Position numbers and translations under genes: made by a program | Assembly (NCBI GenBank): GCA_963170165.1 | Contig: CAUJGQ010000077.1 | Coordinates: forward strand, 1 to 60,798 | Direction of reading: 5' to 3' | Length of the DNA stretch: 60,798 bases | Source of the DNA: Chloroflexota bacterium | Lineage (GTDB): Bacteria; Chloroflexota; Dehalococcoidia; CAUJGQ01 | The notes under the pieces: model-generated | The model's database searches: none | Seen by the model: only the letters and a program-made list of their open reading frames with translations | What the model was told of the DNA's origin: nothing | Shown: positions 1 to 60,798 of the stretch, one piece after another | How positions within the stretch are numbered: the first letter of the stretch is position 1 | Layout: every line of letters begins with the position of its first letter

Positions 1-33
1 CTGGGTTGTTGTGTTGGGTGACCGGCTGCGGCG

Positions 34-168
34 CTAGAAGCCGCGATAGCCGTAGGGGTAGCCGTAGACGACCGGGGTGAACACCACCGGCACGAACACC
101 TGCACCAACTGCAGCTGGTAGACGCCGAAGTAGGGGTTGAATACCCAGCGGTACTGCCACTGCCACAT
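34..168 (-). CDS. 44-aa aromatic microprotein, copy 1 of 3
   Basis: No named family is recognised. The protein begins MWQWQYRWVFNPYFGVYQLQ and continues with a valine-rich stretch, then a variable Tyr/Gly/Pro tail ending in YGYRGF. A strong Shine-Dalgarno (GAGGAGG, 6 nt before ATG) fixes the start. The first 28 codons differ from copies 2 and 3 at nine codons each, and every change is silent, so the protein sequence is under selection. There is no charged residue except Arg and no signal peptide; the alternating aromatic/hydrophobic pattern would suit a beta-strand or membrane-surface peptide (inference). An 86-bp repeat with a CRP-like palindrome lies about 107 bp upstream. Function unknown. 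Confidence 0.85.
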   Translation of the reverse strand: MWQWQYRWVFNPYFGVYQLQLVQVFVPVVFTPVVYGYPYGYRGF

Positions 169-207
169 GCTGTGCCTCCTCGGCTTGGTGCGCGTGCTGC
201 GCGGTGC

Positions 208-293
208 TCATCTCTGGTGAGTTGATGATGCCACCGCCCCGCCCCCGCCGAAGTCTCCGCCGTCACACCACCGCTGTAACCTAGATCACACTC
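208..293 (-). promoter_or_regulatory. 86-bp upstream repeat with CRP/FNR-like operator (copy 1)
   Basis: This block is an imperfect copy of 873-958 and lies at almost the same distance from its microprotein gene. Read on the minus strand it holds TGTGATCTAGGTTACA (275-290), which differs at two positions from the symmetric CRP-type site TGTGATCTAGATCACA. The conserved palindrome and spacing point to control by a CRP/FNR-superfamily regulator (inference); no -35/-10 pair is clear. Confidence 0.6.
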
Positions 294-423
294 CACGGGC
301 ACGCCGGACTCCCCACCGGCGCGGACCAGGAGCGGTCAACGCGCGGGCAGGGCACATCAGACAGCGCACCGAAGCGGCCACCATGGCACGGCTCCAGGAT
401 CGCCTGCAAGGCGGGCGGCTACA

Positions 424-459
424 CAAGCAAGAGGCGCTGCCCAGCGCGGGCGGCGCCTC
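424..459 (-). terminator. Rho-independent-like terminator after microprotein copy 2
   Basis: Arms 431-442 and 448-459 form a 12-bp stem with one G-T pair and a 5-nt loop. On the minus strand it is followed by TTGCTTG. It lies 25 bp past the stop of copy 2, so copies 3 and 2 probably form one transcript ending here, while copy 1 has its own promoter region. The stretch 169-483 holds this hairpin and the copy 1 control region; I see no further gene in it. Confidence 0.6.
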
Positions 460-483
460 TGCGATTCATCGAACGGCGACGGC

Positions 484-618
484 TTACCAGCCATAGCCCC
501 CGTACGGGTAGCCGAACCCCACCGGCACCACTGCCACCGGCACGAACACCTGCACCAGCTGCAGCTGGTAAACACCGAAGTACGGATTGAACACCCACCG
601 ATATTGCCACTGCCACAT
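484..618 (-). CDS. 44-aa aromatic microprotein, copy 2 of 3
   Basis: Identical in its first 28 residues to copies 1 and 3 (MWQWQYRWVFNPYFGVYQLQ and the following LVQVFVPV), with its own tail, AVVPVGFGYPYGGYGW. AAGGAG 8 nt before ATG supports the start. Only 78 bp separate it from copy 3 and it lacks the 86-bp upstream repeat, so it is probably cotranscribed with copy 3. Codons differ from copy 3 only at silent positions within the conserved block. No known domain; function unknown. Confidence 0.85.
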   Translation of the reverse strand: MWQWQYRWVFNPYFGVYQLQLVQVFVPVAVVPVGFGYPYGGYGW

Positions 619-696
619 AGGTCATGCTCCTTGGCTGTGAACGGCGCTGGTCAGACGCCGCGAATCATCGTTGTGTTGTTGCTGAATCGGGCCAGG

Positions 697-831
697 CTAG
701 AAGCGCGGGTAGCCGTAGCCGCCGTAGACCACCACTGGCGTGTAGACCACCGGCACGAACACCTGCACCAGCTGGAGCTGATAGACGCCGAAGTACGGAT
801 TGAACACCCACCGATATTGCCACTGCCACAT
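697..831 (-). CDS. 44-aa aromatic microprotein, copy 3 of 3
   Basis: Third tandem paralogue, with the same 28-residue core and the tail VYTPVVVYGGYGYPRF. GAGGAGG six nt before the ATG is near-perfect. The upstream side carries the 86-bp repeat with a CRP-like site at 940-955, shared with the divergent DUF4342 gene. All three tails keep a Pro-Val then Tyr/Gly-rich composition although their sequences differ. I know no described family with this core; role unknown, but the neighbours (DUF4342, universal stress protein, PRC-barrel proteins) hint at a stress or envelope role (inference). Confidence 0.85.
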   Translation of the reverse strand: MWQWQYRWVFNPYFGVYQLQLVQVFVPVVYTPVVVYGGYGYPRF

Positions 832-872
832 GGGGGGACCTCCTCGGTCATCTGCGCTCCGCCGTGCGCCGT

Positions 873-958
873 TCATCTGCGGTGAGTTGATGATGTCATC
901 GCCCGTGCTTCCCGGAAGTCAACGCCATCACACCGCGGCTGTAACCTGGATCACACTC
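873..958. promoter_or_regulatory. 86-bp upstream repeat with CRP/FNR-like operator (copy 2)
   Basis: Matches 208-293 in length and order. The palindrome at 940-955 reads TGTGATCCAGGTTACA on the minus strand. It lies 109 bp from microprotein copy 3 and 73 bp from the divergent DUF4342 start, so one regulator could serve both directions (inference). Confidence 0.6.
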
Positions 959-1028
959 CTTGGGTTGCCTGACAGACGTGCGAGTGCCGGCGCGGGACAA
1001 TTGATGGGGAAAGAACCGGAGGTGAGCG

Positions 1029-1292
1029 ATGAACGCACAAGCGCCCCGCGAGCGGTTCGCCGTAAAGGGCGGCGAGTTGATTGACCGGGTGAAGCAACTA
1101 ATCCATGAAGGCAACGTGCGCAGTATCACCATCTCGCACGATGGCCGGGAGATTGCGTCGTTTCCGCTCACGATCGGGGTGATCACGGCCGTGGTTGCGC
1201 CGGTGCTGGTGGCCGTGGGCGCACTGGCAGCCGTGCTGACGGAGTGCACCATCGAGGTTGAACGGACGGACGCCGCGCCGCCGGAGGTGTAG
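1029..1292 (+). CDS. DUF4342 domain protein
   Basis: 87 residues matching the whole DUF4342 pattern: ERFAVKGGELIDRVKQLIHE, then GNVRSITISHDG, a single hydrophobic segment at about residues 45-68 (PLTIGVITAVVAPVLVAVGA) and a TECTIEVER tail. Family function is undefined; members are small, probably membrane-associated proteins. CCGGAGGTGAGCG precedes the ATG. Divergent from the microprotein cluster across a shared CRP-like site, and 19 bp upstream of the zinc-ribbon gene, with which it is probably cotranscribed. Confidence 0.85.
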   Translation: MNAQAPRERFAVKGGELIDRVKQLIHEGNVRSITISHDGREIASFPLTIGVITAVVAPVLVAVGALAAVLTECTIEVERTDAAPPEV

Positions 1293-1311
1293 GGAGCTGG
1301 GAGGTGTCGCT

Positions 1312-1470
1312 ATGACCACCACCTTGCGCACGCGCTGCCCCCGCTGCCGGGGCAACCTGTTCTTGTTGAAGGATAACGGCGTGCCGGAGCAGGCCTGCCT
1401 GCAATGCGGGCGCCGCTACACGCTGGAACTGCAGCTCGTGGCGCACCGGCCGGAGCCGCGCGCCGCCTGA
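1312..1470 (+). CDS. Mini zinc-ribbon protein
   Basis: A 52-residue protein with two Cys pairs, CPRC near residue 9 and CLQC near residue 29, separated by a basic/hydrophobic loop: a rubredoxin-knuckle zinc ribbon. The ATG at 1312 is chosen because GGAGG sits 7 nt before it; an in-frame ATG at 1258 lies inside the upstream gene. Follows DUF4342 at 19 bp. Probable metal-binding adaptor or nucleic-acid binder; no specific function can be assigned. Confidence 0.7.
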   Translation: MTTTLRTRCPRCRGNLFLLKDNGVPEQACLQCGRRYTLELQLVAHRPEPRAA

Positions 1471-1509
1471 TGCACCCGGCCGCCGAATTCGCGGTCAAAG
1501 GCCGTCGGG

Positions 1510-1530
1510 GTGTCAGGGTTTGCCTGACAC
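1510..1530. repeat. 8-bp inverted repeat, terminator-like
   Basis: GTGTCAGG, a 5-nt loop, then CCTGACAC, between the zinc-ribbon gene and the DsbA-like gene. There is no clear T-run, so it is either a weak terminator or an operator. Confidence 0.4.
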
Positions 1531-1613
1531 GGCGGCCATAGGGGCGCCGGTAGTCTGGAATGTGAGGGAGCCGCGCTCCCCTGCATGAACACCGAGCGCC
1601 AGGGAGGGCCGGA

Positions 1614-2402
1614 ATGGCCAAGTCAGGGCATCAACGCAAGCGGCGCGCCACCGCGCCACCGCCACCCACGCCGCCGATGAGCAACCGCGAGCGCACCCGC
1701 GCCGCCCGCACCGGCGGCCCGCACACCGCCGTGCCGGCACAGCGCACGAACAGCAGACAGACCATCCTCATCGCCGCCGGAGTGGCGGCTGTAGTGGTGG
1801 TGGCAGCCGTGGTGATCGGCGTGCTGGCGCGCGGCGGCGATGACCCCAAGACCGTCTCCACGAACACCAGCCTCGCTCCTGTGGAGGGCCGGGTGAAGGG
1901 GAGCGCCGGCGCGCCAGTGACGATCATCGAGTACTCGGACCTGCAATGCCCGAACTGCGCCAGCTTCGCCCTCGGCACGGAGAAAGAGATCGAGAAGCGC
2001 TACATCGAAACCGGCAAGGTCAAGCTGGAGGCGCGCAACTTCGCCTTCCTGGGCAAGGAGTCCGAGCGGGCGGCGCTGGCGAATGAGTGCGCCGGCGAAC
2101 AGGGCAAATACTGGCAGTACCGCGATGTGCTGTATGCCAACCAGAAAGGCGAGAACCGCGGCGGCTTCTCCGACGCCAACCTCAAGCGGCTGGCCGCGAC
2201 GGTGGGGATGGACGGTGAGACGCTGGGCGCCTGCATGGACAGCGGCCGTTATGACGAGCGCGTCAAGCAAGACCGGCTGGCCGGTCAGGCCTCGGGTGTG
2301 CAGGGCACTCCGTCGTTCTTGATCAACGGCCAGTTGATCGTCGGTAATCAGCCGCCGGCGGCCTTCTACGCCGCCATCGAGCAGGCGCTGGCAGGGAGGT
2401 AA
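1614..2402 (+). CDS. Membrane-anchored DsbA-family thiol:disulfide oxidoreductase
   Basis: 262 residues: a basic N-tail, one transmembrane helix at about 51-71, then an extracytoplasmic thioredoxin-fold domain of the DsbA/BdbD (Thioredoxin_4) type. The active site CPNC is at 112-115, and a cis-proline loop (GTPSFLINGQ) near 231 is followed by the usual GNQPPAAFYAAI helix. It would oxidise cysteine pairs in exported proteins and be reoxidised by a quinone-linked partner. That partner is the VKOR gene 4 bp downstream, so the two form an operon. GGAGGG precedes the ATG; an internal Met at residue 22 is a less likely start. Confidence 0.9.
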   Translation: MAKSGHQRKRRATAPPPPTPPMSNRERTRAARTGGPHTAVPAQRTNSRQTILIAAGVAAVVVVAAVVIGVLARGGDDPKTVSTNTSLAPVEGRVKGSAGAPVTIIEYSDLQCPNCASFALGTEKEIEKRYIETGKVKLEARNFAFLGKESERAALANECAGEQGKYWQYRDVLYANQKGENRGGFSDANLKRLAATVGMDGETLGACMDSGRYDERVKQDRLAGQASGVQGTPSFLINGQLIVGNQPPAAFYAAIEQALAGR

Positions 2403-2406
2403 CGCC

Positions 2407-2865
2407 ATGTCCGCTTGGCTCCGCATCCGCCCGTTGCCCGCCGCCATCCTCGCGCTGGCGCTGGCCGGCATGGGTATCAGCGCCTATCTCACCTCCCAGC
2501 ACTTCGCTGACCGGCCGCCGATCTGTGGCGGTCTGGGCTCCTGCGCCACGGTGCAGCAAAGCGAATACTCGGAGATGGCAGGGATCCCGGTGGCACTGCT
2601 GGGGCTGGGCGCCTATGCCTTCATCGCCGTGCTGGTGGTGGCGCGTGATCGCTGGCCACTGGCCGATACGGGGCTGCTGGCCGCTTCGTTTGTGGGGGTG
2701 CTGTACAGCGTCTATCTCACCTGGGTCGAGCTGGCCATCCTCCACGCCGTCTGTCTGTGGTGCGCCGCATCGGCCGTCGTCATCACCCTCATCGCCGGGC
2801 TGGCGCTGCTACTCGTCCTGCGTCCACAGCCTGTCCCGGCCGGCTACGAATACGCGGAGATGTAG
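2407..2865 (+). CDS. VKOR-family disulfide/quinone oxidoreductase
   Basis: 152 residues with four transmembrane segments, typical of the bacterial vitamin K epoxide reductase core. Loop cysteines C40 and C46 follow the first helix (ICGGLGSC), the conserved Ser-Glu-Tyr-Ser loop comes next, and the active-site pair CLWC is at 116-119 in the fourth helix. VKOR reoxidises DsbA-like partners using quinone, serving as DsbB in Chloroflexota, actinobacteria and cyanobacteria. The immediately upstream DsbA gene is the expected substrate. No fused thioredoxin domain. Confidence 0.9.
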   Translation: MSAWLRIRPLPAAILALALAGMGISAYLTSQHFADRPPICGGLGSCATVQQSEYSEMAGIPVALLGLGAYAFIAVLVVARDRWPLADTGLLAASFVGVLYSVYLTWVELAILHAVCLWCAASAVVITLIAGLALLLVLRPQPVPAGYEYAEM

Positions 2866-2934
2866 GGGCAGGGGAGCAGGGGGAGACCCTCACCCCCCGC
2901 CCATCGCTGATCGCAGACCGAAGGGAGTCCGGCA

Positions 2935-3393
2935 ATGTTCAAGCACATACTGGTGCCGCTGGATGGTTCGGAGTTCAGCGAGCGCGCCATCCCTGTGGCC
3001 AAGCAGCTGGCCGCGGAGACGGGCGGGCAGCTGGCGCTGATTCGCGTGGTTGAGGTGGTGGCGCCGGGGGAGCACGAGCCGGGCGTCATCTCGTACCTGG
3101 ATGAGCACCGTGTCGCGACGGCGCAAGAATACATGGCCCGGGTGGCGCTGCGCATCGGCAGCGAGGACCTGACGGCCGACACCTACCTCGCCCCCGACGC
3201 CGCCACCGGCATCATCGGCCGCGCTCTGGACAACGGCGCCGGCGCCATCGTCATGACCACGCATGGCACCTCATGGCCCGCGGCCGGCCATCTGGGCAGC
3301 GTTGCCGCCCGCCTGATCGCCGAGTCGCCCATCCCGGTGATCGTGGTGGGGCCAGGGGCAATGAAGGCCGTCGAGGTGGGAGCGAGAGGCTAA
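2935..3393 (+). CDS. Universal stress protein (UspA family)
   Basis: 152 residues with the family start KHILVPLDGSEFSERAI and the C-terminal block VMTTHGTSWPAAGHLGSVAA then PVIVVGP. The glycine/serine nucleotide loop is present but altered: the usual GRSGLGR is GTSWPAAG, keeping the final G-S. Likely a cytoplasmic nucleotide-binding stress protein. Translation uses the recurrent leader box GACCGAAGGGAG at 2916-2927. Its place next to redox and envelope-stress genes fits a stress regulon (inference). Confidence 0.9.
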   Translation: MFKHILVPLDGSEFSERAIPVAKQLAAETGGQLALIRVVEVVAPGEHEPGVISYLDEHRVATAQEYMARVALRIGSEDLTADTYLAPDAATGIIGRALDNGAGAIVMTTHGTSWPAAGHLGSVAARLIAESPIPVIVVGPGAMKAVEVGARG

Positions 3394-3405
3394 GGCTCTT
3401 GCCGT

Positions 3406-4179
3406 TCACCGCTCCGCAGAGCGAGGCGGGCGGCCCGCTCCCGGCGGCCCGGCGAACGCCTGGGCGATATGCAGATACTCGGCCGCGGCCACGCCCTCGG
3501 TGCGCAGCATTGTATCCAGCGGGTGGATGCGCTGGGTCACCACCCGGCAGAAATCCCCGGCCGGGCCAGTGATGCGCTCGGCGGCCTCCGGCGGACCCCA
3601 CGTCCACACCGCACCAGAGGGTGCGGTCAGCTCCACGTACAGCGGCGTCTCCGGCGGCGGCAAGTCACGGTTACGATAGGCAAAGGCGCGCGTGACGTAG
3701 CCGAGATGGGCCACATGTCGCAGCCGGTCGGTATCCAAAGGGGTGACACCGGCCACATCGTGGATATCCAGCCCGTGTGACCAGTACTCCATCAACCGGG
3801 CGGTGATGAAACTCCGGGCGCTCATCGGCGGCCCCGCCCAGGGCAGGCGGGCCTTGGCGTCCAGCGGCGCCGCCAGCGCCACCAGCCGGGCGCGCGCCTG
3901 CCGCCACCAATCCAGCACCTGCGCGGCGCTCTTGCCCTGGGCGTCCACCATCGCGCGGGTGCGCGGCCCGCCGTCTGCCTGTCCGGAGAGACCGGGGAAG
4001 CGCCCCTCGGCGATGGTGCGCACCGCCGCCGCATCGACCTCCGCCAGGTGTACCACACAGTCGCGCAGGCTCCAGCCCGCGGCCGGACTGGGCCGGTCCC
4101 ACGCCTCGGCGGACAGCGCCGCTACCACCCGGTCCAGCGTCTCCTGCTCCGCCACAAACTCCGCCAGCAACTCCCGCAT
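3406..4179 (-). CDS. TIGR03084/DinB-type metal-binding protein
   Basis: 257 residues. The N-terminal four-helix DinB/maleylpyruvate-isomerase-like domain carries the metal-ligand histidines in VVHLAEVD and EYWSHGLDIHD. The C-terminal part follows the TIGR03084 pattern (YVELTAPSGAVWTWGP, then GDFCRVVTQRIHPLDT). Members of this superfamily include thiol-dependent isomerases and transferases; the actual substrate is unknown. GAGGTGGCGGA precedes the ATG. Converges on the stress protein gene with only 12 bp between stops. Confidence 0.8.
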   Translation of the reverse strand: MRELLAEFVAEQETLDRVVAALSAEAWDRPSPAAGWSLRDCVVHLAEVDAAAVRTIAEGRFPGLSGQADGGPRTRAMVDAQGKSAAQVLDWWRQARARLVALAAPLDAKARLPWAGPPMSARSFITARLMEYWSHGLDIHDVAGVTPLDTDRLRHVAHLGYVTRAFAYRNRDLPPPETPLYVELTAPSGAVWTWGPPEAAERITGPAGDFCRVVTQRIHPLDTMLRTEGVAAAEYLHIAQAFAGPPGAGRPPRSAER

Positions 4180-4253
4180 TCCGCCACCTCACGCCCCGCG
4201 AGTGTACGGGTGGGGTGCGAGAAACGGGAAGCGGAGCCAGAGCCCTGCAGCCG

Positions 4254-5273
4254 CTAATGGCAGGTCCCCGAGCCCTTATCGGTGAAGCCTCCGGCGCTGA
4301 CAGGCAGAAACTCCCAGTCGTAGGAGCCGGCGTGCAACGTCATCTTGAGCACGCCGAAGCCTGTGTCACTCTGGGCCTCCGTCACGGACGTTGGCGGGCG
4401 GAGGGCGTAGATCTCGGTGCCGCCGGTGCCAACCACGAACTCGCGAATGCCGCGAACCTCATCCGGCTGTCCTCCGGGAGTAAGCGGCGCATACCGCTGA
4501 TAGTTGTGGTCATGGCCGGCGAGTACGATCTCTGCCCCGTAGTCGTACAGCGCCCGCCAGAAAGGTTGATAGGACGCATCGTTATGGTGCCCGCCGTTGC
4601 TAAACCGGGGATGGTGCCAGTACGCCAGCGTACAACTGGCGGCACTCGCCGCCAGATCCGCCCGCAGCCACTTCTCCTGCGCCGAGCCCGCACCACAACC
4701 GCCAACCTCTTTGCAGTTGCTGTTGAGCACGACGATGTGCCACGTCCCCAGGTTGTAGCTGTAGTAGCCCTGTGCGGGATTGCCTGCCGCGGCACCGAAA
4801 TACGTGAAATACGGCAATGCGCCCGGCGAGCGATAGTCATGATTGCCGGCTGCCGGCAAGATGCGCGCCTTGTGCCGCCCCCAACTGGTGTTAAAACAGC
4901 GCGCATAGTCCCCTGGGCTGCCGTCTGGATAGGCGCTATCTCCCGCGTCAAAAACGACCACCGGCCCGCCGGAACCCTCCACCGCGGCGTCAAGCAAGCG
5001 CGCCGTAGCCTCGTCGTTCTGATGCACGCCACACTCTGCGATATCACCAGCACCGATGAGGACCGGGTCTGTGCCGGGGATTTCCACCACCGGCGGCACC
5101 ATCTGCGCGCTGGAGCCCGCACCGCGCACCTGCGGCCGTGCCAGGGTCACCAGGATGAGCAGCGTGCCAGCCAGCGCCAGCCCTGCCGCCTGACGCCACC
5201 GTGGATGGCGGCGGGGGGCACGACGGCTGGCCGTATCGCTGGGCCCAGACATTGGGCGATGCATCACCACCAT
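4254..5273 (-). CDS. Secreted calcineurin-like metallophosphoesterase, copy A
   Basis: About 339 residues with an N-terminal basic patch and hydrophobic export signal, then a complete metallophosphatase motif set: GAGDIAEC, DAGDSAYPDG, AGNHDY and LAGHDHNYQR. This order is typical of purple-acid-phosphatase-like enzymes acting outside the membrane on phosphate mono- or diesters. 5273 is the first ATG, with GGAG only 4 nt away; ATG at 5264 is the alternative. It is a close paralogue of the next upstream gene, so a tandem duplication. The upstream gap holds a palindromic box also found before copy B. Confidence 0.9.
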   Translation of the reverse strand: MVVMHRPMSGPSDTASRRAPRRHPRWRQAAGLALAGTLLILVTLARPQVRGAGSSAQMVPPVVEIPGTDPVLIGAGDIAECGVHQNDEATARLLDAAVEGSGGPVVVFDAGDSAYPDGSPGDYARCFNTSWGRHKARILPAAGNHDYRSPGALPYFTYFGAAAGNPAQGYYSYNLGTWHIVVLNSNCKEVGGCGAGSAQEKWLRADLAASAASCTLAYWHHPRFSNGGHHNDASYQPFWRALYDYGAEIVLAGHDHNYQRYAPLTPGGQPDEVRGIREFVVGTGGTEIYALRPPTSVTEAQSDTGFGVLKMTLHAGSYDWEFLPVSAGGFTDKGSGTCH

Positions 5274-5448
5274 TCCACTCCGTCGCGGTTGATGGCATGC
5301 CGTGCACGCTGTCGGGCGTCAACCGCTGGATCTCGGGCGGCGGCCGGGATCTCTGGCATTACCGGGTAGCTCGGTGCCGCACGACCTCGGGCACGCGCTC
5401 GCCAGAGCTAACCTAGCACGCGATCGGTGAGCAAAGGTGGTGTGACCG

Positions 5449-5466
5449 TGTCAATCAGTGACAGTG
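5449..5466. promoter_or_regulatory. Palindromic box upstream of phosphatase copy A
   Basis: TGTCAATCAGTGACAGTG; TGTC and GACA form inverted arms around 7 nt. 16 of 18 bases match the box at 6701-6718 before copy B. Probably an operator retained through the gene duplication; the binding protein is unknown. It does not match the direct-repeat Pho box. Confidence 0.4.
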
Positions 5467-5544
5467 AGCCAGCGCGCCGGCCGTCGCTGCCTGCACCCGC
5501 GCACCACGCGAGGATACGGGGGAGCGGGAGCAGAACCCCGCTCC

Positions 5545-6564
5545 CTACGGGTGGCAGGTGGCGAAGCCGCTGTCGGTGAAGCCCCCGGTGCTGGCAGGCA
5601 GGAACTGCCAGTCGTAGCCGCCCGCGCGCAGGGTAAGCCTCAGCACGCCGAAGCTCGTGTCACTCTGGGCTTGGGTGAGTGCGGTTGGCGGGCGGAGAGC
5701 GTACAGCCCCTTGCCGCCGGTGCCAACCACGAACTGGCGGATGCCACGGATATCGTCCCGTGCTCCGGCGGGAGTGAGCGGCGCGTACCGCTGATAGTTG
5801 TGGTCGTGTCCGGCGAGCACGACCTCTGCCCCGTAGTCGTACAGCGCCTGCCAGAAGGGCTGGTACGTGGAATTGTCGCTGTAATTGCCGTTGCTGAACC
5901 GGGGATGGTGCCAGTAGGCCAGCGTGCAGGCGGCGCCGGTGTTGGCCGCGAGATCCGCTCGCAGCCACCTCTCCTGCGCCGATCCCGCCTCGCAGCCGCC
6001 CGCCTCGCGGCAGTTACTGTTGAGCACGATGATGTGCCAGGTCCCCAGGGTGTAGCTGTAGTAGCCCTTTTTGGGGTCGCCCGCCTCCGCGCCAAAGTAC
6101 TTGAAGTAGGGCGCCGCGCCACGCACTTTGTACTCGTGGTTGCCCGCGCTCGGGTAGGTGCGTGCCTCGTGCCGGCCCCATGTCGGCGCGTAGCAGTTGA
6201 CGAAGTCCTTCTCCGTCCCGCGTGGGTAGGCGTTGTCTCCCGCCGTAAATACCGCGACCGGCCCGGCTGCCCCCGCGACGGCAGCATCGAGTAGCTTCGC
6301 CGTCGCCTCGTCGTTGTCGTTGCCGAAGCACTCGGCAATATCACCCGCGCCGATGAGGATTGGATCCGCGCCAGCGACTTGCAGAGAGGCGGGAGCCCCA
6401 CCTGAAGGAACGCCAGTGATGTGCGGACGAGCGAGCGCCACCGCTGGGAAGAGCAGCACACCCACCAGCACCGGTCCTGCCGCCCACCTCCACGCTGGCC
6501 GCCGCCACCGCCGGATGGAGCCATGCTCGCCGGTGCCACCGGTCTCGGTGTTTGTGCCACGCAT
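5545..6564 (-). CDS. Secreted calcineurin-like metallophosphoesterase, copy B
   Basis: 339 residues, colinear with copy A along its length: export signal, GAGDIAEC, TAGDNAYPRG, AGNHEY, LAGHDHNYQR. The GNHD motif reads GNHE here, a conservative change at a metal-site residue worth noting. Start 6564 is chosen because AAGGAG is 8 nt upstream; ATG at 6570 would leave only 2 nt. The two copies differ most in the signal region and agree strongly in the catalytic core, so both are probably functional. Likely an extracellular phosphatase or nucleotidase. Confidence 0.9.
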   Translation of the reverse strand: MRGTNTETGGTGEHGSIRRWRRPAWRWAAGPVLVGVLLFPAVALARPHITGVPSGGAPASLQVAGADPILIGAGDIAECFGNDNDEATAKLLDAAVAGAAGPVAVFTAGDNAYPRGTEKDFVNCYAPTWGRHEARTYPSAGNHEYKVRGAAPYFKYFGAEAGDPKKGYYSYTLGTWHIIVLNSNCREAGGCEAGSAQERWLRADLAANTGAACTLAYWHHPRFSNGNYSDNSTYQPFWQALYDYGAEVVLAGHDHNYQRYAPLTPAGARDDIRGIRQFVVGTGGKGLYALRPPTALTQAQSDTSFGVLRLTLRAGGYDWQFLPASTGGFTDSGFATCHP

Positions 6565-6700
6565 CACCATCGCTCCTTCCGAATGTCAACCGGCGAAGAG
6601 ATGCCATAGTCGTACTGCGTTCTATCTTCGTTCGTACACTACGTCATCACGCTATCCGTGGTCGCGTGACTGCACGTACCGTAGGCGCGTGTTTGTGCGC

Positions 6701-6718
6701 TGTCAAACAGAGACAGTG
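6701..6718. promoter_or_regulatory. Palindromic box upstream of phosphatase copy B
   Basis: TGTCAAACAGAGACAGTG; with the preceding C it forms CTGTC-N7-GACAG. Near-identical to 5449-5466. Lies 137 bp before the copy B start. Probable operator. Confidence 0.4.
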
Positions 6719-6783
6719 CCCTGCTGGCAGTGACCGGGGGATGCCGTGTGAACGACAGCGATGGTGAGCCCGAATAGCGCAAA

Positions 6784-6823
6784 GCGATGCCCTGGAAACA
6801 CCTCACAGGCTCCAGGGCATCGC
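6784..6823 (-). terminator. Intrinsic terminator ending the PRC/DUF2382 run
   Basis: A perfect 13-bp stem (6784-6796 with 6811-6823) and a 14-nt loop, with TTTGCGC following on the minus strand. It lies 27 bp past the stop of the last DUF2382 gene. Confidence 0.65.
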
Positions 6824-6849
6824 GCTGCGACTCACCACGAATGGCTGTG

Positions 6850-7875
6850 CTACGGCGCGGGTGGGTTCATCTCCAACGCATGCAGATCATCACGCACCGC
6901 GCTGATCACGAGATCGCCGCCGGGGGCCTGACCGGTGATGGCGGTGATCGGCAGCCAGTAGTCGCGGGCCAGCGGGGCGCTGACCTTGAAGCGATCCTCT
7001 GTTACTTCGGCCACTGTGCCGAGAACGTCGCCACTGGGGGTGAGCACGGGCAGGCCGAGCGCCGGGCCGCTGTCTTCGCGGAAGCTGCCGTCGGCGTTAA
7101 ACGTGTATTCGGCCGAGCGTTCGCCGATGATCGCGGTGCCCAACGCGACCGCCTCATCACTGAGCACCATGCTGTTGGGGTCAACGCCTGGGTCCTGGCC
7201 GCGCTCCATCGCCGTTTCTCCATGCGTCGCTGTGGCAGGACCGCCCGCGTGGTGCGCCAATCCTTGCGGGTCATCGACGGCCAGGCGCTCGCGCCGCAGC
7301 GTCAGCGGCACCTGCACGGTCCCGGTCGCCGCCTGCCGGCGAATGATGACCTCCTCGGCCACCACCGTCCGGCGCGACACCGCCGGACGCTCGCATCGCA
7401 CCGGCGCCGCCACAGCGTAGGGGACAAAGGCCAGCGCCGGATCGGGGTCATCTCCTGCCGGGTCAAAACGGGCAATGATCGCCCGTTCCTCGCGGAGCGG
7501 CACCTCGACGGCCGCCCGGCGCTGCTCCACCCGCAGGTGAATGCGCACCTCGCCCGCCCGTCGCGCCGTCACCTGGATATCTGGTTGCTCGGCCCGCAAC
7601 GTCAGGCGTTCCTGCCCGGGTTCATCATACGCGCCGCCGGCCAGCTCCGGCACGACCGATGGCCGCAACACCACCCGCCGGCCCAGGTCATCGATGTGAC
7701 GGATATCGCCGCCGGCCACCGTCACCGGCCGGGCGCCACCCTCCGGCTCAATCACCAACTCATGGATACGCAGCCCATCCTCGCCGGTGACGGCGCGGGC
7801 CACGGCGCCTGCCCGCCGGCCGTGGCTGTCCACCGCCTCGTAGCCCTGTACATCGTAGACGCGCTGCTCATCCAT
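6850..7875 (-). CDS. PRC-barrel / DUF2382 multidomain protein
   Basis: 341 residues. An N-terminal PRC-barrel-like region (VYDVQGYEAVDSHGRRAG to about residue 75) leads into two DUF2382-type beta segments (VRIHLRVEQRRAAVEVPLRE and EEVIIRRQAATGTVQVPLTL). A second PRC barrel closes the protein (LGLPVLTPSGDVLGTVAEVT, then SAPLARDYWLPI). DUF2382 proteins (YsnF/AvaK type) are stress-induced and of unknown biochemistry; PRC barrels are ligand- or RNA-binding modules. Its ATG overlaps the previous stop by 8 bp (ATGGATGA), so translation is coupled to the upstream DUF2382 gene. Confidence 0.8.
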   Translation of the reverse strand: MDEQRVYDVQGYEAVDSHGRRAGAVARAVTGEDGLRIHELVIEPEGGARPVTVAGGDIRHIDDLGRRVVLRPSVVPELAGGAYDEPGQERLTLRAEQPDIQVTARRAGEVRIHLRVEQRRAAVEVPLREERAIIARFDPAGDDPDPALAFVPYAVAAPVRCERPAVSRRTVVAEEVIIRRQAATGTVQVPLTLRRERLAVDDPQGLAHHAGGPATATHGETAMERGQDPGVDPNSMVLSDEAVALGTAIIGERSAEYTFNADGSFREDSGPALGLPVLTPSGDVLGTVAEVTEDRFKVSAPLARDYWLPITAITGQAPGGDLVISAVRDDLHALEMNPPAP

Positions 7876-8353
7876 CGGCGTGCTCCGTGTCCGGCTGCCG
7901 CCGTTCCTCCATCAATAGATCGCCGCTGTGCTCGACGTCGATCTCCTCGCGGCGCAGCGTCTCGGTGACGCGCTCTACACGGCGGTTCTGCTCGCGGCGG
8001 ATGGCGATATCCTCCCGCGCCACCACCTCCTTGGAGACGTGCACCGTCTCACGCAGCGTGGTGATCTCGATGGTTTCGCCGGCGGCCAGCTCGCGGTCAT
8101 CAACGATCACGCGGCCGCTGCCGGGCACACGCGTGATGACCAAGCGCTCCTCCCGCACCGGCACTTCAACGGTCTCTGTGCGTTCGGTCACCTGTTTGAC
8201 GATGCGCACCAGTCCCGCCTGCTCGGGCCGGGCCTCGGCATGCAATTGCTCTTCGCGCAGCCGCATCACGTACGGCTCATCACCTTCAAGCTCAATCACA
8301 CGCAGGCCATCCCGCGGCGCGCCGTCCGCGTGCGTGTGGTCCGTCGTGGTCAT
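7868..8353 (-). CDS. DUF2382 domain protein
   Basis: 161 residues rich in Glu, Arg and Val, with the family signature of paired strands: MRLREEQLHAEAR, then TERTETVEVPVREERLVI, ETVHVSKEVVAREDIAIRRE and VTETLRREEIDVE. Start 8353 is chosen for GAAGGGAG 7 nt upstream; ATG at 8392 lacks a site. Highly charged and probably cytoplasmic or surface-associated. Coupled to the following PRC/DUF2382 gene. Related proteins accumulate under general stress; molecular function unknown. Confidence 0.8.
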   Translation of the reverse strand: MTTTDHTHADGAPRDGLRVIELEGDEPYVMRLREEQLHAEARPEQAGLVRIVKQVTERTETVEVPVREERLVITRVPGSGRVIVDDRELAAGETIEITTLRETVHVSKEVVAREDIAIRREQNRRVERVTETLRREEIDVEHSGDLLMEERRQPDTEHADG

Positions 8354-8430
8354 GACGTGGCTCCCTTCGGGGCGGCGGCCGGCTGCTTGCATGACGCCGG
8401 CCGCGCTGTGCTGATGGCCCGCGTGCTCGC

Positions 8431-9435
8431 CTACCCGCCGTCCTGCGACCTCGGCTCGCCGCTGGCCGGCTGCCGGTTACCGGTGGTAGCCGTCGCGGTG
8501 TACACCGTCCGGGCACGGCCGTTGCCGTTGCGGGTCGGGCCGGCAGCCTGCGCCTCCTCCATCGCCTGACGCACATCCTGCTTCATGCGATCGCGTGTGC
8601 TCACCTGCTGCTGATACGCCTCGGGGGTCATCATCAACTGGCGCGAGGTCAGCTCGGTGTTCGGCACCTTGATCACCCCCTGCGCCGTCTCCAGCGTGGT
8701 GAACAGCGGGCCGATGGTGCGGACCGTGCCGGTATAGGCGCCGGTCTGGATCGGTGTGCCCGGCTCCAGCTCGGAGCGCAGCATCCGGCCCAGCGTCAGG
8801 TCGCTCGCCGCCTGGCGGCCACCCAGCCCAAAGGCGAGCACCAGCGTGCCAACCACCAGCGCCAGCATGGCGTACCACAAGCCGTTGACGATATCCGGAG
8901 CGATCTCCAACATGTCCAGCGCAGCGAGCGCGGCGAAGCCGATCACCGTGAACCGCGCGACCGTGGCCAGCAGATTGGCGCCGCCGAAGCCGGCCGAGCC
9001 GAGCGCGCCGCGCACAACGCCTGCCAGCAGATTGCCTGCCAGCGCGCCTGCCAGCAGCACGACAATCGCCACCGCCACCTTTGGCAGGAACGCCACCACA
9101 TCATCCACCACCTGGGAGACCTGGGGCAGGCCAAAGGCATCAAACGCTGCCAGGAAGAAGATCAGGTAGACAAACCACTTGGCGATGGTGCCAACCACGT
9201 TCGCCGGGTCCATCCTGACCCCGGCGTTGCGCAGGAAGGTATCAACCTCGGCCTTGTCCGCAATCTCGTTGAATCGGATGGCGCGTAGCGCCGTAGTGAC
9301 AAGCTTCCCCACAATTCGGCCGATGATATATCCGGCCAGGATCAGCAGCAGCGCGCCCAGCAGCTTCGGCACGAAGCCGAAGAGATCGGCAAGCGCATCG
9401 GAGAAGGCGACGCGGATCGACTCGCCCCAGGACAT
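8431..9435 (-). CDS. MscS-like / conserved-TM-helix mechanosensitive channel protein
   Basis: 334 residues. Starts MSWGESIRVAFSDALADLFG, then repeats a conserved helix unit (FVPKLLGALLLILAGYIIGR and FLPKVAVAIVVLLAGALAGN) with five or more transmembrane segments. A cytoplasmic beta-like domain follows (LEPGTPIQTGAYTGTVRTIG, GVIKVPNTELTSRQ), like the MscS middle domain. Start 9435 follows GGGAGGG; the ATG at 9456 is less likely. Expected to be an inner-membrane osmotic or tension channel. It lies between PRC/DUF2382 genes, supporting an envelope-stress set. Confidence 0.8.
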   Translation of the reverse strand: MSWGESIRVAFSDALADLFGFVPKLLGALLLILAGYIIGRIVGKLVTTALRAIRFNEIADKAEVDTFLRNAGVRMDPANVVGTIAKWFVYLIFFLAAFDAFGLPQVSQVVDDVVAFLPKVAVAIVVLLAGALAGNLLAGVVRGALGSAGFGGANLLATVARFTVIGFAALAALDMLEIAPDIVNGLWYAMLALVVGTLVLAFGLGGRQAASDLTLGRMLRSELEPGTPIQTGAYTGTVRTIGPLFTTLETAQGVIKVPNTELTSRQLMMTPEAYQQQVSTRDRMKQDVRQAMEEAQAAGPTRNGNGRARTVYTATATTGNRQPASGEPRSQDGG

Positions 9436-9521
9436 GGCATCCCTCCCAAGCAGCACAACGCCGGAGACGGCGCACGGGCCTTCGCGCCCGGTGGCCGCCC
9501 CCGGCCCGCTGGTGAATGACG

Positions 9522-10328
9522 CTAGCCGCGGCGCTCGTGGTCGTGACCGTCGTGCGTCTCGTGACGGCCGGTCATCCCTTCGCCCCGCACCTCGACATCA
9601 CCGTTGGTCTCAATGCGCGCCTCTTCGCGGCGGACGGTGTCCGATACGCGGCGGGTCTCCTCCACCGCGCGCTTGCCGGCGGTGACCTCCTCAGTGGCGA
9701 CCGTGCGCTTTTGCACGTCGACCTCTTCCTCCATTACCGGTACGCGAATCTCCTCGCGCCCGTCGCCGATCTCGCCGGCGTCCACATCGCCACTGACCGC
9801 GCGGCGCTCGATGTAGACTTCTTCGCGGCGCACCGGCACGTCGATGCTCTGCTGCTCCTCGACGACTTCCTTGCCGATCACCACTTCACCCGCCTCAACG
9901 GCGCGCTTCTGCGCGGTCAGCTGTTCCTCGTGCAGGCGCACGCGGTCACGCTCGCTGGTGTCCCAATCACGCGTGCCGGTGTGGGTGTGCTCAGCGTCCG
10001 TGGTGTAGCCCGCCGAGGCACGATAGTCCGTGTCATGCTCGTGGCCGGTGACCGTCGTGTCGGCGCGGTAGTCGGTCATGCGTCCGGATTCGACGTCAAC
10101 GTCATCCGGGTTCATCACCTGGTAATCGCCCAGCCGGTCCTTGGCGATGCTGAGCATCACCTGACCACCATCACCATTGCGGACGGCGTCGGTGCGCAGC
10201 CAGTAATCCGGCTGCATCGGCGCATCCACCTTGAAGTAGTTGCCCCGTACTTCCTTCACTTCGCCCAGTTGCTCACCGTCAAGCGCAAACACCGGGGCGC
10301 CAACGGTAATCCCGCCTCGCGACATCAT
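9522..10328 (-). CDS. PRC-barrel plus DUF2382 stress protein (YsnF/AvaK type)
   Basis: 268 residues: an N-terminal PRC barrel (residues 8-75, with FKVDAPMQPDYWLRTDAV), a charged Asp/Thr/His-rich linker, then DUF2382 (about 130-240) with strand pairs RVRLHEEQLTAQKRAVEAGE, QQSIDVPVRREEVYIERR and EIRVPVMEEEVDVQKRTV. The C-terminal tail is His/Gly-rich. GGAGG lies about 10 nt before the double ATG. A 15-bp palindrome at 10392-10406 lies in the probable promoter. General-stress-type protein; exact role unknown. Confidence 0.85.
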   Translation of the reverse strand: MMSRGGITVGAPVFALDGEQLGEVKEVRGNYFKVDAPMQPDYWLRTDAVRNGDGGQVMLSIAKDRLGDYQVMNPDDVDVESGRMTDYRADTTVTGHEHDTDYRASAGYTTDAEHTHTGTRDWDTSERDRVRLHEEQLTAQKRAVEAGEVVIGKEVVEEQQSIDVPVRREEVYIERRAVSGDVDAGEIGDGREEIRVPVMEEEVDVQKRTVATEEVTAGKRAVEETRRVSDTVRREEARIETNGDVEVRGEGMTGRHETHDGHDHERRG

Positions 10329-10391
10329 GATCGTTCTGTCCTCCGTCTGCTCTTTCGCGCTGGTACTGACGGGCGGGCGCCAGTGCTCTTT

Positions 10392-10406
10392 GTATCGTCA
10401 CGATAC
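10392..10406. promoter_or_regulatory. Perfect operator-like palindrome GTATCGT-C-ACGATAC
   Basis: Seven-bp arms around one base, 64 bp before the PRC/DUF2382 gene start at 10328, where its promoter should be. Probable binding site for a dimeric regulator; no regulator gene is adjacent. Confidence 0.5.
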
Positions 10407-10494
10407 GTCTACGAGCAGGCGATAGCACGGGGGGGTGAGCCAGGGAGTAGGGCCGGGAGCATATCCGCGGCGCGCGCCAGGCCGCGGGTGCGGT

Positions 10495-10896
10495 TCACTC
10501 CCCACCAGGCGGCGCCGTGCGCACGCCCGGGGTTTCCTCAACCGGCGCCGCACCCAGCCCAGCCGTACGAAATTCCGCGGGCTGCTGGCCGGTGTGGTTG
10601 TCTGCGGCGCGTACCGGCCCCACGCCACTGGGCTTGTAACCCGGCGCATAGCCGTCGTGCGGGCTGATCGTCTGGTCGGGGTCGCCGGTCTTGTAGGGGT
10701 CAAGATCGCCGGTGCGCAGCCGCAGCCGGCACGATGCTCCTTCTGCCCCCGCTACCGCGCCGTCCTGCAGCCAGAAGTCGGGCTGCAACGGCGCATCGAT
10801 CAGCAAGTAGCGTCCACGCAGTTCTTTGATCTGGCCGACCTGTTCGCCGTCCGCGTCAACCACCATCATCCCCGGCTCAATGCGCAAGTTCTGCAT
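10495..10896 (-). CDS. PRC-barrel-like protein
   Basis: 133 residues beginning MQNLRIEPGMMVVDADGEQV, followed by KELRGRYLLIDAPLQPDFWL. This motif (DAP-x-QPD-aromatic-WL) is shared with the PRC barrels of the two neighbouring stress proteins. The C-terminal third is Pro/Gly-rich and probably disordered. Start 10896 is chosen because AAGGGG lies about 8 nt upstream and the domain begins there; ATG at 10935 is possible. Probably part of the same regulon as the following minus-strand genes. Confidence 0.7.
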   Translation of the reverse strand: MQNLRIEPGMMVVDADGEQVGQIKELRGRYLLIDAPLQPDFWLQDGAVAGAEGASCRLRLRTGDLDPYKTGDPDQTISPHDGYAPGYKPSGVGPVRAADNHTGQQPAEFRTAGLGAAPVEETPGVRTAPPGGE

Positions 10897-11022
10897 TGCC
10901 GACACCCCTTCGTATACCTCCACCGTCCCGCGCATCCCGGCACAATGGAATGCACACGGGAGGTATTCGATACTGGCGGAGAGTGGCAGGCCAGGCCCGG
11001 TAGCGCGGAAGGACGGTTGAGA

Positions 11023-11835
11023 GTGGGGGATGTACGGCCGGGCGGCTTCCCAGGGGCAGCGGCAAACGCCAGCATCAGCCCGTTGCCGCGCATCGCTCGC
11101 GTTCCCGGCAACGGGCTGATGCTGGCGTACCGAGAGTGGGGCGCGGCAGCGAACGGCGCCCTACCAGTGGTGCTGCTGCACGGGCTGACCGGCTCGGGAT
11201 CTGGCTGGGCGCCGGTAGCGGCGCAGCTGGCCGCGGCCGGACGGCGGGTGATCGCGCTCGATGCCCGCGGACACGGTGACAGCGACTGGGCGGCAGATGC
11301 CGCGTATGCCGGCGATGCGCACTTCGCCGATGTCGCCACCGCGCTGGGGGCGCTAGGCATCGAGCGCTGCCTGCTGGCGGGGTACTCGATGGGCGGCGGC
11401 GTGGCGATGCTCACCGCAGGGGCGCTGCCGGAGCGGGTAGCGGCGCTGGTGGTGGTGGATACCTACCCGGCGCCGGAGATGACCTCCGGCTCCCGCCAGA
11501 TCGCCGAGTGGGTCGCCGCGCTGGCCACCCCCCGACCCGGTGCGCCCCGGCTCGCGTTTGACCCGGCCATTGCCCGCCGGATGGCAGAGGATCTGGCCAC
11601 TGGCACGGCGCAGCGGCTGGATCTCTGGCCATTCTGGGAGACGCTCTGCCAGCCGGTGCTGCTGGTGCGTGGCGCACTGAGCACCGTGCTACCCGCGGCA
11701 CTGGCCGCGGAGATGCTGGCACGCCAGCCGGCCGCCCGGCTGGAGACCATCCCCGACACGGGCCACCAGATCCCCTTCGCCCGCCCGGCGGCGCTGGCAG
11801 CGCTGATGCTGTCCCTTCTGGAGGATGTGGCGTGA
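11023..11835 (+). CDS. Alpha/beta-hydrolase
   Basis: About 270 residues. Catalytic pattern: HG oxyanion motif (VVLLHGLTGSGSGWAP), nucleophile elbow GYSMGGG, late Asp region and catalytic His in IPDTGHQIPF. A cytoplasmic esterase/lyase-like fold; substrate unknown. The start is uncertain: GTG 11023 has GGAAGGA 9 nt before it, but family alignment would begin near 11083-11106. A perfect 22-bp inverted repeat (11067-11088 and 11106-11127) covers exactly this N-terminal region, its right arm encoding GNGLMLA. The stop overlaps the next start (GTGA). Confidence 0.8.
   Translation: MGDVRPGGFPGAAANASISPLPRIARVPGNGLMLAYREWGAAANGALPVVLLHGLTGSGSGWAPVAAQLAAAGRRVIALDARGHGDSDWAADAAYAGDAHFADVATALGALGIERCLLAGYSMGGGVAMLTAGALPERVAALVVVDTYPAPEMTSGSRQIAEWVAALATPRPGAPRLAFDPAIARRMAEDLATGTAQRLDLWPFWETLCQPVLLVRGALSTVLPAALAAEMLARQPAARLETIPDTGHQIPFARPAALAALMLSLLEDVA
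11067..11127. repeat. Perfect 22-bp inverted repeat with 17-nt loop
   Basis: Arms at 11067-11088 and 11106-11127 are exact reverse complements. It lies at the beginning of the hydrolase coding region. It would form a very stable mRNA hairpin around the possible start sites, and seems to be an inverted copy of the codons for GNGLMLA. Confidence 0.9.
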
Positions 11836-12044
11836 CGGAACTGACCGACGACCTGCGCGGTGTGCTGGCGGCGCATCCGCAGCAGGTACGTGCCTGGCGG
11901 GCCGGGGCCCCGGGGGCCTGGGGGCATCTCGCCGGACAGGGGGTCCTCGCCGCCCGCCGCCGCACCGGCCGGCCGCTGACGGAGACCGAGCGCCGCGCCG
12001 TGTGGCAGGAACTGTGGGACCTGCTCCAGGCGGCACGCTCCTAA
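11832..12044 (+). CDS. Small hypothetical protein downstream of hydrolase
   Basis: 70 residues, GTG start overlapping the hydrolase stop in GTGA, so translation is probably coupled. Sequence [20 protein letters not shown] with an alanine/tryptophan-rich helix-forming middle and a charged C-terminal helix ([20 protein letters not shown]). No family recognised. The pattern [17 protein letters not shown] resembles small helical proteins near glutamyl-tRNA amidotransferase C/B tails, but not convincingly. Its stop overlaps that of the convergent VOC gene by 4 bp. Confidence 0.55.
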
Positions 12045-12400
12045 CGGCGCGGTTGCTCCAGCAGTTGCAGGAGGTTGCCGTCCGGGTCGCGGAAGGAGGC
12101 CACCCAGCCGCCCCAGTGCTCCTGCTCCGGCGGCCGCACGAAGGCCACCCCGCGCGCCGCCAGCGTTGCCGCAGTAGCGTGGATACTGTCCACACCGAGG
12201 TTAACGGTGACGCGCACCGGCTCCACGGCCGGGCCGTGTACCGCGCTGTGCAGCCCCACACTCAGCCGGATGCCGCCGGGCAGGTCAAATGCCACAAAGT
12301 GCGGCCGGACGCTGTGCACCGGCAGCCCCAGCACCTCGCGATAGAAGGCGGCCATCGCCTCAATCTGCGCCGTCCAGATGATCACACCGGCGAGTTGCAT
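12041..12400 (-). CDS. VOC/glyoxalase-superfamily protein
   Basis: 119 residues forming the paired beta-alpha-beta-beta-beta modules of the vicinal-oxygen-chelate fold: [20 protein letters not shown] at the start and [18 protein letters not shown] at the end, the latter being the classic FRDPDGN-x-(L/I)-E motif. Could be a glyoxalase, dioxygenase or resistance protein; the metal ligand set is only partly clear (the first-module His is replaced by Trp). Start 12400 follows GGGAGGACTG. Confidence 0.85.
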
Positions 12401-12470
12401 CAGTCCTCCCACACGAGGGTACGAGCAAGAGCAATCAGGGGGTAGGAGGCGGAGATGGGGCGGGCTCGGG

Positions 12471-12476
12471 TATCGT
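12471..12476 (+). promoter_or_regulatory. Probable -10 element, leaderless HAD gene
   Basis: TATCGT ends 6 nt before the ATG at 12483 and there is no Shine-Dalgarno in between, as expected for a leaderless transcript. Confidence 0.35.
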
Positions 12477-12482
12477 GTAGCT

Positions 12483-13139
12483 ATGGCCCGAGCCACGCCC
12501 CACTGCCTGCTGCTGGACCACGATGACACGCTGGTCGCGACGTTTGCGCTGCGCTCGCGGGTGTGGGCGCGCGCCGTGCTCGACGTAACCGGCGCCGCCA
12601 TCGACGGCGCGGAAGAGCTCGCCCGCGACATGGGCAAGACGGTGGAAGCCACGGCACTGGGCCGCACTGCCGGTGACGCGGCGCTGGCGGCAGAGCTGGT
12701 GCGCGTCTATCGCGAGCGGTACTTCGCCGCCTCGGCGCGAGAAGTCGCAGCGTTCCCGGGGGTGATCGAGACGCTCACGGCGCTGCGCGCCCGCGGCGTG
12801 CGGCTGGCGGTCGTCACCTCCAAGCTGCGCACCGGGGCCACGATGGAACTCGAACGCGCCGAGCTAGCGGCGCTGATGGACGCGGTGATCGGCTCGGAGG
12901 ATGTGCAGCAGCACAAGCCCCACCCGGAACCGCTGCTGGCCGCGCTGGCGTTGCTGGGCGAGCCACCCGCCGCCGCCGTGATGGTGGGCGATACCCCGGC
13001 CGACCTGCTCGCCGCCCGCGCCGCCGGGGTGCGCGCCGCCGCGGCCCTGTGGGGAGCGCTCGACGCGCCGCTGTTGCGCCGCCATCAGCCCGATTATCTG
13101 CTGGACAGGCCGGCGTCGTTGCTGGAGCTGTGCCCATAG
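12483..13139 (+). CDS. HAD-superfamily phosphatase (phosphoglycolate/PPi-phosphatase type)
   Basis: 218 residues with all HAD motifs: [10 protein letters not shown] (nucleophile Asp and DxDxT), II VVTSKLR (Ser/Thr), III Lys in HKPHPEP, and [20 protein letters not shown] helical cap lies between motifs I and II, as in class C1 (PGP/PpaX). Probably dephosphorylates a small cytoplasmic phosphate such as phosphoglycolate; substrate unproven. The ATG lies 6 nt after a TATCGT box with no ribosome site, suggesting leaderless translation. Confidence 0.85.
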
Positions 13140-13170
13140 CCGGCCCGGCAACGATGCGCGGCTGCGCCGG

Positions 13171-13593
13171 TCACGGCTGGCCGTCTCCTGGTTCAGCACA
13201 GGCCGGGGTGATCCCCCAGCGGGCAAAGCGGCGGCGATGGCGGGCAAACCCATGATAGGCGCGCTCCTCCAACCAGAAGCAGCCGGGCAGCGCTGCCACC
13301 CGCGCCGCCAGACGCCAGGGGCCACCCATTTCGCGCAGGATGGTATTGACCGCGGCGGCGGCGGCAGCGCGCCGTCCGTCCGCCGTCACCGTCTGTAGAG
13401 CACGGTCTGCCTCGGCGCGGCTGATACCGAACCGTTCGATGACGCCGGGCGTCTGGCTGGGCAGCACCAGCACACGGCTGGCGGGCACGCGGGCGCGCAA
13501 CCACGCGGCCATCCGCGTTCACACCCCTCACCAGCCGTCAAACAGCACCAGCAGCCGCCACTGCCCGGCTAACCGCGGGTCTGGTTCGGACAT
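13171..13593 (-). CDS. DCC-family (DUF393) thiol-disulfide oxidoreductase, candidate UxxU selenoprotein
   Basis: 140 codons from ATG 13593 (GGGAG 6-7 nt before) to the TGA at 13171. The DCC signature DGxCxxC appears as LLVLFDGW-TGA-GV-TGA-TRMA: both redox Cys positions (codons 22 and 25, TGA at 13528-13530 and 13519-13521) are in-frame TGA. The frame is otherwise open and family-like on both sides: LVLFDGW before; then AAWLRARVP, LVLPSQTPGV, AAVNTILREMGG, EERAYHGFARHRRRFARWG and TPACAEPG after. A hairpin at 13487-13518 has SECIS-like geometry. Best reading: selenocysteine at both sites. Alternative: a pseudogene with two coincidental nonsense changes, or two sequencing errors. Annotated as a 113-aa protein from 13512, it would lack its active site. 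Confidence 0.75.
13487..13518 (-). promoter_or_regulatory. SECIS-like stem-loop directly after the two TGA codons
   Basis: On the minus strand the 32 nt after the second TGA can fold as ACGCGG/CCGCGT (6 bp), a small internal loop, then CGCG/CGCG (4 bp) closing the loop TGGTTG. Bacterial SECIS elements lie just downstream of the UGA, within the coding region, and carry a G early in the apical loop, as here. The loop lies 24 nt from the first and 15 nt from the second TGA. A competing 6-bp hairpin with loop ATGG uses the same left arm. Confidence 0.5.
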
Positions 13594-13663
13594 CGCCGCT
13601 CCCCGGGCAGCCGGCCACCACGGCCCGTGCTACCCTGCGCGCATCCTACACGAGGGCAGGGGC

Positions 13664-14623
13664 ATGACAGCGACGCACGAACACCGGCTGACGCGTGAGA
13701 CGGTCCACCACGCCTGGGACCGCTCCCTGCCACCGCTGCTGACCATCGACCCAGGCGAAACCGTCACCTTTGAGACGCGCAACGCCTCCGATGGCCGGGT
13801 GACACCGGAGAGGCGCTCCGGCGTACAGCCACCACCCCGGCAGGACGGGGGCTTCCGCGGTCACCCGCTTACCGGACCGGTAGCGGTGCGCGGCGCCATG
13901 CCGGGCGACACACTGGCCGTCGAGATCCTGGCGCTGACGCCCGGGCCGTGGGGCTACACCAGCTTTGCCCCCGGCCGCGGACTGCTGCCGGATGACTTCG
14001 GCGATCACTACCTGCACCTGTGGGACCTGACGCGGGACCCGGCGCCATTTGTGCGCGGCATCCGCCTGCCGCTGGCGCCGTTCCTGGGGGTGATGGGGGC
14101 GGCGCCGGCCGAACCGGGGGCACACAGCACTATGCCGCCGCGGCGCAACGGCGGCAATGTAGACACCAAGCAACTGACCGCGGGCGCCACGCTGTACCTG
14201 CCCGTGCTGGTTCCGGGGGCGCTGTTCTCCTGCGGCGATGGCCACGCCGCCCAGGGCGATGGTGAGGTATGCATCACCGCCATCGAGTGCGACATGACCG
14301 CCACCCTGCGCTTCGACCTGATCAAGGGGCAGGAATTGCCGGAGTTCCAGTACCGCACGGCCGGACCGCTGGACCCGCGCACGAACACCGCTCCCTGGTA
14401 CGCCACCACCGGCCACGGCCCCGACCTGATGGAGGCAGCGCGCGCCGCTATCCGTCACCTGATCGCCTGGCTGGTACGCGAACACGGCCTGACGCGGGAG
14501 GAAGCCTACATCCTCTGCTCTGTCGCCGCGGACCTGCGCATCAGTGAAATCGTCGATGCACCCAACTGGGTCGTCTCGGCGCTGCTCCCTCTGAGCATCT
14601 TCGAACAGACGGAAGCGCAATGA
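13664..14623 (+). CDS. Acetamidase/formamidase family protein
   Basis: 319 residues of the FmdA/AmdA family. It opens with the typical LTRETVHHAWDRSLPPLLTI and contains GPVAVRGAMPGDTLAVEI, a PRRNGGNVDTKQLTAGATLY block and the metal-site region LFSCGDGHAAQGDGEVC. The C-terminal helices EEAYILCSVAADLRISEIVD are conserved. These enzymes hydrolyse formamide or acetamide to the acid plus ammonia, in the cytoplasm. Start 13664 follows GAGGGCAGGGGC. A TACCCT hexamer at 13631-13636 could be the -10 box. Confidence 0.9.
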   Translation: MTATHEHRLTRETVHHAWDRSLPPLLTIDPGETVTFETRNASDGRVTPERRSGVQPPPRQDGGFRGHPLTGPVAVRGAMPGDTLAVEILALTPGPWGYTSFAPGRGLLPDDFGDHYLHLWDLTRDPAPFVRGIRLPLAPFLGVMGAAPAEPGAHSTMPPRRNGGNVDTKQLTAGATLYLPVLVPGALFSCGDGHAAQGDGEVCITAIECDMTATLRFDLIKGQELPEFQYRTAGPLDPRTNTAPWYATTGHGPDLMEAARAAIRHLIAWLVREHGLTREEAYILCSVAADLRISEIVDAPNWVVSALLPLSIFEQTEAQ

Positions 14624-14683
14624 TCAGCGCGGAATCGAGGGAGCCTCCCGCCACCCGGCAGCGAACCGTTCCACGTCTATCCC

Positions 14684-14697
14684 GATGCCGGATGCCG
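14684..14697 (+). repeat. Heptanucleotide array, GATACCG type
   Basis: Two GATGCCG units between the amidase and the anti-sigma gene. Confidence 0.5.
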
Positions 14698-14701
14698 CCG
14701 T

Positions 14702-15520
14702 TCACAGCGGCGCGGTGAGAATGGGGGCGGTGGTGGGGGCGGGGACGCGCTCACGTTCCAGGGTGACAGCCACGGCATCGACACCGGTAAGGTCGGGCAG
14801 GGTGGCGATGTGATGGCCGCGAGCATCGGGGACGAACACGCCCAGATCCTGCGGGGTGCTGCCACGGATGGCCCACAGCTGATAGACGTCGCTGCCGGCC
14901 GGTCTGGGCAGGGCAGTGAACACGGCCAGCGCCGGGCCCTGGGCGCGCCGGACCACGGCCCCGTGCAGCGCCTCTTGGCCGGGCGCGGGGGCAAACGCCA
15001 CCGACCGGCCGCCACCGGCGAAGGCATCGATGAATCGCTGCTGCGCCGCCAGCCGCTCCTGGCGCTGGTCAAGCTCACCGCGCAGTTGCAGGTTCCACAG
15101 GCCCAGCGCCAGTGCGGCCAGCGCCGCCGCGGCCGCCAACAAGAAAAACACGGGACGGCGGGGGAGCGACGAGCGAGCCGGCGCCGGTGCACGGGCAGTC
15201 CCCGGCACCGGCCCGCCCCCCCCAGATACCGGATACCGGATGCCGGATGGCGCGTCTTGCGGGGCGGTGTCTTCGCGGGCGGTGGCGAGAATGCGGGCGC
15301 GCAAACGGGCGGGTGGCTCGACCGGCTCCGGCGCCTCGGCCAGCAGCCGCGCCACCGTTGCCAGCTCGTACACATCCGTGTGAGAGCGCGGACAGCCATC
15401 CAGGTGCGCCTGAGCCGCCGCCACCTCCTGCGGCAACGCCGCACCAAGCGCCAGTGCGCCGGCGAGCTCTTCCAGCTCGTCGCAGTCCAGCACCAGGGTT
15501 CCCGCTTCTGCCTCAGGCAT
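14702..15520 (-). CDS. RskA-type anti-sigma factor
   Basis: 272 residues. The N-terminal cytoplasmic anti-sigma domain (ELAGALALGAALPQEVAAAQ, then AHLDGC) is followed by a low-complexity linker, one transmembrane helix at about 125-145 (VFFLLAAAAALAALALGLWN), a short coiled coil and a C-terminal beta domain (YQLWAIRGSTPQDLGVFVPD) typical of RskA. It should bind and hold the sigma factor encoded just upstream until an envelope signal triggers proteolysis. Its ATG overlaps the sigma stop by 8 bp. Oddity: the linker contains a 21-nt in-frame heptad repeat (15225-15245) encoding GIRYP-like residues. Confidence 0.85.
   Translation of the reverse strand: MPEAEAGTLVLDCDELEELAGALALGAALPQEVAAAQAHLDGCPRSHTDVYELATVARLLAEAPEPVEPPARLRARILATAREDTAPQDAPSGIRYPVSGGGGPVPGTARAPAPARSSLPRRPVFFLLAAAAALAALALGLWNLQLRGELDQRQERLAAQQRFIDAFAGGGRSVAFAPAPGQEALHGAVVRRAQGPALAVFTALPRPAGSDVYQLWAIRGSTPQDLGVFVPDARGHHIATLPDLTGVDAVAVTLERERVPAPTTAPILTAPL
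15225..15245 (+). repeat. Heptanucleotide array inside the anti-sigma gene
   Basis: GATACCG, GATACCG, GATGCCG: exactly 21 nt, so the reading frame is kept. Same unit family as in nifJ (45209-45257). Confidence 0.75.
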
Positions 15521-16091
15521 CTCGCTCCCATGCGCGCAGCGATCCGCGCAGCCGCTCCAGCGCCAGCCGCATCCGGCTCTTGACGGTGCCCAGCGGGATG
15601 CCCATCCGCTCCGCCACCTCTGGATACGCCAGCCCGCCAAAGTACGCCAGTTCTACCACGTCTCGCTGTTCTGGTGGCAGCGCGGCCAGCGCCGCCCGCA
15701 CCCGCCGGCCGTCCACCGCTTGCATCGCCTCCGCCTCCGGGTTATCCGTCGCGGCCAGCACGAGCGTATCGACGGGCAGCACGCGCGCCACCTGGCCGCC
15801 GGAGCCGCGCAATGCATCAATCGCCCGATTCCGCACAACAGTCAGCAACCAGCCTCGTACCGCACCGCGCTCCGGCTGATAGGTGTGGCCCCGCCGCCAC
15901 AGCGCGAGAAATGCCTCCTGCACCACGTCCTGGGCGGTTTCGGCGTTGCCGGTCACCCGCAGCGCCAGCGCGTGGGCGGCGCGTCCATGACGGTCGTACA
16001 GCTCAGCGAGCGCCGCCTCGTCCCGGGTGACCAGCCGCGCCAGCAGCGCTGCATCCGGATCCGAGACCGCGGGCCCATCTCCCGTTGCCAA
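15513..16091 (-). CDS. ECF-type RNA polymerase sigma factor (SigK-like)
   Basis: 192 residues with sigma region 2 (LYDRHGRAAHALALRVTGNA, QDVVQEAFLALWRRG, GWLLTVVRNRAIDALR) and region 4 (LAALPPEQRDVVELAYFGGL, ERMGIPLGTVKSRMRLALER). The gap and motifs match sigma-70 ECF proteins paired with RskA-like anti-sigmas. Directs RNA polymerase to stress promoters when released. Cotranscribed and translationally coupled with the anti-sigma gene. Divergent from the methyltransferase gene, with heptad arrays between them. Confidence 0.9.
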   Translation of the reverse strand: MATGDGPAVSDPDAALLARLVTRDEAALAELYDRHGRAAHALALRVTGNAETAQDVVQEAFLALWRRGHTYQPERGAVRGWLLTVVRNRAIDALRGSGGQVARVLPVDTLVLAATDNPEAEAMQAVDGRRVRAALAALPPEQRDVVELAYFGGLAYPEVAERMGIPLGTVKSRMRLALERLRGSLRAWERDA

Positions 16092-16144
16092 TATCGCTCC
16101 CGCTCTCTGGTGCTACGCGCCCGCGGCCATCGCGGATCAGTATA

Positions 16145-16165
16145 GCGGTCAGCCGTCAGCGGGAA
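16145..16165 (+). repeat. Heptanucleotide array, GCGGTCA type
   Basis: GCGGTCA, GCCGTCA, GCGGGAA in the sigma/methyltransferase divergent gap. Confidence 0.6.
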
Positions 16166-16224
16166 GACCCAGCCTCGCCGTGCAGACCGCCCCTCAGGCG
16201 CTGGTTGCCGGGGATGTCCATCGA

Positions 16225-16252
16225 CTGTCCCCTGTCCCCTCGCCCCTGTACC
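16225..16252 (+). repeat. Heptanucleotide array, CTGTCCC type
   Basis: CTGTCCC, CTGTCCC, CTCGCCC, CTGTACC: four units in phase. The last unit overlaps the TACCCT (16249-16254) that could serve as the -10 box of the next gene, whose ATG follows 7 nt later. Confidence 0.65.
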
Positions 16253-16261
16253 CTGACAGAG

Positions 16262-16951
16262 ATGACAGCATCAGGACGGCGCAGGCCGAACCCGCTCCAG
16301 CGGTATGACCAACGGTTGACGGCCCGGACACCGGAGGGGGTGGCCCGCCGGTTCCTCATCAGTCCGGCCGGCAACTTCCTCACCAACACGGCGCTGTTCG
16401 TGCTGCCGGAGCAGCTCAACCTCCAGCCCAAGCATCGGGTGCTGGATATCCAGGCCGGCGGCGGCGCGTTGTTGCGCTTTCTGGCGGCGCGGGTGCCGTT
16501 TGAGCAGCCGCCTGCCGGGATTGAAGCATCGCTCCCGGCGCTGCACCTGGGCCGGCCCGCCGCAGGCGCGCCGCCCATCAACCTGCTGGGCGGGCGGCCG
16601 ACCTATTTGCCCTTCGCCGATGCGAGCTTTGACCTGGTGATTGCCGCGCACGTCTTCCGGCGGCTGGCCGACCACGGCCTGGTTCAGTGTCTGCGTGAGG
16701 TTGAGCGGGTACTGCGGCCCAATGGCGTGCTGGTGGGCTGGGAGTTCGCGCCGCTGTCCTCCGAGTGGCTCAACCGTCTGCACGTACGCCTGCTGGCGGG
16801 CGACGTGCTGCCGCCCCACCTGCGCGGCTTCGGCCCGCTGTCGCATTTCGCACTGGAAGCTGGTTTCGTCCGCATCGAGCGCCCGTTGTTGCGCCCCTTC
16901 CTCGTTCCTCCCATCCCCCATACCGCCATCTTGGCGCAAAAGGGGCAGTAG
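16262..16951 (+). CDS. Class I SAM-dependent methyltransferase
   Basis: 229 residues of Methyltransf_11 type: RVLDIQAGGGALLRFLAARV (motif I, with GxG degraded to AGGG), the acidic/strand regions LPFADASFDLVIAAHVFRRL and the VERVLRPNGVLVGWEF block. The C-terminus is short and hydrophobic. Substrate unknown. There is no ribosome-binding site before ATG 16262, but a TACCCT box ends 7 nt upstream, so translation is probably leaderless. The AGGG in motif I may mean weak or altered SAM binding. Confidence 0.8.
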   Translation: MTASGRRRPNPLQRYDQRLTARTPEGVARRFLISPAGNFLTNTALFVLPEQLNLQPKHRVLDIQAGGGALLRFLAARVPFEQPPAGIEASLPALHLGRPAAGAPPINLLGGRPTYLPFADASFDLVIAAHVFRRLADHGLVQCLREVERVLRPNGVLVGWEFAPLSSEWLNRLHVRLLAGDVLPPHLRGFGPLSHFALEAGFVRIERPLLRPFLVPPIPHTAILAQKGQ

Positions 16952-17011
16952 GTAGCCGCGGAGAGGCGGCACGGTCGCTGTCGGGCCTCGTTCACCCCAC
17001 ACAACGCCAAA

Positions 17012-17037
17012 GAAGCGGGAGCTGCCGCCCCCGCTTC
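17012..17037. terminator. Bidirectional terminator-like hairpin
   Basis: GAAGCGGG (17012-17019) pairs with CCCGCTTC (17030-17037), between convergent genes; on the minus strand TTTGGCGTTGTG follows. Probably serves the small Gly/Asn-rich gene. Confidence 0.5.
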
Positions 17038-17094
17038 CTGGTGTGCGTTGTGCTGTGGGTCATTCCACCGGTTGCCGCCGAGCGGCGCCCGGGT

Positions 17095-17289
17095 CTACAG
17101 CCGCCAGAAGTTGCCGGCGGTGATGACGTTGCCGGCCTGCTGGCCGCCGGGGCGGTTGATGCCGGTGTTGTTGACGAAGCCGTTGACCATCACGCCGGGG
17201 CCGTAGTGGGTGAAGTTGCCACCGGAGATGACGTTGCCGGCCTGCGAGCCGAAGTTGTTGCCGCTGTTGTACACGCCGCCACTGATCAT
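17095..17289 (-). CDS. 64-aa Gly/Asn-rich repeat protein, amyloid-motif-like
   Basis: MISGGVYNSGNNFGSQAGNV and so on: Gly, Asn, Val and aromatics dominate, with almost no charge. Two imperfect copies, QAGNVISGGNF and QAGNVITAGNF, are separated by THYGPGVMVNGFVNNTGI. GGGAGG seven nt before the ATG makes expression likely. The alternating G-N-V-x-x-G-G/A-N-F pattern resembles short bacterial amyloid signalling motifs (NVISGG...GPVVQ type) found on STAND/NLR partners in actinobacteria; that comparison is inference from pattern only. Otherwise an uncharacterised microprotein. Confidence 0.7.
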   Translation of the reverse strand: MISGGVYNSGNNFGSQAGNVISGGNFTHYGPGVMVNGFVNNTGINRPGGQQAGNVITAGNFWRL

Positions 17290-17447
17290 GGGGTGCCTCC
17301 CTGGTGCTGCTACCGGCGGGACCGTCCCGTATGCCCCGTCCGCTGTGTCTGTAGGATGCCAGCCCCCGCCCGCCCCGGCTGTTCCCCCGCACACACCACC
17401 ACCGTCAGCGCGCGCACACGTTGGCTGTCTCCCCGATGACAGGGAAA

Positions 17448-18797
17448 CTACGGCCCGGCCAGCGCGGCCAGAGGAGTGACGGGCTGCCCGGCGGCGTAGA
17501 TGGCGCGGATGCGGCGCGTGTGACGGATATCTGCCAGCGGATCGGCCCCGAGCAGCACCAGGTCGGCGGCGTGGCCAGGGGCGATACTGCCCCACTCGCC
17601 GGCGCTACCCAGCAACTCGGCGGGGCGCCGGGTAGCGGCGCGCAGGGCGTCCATGGGTGTGAGCCCGGCGCGCACCAGCAGCTCCAGCTCGCGGTGTAAT
17701 GAGACGCCGGAGACGATGGCGACATTGGGGCAATCGGTCCCCGCGACGATGGTGCCCCCGGCGCGGTGGAAACCACCGGTGAGCGCCAGCAGGTGCTCCC
17801 AGGCGCGGCGGGTGCGCGCCTGCGCCCGCTCCGATGCGCCGGCCGCCGCCTGCCGTCGCTCGGCCCACCGCTCCTGCAGCGTACGGGCGACCGGTGGCGG
17901 CAAGAGCGACAGCAGGGGTGTGCACTCCGGATCATCCAGCGCCATATCACCACCGTCTTCGCCCATCGCCGCGGGGCGGGCGGCGTACAGGACAAGCGTC
18001 GGATCGAGCGCCGTCCCGGCAGCCAGCAGCCGTGCATATAGCCGCCGGACCGCCTCACCCTCCGGGTCGACATCCGGCAGCCAGCGCCACATCCAGCCGC
18101 CAAACTCGAATGGTGTCAGCGCGCCCGGATCGGGCAGCCGGTGTTCCTCCGGCGCCAGCCCGGCAAACACCATCAGGTGCTCCAGGCAATCAACCCCGGC
18201 TTCAGCGGCGGCCCCGCCAGTGGTGGCCTGCTGGTGCATGAACACCCGCAGCCCACGCGCGTGCGCCCGCGCCACCGCCCGCCGCGCCGTCTCCGGCCGG
18301 ACGGTAATGTACAGCTTGATGGCGTCGACACCGGCATCCGCCAGCTCATCCACAACGGCTTCGACCTCGCCGGCGGCGAACCCGCGCGACATGTGGGCGA
18401 AGCCATCGAAGGGTGTCCCTTCCTCCAGCAGCGGCCCGGCGTAGTGCAGGCGCGGGCCCGCCACCTGCCCTGCCTCCAGCGCCGCACGCGCGGCTGCCAG
18501 ATCCGGCAACCGGCCGCCCAGGTCCAGCACGGTGGTCACCCCTGCGGCGGTGAACATTGACAGATGCTGCTGCTCCGGTGGGCCGATATGGACGTGCATA
18601 TCGACCAGGCCGGGGATGGCGTACGCACCGTCCGCCGCCACCACCGCCGCCCCTTCCGGCACGGGCGTGGCGGCGCGCGGCCCCACCCGGGTGAAGCGGC
18701 CACCCTCCATCACGATCACGGCATCGGCCAGCGGCGGCCCGCCCAGCCCGTCAATCAGCGTCGCGCCGGTGATAGCAGACGGGCGGTCGGTAGCCAT
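17448..18797 (-). CDS. Amidohydrolase family protein (imidazolonepropionase/prolidase-like)
   Basis: 449 residues, TIM-barrel metal hydrolase. Beta cap TGATLIDGLGGPPLADAVIV, metal motif DMHVHIG (HxH), a Lys-bearing strand (DAIKLYITVRPE), later His in RVFMHQQAT and CLEHLMVF, and an Asp in VAGTDCPNV, then the C-terminal cap PGHAADLVLLGADPLADIRH. Hydrolyses a C-N bond of an unknown cyclic amide or peptide. Start 18797 is chosen for GAGGTGTGCC next to it. Monocistronic by position. Confidence 0.85.
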   Translation of the reverse strand: MATDRPSAITGATLIDGLGGPPLADAVIVMEGGRFTRVGPRAATPVPEGAAVVAADGAYAIPGLVDMHVHIGPPEQQHLSMFTAAGVTTVLDLGGRLPDLAAARAALEAGQVAGPRLHYAGPLLEEGTPFDGFAHMSRGFAAGEVEAVVDELADAGVDAIKLYITVRPETARRAVARAHARGLRVFMHQQATTGGAAAEAGVDCLEHLMVFAGLAPEEHRLPDPGALTPFEFGGWMWRWLPDVDPEGEAVRRLYARLLAAGTALDPTLVLYAARPAAMGEDGGDMALDDPECTPLLSLLPPPVARTLQERWAERRQAAAGASERAQARTRRAWEHLLALTGGFHRAGGTIVAGTDCPNVAIVSGVSLHRELELLVRAGLTPMDALRAATRRPAELLGSAGEWGSIAPGHAADLVLLGADPLADIRHTRRIRAIYAAGQPVTPLAALAGP

Positions 18798-18864
18798 GGC
18801 ACACCTCGAAGAGGAATGACGGCGGGCACAACGGTGCACCCAAGCATACGCTGGCCTGCACCCT

Positions 18865-19899
18865 TTACCCTGCCGCGGCGCACATCCGCTCAGCGGTAGC
18901 GGCATCGGGGGAGACGAAGTACAGCAGCTCCTTGTTACGCAGGTGGCTGACGCGGCCCACCCGCCGGCCCTCGGGATTGTAGATGCCGATCTGCGCGCCC
19001 ACGTAGCGCTTGTACGCCAGTTCGCGCACGGTCACGTGCCCGCGGGTGGCCAGCATCCGCTCCAGCTCGGCGCGGGAGAGGTAACCTTCGTTGTTGAAGG
19101 AGACGATCAGGTGCGGCGCCCGCACCGCACTGATCACACGCTCCAGGGCCGGGCCGATGCCGGGGCGGGAGTTGAAGGGGCTACGGTAGGTGCGGCAATC
19201 GGCGCGCTTGCAGGCGACGCCGTACACGGCCGGCGCGTCCCAGCGCACCAGTGTCTCCCAGATATGGTAGTTGCCCCGGTAGCTATGCTGGTTGTACGGC
19301 GGATCGAGATACGCCACATCGCACGGCGTCGCGGCCGCATCCTCCGCCTCCCGCGCCAGCGCCAGGCCGGGGCCCGGCAGCACTGCCGGCAGCCGCAGTT
19401 CGATATCGGCATAGGCGCGCGGCGCCCACTGCTTGAGATAGGCCATTTGCAGGCCGGTGGTAGAGTCCACCCGATCTGCCGCCTCCATGAGCGAGACCAG
19501 CAGCACCGCCTCCAGCGCCGGCGGCAGCGCCCAGGCGGCGATCTGCTCGCGCATGGCGTCGATGCGGGCGCCGTTCTTGGGCTGGAAATAGCGGGCGCGC
19601 TCGCAGAACGTTGCCGTGAAGTAGCCGGGGCGAGGTGGTAGTGCTGTCAGATCGCGGATCAGGCGCGCGGCCGTCTCCCCCACCTCTCGCGCATCTGCCT
19701 CCACATAGCAGCGGGCCAGCGTCGCCGCGTAAGCGTTGTGGTCGTTGGCGGTTACACCGAAGGCCGCGCGCTTGAGCGCGTGCCCCACCCGCGCCGTACC
19801 GGAGAACAGGTCCAGCACGGTGCGTGCCTCCGGCACGGCCCGCACCGCGGCGACAATGTGGGGAACCAGCAGACGCTTGGAGCCGAGATACTTGATCAT
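18865..19899 (-). CDS. D12-class DNA adenine methyltransferase, orphan
   Basis: 344 residues. Begins MIKYLGSKRLLVPHIVAAVR as in Dam/FokI-type D12 enzymes. SAM-binding motif DLFSGTARVGHALKRAAFGV at about 30-50 and the catalytic motif DPPYNQHSYRGNYHIWE near residue 200, together with RYFQPKNGARIDAMR. Methylates N6 of adenine in a short DNA site. No restriction endonuclease gene lies within several kb on either side, so it looks like an orphan, possibly for epigenetic regulation or phage protection. The target sequence cannot be inferred. Confidence 0.85.
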   Translation of the reverse strand: MIKYLGSKRLLVPHIVAAVRAVPEARTVLDLFSGTARVGHALKRAAFGVTANDHNAYAATLARCYVEADAREVGETAARLIRDLTALPPRPGYFTATFCERARYFQPKNGARIDAMREQIAAWALPPALEAVLLVSLMEAADRVDSTTGLQMAYLKQWAPRAYADIELRLPAVLPGPGLALAREAEDAAATPCDVAYLDPPYNQHSYRGNYHIWETLVRWDAPAVYGVACKRADCRTYRSPFNSRPGIGPALERVISAVRAPHLIVSFNNEGYLSRAELERMLATRGHVTVRELAYKRYVGAQIGIYNPEGRRVGRVSHLRNKELLYFVSPDAATAERMCAAAG

Positions 19900-19906
19900 A
19901 GCGGCC

Positions 19907-19934
19907 GGCGTAAGCCGTCAGCGAACAGCGCGCA
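19907..19934 (+). repeat. Heptanucleotide array, GCCGTCA type
   Basis: GGCGTAA, GCCGTCA, GCGAACA, GCGCGCA directly upstream of the DNA methylase start. Confidence 0.55.
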
Positions 19935-20160
19935 ACGGCTGCATCGCTCTCGCGAGTGTACGGGCAGGTCTGCGCCCTGGCCAACCGCGCAATGTCTCGC
20001 GTCCCTGGTGGGGCTCTGCTACGCTCAGGGGCGCCGGGGGGCGGATGAGAGGTTTAACAGATCGCTAGCATCCCGCCGGTGAGTGACGCCTACCCTAGAG
20101 CTATCGACTGGCCGCGCCGGCTTCCCGCTCCGGCTGTGGACCCATGCAGGACAGGGCAGC

Positions 20161-21033
20161 ATGAGCGGCTTCCGCAGCATCCCACCACCTTCACGCACGC
20201 CTCCGGCGCCGCCGCCTGCCCCACCGCCCAAGAGCCGGCTGCGTGCCGTGCGTGCATTCGGGCCGCGGCTGACGCTGCCGCTGACACTGCTGGGCGGGGC
20301 GATGCTTGGTGTGCTGCTGATGCTGGTGTACCTGGAGCTGCAGCCGCCCAAGGGTGCGTACACCGACGAGGATATCCGGCGGCTGGCCCAGGAGCAGATC
20401 GCTTCCATCACCCCCTCGCCGCCGGTGGAGCCGGTGCTGTACGCCCAGATCCGGCCTGCGGTGGTCCATATCACGATCGCCGGGCGCAACGCCGACAACA
20501 CCTCCTTCAGCGGGCGCGGCAGCGGCGTGGTGGTGGATGAGAACGGCAGCATCCTCACCAGCCTCCATGTCGTCCAGGGAGCTGAATCGGTGGATGTGCG
20601 CTTCTTCGACGGCACCACCGCCCGCGCCACGGTCAAGCAGCGCCAGCCAGAGCGTGACCTGGCCATCATTCAGGTTGACAGCCTGCCAGAAGGGGTGCAG
20701 CCCGCCACGTTGGGTGGCGGTGTCAACCCGGGCGACCGCGTGCTGGCCATCGGCAGCCCCTTCGGGTTGGAGGCAAGCGTCTCGATGGGCATCGTCTCGG
20801 CGCTGGGCCGGCGCTTCACCGTCGCCTCCACTGGCCAGGTGTTGGAGAACATGATCCAATTCGACGCCGCCGTGAATCCGGGCAATTCCGGCGGTCCGTT
20901 GATCGACATGACGGGCCGGGTGGTGGGCATCGTCGCCGGTATCGCGAACCCCACGAACCAGAACGTCTTCATCGGCCTCGGCTTCGCGGTCCCCATCGCC
21001 GCCGCCGCCGGGCTACAAGCGCCGATCCAGTAA
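20161..21033 (+). CDS. Membrane-anchored trypsin-like serine protease (HtrA type, no PDZ)
   Basis: 290 residues: a short proline-rich cytoplasmic tail, one transmembrane helix at about 40-60, then a protease domain. Catalytic triad: H136 (LTSLHVVQG), D166 (ERDLAIIQ), S243 (NPGNSGGPL). Lacks the C-terminal PDZ domain of DegP/HtrA, so it is shorter than usual and probably not regulated by peptide binding. Expected to cleave misfolded or signalling proteins outside the membrane. A TACCCT box lies at 20091-20096. An in-frame GTG at 20083 is a less likely start because the family-like tail begins at 20161. Confidence 0.85.
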   Translation: MSGFRSIPPPSRTPPAPPPAPPPKSRLRAVRAFGPRLTLPLTLLGGAMLGVLLMLVYLELQPPKGAYTDEDIRRLAQEQIASITPSPPVEPVLYAQIRPAVVHITIAGRNADNTSFSGRGSGVVVDENGSILTSLHVVQGAESVDVRFFDGTTARATVKQRQPERDLAIIQVDSLPEGVQPATLGGGVNPGDRVLAIGSPFGLEASVSMGIVSALGRRFTVASTGQVLENMIQFDAAVNPGNSGGPLIDMTGRVVGIVAGIANPTNQNVFIGLGFAVPIAAAAGLQAPIQ

Positions 21034-21041
21034 GGCAGCCG

Positions 21042-21069
21042 GCTATCAGCGGTCAGCGGTCAGCGAGGG
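21042..21069 (+). repeat. Heptanucleotide array, GCGGTCA type
   Basis: GCTATCA, GCGGTCA, GCGGTCA, GCGAGGG just after the protease stop. Confidence 0.65.
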
Positions 21070-21106
21070 TGCCACGGTGGTGCTGCACGTCATCGATGGT
21101 CCACCG

Positions 21107-21127
21107 GCTGAAAGCTGAGCGCTAACC
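21107..21127 (+). repeat. Heptanucleotide array upstream of MoxR
   Basis: GCTGAAA, GCTGAGC, GCTAACC, ending next to the GACCGAAGGGAG leader box. Confidence 0.5.
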
Positions 21128-21131
21128 GCGC

Positions 21132-21143
21132 GACCGAAGGGAG
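21132..21143 (+). promoter_or_regulatory. Extended Shine-Dalgarno box GACCGAAGGGAG
   Basis: Six nt before the MoxR ATG. The same or near-identical box precedes at least six other genes in the window, always 6-9 nt from the start codon. Confidence 0.6.
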
Positions 21144-21148
21144 CCTCC

Positions 21149-22225
21149 ATGACCACCATGCCTCAGGACATACCGCCGCAGGAGCCGCAGACGCCGGTTG
21201 AGCAGGTGCTGTACGAGATCAAGAAGGTGATCGTCGGGCAGGAGTATCTGCTAGAACGGCTGCTGGTGGCGCTGCTGGCCCGCGGGCACATCCTGGTCGA
21301 AGGCGTACCGGGGCTGGCGAAGACGCTGGCGATCCGCACGGTGGCGGAGACCATCGGCGGGCTATTTAAGCGCATCCAGTTCACGCCGGACCTGGTGCCC
21401 GCTGACCTGGTGGGCACCCGCATCTACAGCCAGCAGACGGGAGAGTTCACCACTTCGTTCGGCCCGGTGTTCACCAACCTGCTGCTGGCGGATGAGATCA
21501 ACCGCGCACCGGCCAAGGTGCAGTCCGCCCTGCTGGAGGTGATGCAGGAGCGGCAGGTGACGATTGGCCGCGAGACCCACCGCGTGCCCAACCCCTTCCT
21601 GGTGCTCGCCACCCAGAACCCCATCGAGACCGAAGGCACCTACGCCCTCCCGGAGGCGCAGGTCGACCGCTTCATGCTCAAAGTGCTGGTGGACTACCCC
21701 ACCGAGCGGGAAGAACTGGTGGTCGTCCAGCGCATGACCGGCATCTTTCAGCAGCCGCGTCAGATCATCACGACTGATGAGCTGCTGGACCTGCAGCGCC
21801 AGGCAGACAACGTCTACGTAGACCCCGAGCTGATGGAGTATGCCGTACGTATCGTCGGCGCTACCCGCCGCCCGGCGCAGTACGGCCTGCAGGACGTCGC
21901 CCGCTACCTGACCTTTGGCGCCAGCCCGCGCGCCTCCATCAATCTGGTGCTCGGCGCCCGGGCGCTGGCCATGCTGCGCAGCCGCGAGTACGCGGTGCCG
22001 CACGATATCGCAGACCTGGCAGGAGACGTACTGCGCCACCGGCTGGTGCTCTCCTACGAGGCGCTGGCCGATGGCGTCAGCGCTGACGCGATCATCGCCC
22101 GTATCATGGAGCGCGTCCCGCGCCCGGTGCGCCCGCTGACGGACGAAGGCCGGTTCGCCCCCGCGCGGGCGCAGGCGGGAGAGGGCGGCCAGGGCCAGGG
22201 TCCCGGGCTGGCCTATTCGGGGTAA
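21149..22225 (+). CDS. MoxR-family AAA+ ATPase
   Basis: 358 residues with MoxR motifs: VIVGQEYLLERLLVALLARG, Walker A GVPGLAKT, QFTPDLVPADLVG, Walker B LLLADEINRAPAKVQSALLE, and sensor NPIETEGTYALPEAQVDRFM. The C-terminal helical lid is followed by a Gln/Gly-rich tail. MoxR ATPases act as chaperones with VWA-domain proteins, activating metalloenzymes or envelope factors. First gene of a MoxR-DUF58-VWA operon, the standard arrangement. Confidence 0.95.
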   Translation: MTTMPQDIPPQEPQTPVEQVLYEIKKVIVGQEYLLERLLVALLARGHILVEGVPGLAKTLAIRTVAETIGGLFKRIQFTPDLVPADLVGTRIYSQQTGEFTTSFGPVFTNLLLADEINRAPAKVQSALLEVMQERQVTIGRETHRVPNPFLVLATQNPIETEGTYALPEAQVDRFMLKVLVDYPTEREELVVVQRMTGIFQQPRQIITTDELLDLQRQADNVYVDPELMEYAVRIVGATRRPAQYGLQDVARYLTFGASPRASINLVLGARALAMLRSREYAVPHDIADLAGDVLRHRLVLSYEALADGVSADAIIARIMERVPRPVRPLTDEGRFAPARAQAGEGGQGQGPGLAYSG

Positions 22226-22279
22226 GCGATTCCCCTTGCCCGCGGGCGGGCGAGGGGAGAGGGTGAGGGAGAGCCGTCC

Positions 22280-23275
22280 GTGCCCAAGAAACCGCACGAC
22301 ACCGCGCCGCCACCCGCGCCGGAACAGCGGCCGAGCGCCGAGCGCATCCTGCAACGGCTGGACTGGCATGTAGTCCGGCGGCTGGACGGTGTGCTCCAGG
22401 GCGATTACCGCTCGCTGTTCTACGGCCACGGGCTGGATCTGGCCGAGGTGCGCGAGTACCAGCCTTCGGATGACGTGCGCTACATGGACTGGAATGTGAC
22501 GGCGCGCATGGGCACGCCGTACGTGCGCCAGTATCTCGAAGACCGAGAAATCACCGCCTGGCTGCTGCTGGATCTGTCGCCTTCGGTGGACTTCGGCACC
22601 GCGCGGGCGCACAAGCGTGACCTGGTGATCGACTTCGCCGGGGCGATGGCGCGGCTGCTTACCCGCCACGGCAACCGCGTCGGCGCGCTGCTGTACTCCG
22701 GCGGCGTGGACGAGGTGATCCCCGCCCGCGGCGGCCGCACCCAGGCACTGACGCTGATCCACCAGCTCACCCGCCCGGACCGCCGCCGCTCTGCCGGGCC
22801 GACCAACCTGACCAGTGTGCTGGACCGCGCCGCGCAGAGCATCCGCCGCCGCTCACTGGTGTTTGTGGTGTCAGACTTTATCGCGGCGCCGGGGTGGGAG
22901 GCGCCGCTACGGCGGCTGGCCCACCGCCACGAGCTCATCGCCGTGCGCCTGCGCGACCCGCGCGAGGAGACGCTGCCGGATGTTGGGCCACTGGTGCTGG
23001 AAGACGCCGAGACCGGCGAGCAGATGTATGTGGACACACACGACAAGCGCTTCCGCGAGCGGTTCGCCCGGATGGCACGCGAGCGGAACGCGGCGTTGAG
23101 CCGCACCTTCACCCGCAACGGTATCGATGTGCTGGATCTGTCCACCGATGGCGATGTGCTGCGCGAGCTGGCGCGGTTTGCTCTGCGCCGCCGCCAGAGC
23201 CGCGGCCGCCACGCTCCCGCCGGCCTGCCATCGGAAAGTGTGTTGGGCTCATGGGTAGAGGCGGCAGGCGGATAG
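22280..23275 (+). CDS. DUF58 domain protein (VWA-related)
   Basis: 331 residues, GTG start. DUF58 signature GHGLDLAEVREYQPSDDVRYMDWNVTARMG..., followed by a VWA-like fold with a reduced MIDAS (LLLDLSPSVDFG). Later ARGGRTQALTLIHQL and VFVVSDFIAAPGWE are typical. Acts with the MoxR ATPase encoded 54 bp upstream and the VWA protein downstream, probably in envelope stress or protein-complex maturation. No transmembrane segment, so probably cytoplasmic. Confidence 0.9.
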   Translation: MPKKPHDTAPPPAPEQRPSAERILQRLDWHVVRRLDGVLQGDYRSLFYGHGLDLAEVREYQPSDDVRYMDWNVTARMGTPYVRQYLEDREITAWLLLDLSPSVDFGTARAHKRDLVIDFAGAMARLLTRHGNRVGALLYSGGVDEVIPARGGRTQALTLIHQLTRPDRRRSAGPTNLTSVLDRAAQSIRRRSLVFVVSDFIAAPGWEAPLRRLAHRHELIAVRLRDPREETLPDVGPLVLEDAETGEQMYVDTHDKRFRERFARMARERNAALSRTFTRNGIDVLDLSTDGDVLRELARFALRRRQSRGRHAPAGLPSESVLGSWVEAAGG

Positions 23276-23374
23276 GGGACAGCGGCCAGGGAGATGCGGC
23301 AGGATGCGCCGCTCGGCGGGCAAGCGACAGCAGAGCATCCTCCTCCTCACCCCTCGTAGACGGGATGTAGTGCG

Positions 23375-24418
23375 ATGACCTTCATGTGGCCACAGGTGTT
23401 GCTCGGGCTGGCGGGAGTGCCGCTGCTGGCGCTGGCCTACATCCTCATGCAGCGGCGGCGGCGCAAATACGCCGTGCGCTACGCCAGCCTCGCCCTGGTG
23501 CGCGACGCCGTCGGCCGCGGCCCCGGCATCAAACGCCATATTCCCGCCGCGGTCTACCTGCTGGCGCTGGCGGCGATGGTGGTAGCGATGGCCCGCCCGC
23601 AGGCGCCGGTAGAGGTGCCGCGCAACACCGGGACCGTTGTCCTCACCATCGATGTCTCCGGCTCGATGCAGGCCACCGATGTCAAGCCCAACCGCATGGA
23701 GGCGACCAAGGACGCCGCCCGCCAGTTCGTCGAGCGCCAGCCCAAGGGCGTGAAGATCGGCATCGTCTCCTTCTCCGACTTCGGAGCGCTGGTGCAGGCG
23801 CCCACGCGCGACAAGGACCTGGTGCTTCAGGCGATAGACCGGTTGCGCCCCCAGCGCGGCACCAACATCGGTGGCGGGTTGCAGGTGGCGCTGGACGCCG
23901 TGTACGAGGGCGCTGACATGCCCCGGCCGGACCGTACGCCGGAGCCGAACGGGCCGCAGGCCGGCCGGCCGCCGGGCGTCGCGGCGCCGCGCGTCACCCC
24001 CGCCCCCCGCGCCGATGGCAGCAAGGCCCCTCCAGCCAGCATCGTGCTCGTCTCGGACGGCGAGAGCAATGTCGGCCCACCGCCGCTGGAGGTGGCGCAG
24101 GAGGCCGTCAACACCGGCGTGAAGATCTACACCATTGGTATCGGCACCAAGGAAGGCTCCACGCTGCGCATCCAAGGCCGGTCGGTGTTCACCCGCCTGG
24201 ACGAAGAATCGCTCAAAGGCATGGCCGATATGACCGGCGGCCGTTACATGACCGCCACCAGCGAGGCCGAGCTGAACAAGGTGTATGAAGAACTCGCGCG
24301 CGAACGCGAGTTCGAGAAAGAGAAGACCGAGGTGACGTTCATGGTCACGCTCGGCGCCCTCGTCCTTTCCATCATCGGCGGCCTGCTCTCCCTGCTGTGG
24401 TTCAACCGCCTACCGTAG
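23375..24418 (+). CDS. BatA-like membrane protein with VWA domain
   Basis: 347 residues: two N-terminal transmembrane segments (about 5-24 and 52-70), a VWA domain with intact MIDAS D93-VSGSM, and a C-terminal transmembrane helix (MVTLGALVLSIIGGLLSLLW). A Pro/Gly-rich insert at about 185-215 (PRPDRTPEPNGPQAG...) interrupts the VWA domain and is unlike most BatA proteins. The VWA domain faces outward, held by both ends. Third gene of the MoxR-DUF58-VWA operon. Confidence 0.9.
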   Translation: MTFMWPQVLLGLAGVPLLALAYILMQRRRRKYAVRYASLALVRDAVGRGPGIKRHIPAAVYLLALAAMVVAMARPQAPVEVPRNTGTVVLTIDVSGSMQATDVKPNRMEATKDAARQFVERQPKGVKIGIVSFSDFGALVQAPTRDKDLVLQAIDRLRPQRGTNIGGGLQVALDAVYEGADMPRPDRTPEPNGPQAGRPPGVAAPRVTPAPRADGSKAPPASIVLVSDGESNVGPPPLEVAQEAVNTGVKIYTIGIGTKEGSTLRIQGRSVFTRLDEESLKGMADMTGGRYMTATSEAELNKVYEELAREREFEKEKTEVTFMVTLGALVLSIIGGLLSLLWFNRLP

Positions 24419-24516
24419 GACCGGCAGCGGGAGGCCGCCAGGTTCAATCCCATGCGGGGGCCGGCGGCCACGGGGGGCGAGCAGCGCGAGCGCGGAGCGT
24501 GCCCCCCGTAGCCCTG

Positions 24517-25308
24517 TCACCGTCCCGTGAACGCCGGCGGGCGCTTTTCGCGGAAGGCGGCACGGCCCTCGGCAGCATCTTCGCTGCCCTGGCTGAGCAG
24601 CGCGGCGAAGCTGTTCAGCGAGAAGGCGGTGTCCACGTCCTGATACAACCCCTTATGTAGGGCGTACTTGGTGAAGCCGAGAACACGCGTTGGCCCGGCT
24701 GCCAGCTTGCGTGCCCACCGCTCGACCGCGGCCTCAAGCTCGTCATCGGGCACGGCGACGTTCACCAGCCCCAGGCGCTCCGCCTCCTGGCCGTCCACCG
24801 TGTCACCGGTCATCAACATTTCGGTGGCTTTGCCCAGGCCAATGTAGCGGGCAGCGATGGTAGTGCCGCCGGTGATGCCGCGCTTGACGAAGACAAAGCC
24901 AATCTGCGTGCTCTGGGCTGCGATGCGGATATCGCAGGCGAGGGCGATCATCGCCCCCGCCCCCACCGTGTGGCCATGCACACCGGCGATCACCGGCTTG
25001 CGGATGTCGTACAGCGCCTTGAACAACCGCTCATAGCCGCCCTCGCGCCGGAGCGTGTATTCCAGCGTTTCCCAGTCCGTCCGGCCGTCCGCCATGCCTT
25101 TGACATCGTCACCAGCACAGAAGGCGCGGCCCCGCCCGCGCAGCACGATGCAGCGCACGGCCGCGTCGCGCTCCCAGGAGGCCAGCGCCATGCAGGCCTG
25201 CTCAATCAGCGGGATGTTGAGCGCGTTCAACCGGTCCGGCCGGTTCAGCCACAGCGTGGCGATGCCGTCCGCCACCTCAGTATCGATATACGTCGCTGTT
25301 GCCGTCAT
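24517..25308 (-). CDS. Enoyl-CoA hydratase/isomerase (crotonase) family
   Basis: 263 residues with crotonase signatures: IATLWLNRPDRLNALNIPLI, the oxyanion-hole block GRAFCAGDDVKGMADG and IAGVHGHTVGAGAMIALACD. The usual glutamate region reads VFVKRGITGGTTIAARYIG, a sequence met in non-hydratase members, so the reaction may not be simple hydration. The start at 25308 overlaps the stop of the peptide-binding lipoprotein gene in ATGA: tight coupling between a CoA enzyme and an ABC importer, an unusual pair. Confidence 0.9.
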   Translation of the reverse strand: MTATATYIDTEVADGIATLWLNRPDRLNALNIPLIEQACMALASWERDAAVRCIVLRGRGRAFCAGDDVKGMADGRTDWETLEYTLRREGGYERLFKALYDIRKPVIAGVHGHTVGAGAMIALACDIRIAAQSTQIGFVFVKRGITGGTTIAARYIGLGKATEMLMTGDTVDGQEAERLGLVNVAVPDDELEAAVERWARKLAAGPTRVLGFTKYALHKGLYQDVDTAFSLNSFAALLSQGSEDAAEGRAAFREKRPPAFTGR

Positions 25309-26987
25309 GCCAATGACACCGCCTCCATGCCCTGGTAGTCCCAGCCCTTGGGCACGAACGTTCCCTTGACGTTGGGCTGCCATGCCTGGTGATCGTTGCG
25401 GTTGACCGTGTACGTCCGGTACAGGTACTTCTTCCAGTCCTTCTGCAATTCCTTGATATAGGCGACGCGTTCCTTGTAGTCGAGGATGCCGCGTTGCTTC
25501 TCGATGCGCTTGTCCAGGTCGGCGTCGTTCACCTGGCCGTAGTTCTTGGTGCCCTTGGAGTGGAAGGTAGGGTACAGGTAGTTATCCGGATCGGGGTACG
25601 CTCCCATCCCGATCGCCATCAGGTTGAAGTCGCTGTCCACCTGGTTCTGCAGGTAGATGGTGCGCTCCAGCGGCTTGAGCTGCAGCTCGATACCGGCCTT
25701 GGCCAGCATCTGCTTCATCAGCGGCAGCTCGTCCTGGGCGAAGGTGTCGATATTGGAGTACTCCACCGGAATGGTGAGCTTGGGCTGTCCCGCCGCCTCC
25801 AGCAGCTTCTTCGCCTCGTTCAGGTTGGTGGCGTAAAGCTGCTTGGTCTCTGCATCGGTCAGCGACCACTCGCCGAAACCGAGCGGCACGAAGGTGGCCG
25901 CCCACACGCCATCGTTGCCTAGCACCAGCTCTTGGATCTGGGCGCGGTCAATGGCCAGGTCGATTGCCTGGCGAACGCGCACATCGCGCAGGGCTGCGTT
26001 GCCCTTAGCGCCGACGTTGTACATCTTGTGAGTGCCGCCCAGGTTCGGGAAGGTACGGATCTGCGCCTTAGTGGACTTCTTGATCTGGTCCGACTGCTCC
26101 AGCCCCGAGGCAATGTAGAAGTGCAGCTGGCCGGCGAGGAAGTTGGCCAGATTGGTGGAGGCGTCGGTAATGAACTTCCACTCAATCGCATCCAGGTAGG
26201 GCAGCCCCGGCTTGTAGTAGTCCGGGTTCTTGACGAAGCGGATGTTGCTGCCCTTGGTCCACTTGTCCAGCATATACGGGCCGCTGCCTACCCAACGCTT
26301 GTCCAGGTCTCCGTCGGCTTCCACGAGCTCGCGCGGCACCGTGCCCATGCCCTGGCCGGACGCCAGGTCGCTCATCAGGCCGGCGGAGGCGAACCGCAGC
26401 TTCAGCACCACGGTGTACTTGTCCGGCGTCTCAATGGCGGAGACGGGCTCCACCTTGTAGCCGTGGACGTACTCGGCGCCGGTGGTGGCCACGCGGGTGA
26501 GCGAGTACTTGAGGTCCTCTGCCACCACCTCGCGCCCGTTCAGTGGCGGCAGGTTCTGCCACTTGGCGCCCTTACGCAGCTTGAAGACGACCTTGTCCCC
26601 GGTTTGCTCCCACGACTCGGCCAGGTCCGGCCGCATGGCATAGGTGTTGAGGTCGACGTACGGGTCGTAGCTGGCCAGCCGGCTAAACACCAGGCTGGAG
26701 GCGTTCTGTGTCGGGGTCGAGATCGTGCGCTGGAAGTCCAGCCGCTGCAGGTCACTGCCGGACAGCACCAGTGTCCCGCCCGGCTTGCCCGCCGGCACCG
26801 TAGCCGCTGCCGCCGCCGTGGTGGGCGTGGCCGGGGCAACGGAGGCCGCCGCCTGCGGGGCGCTACCGCCACCGCTACTGGTGCTGCTGTTGCTGTTGCT
26901 GTCGGAGCCGCAGGCGAGCAGATACGCCGCCCCCGCGCTCAGCGCCCCCAGCGCTCCCCGCCGCAGCATCGTTCGCCGTGTGATCAC
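25305..26987 (-). CDS. ABC transporter solute-binding lipoprotein, family 5 (peptide type)
   Basis: 560 residues with GTG start at 26987 (AGGGGG 7 nt before). Signal RRTMLRRGALGALSAG has a twin-arginine-like start, and the lipobox LLAC puts the lipidated Cys at 26. A Ser/Asn/Gly/Ala-rich linker follows, then the SBP_bac_5 domain (VFKLRKGAKWQNLPPLNGRE, SGPYMLDKWTKGSNIRFVKN, DVRVRQAIDLAIDRAQIQEL). Delivers oligopeptides or similar solutes to the two permeases encoded upstream. No ATP-binding subunit gene is in the cluster, so a shared ATPase elsewhere is needed. Confidence 0.92.
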   Translation of the reverse strand: MITRRTMLRRGALGALSAGAAYLLACGSDSNSNSSTSSGGGSAPQAAASVAPATPTTAAAAATVPAGKPGGTLVLSGSDLQRLDFQRTISTPTQNASSLVFSRLASYDPYVDLNTYAMRPDLAESWEQTGDKVVFKLRKGAKWQNLPPLNGREVVAEDLKYSLTRVATTGAEYVHGYKVEPVSAIETPDKYTVVLKLRFASAGLMSDLASGQGMGTVPRELVEADGDLDKRWVGSGPYMLDKWTKGSNIRFVKNPDYYKPGLPYLDAIEWKFITDASTNLANFLAGQLHFYIASGLEQSDQIKKSTKAQIRTFPNLGGTHKMYNVGAKGNAALRDVRVRQAIDLAIDRAQIQELVLGNDGVWAATFVPLGFGEWSLTDAETKQLYATNLNEAKKLLEAAGQPKLTIPVEYSNIDTFAQDELPLMKQMLAKAGIELQLKPLERTIYLQNQVDSDFNLMAIGMGAYPDPDNYLYPTFHSKGTKNYGQVNDADLDKRIEKQRGILDYKERVAYIKELQKDWKKYLYRTYTVNRNDHQAWQPNVKGTFVPKGWDYQGMEAVSLA

Positions 26988-27080
26988 TGTGATACCCCCC
27001 TCTGGTTGGGGACGGGGAGCAGGGGGCAGACCCTCACCCCCGGCCCCCTCTCCCGCCGCGAGAGAGGGGGCGTGGCGCCC

Positions 27081-27101
27081 CTGGTCCCTATTCCCTACCC
27101 C
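27081..27101 (+). repeat. Heptanucleotide array, CTATTCC type
   Basis: CTGGTCC, CTATTCC, CTACCCC, overlapping the stop codon of the DppC-like permease gene. Confidence 0.5.
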
Positions 27102-27986
27102 CGCATGCGCGGGTCCAAGACGTCGCGCAGCGCGTCGCCGAACGCGTTGACACCGAAGACGACGATGCTGATCGCCAGTCCTGGGAAGACCGCCATCCAT
27201 GGGGATGTGGTCATGAAGCGGCGGCTGGGACCGCTGAGCATGCCGCCCCAACTGGGTGTCGGCGGTGGGATGCCCAGCCCCAGGAACGATAGCGAGCCTT
27301 CCGCCACGATCGCCGTGCCGAAGCTGACCGACGCCAGGACGATCACCGGCGCCATGGTGTTGGGCAAGATGTGACGAAAGACGATGCGGGCGCCTGAGGC
27401 CCCCAGCAGCCGTGCCGCCGTGACGTAGTCTTCCTGGCGGGCCGATAGCACCACGCCGCGCACCACACGCGAGGCGTTCGGGATGGCGCCTACGGCGATA
27501 GCGATCAGCACGTTGCGCAGGCTGGCGCCCAGCATCGCCACCAGCGCCAGTGCCAGGATTAGCCCCGGAAAAGCCAGCATCACCTCCATCGCCCGCTGAA
27601 TGACATTGTCCACCCAGCCACCGGCGTAGCCGGACAGCAGACCAAACAGCAGCCCCGTGCCGATGCCCAGCACCGTCGCGGCCACGCTGACGTATAACGA
27701 GATGCGGGCGCCGTAGACAATGCGGCTGAACAGGTCCCGGCCGATGTTATCCGTTCCCATCGGGTGGGCCGGCCGGGGCGAGAGCAGCCGCGCCCCCCGA
27801 ATCGACTGTTGCGGATCATATGGAGCGATCAGCGGCGCCAGAGCGGCAACGATGATCAGCGCCAGCACGATGGCCCCGCCGGCCGCGCCGAACGGCTTGC
27901 GCCGCACGAACCGCAGCACACCGCCCAGCGCTCGCCCGGGCAGCGCTGGCGTATGCGCCGGCCCCGCCACCTGCAACGCCGTCAGC

Positions 27987-27994
<8 letters not shown>
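27095..27994 (-). CDS. ABC transporter permease, DppC/OppC type
   Basis: 299 residues, six transmembrane segments. N-terminal OppC_N-like part (ALIIVAALAPLIAPYDPQQS, PHPMGTDNIGRD-type block RPAHPMGTDNIGRDLFSRIV) and the BPD_transp_1 EAA region (DYVTAARLLGASGARIVFRH, LPNTMAPVIV). Second permease of a peptide-type importer. Start overlaps the DppB-like stop by 8 bp. About 107 bp of GC-rich sequence separates it from the binding-protein gene. Confidence 0.93.
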
Positions 27995-28931
<937 letters not shown>

Positions 28932-29111
28932 CGCTGTGCCCCCCTCACCGACCGCTTTAGGCTGAACCGTCTGGGCAAGGAAAGCAAGAGATCTCTGCTT
29001 ATGCCACCAAACTTCTGCTAATGACTGGTAGCCGGCGCCGTGCCGGTGTGCGCGTGATGCGCTACCCTGACCGGCGGTGGCGCTCCCCGAGCAGCAAGGA
29101 CACCGTCCGCC

Positions 29112-29882
29112 GTGAAGCTGCTGGTTCTGGGTAACAGCAACGATGACGCCCGCCGCCCGCCGCCGGCCGGGTTGGGCGTGACGCTGGTGCGCGAGGCGCT
29201 GGCGGCACGGCTGCGCGAGGGGGTAGAAGTGGTGGTGCGCCCCGCCGTGCCCAACCCGCAGCTACCCGCCCATATCGAGCGGGTGACGGCCGAACTCGAC
29301 CCCGACATCGTGATCGTGCACGTCTCCGGTTATCTGGTGGGTCCGGTATCGCCCGCCAACCGGCTGCAGACGCTGGCAGGTGGGAGACTGATGCCGCTGT
29401 TCTCGCGGGTGCGCGGTACGGCACGCGTCACGCTGGGCGCACGAGACACCGCCACCCGCAACGCCGCCCGCCGCCCCGGTCCGTGGCTGTACCGTGCCGC
29501 CCGTAACCGGCTGTTTGCCGCCGGACTGGCCACCCCCGCTATCTCGGTGCCCGTGGCCGCTGCCGCCTACAGCGCCGCCATCGCGCATCTCAGCGGCCGT
29601 GAGGACCGGATCGTGATCGTGCGCGGCCCCACCACCTGGAATGAAGACCCCGATGACCCGTTCCTGGTGGGGGGCGCGCAGCGGCGCATCTCCGAGCTGG
29701 AGCGGCGGATCCGCCAGGCGTGCCAGCGCCACCGGGCGCCGTTCATCTCACTGCTGGACGAGCTCGAGCGTGACCCGCGCGCCCTCCTCGGCAGCGACGA
29801 CCTGCACCTGAGCGAGCACGGCCAGCGGCTCCAGGCGCAGCGGGAGCTGGCGGTGTTGCTGCCGATCGTCGCGCCGGGGTAG
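29112..29882 (+). CDS. SGNH/GDSL-like hydrolase
   Basis: 256 residues, GTG start. Block I is LLVLGNSND (GxS), block III the conserved IVIVRGPTTWNED, and the C-terminal block V DDLHLSEHGQRLQAQ holds the Asp-x-x-His pair. Fold of esterases, lipases and acyltransferases; no signal peptide, so the substrate is probably intracellular. An Ala/Arg-rich middle region (RVTLGARDTATRNAARRPG) replaces the usual compact helices. Substrate not inferable. A TACCCT box lies at 29063-29068. Confidence 0.75.
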   Translation: MKLLVLGNSNDDARRPPPAGLGVTLVREALAARLREGVEVVVRPAVPNPQLPAHIERVTAELDPDIVIVHVSGYLVGPVSPANRLQTLAGGRLMPLFSRVRGTARVTLGARDTATRNAARRPGPWLYRAARNRLFAAGLATPAISVPVAAAAYSAAIAHLSGREDRIVIVRGPTTWNEDPDDPFLVGGAQRRISELERRIRQACQRHRAPFISLLDELERDPRALLGSDDLHLSEHGQRLQAQRELAVLLPIVAPG

Positions 29883-30133
29883 CATCCGGCCGTCCGCCTG
29901 CCCGGCAACGGCCATTGGTCCGGTTGTTCCGTGTACGGAAGACGGCGGCCCGTGGCGGCGGCCATATGATACGGTGCCGCCGAATACCTACCAGGGCCAT
30001 CCATGCGCCGCGTCGTACGAACTGCCAGCGCCACCATCCCGCAGCCGGCCGCTGATAAGCGGAGCCGGCAACGTGGCCTGCGCGCCGTCCGGAGCACCTG
30101 ACCCCAACACCCACGGACCGCGACACACCTTCA

Positions 30134-30158
30134 GGCCACGGGAGCAGCACCCGTGGCC
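30134..30158. repeat. Perfect 9-bp hairpin upstream of hypothetical gene
   Basis: GGCCACGGG, 7-nt loop, CCCGTGGCC. In the 349-bp stretch 29883-30231, which otherwise holds a possible TATGAT -10 element near 29965 and no gene I can support. Could be an attenuator or a terminator of the SGNH transcript. Confidence 0.5.
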
Positions 30159-30231
30159 ATTGCGCATTTCCGGCGTTACCGGGCCCGCGCCGGACCGTTT
30201 TCACCAGGGGGCGACCAGAGGAGGCACAGCC

Positions 30232-30579
30232 ATGATCGGTATCGGCATCGAAGCGATGACAGCGGAACTCGAACATGCGCAGCGCGTGCGGCGGGCGGAG
30301 CAGCTGGGGCCCGACTTGGCGCCGGCCGGCCGTCCCCGCGTGGCGGCGCAGCTGCTGGCCGTCCTTACGCGCCTTTTCCGCGTGGCCGCCACCCCGCCAC
30401 CAGCGTCCGGCCGGGCGCGGCGGGCGGTGCTCAGCCCCTGGTGTGCCCGCGCGCTGCCACGGGACAGCGGTGGCGGCCGGCGGCGTCCAGGGCGCTGGCG
30501 GGCTTGCCTGGCCGCACGCGCCCGCCGCCGCATCGTTGATGGTATCCGGCAGCCGGCGCCGGGAGAGCGCAGCGCCTAG
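30232..30579 (+). CDS. Hypothetical protein, 115 aa
   Basis: MIGIGIEAMTAELEHAQRVR starts a helical, Arg/Ala-rich sequence; the C-terminal half is basic and Pro/Arg-rich with little order (for example RDSGGGRRRPGRWRACLAAR). GAGGAGG seven nt before the ATG is the same strong site seen at the microproteins, the main reason to keep it. Composition could also come from GC-rich non-coding sequence, so the gene is uncertain. No family recognised; lies between the SGNH gene and the acyl-CoA operon promoter. Confidence 0.5.
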   Translation: MIGIGIEAMTAELEHAQRVRRAEQLGPDLAPAGRPRVAAQLLAVLTRLFRVAATPPPASGRARRAVLSPWCARALPRDSGGGRRRPGRWRACLAARARRRIVDGIRQPAPGERSA

Positions 30580-30646
30580 CCCTGGGGGCGTCATCCCCTC
30601 GTCTATGACAGGGTTGTGTCTGTTCTATGCGCTCCTATCGCTGGCA

Positions 30647-30675
30647 TTGATGTGAACCCGGGTGTTGGGTAGCAT
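30647..30675 (+). promoter_or_regulatory. Sigma-70-type promoter of the acyl-CoA operon
   Basis: -35 TTGATG, a 17-nt spacer, -10 TAGCAT, 85 bp before the 3-hydroxyacyl-CoA dehydrogenase start. Good match to the bacterial housekeeping consensus in a locally AT-richer patch. Confidence 0.65.
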
Positions 30676-30759
30676 AATGAGACTGCGCCATGGCGCCTGC
30701 ATCGCTGGCGGTGAGCCATCGCGGGGATCGAACCACATAGACAGAGGATTACGACAGAC

Positions 30760-32106
30760 ATGGCCACCGACACATCCCCGGCAATCGCGCTTCAGAAAGT
30801 CGTGATCATTGGCGCGAACGGCGCGATGGGCGCGGGCGCGGCGACGATGTTTGCCGGCGGCGGCTGCGATGTCACGCTGGTCGCCCGTGACCTGGGCAAG
30901 GTCGAAGGCGCCGTTGCCCAGGTGCAAAGCATCGCCAAATCCGAGCGTATCGCCGATGGCCTCGTCCAGATGACGTACAGCGAGGGCTACGCCAAGCTGC
31001 TCGAAGATGCGGACCTGATCTTCGAGGCCGTGGCCGAAGACTTCCCGCTCAAGCGCGAGATCCTGGCCGAAATTGACCGCTCCCGCCCCCAGGGCTCGCT
31101 AGTGGCGACGGTCTCCTCCGGGCTATCGATCCGCGGCCTGGCCGAAGGGCTGTCCGATGACTTCCGCCGCAACTTCGCCGGTATTCACCTGTTCAATCCG
31201 CCACACATGATGACGGGCACGGAGCTTATTCCGCACCCGGAGATGCCGGCCGAGCGGGTGCAGGCGCTCAGCACGCTGATGACGGAGCGCTTTGGCCGCT
31301 CGATGATCACCTGCGCCGACATGCCCGCCTTCGCCGGCAACCGCATCGGCTTCAAGGTGCTGAACGAGGTCGCGCAACTGGCCGAGCAACACGGTGTCCA
31401 GCTGATGGACACACTGGTTGGCCCCTATACCGGCCGCGCCATGCCCCCGCTGGCCACGATTGACCTGGTGGGCTGGGACGTCCATCAGGCGATCGTCGAC
31501 AACGTCTATGCCAACGTGAAAGACGAGGCCATCGAGGCCTTCAAGCTGCCCGAGTACATGGAGAAGCAGATCCGCCACGGCCATCTTGGCGACAAGACGC
31601 CGCTGCTCGGCGGCTTCTTCCGCCGTGTGACGCACGACGGCCGCGCCCCAGAGGGCAAGCGTTCCTGGACCGAAGTGCTGGACCCGGGCACCGGCACATA
31701 CAAGGAGACGGAGAAGATCACCGTCCCCTTCGTCGAGGAGATCCGCGACCTGCATCGCCGCGGCCGCTATCAGCAGGGTGTGGCCCGCTTTATGGAGGTC
31801 GAGGGCGCGCAGGCGGACATCGCCCGCCGGGTGATCCTGGGCTACATCTCGTACGGGCTCAACCGCGTCGGCCCGGGCGAAGTGGTGCAGGATTACGCCG
31901 AGGTGGACCGCATTATGTCCGCCGGCTTCAACTGGGCGCCGCCCTCGGCGCTGGTAGACCTGATTGGCCTGGATCAGAGCATCGCCGCGCTGGAGCGCTA
32001 CAACCTGCCAGTGCCGGCGCTGCTGACCGCCGCCAAGAAGGGCGAGGTCATGACGCCGCTGTTCAATCTGCCGTTCGTCTCGCCGGGCCGGTACTTCGCG
32101 GGCTGA
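30760..32106 (+). CDS. 3-hydroxyacyl-CoA dehydrogenase family protein
   Basis: 448 residues. NAD-binding Rossmann motif VVIIGANGAMGAGAATMFAG (GxNGxMG rather than GxGxMG), 3HCDH_N features IFEAVAEDFPLKREIL, ATVSSGLSIRGLAEG and HLFNPPHMMTGTELI, then PAFAGNRIGFKVLNEVAQLA and a 3HCDH C-terminal domain. Oxidises 3-hydroxyacyl-CoA to 3-ketoacyl-CoA with NAD. No hydratase domain is fused; the separate crotonase two genes downstream could supply it. First gene of an operon with the thiolase and crotonase genes. Confidence 0.9.
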   Translation: MATDTSPAIALQKVVIIGANGAMGAGAATMFAGGGCDVTLVARDLGKVEGAVAQVQSIAKSERIADGLVQMTYSEGYAKLLEDADLIFEAVAEDFPLKREILAEIDRSRPQGSLVATVSSGLSIRGLAEGLSDDFRRNFAGIHLFNPPHMMTGTELIPHPEMPAERVQALSTLMTERFGRSMITCADMPAFAGNRIGFKVLNEVAQLAEQHGVQLMDTLVGPYTGRAMPPLATIDLVGWDVHQAIVDNVYANVKDEAIEAFKLPEYMEKQIRHGHLGDKTPLLGGFFRRVTHDGRAPEGKRSWTEVLDPGTGTYKETEKITVPFVEEIRDLHRRGRYQQGVARFMEVEGAQADIARRVILGYISYGLNRVGPGEVVQDYAEVDRIMSAGFNWAPPSALVDLIGLDQSIAALERYNLPVPALLTAAKKGEVMTPLFNLPFVSPGRYFAG

Positions 32107-32170
32107 GTGCGCCGCCGGAGCCAGCACAAGCCAGCAACCGCTGGATGGGGAATACACAAAGGGGAGCAAG

Positions 32171-33406
32171 GTGTCGGAGCCGATTTATCTTCTCGGTGGC
32201 TACCAAACGGACCTGGCCCGCAACTGGCAAAAGGAGAACAAGCATATCTCCGCCATGTTCAACGAGGCCGTAGCGGGGGCGCTGGACGCCACCGGCGTGC
32301 AGCCGGAGGATGTCCAGGTTGGCCATGTCGGGAACTTCGCCGCCGAGCTGTACACCATGCAGGGCCATCTCGGCGCCTTCCTGGTCGAGACCGACCCGGC
32401 CTTCTCCGGCCTGCCCACCGGCCGCCACGAGGCCGCCTGCGCCTCCGGCTCCATCGCCCTGCTGGCGGCGATGGCCGAGATCCAGGCCGGCTGGTATGAC
32501 TGCTCGCTGGTGCTCGGTGTCGAGCAAATGAAGACCGTGGACAGCGCCCGCGGCGGCGATTTCCTCGGCACCGCCGCCTGGTACGAGCGCGAGGCCAAGG
32601 GCGTCGCCTACCCCTTCCCCAAGCTGTTCGGCCGCCTGGGTGACGAGTACGACAAGCGCTTCGGCCTCAAAGACGAGCACCTGGCCCGCATCTCCACCAT
32701 CAACTACGCCAACGCCAAGAAGAATCCGCTCGCCCAGACCCGTAACTGGTACATGAGCGAGCAGCACGCCAACAGCACCGACCGCTTCAACAGCGTCATC
32801 GGCGGCCGCATCAAGATCTCGGACGCCTCCCAGGTGACGGACGGCGCGATTGCCGTCTTCGTGGCCTCGCGCAAGTACGCCGAGGAGTATGCACGGCGCA
32901 AGGGCGTGAGCGTGGACAGCCTGCCGCGCATCCTCGGCTGGGGCCATCACACCGCGCCGCTGGAGTTCGATGCCAAGGTGGCAGAGAGCAAAGATAATCC
33001 CTACGTCCTGCCTCACACCCGCGCTGCCATCACCGACGCCTTCCGCCGCGCCGGTATCGCCGATGTCTGGGGCATCGACGCCATCGAGACCCACGACTGC
33101 TTCACCACTTCCGAGTACATGGCCATCGACCACTTCGGCCTGACCGCGCCGGGCAAGTCCTGGCAGGCCATCGAGGAGGGTGTGATTGAGCTGGACGGCC
33201 AGGTGCCGATCAACCCCTCCGGTGGCCTGATCGGCGCGGGCCACCCTGTCGGCGGCACCGGCGTCCGCCAGGTGATGGACGCCTACCGCCAGGTGACGGA
33301 CACCGCCGGCGGCTACCAGGTGAACGGCGCCCGCCGCGTCGCCACCCTCAACATCGGTGGCTCCGGCACCACCTCTGTCAGCTTCATCGTCGGCTACGAC
33401 AACTAG
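32171..33406 (+). CDS. Thiolase-superfamily acetyl-CoA acetyltransferase (SCP-x-like)
   Basis: 411 residues, GTG start with AAAGGGGAG before it. Active-site cysteine in GRHEAACASGSIALLAAMAE (the CxS motif), His-containing IETHDCFTTSEYMAIDHFG, and the closing GGLIGAGHPVGGTGVRQVMD. Lacks the second catalytic Cys of degradative thiolases, as SCP-x/lipid-transfer-type thiolases do. Likely cleaves or condenses 3-ketoacyl-CoA in fatty acid, sterol or short-chain metabolism. Cotranscribed with the dehydrogenase 64 bp upstream. Confidence 0.88.
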   Translation: MSEPIYLLGGYQTDLARNWQKENKHISAMFNEAVAGALDATGVQPEDVQVGHVGNFAAELYTMQGHLGAFLVETDPAFSGLPTGRHEAACASGSIALLAAMAEIQAGWYDCSLVLGVEQMKTVDSARGGDFLGTAAWYEREAKGVAYPFPKLFGRLGDEYDKRFGLKDEHLARISTINYANAKKNPLAQTRNWYMSEQHANSTDRFNSVIGGRIKISDASQVTDGAIAVFVASRKYAEEYARRKGVSVDSLPRILGWGHHTAPLEFDAKVAESKDNPYVLPHTRAAITDAFRRAGIADVWGIDAIETHDCFTTSEYMAIDHFGLTAPGKSWQAIEEGVIELDGQVPINPSGGLIGAGHPVGGTGVRQVMDAYRQVTDTAGGYQVNGARRVATLNIGGSGTTSVSFIVGYDN

Positions 33407-33547
33407 CCCGGCCCGGCACACCACCGCAGCAGGCGCCGCTCGGAGAGGCACACCGGGCGGCGCCCCTTGTTGCCCGCCGCCCTTGACCCACGTCGCCGGG
33501 CGGGGCACGCTGGCCGGGCGACGTGGGGAACACGCAGGAGGTCAGCG

Positions 33548-34342
33548 GTGAGCTATCAGTACGCCCTCTACGAGAAGAAGGGCCGCATCGCCTACATCAC
33601 GATCAACCGGCCCGAGGTGATGAACGCCCTGCACGCGGACGCCAACCGCGAGCTGTCCGGTATCTGGAGCGACTTCCGCGATGACCCCGAGGTGTGGGTA
33701 GCCATTCTGACCGGCGCCGGTACGCGCGCCTTCTCCGCCGGGAACGACCTGAAGGTGACGGCCGCGGGCGGCGGCAGCGCCACCGGCGGCTTTGCCGGAC
33801 CACCGCCGGTGGGCGGTTTCGGCGGCATCACCAACCGCTACGACATCTTCAAGCCGATCATCGCGGCGGTGAACGGTTTTGCCCTGGGTGGCGGGCTGGA
33901 AATGGCGCTGGCCTGCGACATCATCGTCGCCGCCGACACGGCGCGGCTGGGGCTGCCGGAGCCTAAGGTCGGCCTGCTGGCCGGCGCCGGCGGCGTCCAC
34001 CGGCTGCCGCGCCACGTGCCGCTGAAGGTGGCGATGGGCATGATCCTCACCGGCCGCCACATCACCGCCGCCGAGGCACATCGTGTCGGCCTGGTCAACG
34101 ATGTCGTGCCGCAGGATCAGGTGGTGAGCGTGGCCGAACAGTGGGCCGGCGAAATCCTCGCCTGCGCCCCCTGGTCTATCCGCGCCTCCAAGCAGGCTGC
34201 CTACCAGGGGCTGGACCTGTCGGTCGAGGACGCCATGGAGAAGCGCTACGAGCTGATGCTACGGATGCGCCGCTCCTCCGACATGGTGGAGGGCCCCCGA
34301 GCCTTCGCCGAGAAACGCGCGCCGCAATGGAAGGGCGACTGA
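33548..34342 (+). CDS. Enoyl-CoA hydratase/isomerase (crotonase) family
   Basis: 264 residues, GTG start after AGGAGG. IAYITINRPEVMNALHADAN, oxyanion-hole motif AFSAGNDLKVTAAG, VNGFALGGGLEMALACDI and catalytic-region LGLPEPKVGLLAGAGGVHRL (Glu present; the usual second Glu position is G-A), typical of enoyl-CoA hydratases. A Gly-rich insert (GGGSATGGFAGPPPVGGFGG) in the flexible loop is unusual. Would hydrate trans-2-enoyl-CoA, feeding the dehydrogenase and thiolase upstream. Confidence 0.9.
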   Translation: MSYQYALYEKKGRIAYITINRPEVMNALHADANRELSGIWSDFRDDPEVWVAILTGAGTRAFSAGNDLKVTAAGGGSATGGFAGPPPVGGFGGITNRYDIFKPIIAAVNGFALGGGLEMALACDIIVAADTARLGLPEPKVGLLAGAGGVHRLPRHVPLKVAMGMILTGRHITAAEAHRVGLVNDVVPQDQVVSVAEQWAGEILACAPWSIRASKQAAYQGLDLSVEDAMEKRYELMLRMRRSSDMVEGPRAFAEKRAPQWKGD

Positions 34343-34432
34343 CGGAAAGCGGGACACAGGGGCCCGATCACCTGGCCCCTGCCCCCCGCTCTGGACGCCG
34401 CTGATCCTCCACGGCCGTTCGGCTTAAGCGGC

Positions 34433-34470
34433 GACGCCGCGCCACGGGGTGCGGACCGTGACGCGGCGTC
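34433..34470. terminator. Inverted repeat between convergent genes
   Basis: GACGCCGCG (34433-34441) pairs perfectly with CGCGGCGTC (34462-34470). Between the crotonase and the convergent secreted-protein gene; no T-run, so terminator function is tentative. The gap also holds a GCTGCCC/GCTGACC/GCTGCCC heptad array at 34553-34573. Confidence 0.4.
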
Positions 34471-34552
34471 GGGAAGGGCGAGCAGCGCCGGGAGGCACGA
34501 CCGGCAACTGCTGTGCGCTCAGTATGCCCGCCACGCTCCTCCCGCATCCATC

Positions 34553-34573
34553 GCTGCCCGCTGACCGCTGCCC
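34553..34573 (+). repeat. Heptanucleotide array, GCTGACC type
   Basis: GCTGCCC, GCTGACC, GCTGCCC in the convergent gap. Confidence 0.55.
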
Positions 34574-34596
34574 CCCGATTGGCTGACGGATTGCTC

Positions 34597-36075
34597 TCAG
34601 CGCACCCGTACCTTGACCAGCGCGCTGTCGGACGGGCTGGCGCCACCGAGGTCGGAGCTAAAGAACTCCCATAGCGACTTGATCACAGCCAGCCGCTGTG
34701 AGACGGCATCAACCAGCACATCCATCACCAGCTCATCCCAGACGGGATTGCCCGTCCATCCGCTACCGGCGACGAAGCCGGCGTCATCGGCGTTCCACGA
34801 GGAGATGGCCGTCTCCACCGTCCAGGGGACACCGCTGGGGGGCACTGGCTGGACAGTGGTCTTCACCGTCCACGGCGCCACCGTGTAGTAGATATCGGGA
34901 TGCGGGAAGAAGATCAGCCCCAGCGAGCCATCGAGGAAGTTGACACGCAGCACTGAGTCAGCCGGAACTTCCAGCAGCCAGCCGGCCTGGCCGGGGACGC
35001 CCGTCTCCAGTTGCAGCACCTGGCCGTTCAGCCGTGCTGCTCCCCCAAGCACGCCGCCTTCCCGCTTGAGCGTCACCCGGTACCACGCGTCAATGGTCAC
35101 CGGCACGGTCACCGTGACCTGCATCTTGATCGTGGATCCTTCGTAGTTGACGGGCACCAGCCCCCACCCCTCCAGCTCCATCGCGAAGGGGAGCTGCGCG
35201 ATCCGGTTCTCACCGGTGGCAGCCGAGACCGGCGTGATGGTGTCGAAGTCTACACTGGCCCCACCCGGTTTATCGTTACGCACCAGCGCACCCGGCCACT
35301 GGAAGAAATCGCGTTCGGCGGCAGGGTTACAGCCCGGCACTCCGGCGCGGGTGACACCGAACAGCAGCTCACCCGGTTCCAGTGTCCGGCCGCCGATGCG
35401 CTGCGTGTCGATACAGGCCTGCTCGACATCGCGCCCACCCGCCTCCATGCGCACACGCAGCGCCACTTTGCTCTCAGCCGTCGGGCCACCCTCCACGTGG
35501 TAGCCGGGGATGGCAGTCGCCGTCAGGGCGGGAACCGGCGGCGGCCCCTTGGGCTCAAACGTGGTCATCGTAATGGCATAGCCGGCGGCGCCTGGCCCCT
35601 GCAGCACCGACAGCGGCGCCGGTGTCCGGCGGGTGCCGTCGTTCCAGCGTTGGTAGCTCGCAAGATCACCGGCAAAGAGCCGAATCGTATAGCGGCCAAC
35701 CCACAGCGGGTACTTCCCTTCGAAGGTGAACATGCCCCAGCCGTCAACCAGGAAGACCGTGTTGTAGTCTGTATCGTTGGGCCGGTCCAGCATCACACCC
35801 CACCGTGTGATGTTGCCGGAGAGGGTATCCCAGCGCACGCTGATCGTTTCACCGTCACCAACACTGAAGCTGTAGGTATCGACATCGCCCTCGGTAATGC
35901 GACCGGTGAAGCCGGTGTTGCGCGTCAGTTCGCGGTTGTCGTCGCGATCGGGGGAGGCCGTCTGCGCCGCGAGCACCGCGGGCCGGGCCCCGCTCACCAC
36001 CAGCACCACCACCGCCAGGAAGAGCACCATTCCTGCCCGCCACGCAGACGGGCGTGCGCGCACGTGCCCGGTCAT
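34597..36075 (-). CDS. Secreted protein of unknown function
   Basis: 492 residues; start at 36075 after GGGAGGTTGCG. Signal peptide with hydrophobic core VLFLAVVVLVVSGARPAVLA. Then a PPC-like beta domain (GRITEGDVDTYSFSVGDGET, ISVRWDTLSGN, YTIRLFAGDLASYQRW), a middle region with Cys-containing loops and a beta-rich C-terminal half. Predicted extracellular or surface protein; the pre-peptidase-type domain is often attached to secreted enzymes, but no catalytic motif is visible here. Stands alone. Confidence 0.75.
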   Translation of the reverse strand: MTGHVRARPSAWRAGMVLFLAVVVLVVSGARPAVLAAQTASPDRDDNRELTRNTGFTGRITEGDVDTYSFSVGDGETISVRWDTLSGNITRWGVMLDRPNDTDYNTVFLVDGWGMFTFEGKYPLWVGRYTIRLFAGDLASYQRWNDGTRRTPAPLSVLQGPGAAGYAITMTTFEPKGPPPVPALTATAIPGYHVEGGPTAESKVALRVRMEAGGRDVEQACIDTQRIGGRTLEPGELLFGVTRAGVPGCNPAAERDFFQWPGALVRNDKPGGASVDFDTITPVSAATGENRIAQLPFAMELEGWGLVPVNYEGSTIKMQVTVTVPVTIDAWYRVTLKREGGVLGGAARLNGQVLQLETGVPGQAGWLLEVPADSVLRVNFLDGSLGLIFFPHPDIYYTVAPWTVKTTVQPVPPSGVPWTVETAISSWNADDAGFVAGSGWTGNPVWDELVMDVLVDAVSQRLAVIKSLWEFFSSDLGGASPSDSALVKVRVR

Positions 36076-36213
36076 CGCAACCTCCCAGTGCAGGAGCTTC
36101 CGGCCGCCTGCCGCGGGGCAGGCCATGCCCGCGTACGTCCCCATCGCGAGTATTACGACGCCTATCGCGCCGGTCTGTCAGGTAACCGCCATCAGATTGC
36201 GCCGCCGTTGTCA

Positions 36214-36777
36214 CTATTCTGTGACCGGCGTTTGCCCGGCTGGTGTTTCGCCCGCCCACTCGCGCCGCAACACGCCCATGTAGATAAGATCGTGATAGCG
36301 GCCGTCGCTCCACACGTGCTCCCGCAGGCGGCCCTCCTCGACAAACCCACAGGCACGGTAGGCACGGATGCCGCGCTCGTTGTTGCTCCACACGCGCAGG
36401 AACACCTTGCGCATGTTGTGGTAGCGAAAGGCATAGCCCAGCAGCAGCGCCACCACCTCCCGGCCGTAGCCGCGCCCCCAATACGCCCGGTCGCCAATGG
36501 TGATACCCAACTCGCAGGTGCGATGCCACAGGTCAAAATGGGAGAGACCGCAGATACCGATGACGGCGCCGGCCGCCTCGATGACGAAATGCGAGCCGTC
36601 GCGCCCGCCCTTCGCCGCCCGGCCCTCGTGCTCGGCAACGAGAAACGCCAGCGGCCGGGGCATGGGCGGATCGCCGCCGCCCGCCAGCTCCACCGCCAGG
36701 TCGTTGTCAAACGCTGCCAGCCGGGGCAGATCCTCCCGCTCTATCGCCCGCAGCATCAGACGTTTGCCTTGGAGCAT
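36214..36777 (-). CDS. GNAT N-acetyltransferase (RimJ/RimL type)
   Basis: 187 residues: LMLRAIEREDLPRLAAFDND opening, acceptor region and acetyl-CoA motif A (WGRGYGREVVALLLGYAF, the Q/RxxGxG/A pattern) followed by the RimJ signature FLRVWSNNERGIRAYRACGF. Acetylates an N-terminus, small amine or antibiotic; target unknown. Start 36777 is chosen after GGAGGGCAGCG. Divergent from the serine hydrolase gene. Confidence 0.88.
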   Translation of the reverse strand: MLQGKRLMLRAIEREDLPRLAAFDNDLAVELAGGGDPPMPRPLAFLVAEHEGRAAKGGRDGSHFVIEAAGAVIGICGLSHFDLWHRTCELGITIGDRAYWGRGYGREVVALLLGYAFRYHNMRKVFLRVWSNNERGIRAYRACGFVEEGRLREHVWSDGRYHDLIYMGVLRREWAGETPAGQTPVTE

Positions 36778-36911
36778 GGCGCTGCCCTCCGCTCGTGCTG
36801 GCCCCGTCGCCGTTGCGGTTGGGGGCGGCCCCATCCTACCAGCCGGTGGAGTTTGTCTCTGCCGTCGCGGGGTTGCACCATGGTGCGTGAGATAGCTGGC
36901 GAGGGTGCGCG

Positions 36912-38090
36912 ATGACGGTGTGGCGGCGAGAGCCGGAAGTACCGGCGGCAGCAGCAGGGATGGATGCGGAACTGCTGGAGGAGGCAGCCCAGCTGTTTGC
37001 CACGACGGTGGAACAGGGAGAACTGTTCGCCGGTGGGCAACTGGCGCTGTACCGGCACGGGAAACTCGTGCTGGACATGGGCGGGGGGCTGGCACGGCGG
37101 CGGCTGGGCGCCCCTGTGACACCGGAGACGATGTTCGTCATCTTCAGCTCCACCAAGGGGCTGACGGCACTGGCGCTGTGGATGATGCACGAGCGTGGCG
37201 CACTGCATATCGATGAGCCGGTGACCAAGTACTGGCCCGAGTTTGCGCGGCTCGATTCAATAAAGGCCGGTATCACCATCCGCCACGTGCTCAGCCACCG
37301 CGGCGGCTTCCCCAAGGCGCCGGACTGGTACACCGCCCGCGCCTGGGGTGACCGCGCCACCCTCCGCCGCGCCATGGAGGAGGCGCCGCAGCTGTGGACG
37401 CCGGGCGAGGCCAACGGCTACCACGATCTCAACGGCGGCTGGGTGCTGGCCGAGCTCGTACAGCTGATCGACAAGCAGGGCCGCACCGCCGGCGAGTATC
37501 TGCGCGATGAGGTGTTCGCTCCGCTGCATATCCCTGACCTGTATATCGGCCTGCCGGATGACCCGGCGCTGGAAGCGCGCGTTGCCTGGTTTGAGGACCC
37601 GGCCGAAGCGGCGGCGCTGGCGGCAACGGCGGCAGCGGCCGGCAAAGTACGCCAGGACCCCGAGCTATCCATCCCCTGGAACCGGCCAAATGTCCACCAG
37701 ATGGTGATCCCGGCCGGCGGCGGCATTGGCACGGCGCGGGCGCTGGGCAAGGTGTATGCCGCGCTGGCGCTGGGCGGTGAGCTGAACGGCGTGCGCGTCA
37801 TCCGCCGCGACAGCATCGACGCCGCCATCGCCCCTACCGTCCGCCCGGGTGAGGTGGACCGGGTGATCGGGATGCCGATGCGCTGGGGCACGGGCTGGTC
37901 CAGCGGCGGCGCGGTGGAGGGCGCCACGGGACGCACCTTCGGCCATGCCGGCCGCGGCGGGCAGGTAGGGCTGGCCGACCTCGACCGCGGCCTTGCTATC
38001 GGCCTGACCGTCACCGGCCAGATGTCCCAGGAGCGGTATCAGCAATGGGCCATGCGCCTCCAATCCCTGGCCCTGCGCGCCTGCGGGTGA
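36912..38090 (+). CDS. Serine hydrolase, beta-lactamase/PBP4*-like (EstB type)
   Basis: 392 residues of the Beta-lactamase family. Nucleophile SxxK motif in FVIFSSTKGLTALALWMMHE, the Tyr motif in ANGYHDLNGGWVLAELVQL and the C-terminal HAGRGGQVGLADL box replacing KTG. No signal peptide, so probably an intracellular esterase or amidase rather than a cell-wall enzyme. Gly/Ala-rich inserts at about 230-245. Substrate unknown. Confidence 0.88.
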   Translation: MTVWRREPEVPAAAAGMDAELLEEAAQLFATTVEQGELFAGGQLALYRHGKLVLDMGGGLARRRLGAPVTPETMFVIFSSTKGLTALALWMMHERGALHIDEPVTKYWPEFARLDSIKAGITIRHVLSHRGGFPKAPDWYTARAWGDRATLRRAMEEAPQLWTPGEANGYHDLNGGWVLAELVQLIDKQGRTAGEYLRDEVFAPLHIPDLYIGLPDDPALEARVAWFEDPAEAAALAATAAAAGKVRQDPELSIPWNRPNVHQMVIPAGGGIGTARALGKVYAALALGGELNGVRVIRRDSIDAAIAPTVRPGEVDRVIGMPMRWGTGWSSGGAVEGATGRTFGHAGRGGQVGLADLDRGLAIGLTVTGQMSQERYQQWAMRLQSLALRACG

Positions 38091-38187
38091 TGAGGAAACA
38101 GGCGCTTCACTCTCCTGCACCGGCAAGGAGCAGGGGCCGGGATGCGATATGCCTTCCCGGTGATCAATCTGACCAAGGGAGCACATC

Positions 38188-38577
38188 ATGCCGAAACAGG
38201 TGATTGCGCCGGAGGGAGTGCACGGCACGACCGGCTACTCGCACGCCATCAAGAAGAGCGGCACGCCGGTGTTCATCGCCGGGCAGGTGGCGCTGGACAA
38301 AGAGAACAACCTCGTTGGCGCCGGGGATATCGCGGCGCAGACCGACCAGGTCCTGCAAAACCTGAAGGCCGTGGTGGAAGGCTGCGGTGGCACGATGGCG
38401 GACATCGTCAAGATCACCGTGTTTGTCACCGACCTCAAGTACCGGCCCGCTATCGCCGAAGCCCGCCAGAAGTACTTCCCCGATGGCGTTTACCCAGCCA
38501 GCACGTTCCTGGTCGTCTCCTCGCTGGCCACACCGCAGTTCCTGGTGGAGATTGAAGCAGTCGCGATGATCCTGTAG
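38188..38577 (+). CDS. RidA-family (YjgF/YER057c/UK114) enamine/imine deaminase
   Basis: 129 residues, the full-length family: HAIKKSGTPVFIAGQVALDK, the conserved TDQVLQNLKAVVEGCGGTMA and VKITVFVTDLKYRPAIAEAR, with PASTFLVVSSLATPQFLVEI at the end. RidA removes reactive 2-aminoacrylate and related imines. The canonical catalytic Arg (near 105 in RidA) is not at its usual place (PASTF instead of RS/PARS-type), so this may belong to a Rid subfamily without deaminase activity. Leader box GACCAAGGGAG is 6 nt before the ATG. Confidence 0.88.
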   Translation: MPKQVIAPEGVHGTTGYSHAIKKSGTPVFIAGQVALDKENNLVGAGDIAAQTDQVLQNLKAVVEGCGGTMADIVKITVFVTDLKYRPAIAEARQKYFPDGVYPASTFLVVSSLATPQFLVEIEAVAMIL

Positions 38578-38624
38578 GCGAGGGAGCAGAGGGAACCGGC
38601 GCGCAAACGGGTTGCCTGTGTTCC

Positions 38625-39281
38625 CTATCCCGCCGACTTTAGCTGGCGGAGCAGCGCCAGGTTGTCGCTGATCATGCCGTTGACGCCCCAGCGGCGCAGC
38701 TCCGCCAGTGTGTCGGGCGTGTTCACCGGCCAGCTCATCACCAGCGGCGCCACGGCGCGCAGCGCGCGCACCAGCGGCGGGCTGAGCAGGCGGCGGTGAA
38801 TGCTGATCGCGTGCTGGTCGTGCCAGGTCAGCTTGGCGAACACTCGCGCGAGTTGCCGGGCGTTACCCACGGAGTGCGCCACCCGCACCCCCGGCGCCTC
38901 GCGAAACCCCTCCAGCAGGTGCCACGACTGCGAGCAGACCGTCACCGGCCGCTCGGGCGCCAAGCGGTGGAGCAGGCGCAGCACGTCACCTGGCAGGTGC
39001 GGCTCCGTCCCTTTCAGGTCCAGCATCAGGTGGGTGCCGGGCGCCGCCGCCTCCAGCACATGGGCCAGGTGCAGCCGGGGCGCCCAGCCGTGCGTCAGCG
39101 ACCAGCGGTCCCACAGCACCGGCGCCGGGCCCAGCGTCTTGCTGTGGCGCACCTCCAACCGGCCGCGATAACGCCACACGTCCAGCTCGATCATGTCGGC
39201 GCCGGCCTGCTCGGCGGCGCGCAGCGCGTGGAGTTCGTTACCGTAGCGATGGGCAATGGCCAGCGGCAGCGGCTCGGACAT
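38625..39281 (-). CDS. Glycerophosphodiester phosphodiesterase family protein
   Basis: 218 residues with GDPD hallmarks: HRYGNELHALRAAEQAGADM at the start, where the usual HRG is HRY, then IELDVWRYRGRLEVRHSKTL (E-L-D and H) and LMLDLKG. The C-terminal SWPVNTPDTLAELRRWGVNG matches the last barrel strands. Hydrolyses glycerophosphodiesters to glycerol-3-phosphate and alcohol, if the altered HRY still supports catalysis. No signal peptide. Start 39281 follows AGAGGG. Confidence 0.85.
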   Translation of the reverse strand: MSEPLPLAIAHRYGNELHALRAAEQAGADMIELDVWRYRGRLEVRHSKTLGPAPVLWDRWSLTHGWAPRLHLAHVLEAAAPGTHLMLDLKGTEPHLPGDVLRLLHRLAPERPVTVCSQSWHLLEGFREAPGVRVAHSVGNARQLARVFAKLTWHDQHAISIHRRLLSPPLVRALRAVAPLVMSWPVNTPDTLAELRRWGVNGMISDNLALLRQLKSAG

Positions 39282-39364
39282 CAGACAGCCCTCTCTGCCC
39301 ATGCTACCGCATGGCCCGTCCCCACCCGGTCAGCATGGCCCGGCCACAAGAGGCGGGTACGTCA

Positions 39365-40039
39365 TTAGACGCTGCCCGCCGCATCGGCGGCCGGTGGCGG
39401 GTTTGCCACACCGGCCAGGTGTGCGGTGCAGCCCAGCAGCAGGCAGCGGCGGTGGTTGCCGGCGTCCACTTCGATGATGGTGACGGCGGTGTTCTCCAGG
39501 CGGACCGTCTGCTTGCTGAAGTGGGTGATGTGGTCCCAGCCGTGGAGATAGGCAAGCAGCAGCGACAGCGCCCAGCCGTGCGAGACGACCGCGATACGCT
39601 CGCCCGCGTGCCGGAGCGCCAGGGCGTCGAAGGCAGCGGCGGTGCGGTGATAGACATCGGTGGAGGACTCACCCGCCGCGCCGGGCATCCGGGTCACCCC
39701 GCCGGCGGTGATCCAGTTTTCCAGGAAGCCGGGGGTACGCGCGTCAACCTCGGTGTACAGGCTGCCCTTGAGGTCGCCGGTATCCAGCTCGCGGAAGGCA
39801 GGGTGTGGCACCGGCGCCATCCCCAGCCGCGCGCCGATGGCCTGAGCGGTCTCCATGGTACGGGCCAGGTCGCTGCTGTAGAGGGCGTGAAACGGCCCTT
39901 CTGCCGCCAGCCGCTCGCCAGCGCGGGCGGCCTGCTCGCGCCCCCGGTCGGACAGCGGTGTGTCGTACGTCTGGAAGCGGCGGATGCGGTTGCCCATGGT
40001 CTCGCCATGGCGGACGAGGTAAAAGGTGGTCGTGCTCAC
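39365..40039 (-). CDS. Histidine phosphatase (phosphoglycerate-mutase-like)
   Basis: 224 residues: YLVRHGETMGN (RHG motif), TPLSDRGREQAARAGERLA, SSDLARTMETAQAIGARLG, FRELDTGDLKG and the second His in IAVVSHGWALSLLLAYL. Class of cofactor-independent-fold phosphomonoesterases and mutases including alpha-ribazole phosphatases. Substrate unknown. Adjacent to the phosphodiesterase gene but 83 bp apart. Confidence 0.92.
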   Translation of the reverse strand: MSTTTFYLVRHGETMGNRIRRFQTYDTPLSDRGREQAARAGERLAAEGPFHALYSSDLARTMETAQAIGARLGMAPVPHPAFRELDTGDLKGSLYTEVDARTPGFLENWITAGGVTRMPGAAGESSTDVYHRTAAAFDALALRHAGERIAVVSHGWALSLLLAYLHGWDHITHFSKQTVRLENTAVTIIEVDAGNHRRCLLLGCTAHLAGVANPPPAADAAGSV

Positions 40040-40041
40040 GA

Positions 40042-40076
40042 GCAGTCAGCCTGCAGCGGTCAGCTCTCAGCGGGGA
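40042..40076 (+). repeat. Heptanucleotide array, GCNNTCA type, five units
   Basis: GCAGTCA, GCCTGCA, GCGGTCA, GCTCTCA, GCGGGGA, exactly in phase, directly upstream of the histidine phosphatase start. Confidence 0.7.
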
Positions 40077-40116
40077 GACAAACGGATGGCGCTGGGCCGA
40101 CGGCGTCGTCCTTTCC

Positions 40117-40158
40117 GCATTCAGCGTACCGCGTTCAGCGATGAGCCGTGAGCGCGGC
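40117..40158 (+). repeat. Heptanucleotide array, GCNTTCA type, six units
   Basis: GCATTCA, GCGTACC, GCGTTCA, GCGATGA, GCCGTGA, GCGCGGC. Same gap as the preceding array; 40040-40246 holds only these repeats. Confidence 0.7.
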
Positions 40159-40246
40159 CCTCACCCCTATGCGTGCCCAGTGCCAGGGGGAGAAACCGAG
40201 CGCCCCTGAACCCGCACGGCGGGAGAGGGCCGGACCCCGCCGCCCG

Positions 40247-41236
40247 CTACTCCTTCGTGGTGCCCACCAGCTCGTATTTGGGCATGACTTCCCATTGCTC
40301 GGTGGGCGGGTTCTCCTGGGCGAACAGCGCGGCCATCCGGTCTTCTTTCTCGTATTGCTTGGCCTTGTCCTTGACCTCGTTGCGCTCGCGGGCGTGCTCT
40401 TCGGCCTTCATCCGCTCCTCGGCGCTCTTCTCCTTGGGCGTGCCGTCGTAAACCTGCAGGCGGCCGTCATCGCGCAGCTTGCGCAGATGCACCTCGACAT
40501 TGTTGTTGGCGGCGCGGCGCAGGCGCGTGTCAATATCCGGGTACAGCTTGAGCATAATATCCCAGCTGGTGTGCTCGCCGCCCGCCGCCAGCGCCTCGAC
40601 GATCTGGCGCTCGCGCATGTTGCGGTGGTCGATGTACTGCTGAATGCGTTCGCGCGGGTCGTGGATCAGCGGGCCATGGCCGGGGCAGAGCACGCCGAGG
40701 TTGGGCAGCGTCAGCAGCCGCTCCAGCGAGGCCATATAGCTCTTCAGGTCCCAGACGGTCGTCGTGGTGGAGCCGAGCAGCGTATCGCCGGTGAAGAGCA
40801 CGCCCTCCTTCTCCAGGTAGTAGCAGACGGAGTCGATACTGTGGCCGGGGGTGGCCAGCACCTGCACGCGCGCACCGCCGCCCAGGTCAATCACCTTGCC
40901 TTCATCGACGGTGTTCACGCCCTGTTCGGGCAGCATCCCCTCCAGCAGCGGCGGACCGTCACGGTGAACGATGACGTCCGCCTTGTACACGTCGCGGATC
41001 CATTTGAGGTTGCCGGAGTGGTCCATGTGGTGATGGGTGATAGCGGCCAGCGCCAGCTCTGCCTGCTCGGTGGCGGCCAGATAGCCGCGCAGCATCCATT
41101 GGTAGCGCTCCAGCGCCTCACCAGAGTCGATGCTCATCACCTGGTCGTGGCCGACGATGTAAATCGTGGTCACCTGCGGGTGCATCGGGTTCTCATCCGG
41201 CACCTGCACGGCGCGGACGGAGGGGCTGACGCGCAT
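40247..41236 (-). CDS. Metallo-beta-lactamase-fold hydrolase (LACTB2-like)
   Basis: 329 residues; start 41236 behind GACCGAAGGGAG. MBL motif ITHHHMDHSGN (HxHxDH), then HRDGPPLLEG, LATPGHSIDSVCYYLEKEG, LFTGDTLLGS and LCPGHGPLIHD, followed by the C-terminal winged helix characteristic of LACTB2/glyoxalase II relatives (ERIQQYIDHRNMRERQIVEA). A charged, helical tail rich in Lys/Glu (KEKSAEERMKAEEHARERNE) is atypical. Acts on a thioester, phosphodiester or RNA; not determined. Adjacent to the DHOD-like and nifJ genes. Confidence 0.88.
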   Translation of the reverse strand: MRVSPSVRAVQVPDENPMHPQVTTIYIVGHDQVMSIDSGEALERYQWMLRGYLAATEQAELALAAITHHHMDHSGNLKWIRDVYKADVIVHRDGPPLLEGMLPEQGVNTVDEGKVIDLGGGARVQVLATPGHSIDSVCYYLEKEGVLFTGDTLLGSTTTTVWDLKSYMASLERLLTLPNLGVLCPGHGPLIHDPRERIQQYIDHRNMRERQIVEALAAGGEHTSWDIMLKLYPDIDTRLRRAANNNVEVHLRKLRDDGRLQVYDGTPKEKSAEERMKAEEHARERNEVKDKAKQYEKEDRMAALFAQENPPTEQWEVMPKYELVGTTKE

Positions 41237-41459
41237 GAGGGTGGCTCCCTTCGGTCGCGGTATCCGGGCGGACGGCGGCAACGCGGGCCGTTGCTCCGTC
41301 CCAGTCTGCGTATCCGGGGAGCAGGGCGCAAGCTGCCCGCCGCCCCCTGCCCGGCGGGCAGCGCTCCTTCTGGTCAGGGGAGAACACGTGGCCGGCGTCT
41401 TACGCTCAGCGACACGCACCGCGCGCCCCAGGGCCGTGCGCCGGCTGCCGGATTCCTCG

Positions 41460-42464
41460 TCAAACCAATCGGTGATCGAGCGAGCCGAGCGCGCGAATGT
41501 AGTTGGCGCGCTCGAAGGCGGCCGGTTCATCGACGGCGTGTTGGGACATAGAGCCGATCATCTGCCGCACGGAGTGATACTCGTGCTCCTCTAACCAGTT
41601 CTCCATCTCCAGCAGCATCTGGGCGATGCGAGCCGGACCATGAGCCAGCAGCTCGGAAGCCATCCCCGTCACGGAGGCGCCCGCCATCAACGCCTTGAGC
41701 ACGTCCTGAGCGGTGTGTACGCCACCGGTGAGGGCGAAGTCCACATCTACCCGCCGGCAGAGGATCGCCACCCAGCGCAGCGGTAACAGCAAATCCTCTG
41801 AGGTGCTGAACACCACGCGCGGCGCCACCTCCAGCCGCTCGAGGTCCAGGTCCGGCTGGTAAAAGCGGTTGAACAGCACCAGGCCGTTCGCCCCGGCATC
41901 GGCAAAGCGCTGGGCCATATTGGGGATGGAGGAGTAGAACGGGCTGAGCTTGACGGCCAGGGGGATGCTCACCTGCTCCCGCGCCTGGCGCACGAGATTG
42001 ACCTGCGCCTGCTCCAGTTCGATGCCGGGTAGGTCCGGGTCGACGGAGACGTAGTACAGGTTCAGCTCCAGCGCGTCCGCCCCGGCCTGCTCGATGCGGC
42101 GGGCATACTCCACCCACCCGCCGGCGGAGACACCGTTGAGCGAGGCGATCACGGGGATGTGCACCGCTGCCTTCAGCCGCTCCAGTTGCTTGAGATAGCG
42201 GCTGGGACCGTAGCCGTCGAATGCCACCGATGGCAGATAGCCGGTGGCCTCCGGGTGGCTGAGCGCGCCACGACCGAGGAAGTAATCGAGTTCGTGGCGC
42301 TCGTGGTTGATCTCCTCCTCAAACAAGGAGTACATCACCACCGCCGCCGCCCCGGCGTCCTCCAGCCGCTGTACCATCTCTACCTTGCGCGACAATGGTG
42401 ACGCCGAAACCACCAGCGGATTGCGCAGCTTCAGCCCGAGATAGTCCGTGGTCAGGTCTGCCAT
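41460..42464 (-). CDS. Dihydroorotate dehydrogenase-like flavoprotein
   Basis: 334 residues of the DHOD-like family that accompanies PFOR genes: [20 protein letters not shown], barrel strands [47 protein letters not shown] and the FMN-phosphate region [20 protein letters not shown]. Some members lack pyrimidine activity; here pairing with nifJ suggests a flavin oxidoreductase linked to ferredoxin metabolism (inference). Start 42464 behind GACCAAAGGGAG; nifJ ends 63 bp upstream, and they are probably one operon. Confidence 0.85.
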
Positions 42465-42483
42465 CGGGGGCTCCCTTTGGTCG

Positions 42484-42547
42484 CGGTATCCGGCATCCGG
42501 CATCGGGGATGCCTCACGCGCTGCCCGTTACCGGTTACCCGCTACTC
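42484..42547 (+). repeat. Two heptanucleotide arrays between nifJ and the DHOD-like gene
   Basis: CGGTATC, CGGCATC, CGGCATC (42484-42504) and GCTGCCC, GTTACCG, GTTACCC, GCTACTC (42520-42547). The second overlaps the last codons and stop of nifJ and resembles the first units of the array inside nifJ. Confidence 0.7.
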
Positions 42548-45500
42548 CATTCACGTTCTGTAGCACGGGCAGGGCCAGCGGGGTATTGCCGTGGGCGGCG
42601 CCGTGGCCGTGGCCGTGCGGCTGATAATCCGGTTCGACCGGGCGGACATGCAGCCTGGCCACCTGCTCGTACAGGTCCCAGCGGCCGGCAGCGTCGCTCT
42701 TGGCCTGGCGCATCAGCGTCTCCGCCGCCTGCTCGTCCATCTGCCGCAGCACGCGATAGCGTGTCTCGTTGTAGGCATACTGCTCGACCGGCACAGTGGC
42801 GTCGGGCGAGTCGATGATCAGCGGGCTCTTGCCCTGCTCCGCCAGGCGCGGATCGTAGCGGTACAGCGGCCACACGCCGGAGTGCACCGCCAGCTTCTGC
42901 TGCTCCATCCCCTTACGCATATCGATGCCGTGGGCGATGCAGTGGCTGTAGGCGATGATCAGCGATGGGCCGTCGTAGCTCTCCGCCTCCAGGATGGCCT
43001 TCAGCGTCTGCTGGTCGCTGGCGCCCATGGCGATGCGGGCCACGTAGACGTTGCCGTAGGCCATCGCCAGCATGCCCAGGTCCTTCTTGGGCAGGTGCTT
43101 GCCCTTACTGGCGAACTTGGCCACCGCGGCCCGCGGCGTGGCCTTGCTCGCCTGGCCGCCGGTGTTGCTGTACACCTCGGTATCCAGCACCAGCACATTG
43201 ACATTGCGGCCGCTGGCAAGCACGTGGTCCAGCCCGCCAAAGCCGATGTCGTATGCCCAGCCGTCGCCGCCGATGATCCACACGCTGCGCCGGACGAGCG
43301 CATCGGCCAGGCTGAGCATCGTCCGGACTTCTGCCTCGGGAAAGCGGATGCCGTCCTGCGCCAGCCGGTCCAGCGCCTCGGCGTCCTCAAGCAGCGCCGT
43401 CAGCCGCCGCTTGAGGTCTTTGACCCGCCGCCGCTGGGCGTCGATGGCCGGCTCGTCGTGCTGCGCTGCGCCGAGAATACTGGCCACCAGCGTGCTGCCC
43501 ACCAGGTCACGGAACGCAGGTAGCAGCTGCTCGGCGGCCTCGGCCTGCTGGTCGATGGCCATGCGCATGCCCATGCCGAACTCGGCGTTATCCTCGAACA
43601 GCGAGTTGCTCCAGGCCGGGCCACGCCCCTGGGGGTTGCAGCTCCACGGGGTAGTGGGTAGGTTGCCACCGTAGATGCTGCTGCAGCCGGTGGCGTTGGC
43701 CACCACCATCCGGTCGCCGAACAGCTGCGTCACCAGCCGGATGTAAGGCGTCTCGCCGCAGCCGGAGCAGGCGCCGGAGAACTCGAACAGCGGCTGAAGC
43801 AAAGCGGCGTTCTTGACCGTGGTGTGATGGACCCGCTCGCGCTCCGGATCGGGCAAGGCACGGAAGAACTCCCAATGCTCGCTCTCGCGGCGGCGGATGG
43901 GCGGCTGCGGTTCCATGTTGATGGCGCGGCGGCGCACCTCGCGCTTATCCTTCACCGGGCAAGCCTCGAAGCACAGCGCACAGCCGGTGCAGTCCTCCGG
44001 GGCGACCTGGAGGGTGTACAGCATTCCCGGGAACTCTTTGAACTTGGCGTCCGTACTGGGGAACGACTCCGGCGCCTCGGCCAGCAGCGTGCGGTCGTAC
44101 ACCTTCTCGCGGATGGCGCTGTGCGGGCAGACGATCGTGCACTTGCCACACTGGATGCACAGCTCCGGATCCCACACCGGGATCTCCAGGGCGATGTTGC
44201 GCTTCTCCCATTGGGCCGTGCCGGAGGGATAGGTGCCATCCACTGGCAGCGCCGAAACGGGTAGCGCATCGCCCTCACCGGCGACCATCGCCCCCAGCAC
44301 CTCGCGCACGAGCAGCGGCGCATCGGGCGACACGGGCGGCCGGCGCCGCAGATCACTGGCCGCAGCCAGGGCGGGATGACGCTCATCCGGCACGGTCACT
44401 TGGTACAGGTTGGCGAGGGTGTCATCCACCGCCTTGAGGTTGCGCTCAACGGTACCGGGGCCGTACTCGGCATAGGCTTTCTTGATGCTCGCCTTGATCT
44501 GATCAATCGCCACGGCGCGCGGCAGGCCGGAACCGAGGGCGAAGAAGCAGGTCTGCATGATGCGGTTGATGTAGCCGCCCATGCCGTTCTCCCGCGCGAC
44601 GCGTGAGGCATCGACCACGTAGAACCGCAGCTGCTTGGCGCGCAGCTCCTCCCGCACCTCATACGGGATACGGGCACACACCTCCTCCGGCCCGTACGGG
44701 CTGTTGAGCAGGAAGGTAGCGCCCGGACGGGCGTGGCGCAGCACATCCAGGCGCTCCAGGAAGGAGAACTGATGACAGGCGACAAATGATGCATCAGTGA
44801 TCAGGTACGGCGCGCGGATCGGGTGCGGGCCAAAGCGCAGGTGGGAGATGGTGACCGAGCCTGACTTCTTCGAATCGTAGACAAAGTAGCCCTGGGCAAA
44901 CTCGCCGGACAGATCGCCGATGATCTTGATTGAGTCCTTGTTGGCGCCGACGGTGCCATCGGAGCCCAGCCCCCAGAAGATGCAGCGGGCCGTCTCCTCG
45001 CCCTCGATGCTGAATGCGGGGTCCACCGGCAGCGACAAGAAGGTAACGTCGTCCTCAACCCCCACGGTGAACCGCTGCTTGGGCGCCGCCTTCGCCAGCT
45101 CGCCGAACACCGCCTGCACCATGGCCGGCGTGAACTCCTTGGAGGCCAGCCCGTACCGGCCGGCGATGACGCGGCAACCGGCCGTCGGGGGGATGGCGCC
45201 GGCATTGCGCTGCCCGTTACCTGCTCCCGGATACCGGATACCGGCTGCCGGATGCCGCGTGAGCGCTGCCAGCACATCCAGGTACAGCGGCTCCCCGGCG
45301 CTGCCAGGCTCCTTGGTACGGTCGAGCACGGCAATCGCCTTGACGGTGGCGGGCAGAGCCTGCAGGACCTGCTCCATGGGGAACGGGCGGAACAGGCGCA
45401 CGCGCAGCACGCCTACCTTCTCACCACGGGCGCACAGGTAGCGCACGGTCTCTTCCACCGTCTCGCCGCCGGAGCCCATGATCACGATCACCCGCTCGGC

Positions 45501-46319
45501 GTCCGGCGCGCCGTGGTACTCGGCCAGCCGGTAGCGCCGGCCGGTGCGCGCCGCCAGCTGGTCCATCAGCCCCTGCACGATCTCGGGCAGCTCGTCGTAG
45601 AACGGGTTGACGCTCTCACGCGCCTGGAAGTAGACATCTGGGTTCTGCGCCGTGCCGCGGATAAAGGGCCGTTCCGGGGAGAGACCACGGCCGCGGTGAG
45701 CGAGGATCCACTCCGGATCCACCAGCGCGCGCAGGTCATCATCCTCCAGCAGCTCGATGGTGTTGATCTCGTGCGAGGTGCGGAAGCCGTCGAAGAAATG
45801 GATGAACGGCACCCGGCTCTTGAGGGTGGCGGCATGGGCGATGAGGGCCAGGTCGTGCGCCTCCTGCACCGAGCCGGAGCACAGCATCGCCCAGCCGGTG
45901 GCGCGGGCAGCCATCACGTCCTGGTGATCGCCGAAGATGCTCAGCCCCTGAGCAGCGATGGCCCGTGACGCCACATGAAAGACGGCCGGGGTCAGCTCGC
46001 CGGCGATCTTGTACATATTGGGGATCATCAGCAACAGGCCCTGGGAGGCGGTGAACGTCGTCGTCAGCGCGCCGGTTTGCAGCGCGCCGTGAATCGCCCC
46101 GGCGGCGCCCGCCTCGGACTGCATCTCCTGCACCTGCGGCACCGTGCCCCACAGGTTCGGCTGCCCCGCTGCTCCCCAGGCATCCGCCTGCTCGCCCATC
46201 GGTGTAGACGGGGTGATGGGGTAAATGGCAACGACTTCCGAGAGCTTGTAAGCCACCCGAACAGCGGCGTCGTTGCCATCGGTGGTGATGCGTGTGCGCG
46301 TGGCGGTGGTACTGGCCAT
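42528..46319 (-). CDS. nifJ: Pyruvate:ferredoxin (flavodoxin) oxidoreductase, single-chain
   Basis: 1263 residues, the full one-chain PFOR. Domain I (KLSEVVAIYPITPSTPMGEQ) begins near residue 25, domain II (YLCARGEKVGVLRVRLFRPF) near 290, domain III (FWGLGSDGTVGANKDSIKII) near 440. The ferredoxin domain has CIQCGKCTIVCP near 720 and CTGCALCFEACP near 776, and the TPP domain has SGACSGCGETPYIRL and GGDGWAYDIGFGGLDHVL near 1016. Decarboxylates pyruvate to acetyl-CoA and CO2, reducing ferredoxin. Oddity: residues about 350-375 contain a heptad-repeat-encoded insert (GIRYPGAGNGQRN) just before GRYGLASKEFTPAM, frame kept. No strong ribosome-binding site. Confidence 0.97.
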   Translation of the reverse strand: MASTTATRTRITTDGNDAAVRVAYKLSEVVAIYPITPSTPMGEQADAWGAAGQPNLWGTVPQVQEMQSEAGAAGAIHGALQTGALTTTFTASQGLLLMIPNMYKIAGELTPAVFHVASRAIAAQGLSIFGDHQDVMAARATGWAMLCSGSVQEAHDLALIAHAATLKSRVPFIHFFDGFRTSHEINTIELLEDDDLRALVDPEWILAHRGRGLSPERPFIRGTAQNPDVYFQARESVNPFYDELPEIVQGLMDQLAARTGRRYRLAEYHGAPDAERVIVIMGSGGETVEETVRYLCARGEKVGVLRVRLFRPFPMEQVLQALPATVKAIAVLDRTKEPGSAGEPLYLDVLAALTRHPAAGIRYPGAGNGQRNAGAIPPTAGCRVIAGRYGLASKEFTPAMVQAVFGELAKAAPKQRFTVGVEDDVTFLSLPVDPAFSIEGEETARCIFWGLGSDGTVGANKDSIKIIGDLSGEFAQGYFVYDSKKSGSVTISHLRFGPHPIRAPYLITDASFVACHQFSFLERLDVLRHARPGATFLLNSPYGPEEVCARIPYEVREELRAKQLRFYVVDASRVARENGMGGYINRIMQTCFFALGSGLPRAVAIDQIKASIKKAYAEYGPGTVERNLKAVDDTLANLYQVTVPDERHPALAAASDLRRRPPVSPDAPLLVREVLGAMVAGEGDALPVSALPVDGTYPSGTAQWEKRNIALEIPVWDPELCIQCGKCTIVCPHSAIREKVYDRTLLAEAPESFPSTDAKFKEFPGMLYTLQVAPEDCTGCALCFEACPVKDKREVRRRAINMEPQPPIRRRESEHWEFFRALPDPERERVHHTTVKNAALLQPLFEFSGACSGCGETPYIRLVTQLFGDRMVVANATGCSSIYGGNLPTTPWSCNPQGRGPAWSNSLFEDNAEFGMGMRMAIDQQAEAAEQLLPAFRDLVGSTLVASILGAAQHDEPAIDAQRRRVKDLKRRLTALLEDAEALDRLAQDGIRFPEAEVRTMLSLADALVRRSVWIIGGDGWAYDIGFGGLDHVLASGRNVNVLVLDTEVYSNTGGQASKATPRAAVAKFASKGKHLPKKDLGMLAMAYGNVYVARIAMGASDQQTLKAILEAESYDGPSLIIAYSHCIAHGIDMRKGMEQQKLAVHSGVWPLYRYDPRLAEQGKSPLIIDSPDATVPVEQYAYNETRYRVLRQMDEQAAETLMRQAKSDAAGRWDLYEQVARLHVRPVEPDYQPHGHGHGAAHGNTPLALPVLQNVNGVAGNR
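45209..45257 (+). repeat. Seven-unit heptanucleotide array inside nifJ
   Basis: GCTGCCC, GTTACCT, GCTCCCG, GATACCG, GATACCG, GCTGCCG, GATGCCG in perfect 7-nt phase within the coding sequence. The encoded peptide GIRYPGAG echoes GIRYPVSG from the array inside the anti-sigma gene, as both use the same frame. Confidence 0.8.
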
Positions 46320-46730
46320 GGAACCTGCTCGCTTCGTGCGGTGTGGCGCGGCGTACCGGGCAGCGCCCCGCGTCCGTGCGGCACGGCCCTGCGCCCTCCT
46401 CCCCGTATCTCTCCCAACGTACGCCCGAGGGGAGCGCTTTTCTGTCGGGGAGCGCGCCCATTCTGTAGGGCGCAGCCCCAAATGCTTCTGCGACCACCCT
46501 GTGGGGCGATGCCTGACGAACGAGCGGTCAGCGTGCCGCGCAGGCACAGCGCTCCGCTACTCCCACCGCCAGAAGCGAGCCTGCCGTGCGATCCCGCGGG
46601 GGTTCATGCTTGGTAATCGTGGCGCCCTCCAGCCTCCGGGCATCCCCCGGCTGCACAGGGCGAATCACACGGGGGAGCCGCTCCCGCCGGCTGCTGACCG
46701 CTGACCGCTCCGCGTGATATAAGCAACACG
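46320..46730. other. Intergenic region between divergent nifJ and MFS genes
   Basis: 411 bp with no supportable gene. It holds the heptad array GCTGACC, GCTGACC, GCTCCGC (46693-46713) and the MFS -10 box TATAAG; on the nifJ side I see no clear promoter. Confidence 0.6.
46718..46723 (+). promoter_or_regulatory. -10 element TATAAG of the MFS gene, leaderless
   Basis: TATAAG ends 7 nt before ATG 46731 and there is no ribosome site between, so the mRNA probably begins at or near the start codon. Confidence 0.5.
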
Positions 46731-47951
46731 ATGGCGACCGTGGCTCCTGTCCCCGCTGTGCCCGGTGTGCTGGCCAACCGCTCGCTGGTAGCGCTGGTGT
46801 GCGCGCAAAGCGTCTCGCGGGCGGGCGATGCGCTGCTGTCCATCGCCACCGTGTGGCTGGTGCTGGACCTCACCAACAACAATCCCGTCGCCGTTACCGC
46901 CGCGCTGGCGTTCGAGTTCCTACCGTTCCTGCTGTTCGGGCTGCTGGGCGGCGCCCTGGCCGACCGCTGGGAGCGGCGGCGGACGATGATCACCGTCGAT
47001 CTCCTGCGCGGCCTGCTGCTGCTGATTGTGCCGCTGCTGGCCGCCGCGGATGTGCTGGCGCTGTGGCATATCTTCACCGTAACCTTCGTGCTCAGCTCGC
47101 TGGGGCGGATGTACCAGCCGGCCCGCCAGGCAGTCGTGCCAGACCTCGTGTCCGAGCAGCAGCTGGTCCGCGCCAACGCCCTGCTGGAGGGGGCGGGGCA
47201 AGCGGCCTGGGTGGCAGGGCCGGCGCTGGGCGGCATCCTGGTCTCCGTCATCGGCGCGCCCGGAGTCTATTACCTGGATGCCGCCAGCTTTGGGGTGTCG
47301 GCGCTGCTACTGACGGCGCTGCATGCTCCCCACCGCTCGGGCAAGCGGGCCGCCGGCTCGCTGCGGGCCGGCCTGCTGGCGGGGGTGCGCCACGTCCGCG
47401 CCAGCGCGGTGCTCAGCTCGGCGCTGCTGCTGGGGGCAGCGGCCACGGCAGCATTTGCGCCGGTGCCTGCCCTGCTATCCGTGCTGGTACGCACCCGGCT
47501 GGATGGCGGCGCCCGCCTGCTGGGGCTGCTGATGGCCTGCTTCTTCCTGGGCTCCATCGGCGGCAGTGTGCTGGCCGGCAAGCTGGGGCCGCGGCTGCAT
47601 CGCGGGCTGGCGCTGGCGCTCGGGGCGCTGACGGTGGGCGGCTGCGTCTGCCTGCTGGCGGCGGCGCCGGTGGCCGCGGTGGCAGCCGTCGCGCTGGCCG
47701 CCACCGGCGCGGGCGCCTCGCTGTTCAACGTCTCCGAGTACAGCCTGCTCCAAGCGGAGACGCCGCCGGAGCTGCGTGGGCGGGTGGCCTCGGTGGCCAG
47801 CGTCTCCGCCCAGGCGCTGCGCCCGGCAGCGCTGATGCTGGCGGGGCTGGTGGCCGGGGCGGCGGGCGTGCGCATCGGGCTGAGCGCGCTGGCCGTCCTT
47901 GCCCTGATCGCCTGGCTGGTGACCTTCCCCATCCTCCGCAGCCGGCGCTAA
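46731..47951 (+). CDS. MFS transporter (MFS_3/enterobactin-exporter-like)
   Basis: 406 residues, about 12 transmembrane helices. Opening helix ALVCAQSVSRAGDALLSIAT, motif A (GGALADRWERRRTMITVDLL, the G-x-x-x-D-R-x-x-R/K pattern), RMYQPARQAVVPDLVSEQQL and the second-half loop LLQAETPPELRGRVASVASV are typical of MFS_3 drug/siderophore exporters. Exports an unknown small molecule using proton motive force. Leaderless -10 box at 46718-46723. Confidence 0.9.
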   Translation: MATVAPVPAVPGVLANRSLVALVCAQSVSRAGDALLSIATVWLVLDLTNNNPVAVTAALAFEFLPFLLFGLLGGALADRWERRRTMITVDLLRGLLLLIVPLLAAADVLALWHIFTVTFVLSSLGRMYQPARQAVVPDLVSEQQLVRANALLEGAGQAAWVAGPALGGILVSVIGAPGVYYLDAASFGVSALLLTALHAPHRSGKRAAGSLRAGLLAGVRHVRASAVLSSALLLGAAATAAFAPVPALLSVLVRTRLDGGARLLGLLMACFFLGSIGGSVLAGKLGPRLHRGLALALGALTVGGCVCLLAAAPVAAVAAVALAATGAGASLFNVSEYSLLQAETPPELRGRVASVASVSAQALRPAALMLAGLVAGAAGVRIGLSALAVLALIAWLVTFPILRSRR

Positions 47952-48047
47952 ATGCCTTGTCTTAAGCTGCTTCTGCTTCCCGTCACCAAACAGTGATCAT
48001 TGCGTTACGCAACCTATACATTCCGTCAACTTGTGGTGCCAATCGGG

Positions 48048-48077
48048 TTGACATCCGAGATTATGCGCTGGTACAAG
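48048..48077 (+). promoter_or_regulatory. Promoter with consensus -35 before a structured leader
   Basis: -35 TTGACA (48048-48053) and -10 TACAAG (48072-48077) with an 18-nt spacer, in locally AT-richer DNA. Points rightward to the structured leader and the 9-codon ORF at 48230. Confidence 0.5.
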
Positions 48078-48167
48078 GCTACCGACGGGTCGGTATGTCT
48101 AACAGGCAGGTGGTTGGGCGCGCCCATCCCGGTCGGTTTGTCCCTTTACTCGCGCGGCCAAGGCAAC

Positions 48168-48200
48168 GGCCCGGCAGGTGTTCTCACCACCCACCGGGCC
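48168..48200 (+). repeat. 7-bp plus 4-bp hairpin in the leader
   Basis: GGCCCGG (48168-48174) pairs with CCGGGCC (48194-48200), with an inner GGTG/CACC. Part of 47952-48408 (457 bp), where no normal gene is supportable. Confidence 0.5.
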
Positions 48201-48229
48201 AAACGAGGACGGAAAGGAGACCGTGACCT

Positions 48230-48259
48230 ATGACGTTCGATATCACTTGGGGTGAGTAG
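48230..48259 (+). CDS. Possible 9-residue micro-ORF MTFDITWGE
   Basis: ATG with GGAAAGGAG ending 10 nt upstream, downstream of a consensus promoter and a hairpin. Nine codons then TAG. May be a leader peptide or simply chance; there is no gene on this strand behind it, since the HD-GYP gene runs toward it from the other side. Confidence 0.25.
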   Translation: MTFDITWGE

Positions 48260-48408
48260 CCACACCCTGAGCGGTCCGGCCCTGGGAGCTGCCGGGGTGC
48301 CGTAGCCATGCACCGTGCAGCTCATTCGTACCGGCTCGCCCGCGGACGGCAGACGGCGCCACCGCCACCGCCCGCACCCCAATCCCCTGCCTGCACCCCG
48401 TCTTTCAC

Positions 48409-49830
48409 TCAGGCGGCATCGGCCGCCGGCCCGGTCTGCTGCACGCCAAGCTGCTGGATGAAATCCCGGTGGTACGCCACCCACCGCGGGAAGATCTCGT
48501 GCAGGGCCGCCACGGCCTGCGGGTCAAACTGCGTGCCTGCGCAGCGCTCCAGTTCCTGCCAGATCATCTCGTACGGCATCGCTCGGCGATACGGCCGGTC
48601 TGAGGCCATCGCATCGAACGTGTCCGCCAGCATGAAGATGCGCGCCCCAAACGGAATCTGCGTCTCCAGTAGCCCGTTGGGATAGCCCTTCCCGTCCCAG
48701 CGCTCGTGGTGGGCCGCCACGATCTCGGCGGCGCCGGCCAGGAACGGGATGTCTTTCAGCATCTCATAACCGATGCGCGTGTGGCGGCGCATCTCCACCC
48801 ACTCATGGTCCAGCAGCTTGCCCGGCTTGCGCAGAATCGCATCGGGCACGCCGATCTTGCCGATATCGTGCAGCAACGAGCCGCGCTCGATGGTGATCAT
48901 CTCGATACTGTCCGGCGGCACGCCCATGTGCTCTGCCAGCATCGCCGTCATGCGCGAGACGCGCACCGAATGGCCGCTGGTCTCACGGTCGCGCGCATCC
49001 AGCGCCGCCACCAGCGCCTCGAGCGTGCCCGTATACGTCTCGCTGAGCTGCTGGGTCATCGCCGAGATCTCGTGGTTGGCGATCTCCAGCGCGTCGTTGC
49101 GTGCCTGTAACTCCGCCACGGATTGGGCCGTGTGGTCCAGATACTGCTTCATCACATAGCGCATCAGCAGCACCGGCGCGGCAAAGGCGGCCAGCCCCAC
49201 CAGCCCCGCTGTGTCGTACGCCAGCGCCAGGCCGTACGCGACCAGCCCCAGCCCTGCCCAGTGCGGCAGCGACCAGCGGAAGTTCTCGTCCCACACCTTC
49301 TTGGGCGAGCGGCCTTCGGTGAGCGCGACGATGATCGAGACGAAGATACCCTCGAAGGCGGCGGTCGCCAGCCCGGCCAGCATCGCGGCCACCAGCATCA
49401 CGACCGCCACGCCCGGCGCCTGTTTCCCCGCCGCCAGCACCAGCGTGGCCGCCAGGCCATTGGCCAGGCTGACCTGGCCGAGGTTGAACAACAGGTGCCG
49501 CGGGTTGGAGCCACGCCGGTAGCCGGAGAGCATAGCGATGGTGCAACACAGCACCGCCCCGGCCGGACCGAACAGCACGCCCGCCGCCAGGTTGCCCGCC
49601 ATGCTCAGCGACACGTACGTGCGCGTGGCGTAGATGCCCAGGTTGAAGCGGCGCACCACCGCCGTCAGCACGGCAACCGGCAGCAACCGCAGCAAGTCGC
49701 CGCCGGTCAGCTTACCGGCAGACAGCGTCACCGCCACCACCCAGGCGGCGAAGATGGCGCCGATGTACAGGTCAGCACTGGAGAGCGCACGCCGGCGCGG
49801 ATGTGTGTGGAGTCCGGCACGGCCGCTCAT
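48409..49830 (-). CDS. HD-GYP domain phosphodiesterase with membrane sensor
   Basis: 473 residues. Seven or so N-terminal membrane helices (DLYIGAIFAAWVVAVTLSAG to ALAYDTAGLVGLAAFAAPVL), a short coiled coil, then the HD-GYP domain: SGHSVRVSRM, LLHDIGKIGVPDAILRKPGK and HHERWDGKGYPNGL, all metal and GYP residues intact. Degrades c-di-GMP to pGpG/GMP. Start 49830 after GGGAGGG. Upstream on the same strand lies a c-di-GMP-I riboswitch (49965-50048), so expression responds to the ligand it destroys, giving feedback. Confidence 0.93.
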   Translation of the reverse strand: MSGRAGLHTHPRRRALSSADLYIGAIFAAWVVAVTLSAGKLTGGDLLRLLPVAVLTAVVRRFNLGIYATRTYVSLSMAGNLAAGVLFGPAGAVLCCTIAMLSGYRRGSNPRHLLFNLGQVSLANGLAATLVLAAGKQAPGVAVVMLVAAMLAGLATAAFEGIFVSIIVALTEGRSPKKVWDENFRWSLPHWAGLGLVAYGLALAYDTAGLVGLAAFAAPVLLMRYVMKQYLDHTAQSVAELQARNDALEIANHEISAMTQQLSETYTGTLEALVAALDARDRETSGHSVRVSRMTAMLAEHMGVPPDSIEMITIERGSLLHDIGKIGVPDAILRKPGKLLDHEWVEMRRHTRIGYEMLKDIPFLAGAAEIVAAHHERWDGKGYPNGLLETQIPFGARIFMLADTFDAMASDRPYRRAMPYEMIWQELERCAGTQFDPQAVAALHEIFPRWVAYHRDFIQQLGVQQTGPAADAA

Positions 49831-49925
49831 GGCGCCGCCCTCCCCGCTCCCGGTCGTGGCCGGCGGAGAGCGGGCGACGCCCAAGCACACATAACGGCGT
49901 GGCAGTAGGGTGAAGGAACGAAGAT

Positions 49926-49968
49926 GAGGACCTCGAGCATGGCACACCTTGCCCTTGTTGGGGTCCTC
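49926..49968 (-). terminator. Riboswitch expression platform hairpin
   Basis: GAGGACC after the aptamer can pair with GGTCCTC (7 bp), followed on the minus strand by ATCTTCGTTCCTT. It overlaps the end of the aptamer, so the two folds may be exclusive; terminator action is likely but the loop is large. Confidence 0.4.
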
Positions 49969-50048
49969 GGCGGCCTGGCTGCCATGCTCCCCGCCGGGGA
50001 GGGTAGGCCCGTGGCTTTGCGGCCCCGGTTTTCACCGGGTGTGCCTTT
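49965..50048 (-). ncRNA. c-di-GMP-I (GEMM) riboswitch aptamer
   Basis: Minus strand: GGCACACCCGGTGAAAACCG is the P2 helix with GAAA tetraloop. CGCAAAGCCACGGGCCTA follows, the near-invariant GEMM core; then a P3 hairpin CTCCCCGGCGGGGAG and GGCAGCCAGGCCGCC, corresponding to the GGTAGCCGGGTTACC side. It lies 135 bp before the HD-GYP start on the same strand. Senses c-di-GMP. The rest of 49831-50173 holds the expression platform and no gene. Confidence 0.85.
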
Positions 50049-50173
50049 GTCGAGCGGGTATCTCCTTGCTAAGATTTCGCCTGCTCGCGTGCGATTCTGA
50101 GACTGATCGGTCGGTTTCTTTGTGGCGGGCCGCGTGCGCCCAAGCGGCAGATGCGCGATACTGCCGCGGGCCG

Positions 50174-51991
50174 CTATCCGGAGGCCGTGAACGGCGCCCA
50201 GCAGGTGGTGGTGCCCGCCTTTACCTCGATGTTCCCCTGCGCCTGGCGCGCACTACTAAACACCCCGTCCACCTTCAGCCCGTTGCTGCCCCGAATCGTG
50301 AAGACGCTGTCGGTGATGACTGCCTGGACATCCCCTTCGCCGGCGGCGGTGTTCTCCCCGCAGCGATACCCCTGCAGCCGCACGCTGGTCACCGCCCGCC
50401 CATCGGCCGCGACGGTGAAGGTGAGCGTGCCGCCCTGGTAGAACGTGGCGCGGAAGGTCGCCCCCGCCGCCGGTATCACCACCGGCAGGCCGGTCTTCTC
50501 CCGCCACCAGCGGCGCAGCGCCAGGTCCGACAGCCCGCCCAGAATCGTCGTGCGGTCCGCCCAGATGGCCCGGCTACGCAGGTCCACCCCGGCAGCGTCC
50601 AGGATCTGCATGGCGCGGACCGCCTGCTCCTCTTCAATCTGTCGCTGGAAGCCACCCGCGCCCACCAGCCGGCCGAGGGCGCTGTAGTTCGCGTTGTCGG
50701 TGAGGATCCATACCGCCGCCTGGCGCACCGCGAAATTGAAACCGGCGTCCGTGCCGATGGCCGCCGCGTAGCGGCTGATGTCGCCCGGCGCGCTGCGCTG
50801 CACGGTGAAGCCGTCGGCAAAGGCCGGCACGTCACGGTTGATGCTGGCGCAGGCGGCGCTGACGCTGAACACCTGGCTGCCGCCGGCCTGCACCACCACC
50901 GAATCCTGCGACGTCGCCACCATGTTCTGCACGCTGGCCCGGCCCGACAGGAAGTACGTCCCCGCCGGCACGACGATCTTGATATCGTGCTTGGCCGTGT
51001 TCGTCACGGACAGCGACACCATGTTCAGCCCGCCGCCGCTGGCCCTGACGGTCACCTTGCCTTCGGCCACCAGGTCCAGCAGGTGGCGGCCGGCCAGGTC
51101 GGCATCGAGCGCCGTCAGCCGGGCGCGGGCGGTCTCCTCCTGGCGGTGGCCGGGGTAGTCCGCCAGGAACGTCCGGTAGGCCTGCTGGCTGCCCTGTCCC
51201 TCGGCGGCGCGGAAGAGGCTGTCGTCGGCTGCCAGGGCTGCCGCCCGCTGCCGCGCCTCGGCGGTGTGAGCGCCGTTGGGGAAGCGCTGGGCGAAGGCGT
51301 TCAGCGTGCGGATGGTGGGCGCCACCAGCGCCAGCGCCCAATGAATGTCCTCGATGCGGGCGCGGGCGGTGGCGGCGCTGGCGCCGGCGGGCTCCGCGGT
51401 CAGATACGCCTCGTAGGCGGCGACGGTGTTCTTGCTCTCCGCCTCCTGCCAGCGCCGCGCGTCGCGCTTGGCCCTGGCCTCGGCGGCATAGCGGCCGGTG
51501 CCGTAGTCACGCAGGTAGCGGTCCAGCGCGCTGATCGTGCCGGCGGCGGCCGCCTCCTTCCAGGCAAGGTCTTCCTGCAGCAGCTTGGCCTCGCCGGAGT
51601 AGGCGCTGGCGGGATAGCTCTTGAGAAACTGCTCCACCCCGGCCGGCGTGGCAGCGCCCTTCACCGGCTCCCAGTGCAGCCGGTCGATGGCGGCGGCCGC
51701 CTCGGCGGCATAGGCGCCGGTGGCGTAGTCACGGGCGTAGCGCTCGTACCCTGCCAGCGCGCCGTCGCTCTCGGCCGCCTGCCAGGCACGGGCATCAGCC
51801 CGCCCCCGCGCGGCGGCGCTGTGGCGGCCCGCCGGCCACTCCGTGAGGAAGGCGGTGTAGGCCGCCTCGCTGTCGGCGGCCGCCGCCGAGCGCCAATCCA
51901 GTTCACGCTGGGCCCGCGGCCACAGCGCCACCCCTGCTACCAGCAGCGCCAGCGCGACCGCGCCGCCGCCGATGATCATCGCCCGCTTCAT
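50174..51991 (-). CDS. Membrane-anchored helical-repeat protein with beta C-terminus
   Basis: 605 residues. One N-terminal helix (MIIGGGAVALALLVAGVALW) anchors it. Residues about 30-300 are six or so TPR-like repeats of about 40 residues, each with a pattern like W-x-x-A then AY-x-x-YL-x-x-YP-x-G-x-YA-x-EA-x-x-R (for example AAYTAFLTEWPAGRHSAAAR and ALDRYLRDYGTGRYAAEARA). A beta-rich domain follows (VSLSVTNTAKHDIKIVVPAG, then FRATFYQGGTLTFTVAADGR), then a C-terminal Cys-containing end. Probably a periplasmic/extracellular scaffold; binding partner unknown. Similar repeats occur in Chloroflexota proteins of unknown role (inference). Confidence 0.75.
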   Translation of the reverse strand: MKRAMIIGGGAVALALLVAGVALWPRAQRELDWRSAAAADSEAAYTAFLTEWPAGRHSAAARGRADARAWQAAESDGALAGYERYARDYATGAYAAEAAAAIDRLHWEPVKGAATPAGVEQFLKSYPASAYSGEAKLLQEDLAWKEAAAAGTISALDRYLRDYGTGRYAAEARAKRDARRWQEAESKNTVAAYEAYLTAEPAGASAATARARIEDIHWALALVAPTIRTLNAFAQRFPNGAHTAEARQRAAALAADDSLFRAAEGQGSQQAYRTFLADYPGHRQEETARARLTALDADLAGRHLLDLVAEGKVTVRASGGGLNMVSLSVTNTAKHDIKIVVPAGTYFLSGRASVQNMVATSQDSVVVQAGGSQVFSVSAACASINRDVPAFADGFTVQRSAPGDISRYAAAIGTDAGFNFAVRQAAVWILTDNANYSALGRLVGAGGFQRQIEEEQAVRAMQILDAAGVDLRSRAIWADRTTILGGLSDLALRRWWREKTGLPVVIPAAGATFRATFYQGGTLTFTVAADGRAVTSVRLQGYRCGENTAAGEGDVQAVITDSVFTIRGSNGLKVDGVFSSARQAQGNIEVKAGTTTCWAPFTASG

Positions 51992-52034
51992 GGCACTGCC
52001 TCCTCTCCCCGGAGCCGGCCCGCAAGGGCAACGT

Positions 52035-52574
52035 CTACCGCTTGATCAGCGGCGTCAGGTCCACCGGCGGGTTGTCCGGCCAGACGAGCTGCAGGTTCTT
52101 GGCGCCGGCCGCTATCGGGGTGATTAGGGTCGTTCTGACGTCCTGCCAGGTGCTCTTCGTGACCGTGGTGTTCGCCGATGGGAACGTGGTTACCACCTGA
52201 ACAAAACTGATCCGCTGCCCGTCGTGCAGGAGGTGCGCCTCCTCCGGCGACGATTCGCAGCAGGCCTGACCCAGCAGCCGAAACCCTGCTGATATTGCAT
52301 CGTCGTCATTGACCTCTGCCATCGGCGCCATCGTCATCGCCAGCACCTGGTAGCCATCCTTGGCTATGACGCAGTCATCGGCCGTGGGGAATTTCCCACC
52401 CGACGAGGAGCAGTCCGGCGGCCACCGCTCTGCGACAGTGACCGCCATGATGCGGTACTTCCCTGCGACGGTGCGGATTTGCTTTCCTCCGCCGTCACCT
52501 CCTCCGCCGCAGGCCGTGGCGAACAGCATGGCGGCGGCGGCCAGGGCCAGTGCAAGCTTGGAAACGCGGGTCAT
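52035..52574 (-). CDS. Lipoprotein with DUF4352-like domain
   Basis: 179 residues. Signal LALALAAAAMLFATAC with lipobox, lipid-modified Cys at 22, then a Gly-rich linker. The remainder resembles immunoglobulin-like DUF4352 domains: YRIMAVTVAERWPPDC, DGYQVLAMTMAP and, near the end, NLQLVWPDNPPVDLTPL. The same domain pattern ends the secreted protein at 55398-56684 (RVARARIISRFPEDC, GFKLLMVSFEP, IDLGPYL). Anchored to the outer face of the membrane. A leader box AGAAGGGAG precedes the ATG. Function unknown. Confidence 0.8.
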   Translation of the reverse strand: MTRVSKLALALAAAAMLFATACGGGGDGGGKQIRTVAGKYRIMAVTVAERWPPDCSSSGGKFPTADDCVIAKDGYQVLAMTMAPMAEVNDDDAISAGFRLLGQACCESSPEEAHLLHDGQRISFVQVVTTFPSANTTVTKSTWQDVRTTLITPIAAGAKNLQLVWPDNPPVDLTPLIKR

Positions 52575-52647
52575 GGCGATGCTCCCTTCTGCGGGTCGCT
52601 GCCGGCGTGACCGCGCCGTTCGCAGCCACGCCGGTGATCGGCCGGCC

Positions 52648-53232
52648 TCACACGGCCGGGCTGCTGCCTCCCACCGCCGCCTGGGCGGCCAGGTGGGCGA
52701 CGTCGCAGCGCGGGCAGTAGCGCACCGCCGGGAAGCGGACATACTCGCGGAACTGGCCGCCGCAGCGCGGGCAGCGCTGAGAGGACCACCGCTGCTCCAG
52801 CACGGTGGCGGCCTGATCGCCGTGGCCCTCGGCCCGGAGGCGCGCGGTCAGATCCTCGACGAGCACGACGCCGTTGCTGAGGTGAGCCACGGCCGCCGCG
52901 GCCGCCCGGCCCGCCCCCGGCCCGCCCAGCCGGTCAATCTCCTCGCCGGCCTTGGCCATCTGCCAACCGGCCGTAGCCGCACCCAGACCGATAGGGAAAT
53001 TGCCGATGCCCGCAATGGTGTACAGCACCTTGGCGGCGCCCCAGGCACGGGACTGGGCCGCCAGCGCCCCGAGGAGCCAGCCAATCGCGAGCAGCACGAA
53101 CCAGACGGCGTATTCGGTGGAACCAACTGCGAGTGCAATGACCGCCCCCACCGTGTCAAGGGCGAGAAAGACCCAGCCGGCGATCTGCCCGGCGCGGATG
53201 CGCTTGAGCAGGCTGCTCGGATTGCTGTTCAT
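52648..53232 (-). CDS. Membrane protein with C-terminal zinc ribbon
   Basis: 194 residues. Four or so transmembrane segments (AGQIAGWVFLALDTVGAVIA, AVWFVLLAIGWLLGALAAQ, AGIGNFPIGLGAATAGWQMA), then a helical cytoplasmic part and a C-terminal zinc ribbon, CPRCGGQFREYVRFPAVRYC plus PRC. Start 53232 follows AGGAGGGG. The ribbon may bind a protein or nucleic acid partner. Ordinary hypothetical; one of two zinc-ribbon membrane proteins in this block. Confidence 0.75.
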   Translation of the reverse strand: MNSNPSSLLKRIRAGQIAGWVFLALDTVGAVIALAVGSTEYAVWFVLLAIGWLLGALAAQSRAWGAAKVLYTIAGIGNFPIGLGAATAGWQMAKAGEEIDRLGGPGAGRAAAAAVAHLSNGVVLVEDLTARLRAEGHGDQAATVLEQRWSSQRCPRCGGQFREYVRFPAVRYCPRCDVAHLAAQAAVGGSSPAV

Positions 53233-53423
53233 GCTGCCCCTCCTGTCTGCCACCGGCCAGCCGTGCTGCCGGTCGGTGAAGGGAGCATACGGCCGCCGGT
53301 GTGGCTGCCATCGAAGGGAACACTCAAATAACGCTGACAGATCGCGCCATTCGCCGATTCTTCAGCGGGCCGGCCGAGCGACCCCCATGGCCCCCCTGCG
53401 GCGTTGAGCGTGCGCAAACGGTT

Positions 53424-53798
53424 CTTGGCCCCCCTGCTGGCGAGTAGGGGGGCTCCCGCGTGGTCGGGTGGGCGGTCCTGTCTCCTGTCCCCTGTCCCCT
53501 GCCCCCCCCCGGACCCCTCCGGCGCTGCGCGCCATCCTGTCGCCGCCCGGACCCCTCCGGCGCTGCGCGCCACCTCCCCTACTGCCGCAGGGGAGGCAGG
53601 GACGCTCATGGCCCCTGCTCAGGGCAACCGCAGGCGCGGTCGGTCTTGGCCCCCCTGCGAAGTAGGGGGGCTCCCGGCGCAGCCGGGTGGGGGGTCCTTC
53701 GCAGGCAGCCGGACCCCTCCGGCGCTGCGCGCCACCTCCCTTGGGGACTGGACCCCTCCGGCGCTGCGCGCCACCTCCCCTACTGCCGCAGGGGAGGC
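53424..53798. repeat. Cluster of two interspersed palindromic repeat families
   Basis: Family B (starts GGACCCCTCCGGCGCTGCGC) occurs at 53511-53533, 53549-53597, 53711-53740 and 53750-53798, the second and fourth with a full CCTCCCC...GGGGAGG hairpin. Family A (CTTGGCCCCCCTGC, spacer, AGTAGGGGGGCTC) occurs at 53424-53478 and 53645-53697 and also folds back. A CTGTCCC heptad array (53478-53505) lies between. The 620-bp gap 53233-53852 contains only these. Not CRISPR: no constant spacer or repeat length. Confidence 0.8.
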
Positions 53799-53852
53799 CA
53801 GGGTTCGCAGCCGGGTGGTGGGTCCGGCAGCCCCAGGGAGCCCCGCGGGCCA

Positions 53853-54710
53853 TCAACCGGCTGGGCGGAGCAGGACGGCACGGTGATCGACGTTGAGCAC
53901 CTGCACCGCGCCCGGCAACTCGGCCAGCACCGTCGGGGAATGGGAGTGGCCGCACACCACCAGCAGCGGCCGGGCGGGGGCGCGTTCGGCCAGCGCCGCG
54001 CGGATCACCGGGTTGCCGGGCATGGCGGCTGCCGGCACATCCGGCCCCTCGTGCAGCACTACCATCTCCGGCGTCGCGGCCAGCACATCCCAGAGTTCCA
54101 GCACATAGGCTTCCTCCTCTCTGCGCCAGGGGCGGCCAGGATCGCCGATGATGCCGCTCAACCCGGCGATGGTCAGTGCCGGCTCGACCCGGATCACTCC
54201 CCGATTGAGCAGATGGACGTTTGGGGCGATGCTGCCTGCCGGTGGCAGGGCGGCATGCTCACCGAAGCGGTCGTGATTGCCCGCCACACCGGCCACCCAG
54301 CGCAACCGCTCCGCCAGCACGCAGTAGACCGGCAGTACATCACCGGCGCCGCCACGGCCCTGGCCGGCCTGCCGCGCATACAGATCGCCGGCGAGGACGG
54401 CGGCGGTGTGATCCAGCGCAGGGATGCACCCGGCGGCAGCCAGCGCGCTCAGTTCGTCCGCCAGCCGCTCGCCGAGCAGGCGGCTCTCCTCGCCGGCCGG
54501 CTGCCGTGCGGGGGTCCCCTGGCGGCGGCGGGCGGGCTCCTCCCGTCCCTGCAGATCCGAGGCGATCAGCAACGCCTCGAGGCCGGCGGGCAGGGCGTCG
54601 ACAATGCCCGCATGGATGGGGAGCGTGCGCGGCTGCAACCCCCCGGTGGGGCCGGTGTCCATATACCGCAGCAGGTGCAGGGGCGCCGCCTCGATTGCCA
54701 GGATCCGCAT
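53853..54710 (-). CDS. Metallophosphoesterase (calcineurin-like), cytoplasmic
   Basis: 285 residues. The metal motifs are GDLYA (usually GD-x-x-D/Y), GVAGNHDRFG and the late CGHSHSPTVL, with PNVHLLNRGVIRVEPALTIA between. The N-terminal motif I (normally D-x-H) reads ALLIASDLQGRE, where an Asp-x-x-Gln replaces it, so activity may be altered. No export signal, unlike the two tandem enzymes at 4-6 kb. The repeat cluster begins just past its stop. Substrate unknown. Confidence 0.8.
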   Translation of the reverse strand: MRILAIEAAPLHLLRYMDTGPTGGLQPRTLPIHAGIVDALPAGLEALLIASDLQGREEPARRRQGTPARQPAGEESRLLGERLADELSALAAAGCIPALDHTAAVLAGDLYARQAGQGRGGAGDVLPVYCVLAERLRWVAGVAGNHDRFGEHAALPPAGSIAPNVHLLNRGVIRVEPALTIAGLSGIIGDPGRPWRREEEAYVLELWDVLAATPEMVVLHEGPDVPAAAMPGNPVIRAALAERAPARPLLVVCGHSHSPTVLAELPGAVQVLNVDHRAVLLRPAG

Positions 54711-54844
54711 CTGCTCCCCCGTGGCCTCTCAGCTCACCCGAGTGGTAGGCCGCAGGCCGAAGTGCTGTTCGCGGGCGTAGGCCATCAGGATAATGGTGGC
54801 CGCGCCGGCCGGGCTGCTGCCGGGGGCCGGCGCGCGGTGCAGGC

Positions 54845-55315
54845 TTAGGAGTAGGCGCCGTACTTGCGCATCTCCTGGATGCCCCAGTAGATCTGCAAGC
54901 CGCCAAACAGGAGGCTGGGACCGGCCAGCAGGTTGCCGAAACCGGCGAGCAGCAGCATCAGGCCGATGACGATGAACATCCCTGCCCGCCGCACCGCCAG
55001 GGTGAGGACGCCAACGCCGATCAGCATCACCCCCCAGGTCGGGTCCAGCAGGCTGGAGAGGACGATGTGCAGCGCCCCAAAGAGGATCAGGCCTGCGCCC
55101 CAACCGGCCAGTTCATTCCGCATCCGCTGATCGCGCGACACCTCTGCCGGCTGCGGCTCTGCGGCGCCCGTCTCGGCATGCACCGCGGCCTCGGCTGTCG
55201 CGCCGGGCAGCACGGGCGTCGCGTCCCGATCATCGAAGCCGCACTTGCAGCGCCGGACATCGAACGGATTGAGCCGCCCGCAGCTTGCGCATGCCACCAT
55301 CGTTGCCATCACCAT
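54845..55315 (-). CDS. Zinc-ribbon membrane protein
   Basis: 156 residues beginning MVMATMVACASCGRLNPFDV; two Cys pairs (CASC and CKC) form a zinc ribbon, followed by a linker and three transmembrane segments (GAGLILFGALHIVLSSLLD, GVMLIGVGVLTLAVRR, GMFIVIGLMLLLAGFGNLL) with GLQIYWGIQEMRKYGAYS at the end. GAGGAGG precedes the first ATG. A second instance of zinc ribbon plus membrane domain (compare 52648-53232). Unknown role. Confidence 0.75.
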   Translation of the reverse strand: MVMATMVACASCGRLNPFDVRRCKCGFDDRDATPVLPGATAEAAVHAETGAAEPQPAEVSRDQRMRNELAGWGAGLILFGALHIVLSSLLDPTWGVMLIGVGVLTLAVRRAGMFIVIGLMLLLAGFGNLLAGPSLLFGGLQIYWGIQEMRKYGAYS

Positions 55316-55397
55316 GACGATCCTCCTCGTGCTGGACAGACCTGCCGCTTTGGAGATGGGCGCCGCCGGTTACCTGGGGCGGGTGCGCTGACCGGCA

Positions 55398-56684
55398 TCA
55401 GCGAAGGTACGGGCCGAGGTCAATCGCCGGGCTGTCGAATGCTTCAAGCCGGTACGCCCGCGCCGCCTGCGGGACCGCGAAGACGATGTAGATGTCGGAG
55501 GACACCTGCCGCCCGCCCTGGGTCGTCACGCTCGAGCCCGAGATGGCACAGCCAGCGCTATCACCGGTGTCGGAGATGATCCGGATGCGCGAGGGCCGTT
55601 CCCGGCAGCCATCGCTGAGAGGCTGCACGCTGGCCCCTGCCGTCCCCGGCTCGAATGACACCATCAGCAGTTTGAATCCGGGCCGCGCCACCGTGCAGTC
55701 GACGGTGCAGTCCTCCGGGAAGCGGCTAATAATCCGCGCTCGTGCGACCCGCCAGGTTCCGGCCGGCGACATGAACTCTCCCGGACGCAGCACCGGCGCC
55801 GGTGGCGGTGGCGGCTCGGCGCTGGCCGGCGGCTCGGCGCTGACCGGCGCCACCGGCGGAGGCACGCCCCACTCCACCGGCGCGGTATCGCACTCCGGCT
55901 GCTCGGGGTTGCGCCACTGCACGGCGCCGGTGGCGGTTTCACCATCGATGCTGCCCCGGACCACCACCTCGTACCCAGGCTCTGCCTCTGCCAGCGTCAG
56001 CGTGAAGGCCTGCCCGTCCAGTTCCAGGCTGCCCGCCCAGGTGAAGCCGGTGAATGCCGGGCCACAGGGCGACGTGGCGATCACCGCCGGGCCATCGCCG
56101 AGCCGCCACGCCCGCAGCGTCCTGCCGTCTGCGCTCAAGGTCAGGCTCACCGGCGCGCCGCCCTCCAGCAGGCTGCCGGAGAGGGTGATGTCCGGCTGGG
56201 GTGCGGGGGTGGGCGTGCTCACCGGAGCCGGCGTCGGGCTCGGGCTGGGCGTACTCACCGGCGTTGGGCTCGGGCTGGGCGTGCGTACCGGCGCCGGCGT
56301 GGCCGGTGGCTGCAGCAGGGACAACGGCATGCCGCCCTCGCCGGTCGAGGAGATCAGGCGGCAGCCAGGGCCCACCTCCAGCCGCATGGTGTACGGCGTG
56401 ATGCCGGGGTGCAGCGCTCGCACCGTCCACACGCCCGGACCCGGGATAGGGATGGTGAAGCGACCGCTCGTGTCGGTGGTGGTGGTCGCGCCGGTCTGCA
56501 GGACCGAGATATCTGCCCCACTGACGATCCGGCCCTCAATGGTCAGTGTGGCCGAGTACTGACACTCCGCCCCCTGGGCGCTCGCGCCGGCGGCAGCGCC
56601 CAGGACATACCCCACCGCCAGCAGTGCCAGCAGTACCGCGCCGATCATCCCGGTGCGCCTGCGCCATCGTGCCGGTATCATCAC
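55398..56684 (-). CDS. Secreted protein with carboxypeptidase-regulatory-like and DUF4352-like domains
   Basis: 428 residues. Signal GAVLLALLAVGYVLGAAAGA; a beta-sandwich (residues 40-110) of carboxypeptidase-regulatory-like type (TIEGRIVSGADISVLQTGAT); a low-complexity linker TPSPSPTPVSTPSPSPTPAP with tandem S/T-P repeats; a middle beta domain; a second Pro-rich linker; and a C-terminal DUF4352-like domain shared with the lipoprotein at 52035-52574. Extracellular and linked by extended spacers; perhaps surface adhesion or sensing (inference). Confidence 0.75.
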   Translation of the reverse strand: MMIPARWRRRTGMIGAVLLALLAVGYVLGAAAGASAQGAECQYSATLTIEGRIVSGADISVLQTGATTTTDTSGRFTIPIPGPGVWTVRALHPGITPYTMRLEVGPGCRLISSTGEGGMPLSLLQPPATPAPVRTPSPSPTPVSTPSPSPTPAPVSTPTPAPQPDITLSGSLLEGGAPVSLTLSADGRTLRAWRLGDGPAVIATSPCGPAFTGFTWAGSLELDGQAFTLTLAEAEPGYEVVVRGSIDGETATGAVQWRNPEQPECDTAPVEWGVPPPVAPVSAEPPASAEPPPPPAPVLRPGEFMSPAGTWRVARARIISRFPEDCTVDCTVARPGFKLLMVSFEPGTAGASVQPLSDGCRERPSRIRIISDTGDSAGCAISGSSVTTQGGRQVSSDIYIVFAVPQAARAYRLEAFDSPAIDLGPYLR

Positions 56685-56831
56685 CCGTCACCTCACGTTT
56701 GCTTCCGCGAGTCTATGGCGCAGCCGGTGGCGCGATTATCATGCCGCACTCATTTCTCTCTGACAGTGCAACGACTGAACAGCCGGACGCCTATCTTGCC
56801 CGAACGTTGACCCATCCGTCATAGTCCTGTT

Positions 56832-57473
56832 ATGCGCAAGCTATCGCTGGTTCAGTGGCAGCTCACCGAGATACACAACGGCCTCGATGGCCGGGCGTAC
56901 CCGCTCGGTAGCACGCCACTGACCATCGGCCGTTCTCCCGCCTGCAACATCGTGGTCGAAGGTAGGTACATCTCCCGCCGCCACGCCGAGATACAGCGCC
57001 AGGCGGATGGCTGCGTGCTCACCGTCCACAGCGCCAACGGCGTGCTGCTCGATGGCATCCTGGCCAATGGTCACGCGGCCCTGGTGCTGGGCGCGGTGAT
57101 CGCACTGCCCGGCCGCCCGGATATCACCTGGCGCGTGAGTGATGCCGATGCCACCGATACCTTCGGGCCGGGCGCCGGCCTGCTGGTGATTGACGCCGCC
57201 CGGCATGAGGCGATCCTGGGCGGGCACGCCCTGGTGCTACGGCCCAAGGAGTTCGAGGCGCTGGCACTGCTGCACCGCGCGGGCCTGGCAGCGGTGCCCA
57301 AGCAGGACCTGGTACGCGCCCTATGGCCGGAATCGGCAGACGTGCCCCATGACGCCGACCTGAACACGCTCATCACCGGGCTGCGGCGCAAGCTAGAGGC
57401 GGCCACACCGGCGGGCCGCCGCGTGGCCATCGTCACGGCGTCGCGCTACGGCTACCGGCTAGATATGGCATGA
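56832..57473 (+). CDS. FHA-domain protein with OmpR-type winged helix
   Basis: 213 residues. The FHA domain (residues about 10-100) has GRSPACNIVVEGRYISRRHA and HSANGVLLDG (the G-R-S, S-R-R-H and N-G pattern), so it should bind phosphothreonine. A C-terminal winged helix follows (HALVLRPKEFEALALLHRAG, KQDLVRALWPE, LNTLITGLRRKLE), as in transcription regulators of the Trans_reg_C family. The arrangement recalls EmbR/PknH-type pairs, where an FHA-bearing DNA-binding protein is phosphorylated by an adjacent Ser/Thr kinase. Here the kinase gene starts 37 bp downstream. Likely cotranscribed. Confidence 0.9.
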   Translation: MRKLSLVQWQLTEIHNGLDGRAYPLGSTPLTIGRSPACNIVVEGRYISRRHAEIQRQADGCVLTVHSANGVLLDGILANGHAALVLGAVIALPGRPDITWRVSDADATDTFGPGAGLLVIDAARHEAILGGHALVLRPKEFEALALLHRAGLAAVPKQDLVRALWPESADVPHDADLNTLITGLRRKLEAATPAGRRVAIVTASRYGYRLDMA

Positions 57474-57509
57474 GGGAAGCGGGGCTCGGGCAGGAGGAGG
57501 GGAACCACG

Positions 57510-60500
57510 GTGCGCGGGACACTGATCAGCGGTCGCTATCTGCTGGAGACGGCGCTCGGCAGCGGCGCAACGGGCACGGTATTCCGCGCCCGCGATCAGC
57601 GCACCGGCGGTGAGGTGGCGGTCAAACTGCTGCATTTGGGCTTCGCCCGCGATGAGACCTACAGCCGCCGCTTCCGCCGTGAGGCGCAGACCGCCGCCGC
57701 CATCACCTCCCCCCGTGTGGTGCGCATCTATGACCAGGGCACCCACGACGGCGCGGCCTACATCGTGATGGAGCTGATCACCGGCGAGACGCTGGCGGCA
57801 CACTTGCAGCGCCGCGGGGTCTTGCCGCTGCCGGAGGCGCTGGGCGTGGCGCTGGAGATCACCCGCGCCACCGAAGCCGCTGATAGGGTCGGTGTGGTCC
57901 ACCGCGACCTCAAACCCCAGAATGTCATCCTCACCGAAGGACAGGTCAAGGTGCTGGACTTCGGCATCGCTCGCTCGGCCAGTGACCTCACGCTCACCGT
58001 CACCGGGCAGTATCTGGGGTCTCCTGCCTACAGCGCCCCCGAGCGGCTGACGAGCGCCGGGGATATTCGGGTGGATATTTACGCCATCGGCGTGATGCTG
58101 TATGAGCTGCTGGCTGGCGCGCCGCCGTTCACCGCCGAGACAGCACAGGCATTGCTGCAAAGGCACGCCACCACCAGCCCACCGCCGCTGCCGGCAATGG
58201 TGCCCGAGCCGGTGGCGCGCGTGGTGCAGCGCTGCCTGCTCAAAGACCCCGACGAACGCTACGCCACCCCGAGCGACCTCGCCCAGGCGCTGGAGGACGC
58301 TCTTCGCCGGCTGGCCCTGGCGCCGGCAATCCCGTGGCCTGCCCCTGACCAGCCGGCCCCCGCGCGCACGGCAGATGACCCGACGATCCGCCTGGTGGCT
58401 GCCAGAGCCCCCTCGAATCTGCCCCGGCAGGTAAACCGCTTCATTGGCCGGGGCGCCGAACGGCGGGCGGCGCACCGGCTGCTCGCCGGGGTACGGCTGC
58501 TCACCATCACCGGCGTCGCCGGCGCGGGCAAGACCCGCCTGGCGCTGCAAATCGCCAAGGAGGCACGCACCGCCTTCCCGGACGGCGTGTGGCTGGTGGA
58601 GCTGGCGGCGCTGTCCGACCCTGAGCTGGTGGCGCAGACGGTGGCAGCGGTGCTGGGTGTGCGGCCACCGCCGGAGCAACCGGCCGTCGATGCCCTGGTG
58701 GACCATCTCAGCGCCAAGCGCCTGCTGCTGGTGCTGGACAACTGCGAACACCTCGGCGCCGGCCCGCGCGATCTCGCGGCCCGGTTGGTGCCCTCCTGTC
58801 CCGGTATCAAGCTGCTGGCAACGAGCCGGGAATTGCTGGGGTTCCCGGGCGAGGCCAGCCACCTGATCCGTTCGCTGGACAGCCCGCCGGCCATCACGGA
58901 CGACCTGGCAGCCCACGACGCCACCGCCTTATTCCTGGAGCGCACCGGACTGCGCCCCACCGCCGCTGGGGCCGCTGCCGTGCACGCCATCTGCCGGCAG
59001 CTCAACGGTATGCCGCTCGCCATTGAACTGGTGGCGGCCCGTGTGGCGGGGGCATCGGTGACGGCGGTGGCCACTGCGCTGGCCGAGCGGGTACGCGCAC
59101 TCACCGGGCGGCCGGACGAGGTCATCCCGCGTGACCGCGTGCTAGAAACCGTACTGGACTGGAGCTACGACACGCTCCCTCCCACCGAGCAGACGCTGCT
59201 GCGCCGCTTCTCTGTCTTCGCCGGCGGCGCCACCGCTGCGGCGGCCGCGGCCATCTGCGGGGAAACGGGGGAGCGCGCTCAGACGATGGCCGCGCGACTG
59301 CGGGCGCTGGTGGCGCTGGGACTGATGCAGCGGATCGCCACCGCCGCCGGCCCTCGTTTCCGCCTGCTCGAGCCGGTTCGCCAGTATGCCGGCCGGCGGT
59401 TGGTGTCCGCCGGTGAAGCGGCCGCAACGCAGCGCCGCCACCGTGACTGGTACCTGACCTTCTCCGACAGCCTCAACAACGGTCTGTTCCGCCACAGGCA
59501 GGCGCTGTGGCTCAAACGCGGTGAGGTGGAGCACGACAACCTGCGGGCCGCCATCGCCTGGTGTGCAGGTGACCCGGCCGAAGCTGAAGCAGGGATGACA
59601 CTGGCTGCCAACACCCGGCCGTTCTGGTCGTTCCGCGGTTACCAGGCGGAGGGCCGCCGCCGCCTGAGCGCCGCCACCGAACACAGCGATGGCACGGCGA
59701 GCGTGCCGCGCGCCCGCGCCTACATCGGCCTGGGCATGCTCGCCATGGATCAGGGAGACTTCAGCGACTCGGTCGAGGCGCTGGAACAGGGCGTAGCCAC
59801 GGCGAAGGCCACCGGCCAGGACTGGTGGATCGGCATCGCCCTGATGCAATTGGGCAACGTCTATGGCAGCCAGGGAGACTTCGCCCTTGCCAGGCCGCTG
59901 TGGGAGGAATGCCTGACCACGCAGCGCCGGGCCAACAACGAGCAGGGTATCGCCAACGTCCTCGGCAATCTCGCCATTATCGCCGCCAAGGAGGGCAACT
60001 TCGTCCTCGCGCGCGAGCAGACCACCGAGGCGCTGGCCATCGTCACCAAGGCGGGCGACGTGCTACGCGCCGCCGCCCTGGAGACGAACCTAGCCGCGGT
60101 AGAAACGACGCTCGGCGGCTACCCCAGCGCGCGGGAGCGCTACGACCGCATCGTCAAGATCTACGAAGCGGTGGGCGACGAGGTTGACCTCGTATCGGCT
60201 CTGCTGGAACTTGGCGCCAGCTACCAGCTGCAGATGGACTTCAGCGACGCCGAGCAGCAGTACCGCAAAGCGCTGCGGCTCCTGGACGGCTTGGAGAACA
60301 AGGCGGACTTCGCCGCGGTCCATCAGCGCCTGGGCGCGCTGGCGCTGGACACCGGCAACCTAGCCGCAGCGCGTGAACACCTGGAGAGGGCCGTACCCAT
60401 CGCCATCCAGGAGCGCATCTTAGAACCGCTGGCCCGGGCCCGGGCCGATCTCGCCCGGCTGGCACTGGTGGAGGGCGCGCCCCACCAGGCGTTCAAGGAG

Positions 60501-60798
60501 TACGCGGAGGCACTTACCCTCAACCAGGAGATCGGCGATCTGTTGGGTATCATCGGCTGCCTGGACGGCTTCGCCGCGGTGGCGGCTGCCCAACACCAGC
60601 CGCAGCGGGCGGCCACGCTGCTTGCCGCGGCCCAAGCCCTGCGCGATGAGCGCCAGATCCAGATCGCGCCCCTGGACCAGCAATCTCGCAACGCCACCGC
60701 GGCCGGTGTCCGCGCCGTGCTATCTGCCGGGGCGCTGGCCGCCGCCGAGCAGGTAGGCGCCGCCCTGGACCGCGACACCGCCGCCACCTACGCGCGCG
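57510..60798 (+). CDS. Ser/Thr protein kinase fused to STAND NTPase and TPR repeats (partial)
   Basis: At least 1096 residues, running off the window end. Protein kinase domain (1-270): glycine loop LGSGATGTVF, catalytic Lys in VAVKLLHL, HRDLKPQN near 131, DFG near 150, and APE. A linker is followed by a STAND/NB-ARC NTPase: Walker A GVAGAGKT near 335-342, Walker B LLLVLDN near 405, then GMPLAIELVAARV. TPR-like repeats from about 690 (for example DFSDSVEALEQGVATAKATG) fill the rest. Matches PknK-type kinases. Should sense a ligand through the TPRs and phosphorylate the FHA partner (inference). GTG start after GGAGGAGG. Confidence 0.92.
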   Translation, partial: MRGTLISGRYLLETALGSGATGTVFRARDQRTGGEVAVKLLHLGFARDETYSRRFRREAQTAAAITSPRVVRIYDQGTHDGAAYIVMELITGETLAAHLQRRGVLPLPEALGVALEITRATEAADRVGVVHRDLKPQNVILTEGQVKVLDFGIARSASDLTLTVTGQYLGSPAYSAPERLTSAGDIRVDIYAIGVMLYELLAGAPPFTAETAQALLQRHATTSPPPLPAMVPEPVARVVQRCLLKDPDERYATPSDLAQALEDALRRLALAPAIPWPAPDQPAPARTADDPTIRLVAARAPSNLPRQVNRFIGRGAERRAAHRLLAGVRLLTITGVAGAGKTRLALQIAKEARTAFPDGVWLVELAALSDPELVAQTVAAVLGVRPPPEQPAVDALVDHLSAKRLLLVLDNCEHLGAGPRDLAARLVPSCPGIKLLATSRELLGFPGEASHLIRSLDSPPAITDDLAAHDATALFLERTGLRPTAAGAAAVHAICRQLNGMPLAIELVAARVAGASVTAVATALAERVRALTGRPDEVIPRDRVLETVLDWSYDTLPPTEQTLLRRFSVFAGGATAAAAAAICGETGERAQTMAARLRALVALGLMQRIATAAGPRFRLLEPVRQYAGRRLVSAGEAAATQRRHRDWYLTFSDSLNNGLFRHRQALWLKRGEVEHDNLRAAIAWCAGDPAEAEAGMTLAANTRPFWSFRGYQAEGRRRLSAATEHSDGTASVPRARAYIGLGMLAMDQGDFSDSVEALEQGVATAKATGQDWWIGIALMQLGNVYGSQGDFALARPLWEECLTTQRRANNEQGIANVLGNLAIIAAKEGNFVLAREQTTEALAIVTKAGDVLRAAALETNLAAVETTLGGYPSARERYDRIVKIYEAVGDEVDLVSALLELGASYQLQMDFSDAEQQYRKALRLLDGLENKADFAAVHQRLGALALDTGNLAAAREHLERAVPIAIQERILEPLARARADLARLALVEGAPHQAFKEYAEALTLNQEIGDLLGIIGCLDGFAAVAAAQHQPQRAATLLAAAQALRDERQIQIAPLDQQSRNATAAGVRAVLSAGALAAAEQVGAALDRDTAATYAR

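Follow-up and report, generated by a model that had tools for sequence, protein, structure and literature searches.

A predicted DCC1-like selenoprotein gene lies at positions 13171 to 13593, on the minus strand, of the window (the whole stretch of 60,798 nucleotides that was analysed). The assignment is based on translation with TGA as selenocysteine (Sec), on a match to PF04134 and on homologues. The gene comprises 140 codons and a final TGA stop. It opens at an ATG (13593-13591) that is preceded, at a spacing of 5 nt, by the Shine-Dalgarno-like sequence GGGGAG (13599-13604, minus strand; read directly from the sequence) and, about 12 codons upstream, by an in-frame TAG. Two further TGAs occur within the frame on the minus strand, at codon 22 (13528-13530) and codon 25 (13519-13521); from codon 25 the frame is open to the closing TGA at 13173-13171. 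The translated N-terminus reads MSEPDPRLAGQWRLLVLFDGWUGVUTRMAAWLRARV, where U denotes Sec.

Residues 16-125 of the translation match Pfam PF04134 (DCC1-like thiol-disulfide oxidoreductase) at E 1.9e-16 and 61.8 bits, against a curated cut-off of 27.8 bits, and the match spans both UGAs. The active site of this family, DGxCxxC, reads DGW-UGA-GV-UGA in the window gene, and alignment with Cys homologues places the two UGAs on the first and second conserved cysteines. Position and context of the motif are thus conserved with UGA replacing both cysteines, and the active site is that of the family if Sec is accepted as the redox residue. The initial annotation had described a DCC (DUF393) protein with TGA at both motif cysteines, an ATG with a Shine-Dalgarno sequence 21 codons before the first TGA and homologous sequence on either side of the TGAs, and had proposed an alignment with Cys homologues; all of this was borne out, the PF04134 match covering both flanks. 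The frame downstream of the UGAs also scored as coding by codon usage, with the DCC genes collected here as the training set. Over the 36 codons after the motif, the window gene differs from its homologue in genome G025 at 7, 7 and 20 first, second and third codon positions, respectively, 13 differences being synonymous; conservation at the protein level therefore continues past the UGAs.

An AlphaFold2 model built with 37 relatives (pLDDT 88.6, pTM 0.81) has a strand at residues 14-18 leading into a helix at residues 23-35, so that the UxxU motif (residues 22-25) would be located at the start of the helix, like the CxxC motif of thioredoxin. Structure searches returned mainly thioredoxins, glutaredoxins and PDI domains, all as weak matches (best Foldseek E 0.078; VIA-align Z of 4.6 or less). 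A sequence search for a solved DCC protein structure found none, and its two calmodulin matches (E 0.03) look like chance. The neighbours of the gene in the window encode a HAD hydrolase and a divergent acetamidase/formamidase. The flanks in other Sec genomes had nothing in common, save that two related MAGs share an MFS transporter and a TMEM164-like neighbour, and gene neighbourhood was dropped as a guide to function because it is not conserved. Elsewhere in the window, TGAs that lie in frame and are flanked on either side by coding-like sequence were noted at 29750 (minus strand), 54731 (minus strand), 57471 (plus strand) and 18558 (plus strand), some of which may be ordinary gene ends.

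The assembly from which the window derives (G000) is 97% complete and was searched for the Sec-decoding machinery, as the initial annotation had suggested. A tRNA-Sec with anticodon UCA was identified by ARAGORN, together with selA (502.8 bits), selB, which could be read through to its C-terminal region, and selD. The last has a UGA at its own Sec site (SCGGUASK), and the SelD of this genome is itself a predicted selenoprotein. As had been stated, selA, selB and tRNA-Sec are outside the window, all being located elsewhere in the same assembly. A lack of selB and tRNA-Sec in the genome had been named as evidence against Sec, and this objection fails because both were found. In a related genome, G007, two selD copies were observed (G007:C193:3609-4535 and G007:C194:44132-45055), both of which contain a TGA in frame.

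Among 393 genomes of the same class, UxxU homologues were identified in G025 (55% identical), G007 and G003, and a further search, covering 400 genomes from the phylum, added many more, along with UxxC, CxxU and CxxC relatives. The DNA pattern FDGx-TGA-Gx-TGA had 36 matches in the GTDB collection, of which 23 run on into a DCC domain at E 3e-13 or better, as judged with an HMM for which only Cys members were used; the other 13 have no DCC continuation and look like chance matches. After removal of duplicates and of one truncated contig, the distinct DCC genes analysed were 31 UxxU (the window gene and 30 others), 5 UxxC, 5 CxxU and 49 CxxC. UGA in the Sec-type relatives is found only at the motif cysteines. 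Matches with one TGA in group f33, G608, G545, G566 and G632 were left out of the Sec counts because they are CxxC genes with TGA at the frame end. The presence of UxxU in dozens of related genomes suggests a genuine selenoprotein family.

The named UGA-pattern matches are mostly from Chloroflexota, including entries titled Thermomicrobiales and Dormibacterota. UxxU genes outside this phylum were found in Rubrobacter, a Rubrobacteraceae MAG, another actinobacterial MAG and Candidatus Brocadia sp. WS118. In the last of these, a planctomycete MAG, the UxxU DCC gene (L118, 583-611, minus strand) reads DGDUGFURR, and a tRNA-Sec is present in the same record. CxxC and UxxU paralogues occur together in genome G736 (L049 and L082), and one genus holds both G003 (UxxU) and G044 (CxxC). 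A tree of 77 proteins was built after masking of the motif columns, and on it the homologues with Cys, with one Sec and with two Sec are intermingled. The four motif states need at least 15 changes on this tree, and Sec versus Cys at least 13, although the protein is short, many forks are unresolved and the starred branches alone force fewer changes. A distant relative with the motif DAGCPVU (CxxU; L041, 1501-1872, minus strand, genome G307) was omitted from the tree.

The motif state was then compared with the Sec pathway across genomes. Among 27 genomes whose DCC gene carries UGA, tRNA-Sec was detected in 24 and selA above the cut-off in 25; three lack tRNA-Sec, two lack selA and none lacks both, and all of these are incomplete MAGs. 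Seven of eight further UxxU genomes, traced from named records, also have tRNA-Sec. Six genomes in which neither tRNA-Sec nor selA is present (G343, G001, G556, G687, G411 and G156) carry CxxC. Many CxxC genomes also possess the Sec pathway, so the pathway accompanies the Sec form and not the reverse.

A candidate SECIS hairpin was identified by folding at 13487-13518 (minus strand), and its apical loop, UGGU (13503-13500), is separated by 24 nt from the first UGA and by 15 nt from the second. This hairpin fits SECIS anatomy, but its distance from the second UGA is just below the 16-37 nt allowed by the published model (PMC13188914). That model is permissive for GC-rich sequence, and 17 of 20 Cys genes pass it too. 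The folding energy of 32-nt windows in each gene was compared with that of 100 synonymous recodings. In UxxU genes, stability in excess of the recodings peaked (mean z -2.11) in windows whose centre lies 31 nt from the first UGA and 22 nt from the second, whereas CxxC genes had no peak in the same test (mean z +0.10). The two groups differed in a rank test (p 8e-13; family means -1.93 and -0.02), a value that is optimistic because the sequences are related. The UxxC genes, only five in number, had a peak at about the same place, their single UGA being about 31-34 nt upstream, as did the CxxU genes, likewise only five, for example L071 with the loop GGUC 17 nt after the UGA. A SECIS-like hairpin is thus selectively maintained in the Sec genes as a group. 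The signal in the window gene alone is weak (z -0.68 at centre 31 and -1.23 at 34), and single-gene folding of this gene against shuffles was not significant in GC-rich DNA. RNAalifold found no common fold on ungapped alignments, probably because the relatives use more than one hairpin register. UxxU genes showed no second stability peak where a hairpin fitted to the first UGA alone would fall, so one SECIS probably serves both UGAs.

A pseudogene, or an error of sequencing or assembly, could account for two nonsense changes at the motif, TGA being the ordinary stop of the window's genome and only one base change away from TGC. Such an origin is extremely improbable when 30 other distinct genes, from independent assemblies, have UGA at the same two codons with the remaining frame open, and when the downstream frame of the window gene scores as coding and its differences from G025 fall mostly at the third position of codons. 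The initial annotation had likewise considered two chance nonsense changes at CxxC unlikely, and a sequencing error at 13519-13521 and 13528-13530 is effectively excluded because independent assemblies share the UxxU motif. It is also very unlikely that the UGAs are read as another amino acid, for example as Cys by a UGA-reading tRNA, to give a selenium-free product. Cys is the ancestral residue, and some bacteria have tRNA-Cys variants that read UGA; however, tRNA-Sec, SelA, SelB and a Sec-type SelD are all encoded in the window's genome, the UGA sites follow the presence of the Sec pathway, and a plain suppressor would not need the hairpin that is selected in UGA-bearing genes.

A further alternative accepts both Sec residues and assigns a separate SECIS, or an alternative hairpin, to each UGA. 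The window gene does yield different best hairpins for its first and second UGA, and the relatives show more than one hairpin register and no common RNAalifold structure. Set against this, UxxU genes have one main peak of selected structure near the UGAs, which is in the same place in UxxC genes, and separate elements are regarded as rather unlikely.

Taken together, these data support, at the level of sequence, the double-Sec interpretation of the initial annotation. The window gene is best explained, with a probability of about 0.92, as encoding a small, free-standing DCC-family oxidoreductase of the thiol-disulfide type in which both active-site cysteines are Sec, decoded by SelB, probably through a single SECIS, and which would cycle through a diselenide. 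We infer that selenium is inserted at codons 22 and 25, and diselenide chemistry would follow from the DCC family and the chemistry of selenium. In the proposed mechanism, SelB and the tRNA-Sec (UCA) would decode both UGAs, probably directed by a single SECIS hairpin that is located after the second UGA and is near enough to act on either codon. When reduced, the enzyme would have a pair of selenols, which would form a diselenide during the catalytic cycle. This pair would lie where the first helix of a thioredoxin-like fold begins, and the enzyme would reduce a disulfide, a peroxide or a similar substrate. More broadly, the balance of the evidence leans towards a single SECIS hairpin by which SelB is directed to two Sec codons spaced only 9 nt from each other, so that the enzyme would form its diselenide within one molecule, with the CxxC, CxxU, UxxC and UxxU DCC genes forming a natural series of SECIS gain, sharing and loss.

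The double-Sec DCC proteins apparently constitute an undescribed selenoprotein family, although the UxxU motif itself is already known in other families. An inventory of 119 prokaryotic selenoprotein families and subfamilies published in 2026 contains no PF04134, DUF393 or DCC entry (PMC13188914). No paper in the literature searched, which included few subscription papers, preprints or GenBank protein annotations, links selenoproteins or selenocysteine to DUF393, PF04134, the DCC family or DCC1-like. The initial annotation, which knew of no double-Sec DCC protein, agrees with both results; single members may nevertheless have been annotated earlier. The family would add to that inventory one with two Sec in a single active site. 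It also bears on genome annotation, because ordinary gene callers would truncate or omit double-UGA DCC genes. The family also opens two questions to experiment. One is whether a single bacterial SECIS is able to serve two UGAs that lie close together; the other is what advantage a diselenide offers over a disulfide, given that CxxC, UxxC, CxxU and UxxU are all used by close relatives within one phylum.

Selenoprotein L, which belongs to a different family from DCC, is found mainly in aquatic animals. It is a diselenide selenoprotein family in the account of Shchedrina et al. 2007, as cited in PMC2398784, and is set apart from DCC here by description. Two Sec in a UxxU motif are also listed for the metal-binding protein NF041115 and for FmdB-family selenoproteins (PMC13188914, Table 1). 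These share the UxxU motif with the window protein but are families unrelated to it, and the window protein had no match among NCBIfam models. The Prx-like thiol:disulfide oxidoreductase selenoproteins (PF00578), with UxxC or UxxU (PMC13188914, Table 1), would resemble it as thioredoxin-like redox selenoproteins with UxxU in some members; they belong to another Pfam family, however, and against PF00578 the window protein reaches no more than 12.4 bits, well short of the cut-off of 26. With the Cys-form DCC1-like family (PF04134, DUF393), the window protein shares length, DGxxGxx context and probably the fold family, near relatives being 45-50% identical. The Cys forms differ in having CxxC and no selected hairpin, whereas in the window protein both cysteines are replaced by UGA-encoded residues.
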